DNA from: a virus
Strand: one strand, 5' to 3'
Virus record (IMG/VR): IMGVR_UViG_3300025326_000231
Location: 1 to 21,340 of that record
DNA: 21,340 nucleotides
Shown here in pieces: positions 1 through 21,340 of the stretch. Both the position numbers and the translations under genes were made by a program. A model generated the notes under the pieces. It saw only the letters and a list, made by a program, of their open reading frames with translations. It was not told where the DNA came from and made no database searches. How positions within the stretch are numbered: position 1 is the stretch's first letter; the number at the start of each line of letters is the position of its first letter.

Positions 1-448
1 GTGGGGCGTTGTAGAGGCGCCAGGCACCTGTCACGATGGCCGTCAGCGCCGCGAAGGCGGTCGCAATCGTGGCGGTGACGTGCTGGGTATCGGTAAAGCC
101 GGTGATCGTCGCCACGCCCGCCACGCCGTCCCCTCGCAACTCCTTGCCCACGTCAGTGGCGGCAAAGGCCACCTGTGACGCTGTGAAGATCACGCCCGTG
201 GTGTCCACGGTCAGCGCCCCCGCGCCCGGCGTCAGCGTCCCGGCGGGCTCCGTGTAGGCCAGAAGCGTGGTCCGTTGCAGTGCGAAGGTCCACGGATGGG
301 CCTGGAGGGTCGCGTCCCGGATCGTCGCGTAATGCTCGTTCACGATCCGCGCGCGCTTGGTCGGATCGGTGAAGGCCGTGATCGGGTCTTCGCCGAGGTT
401 GGCGAGGGCCTGGTTCGCGATGTTGACAGCCGTGAGCATCGTCGCCAT
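1..448 (-). CDS. Tail tubular protein A-like (T7 gp11-like), N-terminal part, cut by window edge
   Basis: The reading frame stays open for 149 codons from the ATG at 448 to the left edge, so only the N-terminus is present. The start region (LTAVNIANQALANLGEDPI, then TDPTKRAR, then HPWTFALQR) matches the usual opening of podovirus tail tubular protein A, which forms the adaptor ring between portal and tail nozzle. From about residue 63 the protein departs from the helical core and enters a Gly/Thr/Val/Ala-rich beta segment (residues about 70-145, ending in GAWRLY), which looks like an inserted beta domain. The gene starts 5 bases after the stop of the upstream tail gene; the ribosome site is weak and a second in-frame ATG lies at 439. 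Family call is from recognised sequence pattern, not a search. Confidence 0.75.
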   Translation of the reverse strand, partial: MATMLTAVNIANQALANLGEDPITAFTDPTKRARIVNEHYATIRDATLQAHPWTFALQRTTLLAYTEPAGTLTPGAGALTVDTTGVIFTASQVAFAATDVGKELRGDGVAGVATITGFTDTQHVTATIATAFAALTAIVTGAWRLYNAP

Positions 449-453
449 GGCCG

Positions 454-1071
454 CTAGTTGAGCTGCTCCACGATCATGCCGACCTGGATGATGTCGTTGT
501 CGGCCGTGGCGGCTCCGGTGCACTTGATGACGACAGCGCCAGAGAGCGTGGCCGTAGGGCTGGCGGCAAAGGTGCCTTCCTGCACCGCGCCAAAGGTCGC
601 ACGGCCGCTGAGGAGCTGGGTCGCCGCGCCTGTCCGGACGACCGTGAACTCAGCGCGCCAGTTCTGCGCGTTCGGCGCGGCCGTCGTTGGGTTGATGGTG
701 ACGACCGTCGCCCCAAAGTTGAACGTCACGGTCTTGACGTTCGCGTTGCCCGCCGTGGTGCCCCAGACGGTGATGGCCAGCGTTTGCTTATCGGTTCCGA
801 GCGCGCCGGCCGCCAGCGTGAAGCTCATCAGGTCGTCCGTGCCGGCGCCGACGTTACCCACCGCCGTGGTGATGACGCCACTCGCCACGACCTTCCGGCG
901 CTTCACCCAGGTGCCCTTGGTGGCGGACGCGGTATCGTAGGCCACCACATCGTCGTCGGCGCCGCCCGCGTAGAGGTGATTGGCATTCCAGTTCGAGGGC
1001 CGGACGCGGGTCGTGTCGGCCCCGTCGGCTTTGGTGCTCACGAAGGGATGGGCAACGGCCACGTCAGCCAT
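454..1071 (-). CDS. Beta-rich tail or fibre-associated structural protein
   Basis: A 205-residue protein, Thr/Ala/Val/Gly-rich, with no signal peptide or membrane segment. The N-terminus (MADVAVAHPFVSTKADGAD, then PSNWNANHLY) resembles the short attachment region at the start of many phage tail-fibre or virion decoration proteins, in which a 'P..WN..H' motif precedes a beta domain. Residues about 60-205 alternate hydrophobic and small polar residues, as expected of a jelly-roll or beta-sandwich. The start at 1071 is supported by GAGAGGAG seven bases upstream. It sits between the Asp-box protein and the tail tubular gene, which favours a tail role. Exact function is unknown; a capsid-surface fibre is an alternative. 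Confidence 0.6.
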   Translation of the reverse strand: MADVAVAHPFVSTKADGADTTRVRPSNWNANHLYAGGADDDVVAYDTASATKGTWVKRRKVVASGVITTAVGNVGAGTDDLMSFTLAAGALGTDKQTLAITVWGTTAGNANVKTVTFNFGATVVTINPTTAAPNAQNWRAEFTVVRTGAATQLLSGRATFGAVQEGTFAASPTATLSGAVVIKCTGAATADNDIIQVGMIVEQLN

Positions 1072-1089
1072 GGGCAGACTCCTCTCGGC

Positions 1090-2274
1090 TCAACAGGGTT
1101 GGAAACATGGGCGCACGGTGAAGGAGGAGGCGGAGGGAGCGCGCGGCGCCGGCACCCCCACGGCCTCGGGGTTGGGGTTGAAGAAGGTATGACGCGTGGG
1201 CCCGGCTTCTCGGAGGTCCATTACGCCGCGACCGCCGCGGGCGATGAAGGCCGTCATCAACTGTGACGAGCCGGCAATGTTCACGCCGCCGACACACTCC
1301 ACCAGGGTCCAGGTCGTGCCGAAATCCACGGAACGCCAGAAGGCTCCGCGAGTGACCGCAGCGGTGAACTCTTTGACATAGGCCGTGGCGGCACCCAGTA
1401 CGGGCGAGCCGGCCCGCGAGCCGAAGTTCGCGAAGGCCACGATGGCCCCCTGGTTGATCGACGTCGGGCTCGGCGGATTGAGCGTCAGATTTTGGCGATC
1501 GGTCCACGTCGCCCCCGCGTCATCCGAGGTGGCGATCTGCCCCTTGAAGCAGGCGATCAGCCGCGTGGCGTTCACGGCGAGGATGGTTGACGCACCCGGA
1601 CACGCGATATTGCCGGCCGGAATCAGATGCACCGGCAGGCCGGTCCAGGAGGCGCCATTGTCAGCCGAGCGATAGATGGCCCCCTTATTGATGAGACACC
1701 AGAGGCCGGGAGAGGGCGAGCAGAGATGGTAACAGGCCGTGATGTCCGACAGGATTTCCGCCACGCCGATCGTGACAGGTCCGGCAAACGTTGTCCCGCC
1801 ATCTTCGGAATGCCAGATTTTCGCTGCACCCCCGCCACCGGCTTGCCCGAACACCAGGACATTGGCCCCATCCACCTCGACGGCCGCCGGCCCCCCCACC
1901 GCCGTGCCGGGCAAGGCCACTTGCGTCCACGTGGACGTCTCCGGCAAGGTCAGGACCGTATCGGACACGTAGAGATGTTTGCCGCCGCCCCCACTCAACA
2001 AGAGCAGGACACGAAACGGCACGCCCGCGAAGCTCGTGACGCGCGCGCCATAGATGTCATCCGAACCCACGGTGATCGCGGTACTGCGCACCGTCGGAAA
2101 GGTTTGCCCGCCATCTTGCGACACGTCGTACTTCAACGCCTGGCCGTCCGTGTGCCGGTGAAAGGCGTAGACCGTGAAATCGTCCACGAAGACAGAGGCG
2201 GCCGGAAAGACGCCATTGGCGCGTGGCGCCGTCGCGAGCTGCCACTGTTGTCCGAAGTTGATGAGCGAGGCCAC
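1090..2274 (-). CDS. Asp-box (BNR/sialidase-like) beta-propeller tail protein
   Basis: A 394-residue protein with five clear Asp-box motifs (S-x-D-x-G-x-T/S-W/F): SQDGGQTF at 52-59, SEDGGTTF at 156-163, SADNGASW at 203-210, SDDAGATW at 250-257 and SVDFGTTW at 315-322. These loops mark the blades of sialidase or BNR beta-propellers. The sialidase catalytic arginine triad cannot be assigned from sequence alone, so glycan binding or a structural propeller is as likely as an enzyme. The start is GTG at 2274, directly after the stop of the upstream ORF (2275-2277). The last 40 residues are Pro/Ala-rich and end in FQPC. Placement among tail-fibre-like genes suggests a receptor-recognition or depolymerising tail component. 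Confidence 0.7.
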   Translation of the reverse strand: MASLINFGQQWQLATAPRANGVFPAASVFVDDFTVYAFHRHTDGQALKYDVSQDGGQTFPTVRSTAITVGSDDIYGARVTSFAGVPFRVLLLLSGGGGKHLYVSDTVLTLPETSTWTQVALPGTAVGGPAAVEVDGANVLVFGQAGGGGAAKIWHSEDGGTTFAGPVTIGVAEILSDITACYHLCSPSPGLWCLINKGAIYRSADNGASWTGLPVHLIPAGNIACPGASTILAVNATRLIACFKGQIATSDDAGATWTDRQNLTLNPPSPTSINQGAIVAFANFGSRAGSPVLGAATAYVKEFTAAVTRGAFWRSVDFGTTWTLVECVGGVNIAGSSQLMTAFIARGGRGVMDLREAGPTRHTFFNPNPEAVGVPAPRAPSASSFTVRPCFQPC

Positions 2275-2514
2275 TTAGCGTCGCCTCGGGCGCCAGGTCG
2301 GGATGTAGTCGCTAGCGGCGGGCGTCGGTGCGGCGCTGGCCCCTTCCGCGTGCCACGCGAAGAGTTGCCCATGCGCCCCGCCCAGTCGCCCGTAGAGCAG
2401 CCATGGGCGATAGAGCGTCGTCAGCGCCGCCGCCGCCGCGCCATTCGTCGGCCAGACGAAGACGTGCCCGGCAGCGCCCCCGCCCAGACGCCGCCACGCG
2501 AGGATGCGGCTCAT
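2275..2514 (-). CDS. Small Gly/Ala/Trp-rich protein of unknown function
   Basis: A 79-residue ORF starting MSRILAWRRLGGGAAGHVFV. Its ATG at 2514 overlaps the stop of the upstream 559-residue gene as ATGA, which indicates translational coupling, and its stop abuts the GTG start of the Asp-box gene. It contains repeated aromatic and Gly/Ala stretches (YRPWLLYGRLGG, FAWHAEG) and ends in basic PRRR. No family is recognised. The exact fit between two structural genes is the main reason to call it real; composition alone would not be enough. Possibly a small tail accessory protein. Confidence 0.5.
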   Translation of the reverse strand: MSRILAWRRLGGGAAGHVFVWPTNGAAAAALTTLYRPWLLYGRLGGAHGQLFAWHAEGASAAPTPAASDYIPTWRPRRR

Positions 2515-4190
2515 GCGTAGGCGCCTGCTCGACGGATCGGGATGGCCGTCCCCGCCGCTTGAGTGCGCAGTTCCAGCGCCACCGCCGCCCACAGCACACT
2601 ACTCGCATAACTCAGCGTATTCGCCACCGCCGCTGGGGTGGGTGAAGGATTGTCCACAAGCGCCCCAGCAACATCCGGCGAGCCGTCGCCGAACGCGTAC
2701 TTCGTCGTGCGGAAGATCCCCGATGAGGCGACGTCGAACGCCGCCTGTCCCGTGTCCTCGTTGCCGAACCCGACGACCACCATGTTGTTCGAGTCCTGCG
2801 TCGTCAGGTTGATCGTGGGATTGGTGCCCGTGCCCGTCGCGTACACGATTTGCCCGAGCGACTGCACGTTGGGGTACTCCACGACGCACGCGACACCGAC
2901 CGCGTTCGCGGTAAAGGTGACTGACACAGAGGTCAATCCGGCTGCGGCATTCCGCAAGCTCCAGCACTCGACGTTGATCTTCTTTGTCCCGCTCGTGTTC
3001 TGGACGCCCCCTCGACGGCTCAGGTTGTAGGTGTCCACCCCATCCGTCGCCGTGACTGTCGAGACGGTGGGCAAGGCGTTCGGATCTTCCCCGTTCTGCA
3101 CCATGACGACGAGATCCGTCCCGGCGGTCGTCGCGGTGATGGGGACGACGATGGGCGAGGAATGCGCGAAGTCGGTCGTCTTGTTGCTCGCCCAGTGGAG
3201 GCAGCGGATGTCCGAGAGATCGCCGGCGCGGAAGGGCTTGATGCGCGCCGTCCCCGTTCCGGTATCCACGAGACCTCGGATACTCGTGCGAAGACTTCCA
3301 ACAATCGCCGTGTCCGTCACCGGCCCAACACTCACGATCCCGTTGAGCCACCCGCTAATGCTGCTGCCATCAGCCTCGATGCGGACGATCTCGCCCGCGA
3401 CAACGTCAGCGGCATCCGACGAGCCGAGTTGCGTCGCTGTGCCAGCGATAAACTTTTGGAGTCTATGTTCATTGAGGGGCGTGGTCGTCTGAACGGCGCG
3501 ATAGTTGTAGTTCGTCAGGGTTGTCGTGGAGTCTTTCCGACACTCCACACCAAAGTAATTGTAGGTCGAAGTACCGAGCGCGGTCGCGCTCAGCACCGCC
3601 TCACAGTAGTGATCGTCGGTGGCAAGGTCGCTATCGGCTCGCGCGACCGCCGAGCTCGCGCGTGTGATGATACTCAGTTCGGTGCTGACGACATCCGCAT
3701 CCCCGATGAGTTCCGTCCACGACAGGTCCGGCCCCAGCGTGTCGCTGTCGGCCGTGTTGAAGCTCTCGACGATGGTCGAGCCACCCCGAATCGGGCGGAA
3801 GCTGCCCCAGCGCTGGCCACCGAGCCAGATGGTATACTGGCCATCCTTCGAGGGGCGCATCGGACGGTAGCGCGTGCCGTCTTCTCGTCCGTGCAGGATC
3901 AGCAGTTCGGCGAGGATGTCTCGCAGGCGCGTCGCCTCTGGCAGGATACCGAGGGATGCTCGGATGAGTCCTGGCAGCCCAGGGCGCTCGGTGTCGGGGT
4001 CATCCCCGAGATATGGCCCGATGCTCGGGTCAGGCGTTTCGATGGCGAGGAGCGCAAAGCCCGCCGCCTGCGTACAGTCGGCACGGAGATCTATGGCGGT
4101 CCACGTCTTCAGACCATCGACGCCCTTCGGGCGGAAGGGGTCATCCTCTGTGCCGGTGCCGACGTAGGGCGCGAGGTAGTGGTGAGACAT
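2511..4190 (-). CDS. Modular tail fibre-like protein: LamG-like domain plus GAYA-terminated beta module
   Basis: A 559-residue protein. Residues 1-140 form a distinct head (MSHHYLAPYVGTGTEDDPFR) with some helix. Residues about 140-325 open with SFNTADSDTLGPDLSW and carry an alternating pattern typical of concanavalin A/LamG-like carbohydrate-binding sandwiches. Residues about 350-559 are a beta module (AGTDLVV, then LTTQDSNN, then WAAVALELR) ending in IPIRRAGAYA. This last module is clearly paralogous to the end of the protein at 6692-7993. No catalytic motif is seen. The start at 4190 lies 8 bases after the preceding stop, with no strong ribosome site. A role in the tail tip or receptor binding is inferred from context and composition. 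Confidence 0.65.
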   Translation of the reverse strand: MSHHYLAPYVGTGTEDDPFRPKGVDGLKTWTAIDLRADCTQAAGFALLAIETPDPSIGPYLGDDPDTERPGLPGLIRASLGILPEATRLRDILAELLILHGREDGTRYRPMRPSKDGQYTIWLGGQRWGSFRPIRGGSTIVESFNTADSDTLGPDLSWTELIGDADVVSTELSIITRASSAVARADSDLATDDHYCEAVLSATALGTSTYNYFGVECRKDSTTTLTNYNYRAVQTTTPLNEHRLQKFIAGTATQLGSSDAADVVAGEIVRIEADGSSISGWLNGIVSVGPVTDTAIVGSLRTSIRGLVDTGTGTARIKPFRAGDLSDIRCLHWASNKTTDFAHSSPIVVPITATTAGTDLVVMVQNGEDPNALPTVSTVTATDGVDTYNLSRRGGVQNTSGTKKINVECWSLRNAAAGLTSVSVTFTANAVGVACVVEYPNVQSLGQIVYATGTGTNPTINLTTQDSNNMVVVGFGNEDTGQAAFDVASSGIFRTTKYAFGDGSPDVAGALVDNPSPTPAAVANTLSYASSVLWAAVALELRTQAAGTAIPIRRAGAYA

Positions 4191-4198
4191 CAGGGCGT

Positions 4199-5110
4199 CT
4201 ACAGATCGGTCTCGATGGTGACGAGGAGATCATCCGACGCTGCCGCCGTGGCCCGGAACGTGATGTTGTCACCGTTGAGGTCGCTGGCGGCAAAGTCTAC
4301 GCGATAGATCCCGAAGGCGACTTCCGTCACCGCCGAGAGGGCGCCCGCCGCGAACGCACCCCCGTCAATCGCCCGTGCCACGGTGACGGTCAAGCCCGTC
4401 GCGGGCGCATGGTTGGTCGAATCCGTCATCAGGAACTTGAAGTTCGCCATCGCGACGTTCTTCTTGATGCCGCTGTGGATTAGGATGCGCGTCCCGCTCA
4501 GATCCACGGCCGTTGTCGGGCTGCCAATGTTGGCCCAGTCGAGACCGGCTTCGCCTCCGGCGCTCACGTCGAGCGTGCGCCCGGCGACGGTCGGGATGAG
4601 CGGAAGGGCAACCGTCGCCAGCGCATTCCACGCGAGCGCATCGGCTTTGATGTTCCCGCCCGCTGTGAGGGCGGCGGGCAGGCGTGCCTGAATATCTGCA
4701 ATCTCCGTGTCTACGAAGTTATCTACGGCATCGATGAGCGTCTTGAGCGCCGACAACCCATCCGTCGCATTCGCCAGATCCACCGCCGCCGCCGACGCTT
4801 GGATCGTGAACTCGCCCACCACCTCGCCCACGACGGACACGCCCCCGACCGTGCCGGTCGAGATGTAGATGGCGTAACTCTTCCCCACCTCATAGCCGTT
4901 CCCGCCTGTCGCGACGATCGTGGCCTGGTTCATACCCACGACAGTCGCGCGATCGACCTGCACGCTCACGCCCGCCGTGATGGGCGTGGCGTTGTTCTCT
5001 TCGAGGACGGACAAGACCGGCGTGCCCGCCAGCGTCGTCGGGATGCCTGTCGCGAAGGCTCGTGTGGTAAAGAAATGATAGAACGTCTCGCCGAGGGTGA
5101 TGTCTCTCAT
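4199..5110 (-). CDS. Tail fibre-like protein with N-terminal MRDITLG module
   Basis: A 303-residue protein opening MRDITLGETFYHFFTTRAF, then TLAGTPVLSV, a beta domain recognised in many uncultured-phage tail proteins. Residues 45-105 continue this domain (GVSVQVDRATVVG, then VGEVVGEF). A short helical or coiled segment follows at about 110-150 (LIDAVDNFVDTEIADIQARL), then a linker with TVAGRTLDVSAGGEAGLDWA, a motif that recurs as a spacer in such fibres. The C-terminal 90 residues form another beta domain. The domain, coil, domain order suits a trimeric fibre. The ATG at 5110 overlaps the stop of the upstream gene as ATGA. Precise function and target are unknown. Confidence 0.65.
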   Translation of the reverse strand: MRDITLGETFYHFFTTRAFATGIPTTLAGTPVLSVLEENNATPITAGVSVQVDRATVVGMNQATIVATGGNGYEVGKSYAIYISTGTVGGVSVVGEVVGEFTIQASAAAVDLANATDGLSALKTLIDAVDNFVDTEIADIQARLPAALTAGGNIKADALAWNALATVALPLIPTVAGRTLDVSAGGEAGLDWANIGSPTTAVDLSGTRILIHSGIKKNVAMANFKFLMTDSTNHAPATGLTVTVARAIDGGAFAAGALSAVTEVAFGIYRVDFAASDLNGDNITFRATAAASDDLLVTIETDL

Positions 5111-6375
5111 GCAGCGAGTCCTCCATGCCCTGCGAGTCGGAGGCCACCGCCACCGGCCGCAATCGCGACCTGATCGTCAAGGAGCAGTTGCATCTGGGGA
5201 ACGGACGTGGTGACATCGTTCGTCCAGTCTGTTGTGCCGTTCGCTTCCGCGTAGTACCAACCGGCGCCGCCGAAGCGCGCGGCGTTCAGAATCGTGCCAT
5301 GACCATTAGCGTTCCCGACCTGCAAGGCTTGCGGAGCGATCGCACCAGCCGAGAACGTGAACACAAACCGAAGGGCCGTCGCCTTCGGGATGGTGTAGGG
5401 GCTGGTCAGATAGGCGCCTACTCTCCCGCCCGTGCGCGTGAAGAGAATGGATGTGCTGCTGGCCTGCGTCGTGCCACCCGGCACCGTTCCGTCATCGAGA
5501 TACACTTCAAATCCAGCGAGCGTCGATGCTCCGCTCGAGAATTGTGCCCCGTAGATCTTGATCTGCTCGGTGAACGCATCCACCCGTAGGCCCTTGCGGT
5601 TCGTCGTGCTGCTCGGAGCGGCAGAGGTGCCGAGCCCGCGTCCGCTCACCGTCCCGTCGGTGTACTCAATCACATGGGCGTAGGCCGAGGACACAATGGC
5701 GTCGGCGATGAATCCGTTGGCCGTCGTCCACGACGAGTAGAGTTGGCGCATCATGTCGGTAAAAGATGTGTCGCCGAGGGCCGTGAGCACCGTCGCGAAG
5801 TCGGTCACATCACCGTCCGCATCGGCGATGATGAACCAGTAGTAGGTGCCCGCCACCATGGCGAAGTCCGCCGGATTGATCTGGTGCCAGCCGATGAAGG
5901 TCGCATCCCCGTTCGGGTCCATGGACCCCGACGTGTGTAAGGTCGTACTCGGCAACACGGTGGTGGCCGTCGCGTTCCGTAATTCAAAATTGATATCGTT
6001 GACATTCACTGCCGTGCCCGCCGACGCTGTGAGGTAGAAGTAAATCTTTGCGAGGGTCTTGCCGAGGCCCATCACTCGCTGCCCCATCCCGGCCCCGGCC
6101 GAGTTGAACGTATAGGCCGAACTGAGCGCAAGTGTTAATTGCGACGGCGCCGAGGTACTGAAGTAATCACCGACGGCCACTTGGGGAGCGAATGTCGCGC
6201 CGGACCACGCGCCCCCATGGATCGCGGGTATCCAGAGTCCCTCCGGCGAGCGCCACCATTCCTCATTGCCCGTCGGGAGCAAGCGACCCCACTTCCGGTC
6301 GAGAAAGTACGGCACGCCAACCTCGCCCGTCGCGGCGAGACCCCGGACTTTCTCCCACCGGCCAATCAGGTGCAT
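5107..6375 (-). CDS. Large beta-rich tail protein
   Basis: A 422-residue protein starting MHLIGRWEKVRGLAATGEVG. The first 50 residues, with several aromatic residues and Gly, look like an attachment segment. The rest is rich in Thr, Ser, Gly and Ala with beta-sandwich rhythm (for example TLAKIYFYLTASAGT and GTYYWFIIADADGD), resembling carbohydrate-binding or choice-of-anchor style sandwiches. A second copy of the same kind of fold may start near residue 255. The C-terminus is a glycine-rich tail (AAGGGGLRLAGHGGLAA). The start is preceded by AAGGTG and directly follows the stop at 6376. No catalytic residues are identifiable. A tail or baseplate surface protein is the best guess. Confidence 0.6.
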   Translation of the reverse strand: MHLIGRWEKVRGLAATGEVGVPYFLDRKWGRLLPTGNEEWWRSPEGLWIPAIHGGAWSGATFAPQVAVGDYFSTSAPSQLTLALSSAYTFNSAGAGMGQRVMGLGKTLAKIYFYLTASAGTAVNVNDINFELRNATATTVLPSTTLHTSGSMDPNGDATFIGWHQINPADFAMVAGTYYWFIIADADGDVTDFATVLTALGDTSFTDMMRQLYSSWTTANGFIADAIVSSAYAHVIEYTDGTVSGRGLGTSAAPSSTTNRKGLRVDAFTEQIKIYGAQFSSGASTLAGFEVYLDDGTVPGGTTQASSTSILFTRTGGRVGAYLTSPYTIPKATALRFVFTFSAGAIAPQALQVGNANGHGTILNAARFGGAGWYYAEANGTTDWTNDVTTSVPQMQLLLDDQVAIAAGGGGLRLAGHGGLAA

Positions 6376-6660
6376 TTATTGCACCTTGAGCGGCGCCGGG
6401 TCGCTGAAGTCCACCGTGAACGTCTTGCCTACAATGAGATTCGTATTCGTGAACCCCGGACTCCGGGCCGCCCACCATGCCAGCAACATTTGCAGCACCG
6501 TGGTTGCCTCGGGCTTGAGCGTCGGATCAAGGAAGGTCTCTACATCTTCCAGTGACGGGAAGGTCAAACCGTAGATCGGCGGACTGCCGTTGAAAGCATA
6601 CGTCAGTGAGACCGAGCCGTCACCGTTCTTTGTGAACTTCGTCAGAGTCATCGTTGCCAT
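6376..6660 (-). CDS. Small tail-region protein
   Basis: A 94-residue protein (MATMTLTKFTKNGDGSVSLT...). A beta-rich N-terminal half is followed by a helical middle (PEATTVLQMLLAWWAARSPG) and a short closing strand region (VGKTFTVDFSDP). The start at 6660 is chosen over an upstream in-frame ATG at 6699 because GAGGA sits at proper distance and because the longer form would overlap the upstream gene. The pattern of a small beta protein with a 'LLAWWAAR' helix is familiar from small ORFs next to phage fibre genes, but no function is established. Possibly an assembly chaperone or adaptor for neighbouring fibres. Confidence 0.55.
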   Translation of the reverse strand: MATMTLTKFTKNGDGSVSLTYAFNGSPPIYGLTFPSLEDVETFLDPTLKPEATTVLQMLLAWWAARSPGFTNTNLIVGKTFTVDFSDPAPLKVQ

Positions 6661-6691
6661 CGTCAGTTCCTCGCTTTCGTTGTAACTCCGT

Positions 6692-7993
6692 TCACGCATA
6701 CGCCCCAGCCCGCGGGATCGTGATCGGCGTCCCTGCGACGACGCTCCGCAGTTCCACCGCCACCGCTGCCCAGTCCTCTGGCGTCTGCGCGTGCGTCATG
6801 GTGGCCGCGATCGACGCCGCCGTGGGGGCAAGTCGGTCGATCAGGCCGAAGGGGACATCCATCACGGGGCCAAGGACATAGTCCACCCCACGGAGGGTGC
6901 CCGCACTGGCGGCCGTGTACGCGCCCGTCCCCAACCCTTGATTCGCCAGCCCCGCGACGAGTCGATTGTTGCTGTCCTGGGTCGTGAGGCTGACTGTGGG
7001 ATTCGCCGAGGTGCCGCTGGCCGTTGCATTGATGCCCACGCTCTGGGGATTGGCATACTCACCGCAGATGGCTCCCCATGCCTGGGCGGCGGCGACCGTC
7101 ACGGTGACCGTGGTAATGCCCGCCGCGACCCCGCGAGCGATCCACGACTCGACACGCACCGTGCCGTTCGTGATCGCCGCGACGAAGCTGAAGCTCGCCC
7201 CCGTGGCCGTGATCCCCGTCACGCTCGTCGGAGCGGTCGCATCGCCAATCGCGACCTTCACGACGAGATCACTGCCCGCCACCGTGGCTGGGATCGTGAT
7301 GGCAACGCTCGTGCCAGTCCCCAAGTCAGGCGTTTTGGCGCTCCCTTTATTCACGAATTCGATCAGACCCTGGGCTTCCTTGAACGCTGCAATCCACACC
7401 CTGGCGCTGCTGGCGCCGCTTTCGGTGAAGCTGCTGTTGTATGTGCCCGTGGCCGTGACCAGGCGATAGGCTGTCGCTCCGGGCCAGAAGGACGCGCCGT
7501 TCGTGACTTGATCCAGGAGCGTGAAGCTCGCGCCCGCCGTGTGCGTGGCCGGATTCGACGCGGAGTTCCCGCCGATGAATCCCACGAGGAACGCATTCGC
7601 GGCCGTGGTCAAGATCCCAGGGGAATCGAAGGGCGAGGCGGCATCCGTCTGCCGCGCGCCAAGATCGAGGATCACCATGGTCCGATCACTCAGAATCTCG
7701 ACCATCCAGATGGACGGCTGACCGGCACTCGTGATATTCAGCGTGAAGGTGTGTCCCGTGCCGCCAATGATATTCGTCGCGTAATACATGCGGGTGACTG
7801 GACTCGACCCGAGTTCCGTTTCGATCGGAGTCCAAGTGTTCCCTTTGGAGTCCGTGAACGAGACGAACGGACCGCCCGCATTCCAGTCGCCGCACAGGAC
7901 GATCGTGCTGCCGGCGGTCGTGGTCCGCGAGGGCGTTGTGACCGATACCGCACTGGCGGACGCGACGGCGGTGACGCCGAGGCTGAGCGCCAT
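6692..7993 (-). CDS. Modular beta-repeat tail protein ending in GAYA, paralogue of the 2511-4190 product
   Basis: A 433-residue protein built of two related beta modules. Module 1 covers about residues 14-206 (TAGSTIVL, then FTDSKGNTW, then ARVWIAAFKEA). Module 2 covers about 228-433 (VAGSDLVVKV, then SLTTQDSNN, then WAAVAVELR), ending IPRAGAYA. Module 2 aligns by eye with the C-terminus of the 559-residue protein at 2511-4190, including LTTQDSNN and the final RAGAYA. Such modules appear in phage and secreted bacterial proteins and are thought to bind surfaces. The start at 7993 avoids overlap with the upstream gene; a longer ORF to 8128 exists but would run into that gene. The ribosome site (GGGATCTA) is modest. 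Confidence 0.65.
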   Translation of the reverse strand: MALSLGVTAVASASAVSVTTPSRTTTAGSTIVLCGDWNAGGPFVSFTDSKGNTWTPIETELGSSPVTRMYYATNIIGGTGHTFTLNITSAGQPSIWMVEILSDRTMVILDLGARQTDAASPFDSPGILTTAANAFLVGFIGGNSASNPATHTAGASFTLLDQVTNGASFWPGATAYRLVTATGTYNSSFTESGASSARVWIAAFKEAQGLIEFVNKGSAKTPDLGTGTSVAITIPATVAGSDLVVKVAIGDATAPTSVTGITATGASFSFVAAITNGTVRVESWIARGVAAGITTVTVTVAAAQAWGAICGEYANPQSVGINATASGTSANPTVSLTTQDSNNRLVAGLANQGLGTGAYTAASAGTLRGVDYVLGPVMDVPFGLIDRLAPTAASIAATMTHAQTPEDWAAVAVELRSVVAGTPITIPRAGAYA

Positions 7994-8021
7994 TAGATCC
8001 CGTCGCGGGAAATGACGTATG

Positions 8022-8693
8022 TCACGAGCCTGGGTTCCCGACGAGCGCGGCGGGATCAATGTAGTCGCAGGACTTGAACACGCCGAACATCGGATCGCCA
8101 AACACGGCATTGGTGCAGGGGGTGCCATTGGTCAACGTTTTCTGCACGTAGACGGTGTTGGCTCCGTACCGCACGGCCGCCGTCCCCTGAAACGCGCACA
8201 CGCCGTTTTCGACCGCGCACCGTGTCCAGACCGAGGGCAGCGAGGTCGTCGGTGGTGGTGGCGGCGGGGGAAGAGGTGGCGGAGGCGTGGGCGGAAGAAT
8301 GACGAAGGTGACCAGAGGAGACGACGTACCTTCAACGCCCAACAGATTGACGGCCACGACGCGGAGATAATACTGCCCAGGTGTCGTGGGACACGGCCAC
8401 GACCAGGTCGCAGCGGGTCCGACTCCGGCGGGCACCGTGGCCACCTTCAAGCCGGGATCGGTGGGGCTGGTCGCCAGGTAGACGTTGTACTCCTTGAGCG
8501 ACCACGACACAGGACAGGACACGCCCGCGGGCGTCTGCGCGGAGGCCGGGACCGTCAACGCGGCGAGCAGCAACAACACTCCCCATGTCAGGTGACGCCC
8601 ACCTGAGAGGCCAACCGGACGCGGCGACTCCTTCCCACGACGGAGGACCGGTGGTCGTCCTGTTCGTAAGTGGAGTGACGGAAAGAGCAGCAT
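8022..8693 (-). CDS. Secreted protein: signal peptide, FN3-like domain, poly-proline linker, Cys-containing tail
   Basis: A 223-residue protein. After a long basic N-region of about 35 residues comes a hydrophobic core (WGVLLLLAALTVPASA) with a plausible signal peptidase site after ASA at about residue 52. Residues about 57-132 resemble a fibronectin type III sandwich (SWSLKEYNVYLATS, then GQYYLRVVAVNLLGVEG). A proline-rich linker (PPTPPPPLPPPPPPP) follows, then about 75 residues with four cysteines that could form disulfides. AGGAGG lies about ten bases before the ATG at 8693. An export signal in a late structural block is unusual; host-surface modification, superinfection exclusion or a periplasmic lysis aid are possible, but none is shown. 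Confidence 0.6.
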   Translation of the reverse strand: MLLFPSLHLRTGRPPVLRRGKESPRPVGLSGGRHLTWGVLLLLAALTVPASAQTPAGVSCPVSWSLKEYNVYLATSPTDPGLKVATVPAGVGPAATWSWPCPTTPGQYYLRVVAVNLLGVEGTSSPLVTFVILPPTPPPPLPPPPPPPTTSLPSVWTRCAVENGVCAFQGTAAVRYGANTVYVQKTLTNGTPCTNAVFGDPMFGVFKSCDYIDPAALVGNPGS

Positions 8694-8699
8694 GGGGAG

Positions 8700-9002
8700 T
8701 TACCCTCCTGTCAATCGCACGGTGGCGGCCTCGTGCTGGAGCCAGCGGAGCGCCTGGTGACACGCCAGCAGCAGGGCCTCCGACCGGGTGCCCGTATCCA
8801 CGGGGCCGATCGCGGTATGTTGATGGCCCCGCCAGCGGACACGCACTCGCCACTGTGTCATGGCATTCGTCGGCGTGAGCCGCCCGTGCCAGCGGATCTG
8901 GAGATACCCGCCCTCGCTGAGATCCGTGAGGGCAAGGATCGTCCACGCGAACTGCTTCTCAAAGATCGTGCCCTCGACCGTCAGCGGTACGCTCGCGATC
9001 AT
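8700..9002 (-). CDS. Small hypothetical protein in lysis region
   Basis: A 100-residue soluble protein (MIASVPLTVEGTIFEKQFAW...). The N-terminal half looks beta-rich with several Trp and Arg residues (QIRWHGRL, then WRVRVRWRGHQH); a helix near the end (EALLLACHQALRWLQHEAA) precedes a short tail. It begins three bases after the stop of the endolysin gene and ends six bases before the next start, so it belongs to the same transcript. No signal peptide, membrane segment or known motif is seen. No function is assigned. Confidence 0.5.
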   Translation of the reverse strand: MIASVPLTVEGTIFEKQFAWTILALTDLSEGGYLQIRWHGRLTPTNAMTQWRVRVRWRGHQHTAIGPVDTGTRSEALLLACHQALRWLQHEAATVRLTGG

Positions 9003-9005
9003 CGT

Positions 9006-9275
9006 CTAGCCCGCCGTCCAGGTGGCGGGCTGCACATGATCGTGGTCCCCTTCCCGAATAAGCTTGAGCCCCAGTCGTCGCGCGCGCTCCATCGTGAGCG
9101 GCAAGGCTTGTGGCGTGTCATACACCACGTCCACCGCGAGGCCAAACAGATGCGCGGAGTGCGTGACGCCACCCACGGCCGTGTTGTGGCGTAGCGTCCG
9201 CGTCCAGGAGGTCACACTGGCCCCCGTGAGAGCGCAAAACGTCGCGGCGGCTTCCGCGAACTCCGCCCGGGTCAT
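9006..9275 (-). CDS. M15-family peptidase endolysin (peptidoglycan peptidase)
   Basis: An 89-residue protein with the zinc-site pattern of M15 D-Ala-D-Ala carboxypeptidase/endopeptidases. SAHLFGLAVDV at 40-50 supplies a His (H42) and an Asp (D49); the DHDHVQ stretch at 77-82 supplies the last zinc His (H80) and a likely catalytic acid just before it. The preceding VTSWTRTLRHN and GGVTHS also match the family. It is predicted to cut the peptide stems of host peptidoglycan at lysis. It is short for the family, about a bare catalytic core, with no binding domain and no signal peptide, so it needs a holin or another export route. The ATG at 9275 overlaps the lipoprotein stop as ATGA. A longer ORF to 9410 in this frame is rejected. 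Confidence 0.8.
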   Translation of the reverse strand: MTRAEFAEAAATFCALTGASVTSWTRTLRHNTAVGGVTHSAHLFGLAVDVVYDTPQALPLTMERARRLGLKLIREGDHDHVQPATWTAG

Positions 9276-9511
9276 CGCGGCGGGAGTTCGACTCGCCCGG
9301 CGTCGTCCTTCACGGCGAGTCCTTCCTGTGTACACGTCATCGTGCCTCCCTGGATGCCGGAGCCCCCCATGCGCACGACCCCGTAGATCGACGAGATCGA
9401 GATGCACCACGACCGCTCACTCTTGCCGAGGGCTTCCAGCACCTTGTCAGAAGGAGCAAGAGAACAGCCCGTGAGGGCTAAGACCACCACCAGGAAGATC
9501 GCCTGCCCCAT
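9272..9511 (-). CDS. Small lipoprotein, possible outer-membrane spanin-like lysis protein
   Basis: A 79-residue protein starting MGQAIFLVVVLALTGCSLAP. The hydrophobic stretch followed by LTGC is a lipobox; Cys16 would be lipid-modified. The mature part is short, with two further cysteines (Cys42 region and Cys near MTCTQ). AAGGAG seven bases upstream supports the ATG at 9511 rather than an in-frame ATG at 9529. The signal N-region lacks a basic residue, which is unusual. It overlaps the endolysin gene by four bases. Position suggests an o-spanin-like role in outer-membrane disruption, implying a Gram-negative host, but the low-proline mature sequence and the lack of an obvious embedded i-spanin leave this uncertain. 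Confidence 0.6.
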   Translation of the reverse strand: MGQAIFLVVVLALTGCSLAPSDKVLEALGKSERSWCISISSIYGVVRMGGSGIQGGTMTCTQEGLAVKDDAGRVELPPR

Positions 9512-9532
9512 GGCATCGCTCCTTGTCATGGC

Positions 9533-9886
9533 CTACCGTAAGCACATCTCGCGGAGAGACAGGTTGGCGATCTCAGCGCACGTGCGGATTTGCTGGACGC
9601 GATTCATCTTTGTGAGTTCGCCTTGGAGTGCCGACAGCACCAGCGCGAGCGTCTTATCCGTCTGCGCGCGTGCCTCCACAACTTTCGCGACGCGCTGGTC
9701 ATGCTCCGTCAGCGCCTGCGGGAGAGCCGCAAAGGGGCTGTGAATCCACCCAAAGTAGCTCGCTGCGATCACGCCGAGCAGGATCGTCGCGAGGCTGCCG
9801 CCACTGATCTTCCCTGCGACCTCAATGATGAGCGTCGCGCGTTCGATCCACGCCTTGATGCCGTTGGACGCACCGACGGTGGTCAT
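9533..9886 (-). CDS. Single-span membrane protein, holin or i-spanin candidate
   Basis: A 117-residue protein. Residues 1-30 are amphipathic (IKAWIERATLIIEVAGKI), residues about 31-48 (SLATILLGVIAASYFGWI) form one membrane segment, and residues about 58-105 are a charged helix with coiled-coil character (EHDQRVAKVVEARAQTDKTL). This layout fits a class III-type holin or an inner-membrane spanin with a periplasmic coil. It lies just upstream of the lipoprotein and endolysin genes, so a role in lysis is likely. Its start abuts the stop of the preceding gene. Which of the two lysis roles applies cannot be decided from sequence. Confidence 0.55.
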   Translation of the reverse strand: MTTVGASNGIKAWIERATLIIEVAGKISGGSLATILLGVIAASYFGWIHSPFAALPQALTEHDQRVAKVVEARAQTDKTLALVLSALQGELTKMNRVQQIRTCAEIANLSLREMCLR

Positions 9887-10390
9887 TTATGTTCCCGCCA
9901 GCTCCCGCACCGCCCCCTCCGCCTGCGCCTTGAGACTCGCCAGCCGGGCCTCAAGGGCGGCAACCTGGCGCTGCTTGTCGGCGAGCTGCGCCGCCAAAGT
10001 GGCTTCGGCCTGCTCGTGCACGAGCCCCAGCGCACGCCCAGCCTCGGCGGCCCGCTGCCGCGCAGCCGCCATGTCCGTGTCCGCCTGCTGCCGTCCCCGC
10101 GCCACCTCCACAGCGATCGCGTCTTGCTCCTGCTTCGCCGCGGCCACGATCCGGGCTGATTCCTCGGTGGCCCCATCCGCACGGAGTCGGGCCTGCGCCA
10201 CGGCGTCCAGGAGATGGCTGTGCTCCGCCGTCAAGGCGGCCACCCGCTGCTCCACCGCGGGCAGTCCCGCCGTCGCCTCGGCGGCCACCTCCAAGATCTC
10301 CTCCAAGCGCAGCAACGGGCGCGCAAACTTGTTCACAAGCGCCCGCGCCAGATCGAGCGCCGTGCCTACATCCATCGTCTCGTCGGCCAT
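9887..10390 (-). CDS. Long coiled-coil protein
   Basis: A 167-residue protein, very rich in Ala, Glu, Gln and Arg, with almost unbroken heptad character from about residue 20 to the end (EEILEVAAEATAGLPAVEQ, then DKQRQVAALEARLASLKAQ). No signal peptide, membrane segment or catalytic motif is present. The start at 10390 is preferred over 10435 because AAAGGAG lies eight bases upstream and the longer version overlaps the previous gene. It sits between minor head proteins and the lysis cassette. It could be an internal virion protein, a tail-associated rod or an assembly factor; nothing in the sequence decides. Confidence 0.6.
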   Translation of the reverse strand: MADETMDVGTALDLARALVNKFARPLLRLEEILEVAAEATAGLPAVEQRVAALTAEHSHLLDAVAQARLRADGATEESARIVAAAKQEQDAIAVEVARGRQQADTDMAAARQRAAEAGRALGLVHEQAEATLAAQLADKQRQVAALEARLASLKAQAEGAVRELAGT

Positions 10391-10407
10391 GCCGTGGCTC
10401 CTTTCGC

Positions 10408-10773
10408 TTACTTGGTACTGTTGAGGATGAGCCATACGTCCACCGCCGTAACCCCAGCGGCGACCGTCGGGCGGAGTTGGTATGCCTGTTGGAGGATCGT
10501 GTGGGCGCCGCTTGAGGTCTTGCCGCTGATCGCGTTGCCTTGCGGATCGCTGAGCGTGACGGAGGCGGCGGCATCGTCGGGATCAGGCGAACCTTCCACA
10601 CCAACGTTGCCGCCGAAGGCCCCCGACTTGAGAAAGTAGATCGTCTTGTCGCTGTACCCGGCCACGATGGCGGGCTCGATTGTGTCACCCGCGTTGAGGC
10701 CGGTCCACTTGAAGATACGGACGGTCCGCTCCCCCAGCGGCGTGTTGACCTTGCTCGGACTGACGGTCGCCAT
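10408..10773 (-). CDS. Minor head or virion structural protein
   Basis: A 121-residue protein starting MATVSPSKVNTPLGERTVRI. It is beta-rich (IFKWTGLNAGDTIEPAIV, then KTIYFLKSGAFGGN, then AVDVWLILNSTK), with the look of a small head-decoration or capsid-completion protein found after podovirus capsid genes. A strong ribosome site (GAAGGAG, spacing five) precedes the ATG at 10773. It lies 63 bases after the preceding gene, in a gap that holds a GC-rich hairpin. The function is by context; no named family can be given confidently. Confidence 0.6.
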   Translation of the reverse strand: MATVSPSKVNTPLGERTVRIFKWTGLNAGDTIEPAIVAGYSDKTIYFLKSGAFGGNVGVEGSPDPDDAAASVTLSDPQGNAISGKTSSGAHTILQQAYQLRPTVAAGVTAVDVWLILNSTK

Positions 10774-10786
10774 CCTGACTCCTTCT

Positions 10787-10816
10787 GCGGCGGCCCAGGG
10801 TGCCCCGAGCCGCCGC
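10787..10816 (-). terminator. GC-rich hairpin before a minor head gene (terminator-like or RNA processing stem)
   Basis: Arms at 10787-10794 (GCGGCGGC) and 10809-10816 (GCCGCCGC) pair perfectly over 8 bp around a 14-base loop that holds a further GGG/CCC pairing. On the transcribed minus strand it is followed by the ribosome site AGAAGGAG rather than a U-run, so it is not a standard intrinsic terminator. It may attenuate read-through, protect or process the mRNA, or act as a partial terminator that sets the ratio of head proteins. Confidence 0.45.
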
Positions 10817-10836
10817 CCGCTGTGGACGTGAACGCG

Positions 10837-11322
10837 CTAGATGCCGCCTGGCCGGCCGATCTGCACCACCAACACGAATCGGCCGGAGAACTCCTGGTCG
10901 TTGCAGGCGATGAGGATATCGGTCTCGCTCGTGGCCTCGTAGCCGATGCCTTCCTGCCCGAGCGTGCCCATGACGTTGAAGCGCCCGGTGCCGGCGTTAC
11001 TGCCCTGCGGCGAGACGGACCCGCCTTGCGCCTTGCCGGTCACCGTTGGGCAGACGGTCATGAAGCGGTTGGTGAGATCGGTGGTCCCCACGGTGATCGC
11101 TGTGGAGGCGCCCATCGCTTCCCAGTACAGCTCGCCACCGTGCACCACATCGCCCGGCGTGAGGCGCACCATCTTGATGAGCGCCCCCGCGGCGAGTGCG
11201 GCGGCCGTGTAGGTGGCGAACTTGCTTGGCCCGCCGAACAGTGCCGAACTCGGCAACCGGGCGGGCGTGCTGTCGAGCAGCGTGATCTCCCGACTCTTGA
11301 CGGTGCTGCTGCCTGATGCCAT
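10837..11322 (-). CDS. Virion structural protein following the capsid gene
   Basis: A 161-residue protein. The stretches ITLLDSTPARLPSS, ALAAGALIKMVRLTPGDVV and GELYWEAMGASTAITVG form a recognisable order (LLDSTP, then AAG..I.M.RLP.G..V..GELY..A.G.STTI.VG) seen in small proteins placed after capsid genes in podovirus-like phages; these are beta-sandwich virion proteins, possibly capsid stabilisers. Residues about 110-161 contain ETDILIACNDQEFSGRFV. The ATG at 11322 immediately follows the homing endonuclease stop, and its AGGAGGG ribosome site lies inside the end of that endonuclease gene. Its exact location in the virion is unknown. Confidence 0.65.
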   Translation of the reverse strand: MASGSSTVKSREITLLDSTPARLPSSALFGGPSKFATYTAAALAAGALIKMVRLTPGDVVHGGELYWEAMGASTAITVGTTDLTNRFMTVCPTVTGKAQGGSVSPQGSNAGTGRFNVMGTLGQEGIGYEATSETDILIACNDQEFSGRFVLVVQIGRPGGI

Positions 11323-11775
11323 CTAACGATCCCTCCTGTGAAGGTAGGCACGTCGCGCGCTAGCGCTCGCGCAGATGCGACAGCGGCGACTGCCGTTGGA
11401 ATTCATGTAGGTATTGGCCTCGTCATAGGGATGCCCGAGGGGACACTGCGTGCGATGCTTTGCGGCCACCTGGGTCGAACGCCACGGCGCCAGCGCTTTT
11501 GCGATCTGCTGCCGGCGACGTGGCGACATGAGCGCGAAGATCGTCATCATGATGCTGCGGGCGTGGATGTTGGAAACGTGCCAGCGATGAAACGGGCTGT
11601 GGTTCTTGTTCTGGTGCTCGTAGCGCGCGATATGACCCCCAAAGATCCGTTGCAATCGCACGAGCGGTTCGAGTTGGACTTGCGACACGACAATTTGTGC
11701 CGCTGCCCCGCGAGATTGGAAACATCCCTCTCCCTCGATAAACCCGGCCGCCCATGCGATATCAATGGAAGTCAT
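11323..11775 (-). CDS. Free-standing LAGLIDADG homing endonuclease with C-terminal zinc finger
   Basis: A 150-residue protein. Residues 8-19 (WAAGFIEGEGCF) are a LAGLIDADG signature with the acidic residue that binds the catalytic metal; only one copy is present, so it would act as a homodimer. The middle (HRWHVSNIHARSIMMTIF, then SPRRRQQIAKAL) fits the domain's second half. Residues 111-135 carry a zinc knuckle C-x3-H...C-x2-C (CPLGH at 111-115; RCRIC at 131-135), an add-on DNA-binding finger known from homing endonucleases. Such enzymes cut alleles lacking the gene and so spread it. It sits 8 bases after the capsid stop with no sign of an intron or intein. A longer ORF to 11958 in this frame is an artefact over the capsid gene. 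Confidence 0.85.
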   Translation of the reverse strand: MTSIDIAWAAGFIEGEGCFQSRGAAAQIVVSQVQLEPLVRLQRIFGGHIARYEHQNKNHSPFHRWHVSNIHARSIMMTIFALMSPRRRQQIAKALAPWRSTQVAAKHRTQCPLGHPYDEANTYMNSNGSRRCRICASASARRAYLHRRDR

Positions 11776-11802
11776 TGATTTTCTTAGCTTTCCGTTATAT
11801 CG
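11757..11802 (-). promoter_or_regulatory. Hairpin over the homing endonuclease start codon
   Basis: On the minus-strand transcript ATCAATG (11779-11773) can pair perfectly with CATTGAT (11767-11761) around a 5-base loop; the ATG of the homing endonuclease lies in the first arm. A further pair of arms, CGATAT at 11802-11797 and ATATCG at 11762-11757, can enclose the weak GGAAAG ribosome site, although it shares two bases with the inner stem. The structure would limit translation initiation. Confidence 0.5.
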
Positions 11803-12656
11803 ACCTGGACCACACCCTCCTCCATGACGCGCGTCGAGCCCGCCGACAGGAGCGCGTTGGCCTGCCAGGCGTTGTTGAGGTCGTCCCGCTGGGTGATGTG
11901 CACCTCCAACTCCATCGGGATCACGAGGCCCATCGCCGCCTTGTGCCACGCGATGCACGAGCGCGTGGTGGACGCCAGCGCGAGCTGCGTCGTCTCGATC
12001 CAGGTGAAGCCCAAGAAGGGCCCCTGCAAGGTGCCGGACTTGAGCGCCATGAGCTGGGTAAAGTCGGACGACGTGACTTCCGTCTCGGACAGCAGATCCT
12101 CCAGCCCCTGCGGGCTGATCGCGAAGTACCGATCGGCCTTGGGCACGTTGTTCTCGTTGAGGATGCGCGCGGCTTGCAGCACCTTCTCGAAGGTGAGCCC
12201 GACCCCGCCCGCCGCGATCTGCTGACCCGACCCGATCGCCACGGAGGCAGTCGTGTCATCCGCAATGACCGCGGTCGAGCTGCCGAGCGCGGCCGTGAAC
12301 ACGGCCGAATTGATGAACCGCGCCCAGGCGTGCGCGTGGTTGACCGCGTAGTCGTTCTTCGGCTGGATGAGCATCTTGACTTCATCGTGGCGGTCGAGGA
12401 CATACGCCCCGCCCTTGTCGGTGAAGGTAACGCGCCGCCTGGAATGCGTCGCGTTCATGATGTGCGTCGGCTGGTGTCGGCTGGTGATGGACGCGAAATC
12501 CGCGTCGTCGGCCAGCCGCTCGAAGTGGTACGTCTTGCCCTTGACGCCAGACTTCACCCGGACGGCCTGCCGCACCTTGTCGTCGATGGCGGCATACTGG
12601 CGGGTGATCTCGGCGGTGTAGGCGTGGACGAAGGCAATGTCCACCGTCTCGGCCAT
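11784..12656 (-). CDS. Major capsid protein (HK97-fold type expected)
   Basis: A 290-residue protein. The N-terminus (AFVHAYTAEITRQYAAIDDK) is helical, followed by KSGVKGKTYHFERLADDADF and a segment TFTDKGGAYVLDRHDEVKML that fits the E-loop and backbone-helix region of podovirus capsid proteins. Later segments (RYFAISPQGLEDLLSE, then GFTWIETTQLAL, then CIAWHKAAMGLVI) match the usual P- and A-domain order, in which a strand with an aromatic/His near 'AWHK.A.GL' is common. It follows the scaffold gene, as expected for the head module. AGGAG nine bases upstream supports the ATG at 12656. It is of normal length for this class and appears complete despite the homing endonuclease next to it. Confidence 0.85.
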   Translation of the reverse strand: MAETVDIAFVHAYTAEITRQYAAIDDKVRQAVRVKSGVKGKTYHFERLADDADFASITSRHQPTHIMNATHSRRRVTFTDKGGAYVLDRHDEVKMLIQPKNDYAVNHAHAWARFINSAVFTAALGSSTAVIADDTTASVAIGSGQQIAAGGVGLTFEKVLQAARILNENNVPKADRYFAISPQGLEDLLSETEVTSSDFTQLMALKSGTLQGPFLGFTWIETTQLALASTTRSCIAWHKAAMGLVIPMELEVHITQRDDLNNAWQANALLSAGSTRVMEEGVVQVDITES

Positions 12657-12823
12657 GATCCGTATCTCCTCGTACTCTCAGTGCGAACGGCCACTGCGGT
12701 TCGAGGAGGAATCCGGCCGATCCGGGCCCCTCTCACGCCTCACGCGGCGTGTCCCTCGCTGGGTCTTTCCCCAGCGCCACCGGGCGCCTTGCGGCGGAAT
12801 CCGGTGCTGTGCTGCTCGCCCTG
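12657..12823 (-). promoter_or_regulatory. 167-base leader of the capsid gene with a perfect hairpin
   Basis: The largest non-coding gap inside the head block lies here. It contains an inverted repeat, CGCTGGG at 12757-12763 and CCCAGCG at 12770-12776, with a 6-base loop, and a smaller CACG/CGTG stem at 12741-12751. No U-run follows on the minus strand, and no clear sigma-70 promoter is visible; the capsid ribosome site lies at its end. Such a leader could stabilise the capsid mRNA or hold a promoter of unknown type that boosts capsid output. Confidence 0.4.
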
Positions 12824-13642
12824 CTACGCGGTGGGGACGGTGCCCCCCGCCTTCAACACGCGGCGGATGGCCGCGAGATACCGCTCGCTGAGCGCATCGT
12901 CGCCGGGCTTGGTCTCCATCTCGCTGCGGAGCTTCGTCACCTCGGCCTGCATGGCTTCGATGGACTGGCCCGGCGGCACCTCGGTGGTGATCTCGCCGTG
13001 CTCCATCATCCGCTCGCCGATCCGCACCAAGCCCTTCATGAGCGCGAGGTTATTGCCCCTGCCTTCGACCGCTTCGGCCAGTTCGGGATCGTCGCTGAAG
13101 AGATCGCGCACCGTCTGTCGGGCCAGGGCGACATTCCGCCCGTACTGGGCGCCCCACTCCTGCTTGAGACTCGTCTCGGCGCCCTTCCGCGCCTCCGCGA
13201 TGAACTGCGTGATGCGATCCCCTTCGCTGACCGTGTAGCCGCCGTACCAGTCCAGGATGGCCTGCGCCTGCTTGTCGGTGATCCCGGCACTGTGCGCGGC
13301 ACCCAGGAAGCCCTTGAAGCCCTCCTCATCCAGCGCGAGCCCGGAGTCCTCGGGGAAGGCCGGCGGGCGGGCGGTGTACTTGTCCACGCTCGCGGGCCGC
13401 CCCAACGCCGTGTAGAAGGCGTTGACCTCCTCCGGCGGGGCGCCGTCCTTCGGCACCTTGAGCGAGCCCCCGACCATCTTCTTGGTGTCGATGAACCGCT
13501 TGGCGAGGGTCGGCACGTCCGGCACGTCCTTGAAGGAGGGCTCGGCGCGCAGCTCCTCGGGCAAGCCTTCGCGCCAGTCCGGCGTCCCGGCTGGGGGCGT
13601 CTCGACGACTGGCGGTGCCTCAACGACCACAGGATCAGGCAT
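12824..13642 (-). CDS. Head scaffolding protein
   Basis: A 272-residue acidic protein. After a Pro/Val-rich N-terminus comes PDWREGLPEELRAEPSFKDV, then VPTLAKRFIDTKKMVGGSL, and KDGAPPEEVNAFYTALGRPA, the hallmark order of a large class of phage scaffold proteins in which a 'W...L....RA.PSL...' motif is followed by a '..EE...FY..LGRP' motif. The remainder is mostly helical, with charged coil at about 225-265 (SIEAMQAEVTKLRSEMETK). Scaffolds guide capsid assembly and are removed before packaging. It is placed directly upstream of the capsid gene. Its ATG at 13642 overlaps the end of the 79-residue ORF by eight bases. No protease is seen nearby. Confidence 0.8.
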   Translation of the reverse strand: MPDPVVVEAPPVVETPPAGTPDWREGLPEELRAEPSFKDVPDVPTLAKRFIDTKKMVGGSLKVPKDGAPPEEVNAFYTALGRPASVDKYTARPPAFPEDSGLALDEEGFKGFLGAAHSAGITDKQAQAILDWYGGYTVSEGDRITQFIAEARKGAETSLKQEWGAQYGRNVALARQTVRDLFSDDPELAEAVEGRGNNLALMKGLVRIGERMMEHGEITTEVPPGQSIEAMQAEVTKLRSEMETKPGDDALSERYLAAIRRVLKAGGTVPTA

Positions 13643-13874
13643 TGGTCACCTCGTGGGGTGTGAGCATGTTCCCGGCGGTATCAGCCGCGCGGATGATGTG
13701 GGCCACCATGTCGAGGCGCCCGCAACGCACGGCCGGATCGCCCGCGCGCTCGGCGTAGGCCAGCATCTCCTGGAGCACGTCGGCCCAGCCGCTGGTCTGC
13801 ACGAGCATCCGATAGGCGCTGGCGCGGCGATCCAGGATCTCCTTCAGCTTGGCCTTGGTCTCGTCGGGCGTCAT
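13635..13874 (-). CDS. Small helical protein between portal and scaffold
   Basis: A 79-residue protein (MTPDETKAKLKEILDRRASA...), predicted mostly helical, with DVLQEMLAYAERAGDPAVR in the centre. The ATG at 13874 overlaps the portal stop as ATGA, and its own stop overlaps the scaffold start, so it is firmly part of the head operon. No known domain is recognised. It could be an assembly chaperone or a small head protein. Confidence 0.65.
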   Translation of the reverse strand: MTPDETKAKLKEILDRRASAYRMLVQTSGWADVLQEMLAYAERAGDPAVRCGRLDMVAHIIRAADTAGNMLTPHEVTNA

Positions 13875-15535
13875 GCCGCCGCCTCTTGCGGCTGCTGCTG
13901 CGCCGCGCTCTCACTGAGCGTCTTGAGCATGGGCGCCGCCTTGCCTGCGGCGTCCGCAGCCTGTTGGGCGGCGGCGAGCGCCTGCATGACGGCTTCCTTC
14001 TGCATCCGCTGGGCGCGGACCTGATCGCGCTGCTCCGTGTCCGTGAGCCATTCCGACGGCGCGCCGGAGGTCAGGAACACGTCCCGGATCATGGCGTCGA
14101 GGTCGAGGTTCTCCTTCGTCTTGGCCATGACTTCCGGGTCGGGGAGCAGGGGCGTCAGGAGTTGGATGGACTGCTCCAGCGCCGAGAGCCGCGAGGACTT
14201 CTGGCTCCGCGCCAGGGGCCCCTCGTATTCGATGTCGAGATCCTGCCCCGCCAGTTCCGGTGGCGGCTGGGTAAAGGCGCCACGGCGCAGCATCATGGCG
14301 AAGGTCAGCCCGATGATCTTGTTGAGGAACTCGGACTCCAGCCGCCCGAGCGTGGGCCCGAGGATGCGGCGCATCGTGTCCCAGCGGCGCTCGACCTCGG
14401 TGGCCGTCATGGTCTTGCCGGTCGGCAGCTGCAACTGCTCCCAGAAAAAGATGCGGCGCACCCGCTGCCGACGGTCCTCGTTGAGAATCTGCGCGACGTC
14501 GAACTTGGCGCCGAGGTTCATCGGCTGAATCGCGTTCGGGACTTCGATCACGGTGTACCCGCCCGGCGTCTCGTCGATCTCACCCAACACCCCATCGGCC
14601 AGGATCGTCTTGGGCGGCCGGATCGCCATGGCGCCAGCGTCCAGCACCATCTCATCGGCCCGGTTGAGAGAACGGATATCGGGGAGCGCGAGCATCCCCG
14701 GGCCGCGCCCATAGACCTCGCCGGAGGTTTTCTCCCACCGGGGGACGACGTAGCGAAAGTCCTTGAACCCGCCCTCGTCGATGATCCGCTTGCGGGCCAG
14801 GTCCACATAGCAGGACGCCCACGCCATGTTGGTGGCGGCGTACTTGCTCGGGTCGGCGTCCGTGCGCGGATAGACCGCGTGCAGGATCGTGACCAGCTCG
14901 TCGGGCTTCGTCTCGGCCAGACCTTGCAGCACCTCGCCGAGGTGGCCCGGCCAGAGGATGGCGCAGGCGCGCGCCGTCATCTGCTCCTCACGCATGATCG
15001 TCTCGACCACGCCATCCGGCCCCTCGGCAATGACATAGGCGCCGACCGGATGCGCGCGGAAGAGGAAGCCACCGAAGGGTTCCTCGGGATCGTCCGGCTC
15101 CTTCTCCCCCACGAACATGCACCCGGTCCCGAAGGCCGCGAGATCCAAGTAGACCTCGTTGACCTCGGCGTAGTAGTTCGACTGGCGGTAGCCGAGATAC
15201 AGCCGCTGCTCCGTGTCCTCCAGCCAGTCCATGACGCGCTTGATCTTGTTCACGCGGTCATCGCGCGTCTTGAGATGGAACCACGGCGCGGCTTGGGACG
15301 TCAGCGAGCCGCCCATGTTGGCCGCGAGATTGTGCGCGGACTCGGCCCCCGTGGCATCAAAGAGCCGCGTGGTCTGCCGCTGGCCCGGCGTCACGGCGTT
15401 CTGCTGCCGGTTCAGGATGGACCCGCGATGCGGCACGATGAACTCCGCGCACTCGTCCCAGAGCGGAATGAAGTTCTCGCGCCGGGTCTTGAGCGTGTCG
15501 TACCGCTTGACGATGGCGACGGGATCAGCGGGCAC
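13871..15535 (-). CDS. Head-to-tail connector (podovirus portal protein, T7 gp8-like)
   Basis: A 554-residue protein with the sequence order of the T7-type portal family (Head-tail_con). An N-terminal helix with TLKTRRENFIPLWDECAEFI is followed by a segment of type 'DATGAESAHNLAANMGGSLT', in which virion portals nearly always carry 'A...LA..L...LT', then PWFHL. YGRGPGMLALPDIRSLN and RADEMVLDAGAMAI are the central signature, and PTGKTMTATEVERR precedes the C-terminal crown helices. The last 60 residues are Ala/Gln-rich coil. It forms the dodecameric ring through which TerL pumps DNA and to which the tail attaches. The start is GTG at 15535, sharing one base with the upstream stop (TAGTG). Length is normal for the family. 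Confidence 0.92.
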   Translation of the reverse strand: MPADPVAIVKRYDTLKTRRENFIPLWDECAEFIVPHRGSILNRQQNAVTPGQRQTTRLFDATGAESAHNLAANMGGSLTSQAAPWFHLKTRDDRVNKIKRVMDWLEDTEQRLYLGYRQSNYYAEVNEVYLDLAAFGTGCMFVGEKEPDDPEEPFGGFLFRAHPVGAYVIAEGPDGVVETIMREEQMTARACAILWPGHLGEVLQGLAETKPDELVTILHAVYPRTDADPSKYAATNMAWASCYVDLARKRIIDEGGFKDFRYVVPRWEKTSGEVYGRGPGMLALPDIRSLNRADEMVLDAGAMAIRPPKTILADGVLGEIDETPGGYTVIEVPNAIQPMNLGAKFDVAQILNEDRRQRVRRIFFWEQLQLPTGKTMTATEVERRWDTMRRILGPTLGRLESEFLNKIIGLTFAMMLRRGAFTQPPPELAGQDLDIEYEGPLARSQKSSRLSALEQSIQLLTPLLPDPEVMAKTKENLDLDAMIRDVFLTSGAPSEWLTDTEQRDQVRAQRMQKEAVMQALAAAQQAADAAGKAAPMLKTLSESAAQQQPQEAAA

Positions 15536-15840
15536 TAGCTCGCCTTCGGCCCCTCACCGCGGAGCCGCTTGCCGTCGGGCAGGAGGACCGTCAGCCCCGG
15601 CTGGATCTGCTCGTAGACGATCACGTGCGCGCCGCACTTCTCGCAGGCGCCGGGGATGCTCGGCATGCGCTTCGTCGCGGCGTACCGCTGCTTGGGCGGC
15701 CAGAGCTTCACCTTGACGAGGTGCCCGTCCTTGCCGTCCTCACAGATGCGCGGGGTGTGCGCTTCCCGCCCGGTCACCTTGAACTCCGGCGGATCAGCCA
15801 GGGGGTTGTCGAAGATTGCCGCTTTACTCTCAAGCATCAT
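15535..15840 (-). CDS. Small protein with CxxC motif, upstream of portal
   Basis: A 101-residue protein. A CEKCG motif at about residues 66-70 and a Cys at about 33 could hold a metal or form a treble-clef-like knuckle, but only three cysteines are seen. The rest (KLWPPKQRYAATKRMP, then PGLTVLLPDGKRLRG) has no recognised family. The gene is coupled at both ends: its ATG overlaps the upstream stop by four bases and its stop shares a base with the portal start. A DNA- or protein-binding head accessory role is possible. Confidence 0.6.
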   Translation of the reverse strand: MMLESKAAIFDNPLADPPEFKVTGREAHTPRICEDGKDGHLVKVKLWPPKQRYAATKRMPSIPGACEKCGAHVIVYEQIQPGLTVLLPDGKRLRGEGPKAS

Positions 15841-16055
15841 GTCCCTCCAAGGGTGCGGCGCCCGGTGGGACTGCCCCCGGTGCCGGTCTGTTCCGTGCCG
15901 CCGGCGAGGATCGTTGAGGCGCGCCCCCGCCGCTTCTTGAGCGCCGCTGCCGCCTTGGCCGCCGCAGCCTGCGCTTCCGTGTTGTCCACGGGCGGCGGAG
16001 GCGGCGGAGGGGGCGGACTGGGCGAGCCTCCACCCCCGAAGAGTGAGCCCATCAC
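15837..16055 (-). CDS. Small Pro-rich phage protein with RRGRASTIL motif
   Basis: A 72-residue protein (MMGSLFGGGGSPSPPP...). A Gly/Pro-rich N-terminus with about nine prolines in a row is followed by VDNTEAQAAAAKAAAALKKR and then RRGRASTILAGG, ending RRTLGG. This order (Pro-rich start, Ala-rich helix, RRGRASTIL, short Arg/Leu end) is typical of a small protein frequently coded next to portal and terminase genes in environmental phages; no function has been shown. Both ends overlap neighbours by four bases. Confidence 0.7.
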   Translation of the reverse strand: MMGSLFGGGGSPSPPPPPPPPPVDNTEAQAAAAKAAAALKKRRGRASTILAGGTEQTGTGGSPTGRRTLGGT

Positions 16056-16321
16056 AAAGCCCTTCCGAGATCCGACAGTCGTTCTTGAAGCTTCTGAAGG
16101 GCGTTGCCCATCTCTAGCGTGAGCCCATGCATACCAATCGGCTCAGTCAGCTTCGCTAAGTCCTGTGGCACAGGTCCATGAACCCGCTCGCCGATGACGT
16201 CGAGTTCGAGATGACACTGGCGAACCACGCCCAAGAGATGCGCCAAACGAGTCGTGATCGTCTCAAGCGGTGGCACATTCACCGGGTTCTGAGCGAGTGC
16301 TTGTCCAACACCAGAAGCCAT
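16052..16321 (-). CDS. Small helical hypothetical protein
   Basis: An 89-residue protein (MASGVGQALAQNPVNVPPLE...), mainly helical with several Leu-rich stretches (TTRLAHLLGVVRQCHLELDV, then GNALQKLQERLSDLG). Its start overlaps the stop of the DUF3008-like gene by one base (TGATG). No domain or motif is recognised. A longer ORF reading in this frame to 17173 is a shadow of the 326-residue gene. Coupling on both sides supports expression. Confidence 0.6.
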   Translation of the reverse strand: MASGVGQALAQNPVNVPPLETITTRLAHLLGVVRQCHLELDVIGERVHGPVPQDLAKLTEPIGMHGLTLEMGNALQKLQERLSDLGRAL

Positions 16322-16515
16322 CACTTGTCTCCCTTCCGCACGCCCGCCATCTTCGGCGTGACGCGCTCCGGCTTGCCGTGCATAGACCCGGCGGCGTAGT
16401 CGTGCAGCTGCCGCTTCGTCATGGACTTGCGGAGCGCCTTCGCCTTGGGGAAGGTGGCCCCGTGCTCGGCGGCCATCATGAGGCGCTGCTGCGACTTGGA
16501 CAGAGCCGGAGACAT
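16321..16515 (-). CDS. DUF3008-like small basic protein
   Basis: A 64-residue protein with the pattern SKSQQRLMMAAEHGATFPKA, then MTKRQLHDYAAGSMHGKPERV. It matches the small phage and bacterial family in which 'SKaQQrlM' is followed by a basic helix and closes with 'S..K.L.DFA....KGLPE.V' (DUF3008). The function of the family is not known. The ATG at 16515 shares one base with the stop of the 326-residue gene (TGATG). An in-frame extension to 16566 lacks support. Confidence 0.65.
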   Translation of the reverse strand: MSPALSKSQQRLMMAAEHGATFPKAKALRKSMTKRQLHDYAAGSMHGKPERVTPKMAGVRKGDK

Positions 16516-17495
16516 CAGTCTCCCTCCTTGACGGGCCACCAGCGGTGTCCCCGCGGATGCGCCCACTGTTCAATGCGCGGTGAGATGCCGATGAGGAAGG
16601 GCAGGCTGTCCTCACACAACCAGCCCGTCCTCCTGTCCCGGAGCCACGTGCAGACCCGCGTGTAACCTTCGACGAGGCAGAACGGGCCATGCAGCGTGCG
16701 GCCGACGGCGATGGGTCGCTCGATGGGCGTCTCGAAGCCATGCCACTCCGGCTCCGTGCGACCGGGATCGCGCTCGCCCGCCAAGTCCACCAGCCTCTGA
16801 CTCGGCCACTTGGCCTGCCACTCGGGCAGGTTGAAGAAGCGCAGCGCAGTGACCCCCGCCAGATCCAGCTCGTGCTCGTACCAGTGCAGGTCGAGATGCA
16901 GCAGGCTCGACACGAGCTGGCCCCGCATGGCGATGATGGCGTCTTCCACGCTGGCCCAGCCATCCGGCGAGATCGCGTCGAACTCCTGCGCGCGGAGCAT
17001 GCTGAGGAGATGGACCGAGACAAGGCCCGCCTGGAGCGCCTGATCTCCTCGCGACGAGCGCAACTCGGCCACGCCCCACGCCCGGAGCATCTGGCTGGCT
17101 GTCGCGGGCACCCACTGGCCCGCCGGCATGAGCTTGGCTTCGGTGCGGAGATCCTCAGGCTCCCAACTGCCAAACGGCTTCCAGACGCACGGACGCCCGG
17201 CCACGAGGCACTCCCGTTCGATCTTGGGGCCGCTCACGCCGTTGTGCGTATGGGTCACGATACGGAGCGCCGGCTGGACCTCGGGATGCGCGATCAGCCA
17301 GAGCGTGACATCGCGACCCGAGCCTGGACGCCCCAAGTCGTGGTCGAGATGCAGCGTCCCGTAGGACCGCGCCTGCAAGTGGGCGATGGCCACCTCCGGG
17401 TCATCCGTCCAGTCGATCTGCTCCGTGCCGTACTGATCGAAGAACCAATCGCGGCGGAGCGGCGTATCTTCGACGAGCAGAATCCTATCCGACAT
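16515..17495 (-). CDS. Receiver-like (cyclic-phosphate-processing type) protein with C-terminal ParB-like segment
   Basis: A 326-residue protein. Residues 1-110 have a receiver-like alpha/beta layout: MSDRILLVED, then YGTLHLDHDLG at 45-55 and HTHNGVSG at 82-89. The pair LDHDLG and H(S/T)xN..G marks the cREC domain, predicted in the literature to act in cyclic-phosphate or RNA-end processing. A helical linker at about 130-200 leads to a C-terminal part in which LHGPFCLVEGYTRVCTWL (268-285) resembles the 'dG.hR..A' core of ParB/sulfiredoxin folds. The fusion is unusual. It starts with GGGAGG seven bases upstream, overlapping the previous gene by 11 bases. Role is unknown; tRNA/RNA handling, DNA-end binding or anti-defence are candidates. 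The N-terminal domain call is firmer than the C-terminal one. Confidence 0.65.
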   Translation of the reverse strand: MSDRILLVEDTPLRRDWFFDQYGTEQIDWTDDPEVAIAHLQARSYGTLHLDHDLGRPGSGRDVTLWLIAHPEVQPALRIVTHTHNGVSGPKIERECLVAGRPCVWKPFGSWEPEDLRTEAKLMPAGQWVPATASQMLRAWGVAELRSSRGDQALQAGLVSVHLLSMLRAQEFDAISPDGWASVEDAIIAMRGQLVSSLLHLDLHWYEHELDLAGVTALRFFNLPEWQAKWPSQRLVDLAGERDPGRTEPEWHGFETPIERPIAVGRTLHGPFCLVEGYTRVCTWLRDRRTGWLCEDSLPFLIGISPRIEQWAHPRGHRWWPVKEGD

Positions 17496-17673
17496 GGAGG
17501 AGCCTCCCGAGCGCGCGCCAGGTCACGGCGAGGATGATGGCCATCGTGCCAGCCGAGACGGCCAGCAGGACAATCAGGACGACGCCCACCAGCCAGTCGG
17601 GCCACTCATGCGGCTCGTGCGGGTCTGTCCGAGAGGGGGTCACGAGACGGACGCGATGAAGGACGGGCTTCAT
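17485..17673 (-). CDS. Small single-span membrane protein
   Basis: A 62-residue protein with a Pro/His/Asp-containing N-terminus and one strong membrane segment at about residues 28-51 (LVGVVLIVLLAVSAGTMAII), ending in a basic amphipathic tail (TWRALGRLLHVG). Its ATG overlaps the upstream gene by four bases (ATGA). No family is recognised. Size and layout would also suit a holin-like or superinfection-exclusion peptide, but it lies away from the endolysin gene. Confidence 0.6.
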   Translation of the reverse strand: MKPVLHRVRLVTPSRTDPHEPHEWPDWLVGVVLIVLLAVSAGTMAIILAVTWRALGRLLHVG

Positions 17674-18062
17674 GGAGAGGTCTCGTAGATCTGGTTGTTC
17701 CAGTTCATGTTGTGTGCCCTCGTCGCCTCGCGCCTATCGAGCCGCCGCAGAATCTCCAGCGTCTCCATTTTCCACGGATCTTGTTCATTGTTGAGCTGCG
17801 TCTGCCGATGGATCACCCCGTTCCGAAAGTCGAAGGCGCCCAAGCACACCATGGCGATCTCGGCCGCCACGAGGATACCGCCGCCAATCGCCAAGGCTTC
17901 CCACCACGGCAGCGTGCCGAGATTGCGGTAGCCCGAGAGAAACGCGCCCCCCATAGCGATCTTGATCCAGGGCTCGACGGTCTGCACGGTATCGCGCCCC
18001 CGGGTGCGCCAGGCGTAGTAGGTGCCCAGCCACCGCCAGCGGCGCGCGAGGCTCTCGCCCAT
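17670..18062 (-). CDS. Membrane protein of unknown function
   Basis: A 130-residue protein with a basic N-terminus (MGESLARRWRWLGTYYAWRT), one clear membrane segment at about 55-76 (ALAIGGGILVAAEIAMVCLG), a possible weaker one at 32-47, and a hydrophilic tail with a helix (METLEILRRLDRREATRAHN). It begins immediately after the stop of the 64-residue gene. It forms a pair with the next small membrane protein. No known domain is seen. Confidence 0.6.
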   Translation of the reverse strand: MGESLARRWRWLGTYYAWRTRGRDTVQTVEPWIKIAMGGAFLSGYRNLGTLPWWEALAIGGGILVAAEIAMVCLGAFDFRNGVIHRQTQLNNEQDPWKMETLEILRRLDRREATRAHNMNWNNQIYETSP

Positions 18063-18257
18063 TCACAGCCTCCTGAAGATCACTTCGTAGCGCCCCGACC
18101 CACCCCAGAACGCCCCCGGAGTGTCGGGCGTGTTCACGACAATGGTGCTGATGGGATTGCCCCCCGAGCGGCCTGCACCGGCTGCCGTCAGGTTGGGCGT
18201 CAGCGTCTTGGATGTCGGGCTCTCGGCGGTGACGGTGCACTTCTTGCGGATGACCAT
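18063..18257 (-). CDS. Small Thr/Gly-rich protein
   Basis: A 64-residue protein (MVIRKKCTVTAESPTSKTLT...), beta-rich, with SGRYEVIFRRL at its end. It starts three bases after the zinc-ribbon-like ORF and abuts the next start. The sequence has the look of a small virion or fibre fragment, but no function can be given. Confidence 0.5.
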   Translation of the reverse strand: MVIRKKCTVTAESPTSKTLTPNLTAAGAGRSGGNPISTIVVNTPDTPGAFWGGSGRYEVIFRRL

Positions 18258-18260
18258 GGC

Positions 18261-18401
18261 TTACTCCCCCTTGTCCGCGCGTGGAGCGCGCCGGGCGTGC
18301 ACGTCAGACACCGGATTATCTTCGCCACAGGCTAGGCAGACGGTGCCACCCAGTCGTGTCTTGACCACCCATGCGGTCGGGTGAGGACACGGCACGGTCA
18401 T
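18261..18401 (-). CDS. 46-residue zinc-ribbon-like peptide after TerL
   Basis: MTVPCPHPTAWVVKTRLGGT followed by VCLACGEDNPVSDVH. Cys5, His7, Cys22 and Cys25 (C-x-H ... C-x2-C) could bind one zinc ion. The ATG at 18401 overlaps the TerL stop as ATGA, strong evidence for translation despite small size. Function is unknown; a nucleic-acid or terminase partner is conceivable. Confidence 0.6.
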   Translation of the reverse strand: MTVPCPHPTAWVVKTRLGGTVCLACGEDNPVSDVHARRAPRADKGE

Positions 18402-19858
18402 GCGGTCCGCACAAACGGCCGACGCTCGCGCCCATGATCTAAAATATTGTAGGTCTGCTTGACGGTCAGACGCCGCGGCGGCGCCGTGTGATCCCGCGTG
18501 GGTGCCATGCCTTCGATCAGGTAGCAGAAGGCGTCCCCGTAGTCCTCGTGGGGATGATTTGGCTTCTTCGGGAGATCGCGGGAAACAGCTCCACTCGGGC
18601 CCGTCGGGTAGTACCAGCCCCCGTTGAGCGCCTTGATGAGGCCCACGCACTCTTCGGGGTCGAGCTGGAGCACGGCCGTCCCCTGCGCCAGCCGGTTGAG
18701 CACGGAGAGCATGGGATCACGCCGCCCCGGCCACGACACGGGCCCCGGCCGGTACACGCCCGGCAGCATGGCGCGCATCACGCGGAGCGCGTTGGCTTCG
18801 ATGCTCGTCTGCTCGTCGGTGTCCAAGGCGGGATCGTAGTGGACGCGGATTGCCTCGTGGTCCCGGCCGCGGCCCATCGCCCAGGGTGCGTGCTGCGCGA
18901 GCCAGGGCAGGAGCGTGGCGTCCAGGTGCTCGCGGATGCCTGCGCGCTCGCTGACCAGGGCGGCGAGAATGCAGAAGCGCCCCGCTTGCCGCTGGCCGAT
19001 GACCGTGGCGCAGGTGTGGTCCGCGTCTTGCCCAATCCACAGTGGGCCCCACTCAGGGCTCGGATGCAAGCGCCGGCCGTAGACCACGTGTGTATCCGCG
19101 TTGAACCCGACGGCCACCTGCGCACCCAGCATGATCGTGCCCGGTTGCCCATCAAGGAGTCGGCGCAGCATGTCCGGGCGATCCTGCAAGGCTTCCCGCC
19201 ACTCGGCCCGCTGGGCTTCGCTGGCCCGCTCCCCGGGGGGGATGCGGACGTACGCGGACCCCGGATGCTGCCGGACCACGAACCGCTGCCAGGTCCAGTG
19301 ATCCTCGTCCGGGTAGTTGAGCGTCATGATCGCCGGGTGACAGTGGGACGGCAGGCGTAAGGAGGTCATGCCGAGGCCCCAGGCCGAGCTACTGAGTCCA
19401 GACGACTGCACCAACATTGAGGCAGGGGCGGGCTCTTCGAACCAGAGGCCGTGGGACTCCGCGCGCAGCCGGTCCATCCCGGACTGGTCCTCCACGCCAA
19501 AGAGGCGAAGCGACACGAGGACGGTCCCGTCAAGGATGAACTCGGCGGTATGCCCTTCCCCACGAACATGCCAGAGCCCGGCCCAGCCAGGATCGCGGAG
19601 ACTGTCGTGGGTCTTGTTCTTGTGAGAGGCGAAGGTGTCCGCCACGCCGAGCCATTTGCACGGGAGCGGATAGCCGGCTTCATGGTGGCGCTTGGCGTGC
19701 GCGACCATGGCGCCCAGCGCACCCCACGTCTTGCCGTCCCCACGAGTGCCGAAGGCGGCGACTTCATGCGCGGTCCCCGTTGCCGCCGTCTGGATGAAGT
19801 CGTACACCGTCTGTCCGAAGCGGAGATCCAGGGTCGCCGGGGCCGAGATCGTGGCCAT
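18398..19858 (-). CDS. terL: Terminase large subunit (packaging ATPase and nuclease)
   Basis: A 486-residue protein that powers DNA packaging through the portal and cuts genomic DNA. The ATPase half has a Walker A-type loop GTRGDGKT at 37-44 and a Walker B segment GLWFEE at 137-142, the second Glu being catalytic. The nuclease half (from about 270) shows IGQDADHT with D278, YDPALD with D342 and HEDYGDAF with acidic residues 438-442, in the order of the RNase H-like metal site. Length is typical. AGGTGG six bases upstream supports the ATG at 19858, which lies inside the preceding ORF. It directs a run of small coupled genes leading to the portal. Confidence 0.92.
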   Translation of the reverse strand: MATISAPATLDLRFGQTVYDFIQTAATGTAHEVAAFGTRGDGKTWGALGAMVAHAKRHHEAGYPLPCKWLGVADTFASHKNKTHDSLRDPGWAGLWHVRGEGHTAEFILDGTVLVSLRLFGVEDQSGMDRLRAESHGLWFEEPAPASMLVQSSGLSSSAWGLGMTSLRLPSHCHPAIMTLNYPDEDHWTWQRFVVRQHPGSAYVRIPPGERASEAQRAEWREALQDRPDMLRRLLDGQPGTIMLGAQVAVGFNADTHVVYGRRLHPSPEWGPLWIGQDADHTCATVIGQRQAGRFCILAALVSERAGIREHLDATLLPWLAQHAPWAMGRGRDHEAIRVHYDPALDTDEQTSIEANALRVMRAMLPGVYRPGPVSWPGRRDPMLSVLNRLAQGTAVLQLDPEECVGLIKALNGGWYYPTGPSGAVSRDLPKKPNHPHEDYGDAFCYLIEGMAPTRDHTAPPRRLTVKQTYNILDHGRERRPFVRTA

Positions 19859-20078
19859 TCACCGCCACCTGCGTCGAACCCGTAACCCCAATGATGACCT
19901 GGACGGGGCGCAAGACATCGACGTGATCCCCGATCCGTGCGATGGGGAACCGACGCTCAAGAAAGAAGAACGCGACCTTGAGCCGCGTCTCGCGTGGGGT
20001 TTTCTTGGCGCGAGCGATCCTGAGCGCCAAGCGCAGCATCTCGTCGCTGTAGTCGTCGAGGTTGAGCGTGCTGGGCAC
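19764..20078 (-). CDS. Short ORF overlapping the start of terL, possible small terminase position
   Basis: A 104-residue ORF starting with GTG at 20078 (GGGAG ten bases upstream). Its first 60 residues (DDYSDEMLRLALRIARAKKT, then RLKVAFFFLERRFPIARIGD) look like a real basic helical protein. The last about 30 residues (GPGDPGSPLRTDGVRLHPDG) lie opposite the TerL start in another frame and look like frame noise. The 95-base overlap is far larger than elsewhere in this operon. It is the first gene after the promoter region, where small terminase is commonly found, but no HTH motif is evident. A frameshift or sequencing error near 19860-19900 could have changed the natural end. Confidence 0.5.
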   Translation of the reverse strand: MPSTLNLDDYSDEMLRLALRIARAKKTPRETRLKVAFFFLERRFPIARIGDHVDVLRPVQVIIGVTGSTQVAVNGHDLGPGDPGSPLRTDGVRLHPDGGNGDRA

Positions 20079-20161
20079 CCGTGGCTAACTCCCGCGCAGG
20101 TGGTCAGAAGGTGCCCACCGTGGTTCCATATAGGCCCCGTACCCGGCTGTCATCGGGATAT

Positions 20162-20192
20162 CCTATACCACGCATCGGGCTACCCCTGTCAA
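20162..20192 (-). promoter_or_regulatory. Sigma-70-like promoter candidate for the packaging operon
   Basis: The minus strand shows a perfect TTGACA at 20192-20187 and, 19 bases later, TATAGG at 20167-20162 preceded by TGG, giving an extended -10 (TGnTATAGG). The spacer is 2 bases longer than ideal. Two copies of CATCGGG (20151-20157 and 20173-20179 on the plus strand) and a GGATATCC palindrome lie around the -10 and could bind a regulator. The first downstream ORF starts at 20078. Confidence 0.5.
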
Positions 20193-20230
20193 GGGAATCT
20201 TGGACGGCTTCCGGGTAGAAGAGACACCAA

Positions 20231-20258
20231 CCCCCGATCAGGTCTCCCCGACCGGGGG
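20231..20258 (-). terminator. Hairpin, probable terminator upstream of the promoter candidate
   Basis: Outer arms CCCCC (20231-20235) and GGGGG (20254-20258) and inner arms GGTC (20241-20244) and GACC (20250-20253) pair around a 5-base loop, with a 5-base bulge on one side. On the minus strand the stem is followed by TTGGTGTCTCTTCT, T-rich but not a clean U-run. It would end transcription of the 20568-21055 genes. Confidence 0.4.
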
Positions 20259-20567
20259 CGGTGTGCTCATGCAAGACATCCTAGTGGGACAAGAATGCCC
20301 CACACCGATTTACCTTGTCAAGCAAATCCTGTCATGCGACCCTCAGCGTGCTCATGATAGGCATGGGTTGCGGAAACCCCGCGGCGTCAAACAGGGGAGT
20401 AAAGAGCCCACTGGGGACCCCGGTCGCGTCCTATCATGCGGGGCAAGTCTTTTCCCCCTTCCTTCGCCCCGACCTGACGACGCTGTAGCACTCCGCTCCC
20501 CATAGGCAGCATCAGCTTGCCCCTTACATCAGGGAGCAAAGAAGGGGGAGATCTATGCTGCGCTGCG

Positions 20568-20816
20568 TTACGCCTGCCCGCCCCGCACGCTCATCGGCAC
20601 CCCGTACTTCTTCGCCATCGTGGTCGCCAGCTCGAACATGCCGACGATGACCTTCTGGCGCTCGGCCGGCGTCAGCTCGGCCTTCTCATCGTGCGCCGTC
20701 CAGTTGAGATCGGCGTCGAAGAGGACGACGACTTCGCAACGGATCGTCGGGGTGAGGAGAGAAGACGTCAGCATGCTGAGAAAGCCAGAGAACCACAGTG
20801 CAAGAGCCCGTATCAT
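20568..20816 (-). CDS. Small exported or membrane-anchored protein
   Basis: An 82-residue protein. Residues 1-28 (MIRALALWFSGFLSMLTSSL) form a signal or membrane anchor without a clear cleavage motif. The soluble part has FDADLNWTAHDEKAELTPAE followed by a helix (RQKVIVGMFELATTMAKKYG). No family is recognised. Its ATG overlaps the stop of the upstream gene by four bases. Confidence 0.5.
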   Translation of the reverse strand: MIRALALWFSGFLSMLTSSLLTPTIRCEVVVLFDADLNWTAHDEKAELTPAERQKVIVGMFELATTMAKKYGVPMSVRGGQA

Positions 20817-21055
20817 TTCCGCTTATCCTTCACGAACCGCTGAAGGGCGAGAATCAGACGACTCGCCTGATTCACAGTCAGATGTGCTGCGCCGTTATTA
20901 TGCTCCAACACGCCGCCCTCGATGAACAACCAACCCCGGGTCATGGGGTCGGCACTCGACTCGCGCACACTGATCTGACTACCGTAAGTATCTCTCATCA
21001 CCGGCCCGTACAATTTGAGACCGCGGGCATTGTCTACCGTCGGGTATCGCTTCAT
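20813..21055 (-). CDS. Small phage protein with SSA and AHLT-x-NQA motifs
   Basis: An 80-residue protein (MKRYPTVDNARGLKLYGPVM...). The order 'YGSQISVRESSA', then 'GWLFIEGG', then 'AHLTVNQASRLILALQRFV' matches a type of small protein common in phages (a strand pair followed by a helix with '...L...QA..L..AL..F'), whose function is not established. AGGGAGGG lies seven bases before the ATG at 21055. A longer ORF to 21157 would translate the pentanucleotide array and is rejected. Confidence 0.65.
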   Translation of the reverse strand: MKRYPTVDNARGLKLYGPVMRDTYGSQISVRESSADPMTRGWLFIEGGVLEHNNGAAHLTVNQASRLILALQRFVKDKRK

Positions 21056-21214
21056 GGCGCCACCCTCCCTGACAAATGCCCTGCCTCGCCTCGCCTCGCC
21101 TTGCCCTGCCTCGCCTTGCCCAGCCAAGCCTCGCCAGGCCCCGCCGTACCTGGCCAAGCCCAGCCGCGCCTCGCCCCGCCGCGCCCCGCCCCGCCTTGCC
21201 TCAGGGCGCCACCC
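21056..21214. repeat. Direct repeats flanking the pentanucleotide array
   Basis: GGCGCCACCC occurs at 21056-21065 and again at 21205-21214, 149 bases apart on the plus strand. On the minus strand both copies continue as (C/A)TGA(G/A)GC, giving a 16-base repeat with two mismatches. One copy spans the end of the upstream gene, the other spans the ribosome-site spacer and start codon of the next gene. Confidence 0.7.
21076..21200. repeat. Pentanucleotide array, 25 units of GGCNN (minus strand)
   Basis: Read on the plus strand, 125 bases divide into 25 five-base units of form NNGCC with only one exception (GTACC at 21146-21150). The commonest units are TCGCC (6), CCGCC (4) and TTGCC (3). The array starts directly behind the stop codon of the upstream gene (21201-21203) and ends 20 bases before the ATG at 21055. 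The repeated element is the GGC, while the two remaining bases vary freely. Confidence 0.9.
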
Positions 21215-21340
21215 GCCCCCAGATCGTCAGGATCACCAACCCCAGCGGCGCCACCCGGAGCGGCAGGCTCGTCAGGCAGAGCCCGGCGCCGATGACGGCC
21301 GCCGCTGACCACGGATCGGCCCAGTGGAGCCCGCTGCCGA
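21201..21340 (-). CDS. C-terminal end of a small membrane protein, cut by window edge
   Basis: An open frame enters from the right edge and codes 45 residues before a TGA at 21203-21201. The sequence (LHWADPWSAAAVIGAGLCLT, then LGLVILTIWGRV) holds two hydrophobic stretches, as in very small membrane proteins of phages. Start and full length lie outside the window. The stop codon directly abuts the pentanucleotide array. Confidence 0.5.
   Translation of the reverse strand, partial: GSGLHWADPWSAAAVIGAGLCLTSLPLRVAPLGLVILTIWGRVAP

Follow-up and report, generated by a model that had tools for sequence, protein, structure and literature searches.

An intergenic gap in the genome of an uncultivated phage is filled from end to end by five-base units, and the question raised by this locus is what such an array is for. 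The window analyzed here is a virus record of 21,340 bp; together with an upstream extension, 23.6 kb of this incomplete phage genome were available. On the minus strand, positions 21200 to 21076 form 25 gap-free 5-nt units, 24 of the type GGCNN and one GGTAC, running from the upstream stop codon to the next ribosome site exactly as the original prediction had described. Read 5' to 3', units 1-25 are GGCAA GGCGG GGCGG GGCGC GGCGG GGCGA GGCGC GGCTG GGCTT GGCCA GGTAC GGCGG GGCCT GGCGA GGCTT GGCTG GGCAA GGCGA GGCAG GGCAA GGCGA GGCGA GGCGA GGCAG GGCAT. As the single non-GGC unit carries GGT, all 25 of 25 units fit a GGY consensus. The units vary around this constant triplet (10 of the 16 possible NN dinucleotides are present, with an entropy of about 3.1 bits), which agrees with the earlier view of a fixed phase with a conserved GGC instead of a decayed simple repeat. 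Lag-5 identity was 0.72 in the array versus 0.27 in the whole window, and the observed run of 25 GGYNN units compares with a longest run of 4, most often 3, in 300 first-order Markov simulations of the window. Tandem Repeats Finder also detected the array (period 5, 24 copies, 72% matches). No second GGYNN array of at least 8 units was found within the window. Another IMG/VR contig, 3300025325_001148 (L129/L134), matches the window at 100% identity across 10,525 bp, every base of the array included, so the assembly error considered beforehand, in the form of a contig-specific slip, is unlikely. The array is real and not a product of chance.

The array is in sense orientation to the gene for the head-tail adaptor (13871-15535, minus strand; phrog_332, E 5.5e-124) and to the tail genes of the window, which also encodes minor tail proteins. 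Its first unit directly abuts the TGA (21203-21201) of a gene for a 384-aa membrane protein, whose 3' end occupies 21201..21340 on the minus strand and which is found whole in L129 at 1245-2399. The 3' end of the array precedes CAGGGAGGGTGGCGCC-ATG of an 80-aa gene (P0001, 20813..21055, minus strand, start at 21055) that belongs to phrog_3849 (E 1.9e-8), a family of unknown function, and an 82-aa gene follows at 20568..20816 on the same strand. Two near-identical copies of a short sequence flank the array on the minus strand, the upstream one (GGGTGGCGCCCTGA, 21201..21216) forming the end of the membrane protein gene with its stop codon and the downstream one (GGGAGGGTGGCGCCATG, 21053..21070) containing the ribosome site and the start of the 80-aa gene. 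The 2.26 kb added upstream by L129/L134 encode an HNH-like protein (phrog_1271, E 8.6e-7), a methyltransferase-like protein (Methyltransf_23, E 1.1e-5, just under the curated cut-off) and the 384-aa membrane-type protein. The sole match to the 80-aa protein among annotated phages was a weak one in Geobacillus virus E3, and a structure model of this protein alone (pLDDT 46) was too low in confidence for use. A DNA similarity search of the array region against annotated phages gave no match, and Rfam returned none above the gathering threshold.

The original prediction proposed that similar arrays should be sought between the genes of other phages, which proved to be an apt test. Viral contigs were scanned with the array pattern alone, (GGCNN)8GGC, which yielded at least 120 loci; the association of arrays with one protein family was derived from sequence before the paper discussed below was found. 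In 97 loci, the window included and among the matches listed, the NN positions vary greatly, with an entropy of at least 2.6 bits. Among the matches listed, the loci span 39-76% G+C, a ribosome site and ATG follow many arrays, and the adjacent genes repeatedly start with an IxGxxPLLMH-like motif. A profile built from 24 array-adjacent proteins (cut-off E below 1e-5) recovered a member of a single family close to the array at 86 of the 120 listed loci. Within these 86 loci, 257 of 264 arrays lie on the same strand as the family gene and 7 on the opposite strand; 189 are located downstream of it and 75 upstream, at a median distance of 202 bp and a maximum of 2,144 bp. Arrays in the listed loci mostly comprise 9-16 units, with those of 20 or more being a minority. 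Their triplets are GGC (about 94%) or GGT (about 6%), and the NN entropy inside them reaches about 3.9 of 4 bits, which is near-random.

A published counterpart exists in the Viral Interference Programmable Repeat (VIPR) systems described in a 2026 preprint (PMC13142463 / bioRxiv 2026.04.26.720920). These consist of mostly phage-encoded RAMP proteins (Vipr) and vrRNAs of 9-16 GGY/NN units. The Cas7-like Vipr forms oligomers along this RNA, and dsDNA is recognised through the NN dinucleotides in such a way that each unit skips one target base; the reported effects are repression, phage defence and prophage induction (PMC13142463). In phage SUSP1, vrRNAs lie on both sides of genes, and a conserved 3' tail was described for the SUSP1 clade (PMC13142463). 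Our array-linked profile matched SUSP1 at 28477-29061 (E 1e-44), and GGY arrays at 27892-27966 and 29172-29226 flank this match on both sides, in agreement with that report (PMC13142463). The family also matched PDB entry 36pp, 'SUSP1 Vipr protein' (E 1.7e-35). An AlphaFold model of the L146 member (mean pLDDT 86) had its best PDB matches by Foldseek in Csm3/Cas7 of type III and VII complexes (TM about 0.5). By profile and by model, the array-linked proteins of other phages are thus identified as Vipr with a predicted RAMP fold. In PHROGs the family corresponds to phrog_4652 of unknown function, and neither Pfam nor PADLOC offered a useful model for it.

We consider it probable, at roughly 80%, that the window array is a vrRNA-type array of a VIPR system, a kind already published in 2026, which itself rests on one preprint and one PDB entry. 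This assignment draws on the GGY/NN consensus (PMC13142463), the linkage of such arrays to Vipr in other phages and the locus of a distant relative (the record of L137/L146, adaptor protein 41% identical), in which a 34-unit array with 29 GGC lies directly upstream of vipr at 10876-11478. The listed arrays also agree with the published ones in their predominant length of 9-16 units and their near-random NN. With the published arrays, the window array shares hypervariable NN positions, a place in intergenic phage DNA and the strand of its neighbours. It differs in having 25 unbroken units versus the published 9-16, in the absence of a detectable vipr from the available 23.6 kb and of a visible structured tail, and in that exact scans gave no target; all four points count against the assignment, as do the low-complexity 3' units, which could mean decay. 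The earlier suggestion that the array could, as RNA, bind a protein in register was the right class of idea, since the Cas7-like RAMP oligomerises on RNA of this type (PMC13142463). Class 1 CRISPR-Cas systems, with Cas7/Csm3 RAMPs and crRNA, likewise use a programmable RNA bound in register, and the array-linked family shares their RAMP fold. Here, however, there are no CRISPR repeats, spacers or cas operon, and the information would lie in a dinucleotide every 5 nt instead of contiguous spacers. The trp RNA-binding attenuation protein (TRAP) binds (G/U)AG repeats with 2-3 nt spacers; the protein forms a ring, and the spacers are uninformative. TRAP sites resemble the array in that a fixed triplet recurs about every 5 nt in RNA and is bound in register by repeated subunits. 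The triplet is a different one, and a TRAP-like ring was set aside because of the RAMP nature of the array-linked protein.

By analogy with the published system, we infer that the window array is transcribed, bound and used for targeting in its own phage. It would be transcribed from the minus strand together with the neighbouring genes, and its conserved GGY triplets would be gripped by Cas7-like Vipr subunits, giving a filament on the RNA. The NN dinucleotides would then pair with a dsDNA target, one target base being skipped per unit, and target binding would repress a gene in a competing phage or satellite. The guide would consist of the 5' part, about 16 units. The last nine units (AA GA AG AA GA GA GA AG AT at their NN positions; 21076..21120, minus strand) are a low-complexity stretch, purine-purine in 8 of 9, and are possibly not guide, also in view of the 3'-end bias of other arrays toward AA, AG and GA. 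The 25 units may comprise two or more vrRNAs, or else a guide of 16 units with a purine end. No structured 3' tail was identified at the window array, where only about 20 nt separate the array from the next start codon, the whole segment folds with a z of -2.35 and there is no repeated tail for comparison.

Under the 1-nt-skip rule (PMC13142463), the decoded protospacer is AAn GGn GGn GCn GGn GAn GCn TGn TTn CAn ACn GGn CTn GAn TTn TGn AAn GAn AGn AAn GAn GAn GAn AGn AT. Exact scans of viral and genome contigs with 8-10 units (16-20 specified bases) returned only chance seeds: two of 9 units (L130, L148) and 17 of eight units, none extending beyond the seed more than chance. Exact matching of this kind misses mismatched targets, and the source community is perhaps outside the scanned sequences. 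An apparent skip-1 excess was rejected as an artefact, those loci having been fetched by that very pattern.

Several features of other arrays were observed. Arrays of the Vipr-linked loci among L009-L128 are skewed to AA/AG/GA in their three final units, with a purine-purine fraction of 0.47-0.60 versus about 0.31 inside the arrays, which suggests that these ends serve as a 3' anchor and not as guide. At L014, L032, L041, L086, L091, L100, L120 and L122, back-to-back sub-arrays of about 9-14 units have either a shift of phase by one base (GGCA|GGC) or a short spacer between them and are perhaps the 'staggered' arrays of the VIPR preprint. Directly 3' of arrays at L022, L085, L011, L095 and L010, tRNA-like minihelices were seen, in which a T arm with a TTCGA loop is stacked on an acceptor-like stem (for example at the array 3' ends of L085, 1494-1530, 1627-1666 and 1772-1808). 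Their stem sequences differ between phages; sequence beside arrays contained 9 of them in 33 kb, and 1.93 Mb of other sequence contained 6. Possible roles are as tails of the vrRNA or as sites at which tRNA enzymes process it; pseudoknot tails and hammerheads are mentioned in the preprint's main text, tRNA-like minihelices are not (PMC13142463).

Profile searches found no vipr in the 23.6 kb of the window phage, that is, in 2.26 kb on one side of the array and 21 kb on the other. In this the window differs from the Vipr-bearing listed loci, where vipr lies within 2.2 kb of the array. Given this result, Vipr would be encoded on unsequenced phage DNA or supplied in trans. Among the 56 listed loci with at least 2.2 kb on both array sides, 13 also had no vipr in a two-round profile search (L015, L019, L029, L033, L043, L054, L070, L083, L093, L118, L119, L125 and L128); these could be orphan arrays or belong to divergent Vipr types that went unrecognised.

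Both the missing vipr and the existence of such vipr-less loci favour an orphan or decaying vrRNA array, one whose vipr was lost or which was transferred alone, and which is now unused or used only via Vipr from a second phage sharing the cell. The low-complexity 3' units point the same way, as they could signal decay, the purine-rich 3' half then being a product of slippage. Decay would not, however, preserve 25 of 25 intact GGY triplets for long, and divergent Vipr types might evade the profile, so that we regard an orphan as possible though rather doubtful. It is a sub-case that overlaps the vrRNA assignment.

The relatives of the window phage bear on the mobility of the segment. In L133 (80-90% nucleotide identity), the membrane protein gene and the 82-aa gene, which marks the far side of the indel, are kept. 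The missing segment of about 435 bp spans the array together with the 80-aa gene and extends into the start of the gene that follows. Of the GGGTGGCGCC(C/A)TGA that borders the array on either side in the window, L133 contains a single copy, GGGAGGGTGGCGCCATGA. The comparison shows that the array and the 80-aa gene come and go together and that a duplicated stop/start region flanks the array. Together they constitute a presence/absence module of about 435 bp, either gained or lost, as expected of accessory conflict genes. A further contig, 3300025327_000167 (L131/L147), is 99.3% identical to the window over 12.9 kb and then about 86% identical with loss of collinearity, and would be either a mosaic relative or a chimeric assembly. 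The 80-aa gene was also considered as a recurrent array neighbour, and its product is not established as a VIPR accessory because no homologue was found beside other arrays. A further reading, in our estimate unlikely, is a stand-alone vrRNA cassette, in which the guide array and the phrog_3849 gene form the module of about 435 bp, carry no vipr and use the Vipr of a co-resident phage or prophage. If this were true, guides would be mobile, shareable ammunition separate from the effector.

In a cis-acting leader, the array would sit in the mRNA, where in-register binding of a RAMP-like protein would govern translation of the next gene, and no DNA target would be involved. The sense orientation of the array and its end at a ribosome site would suit such a role, and in other phages the arrays that precede vipr frequently reach up to its ribosome site. 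A leader of this kind is nevertheless improbable, as 189 of 264 arrays in the listed loci are downstream of vipr versus 75 upstream, the near-random NN positions are expected of a guide and not of a regulatory site, and DNA targeting set by NN was demonstrated in the preprint (PMC13142463). A slippage-born pentanucleotide microsatellite, a phase-variable spacer or part of a coding repeat can be dismissed despite the period of 5 and an open frame across the array (ORF 21052-21312, minus strand), which exists because GGC units give few stops: the units differ yet GGY is invariant, the close relative L133 has no ordinary coding sequence here but lacks the whole segment with both flanking genes kept, and in the listed loci the motif is found next to a single protein family in phages whose G+C ranges from 39 to 76%. 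Likewise, no support was found for the ideas proposed at the outset, namely slipped structures rich in G, a spacer for recombination, or tuning of the 80-aa gene by a phase-variable length, since elsewhere NN is near-random, arrays accompany vipr across that range of G+C and the 80-aa gene is no recurrent neighbour.

With a vrRNA-type array as the preferred reading, the five-base periodicity of a very recently described guide-RNA system would make it recognisable in sequence alone, here in an uncultivated phage whose annotation is uninformative. The presence or absence of the segment in L133 and the vipr-less array loci raise the question of whether guide arrays can spread separately from the effector. 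The loci collected in this analysis provide a sample for this guide-effector question and for the types of 3' tail, the tRNA-like ones included.
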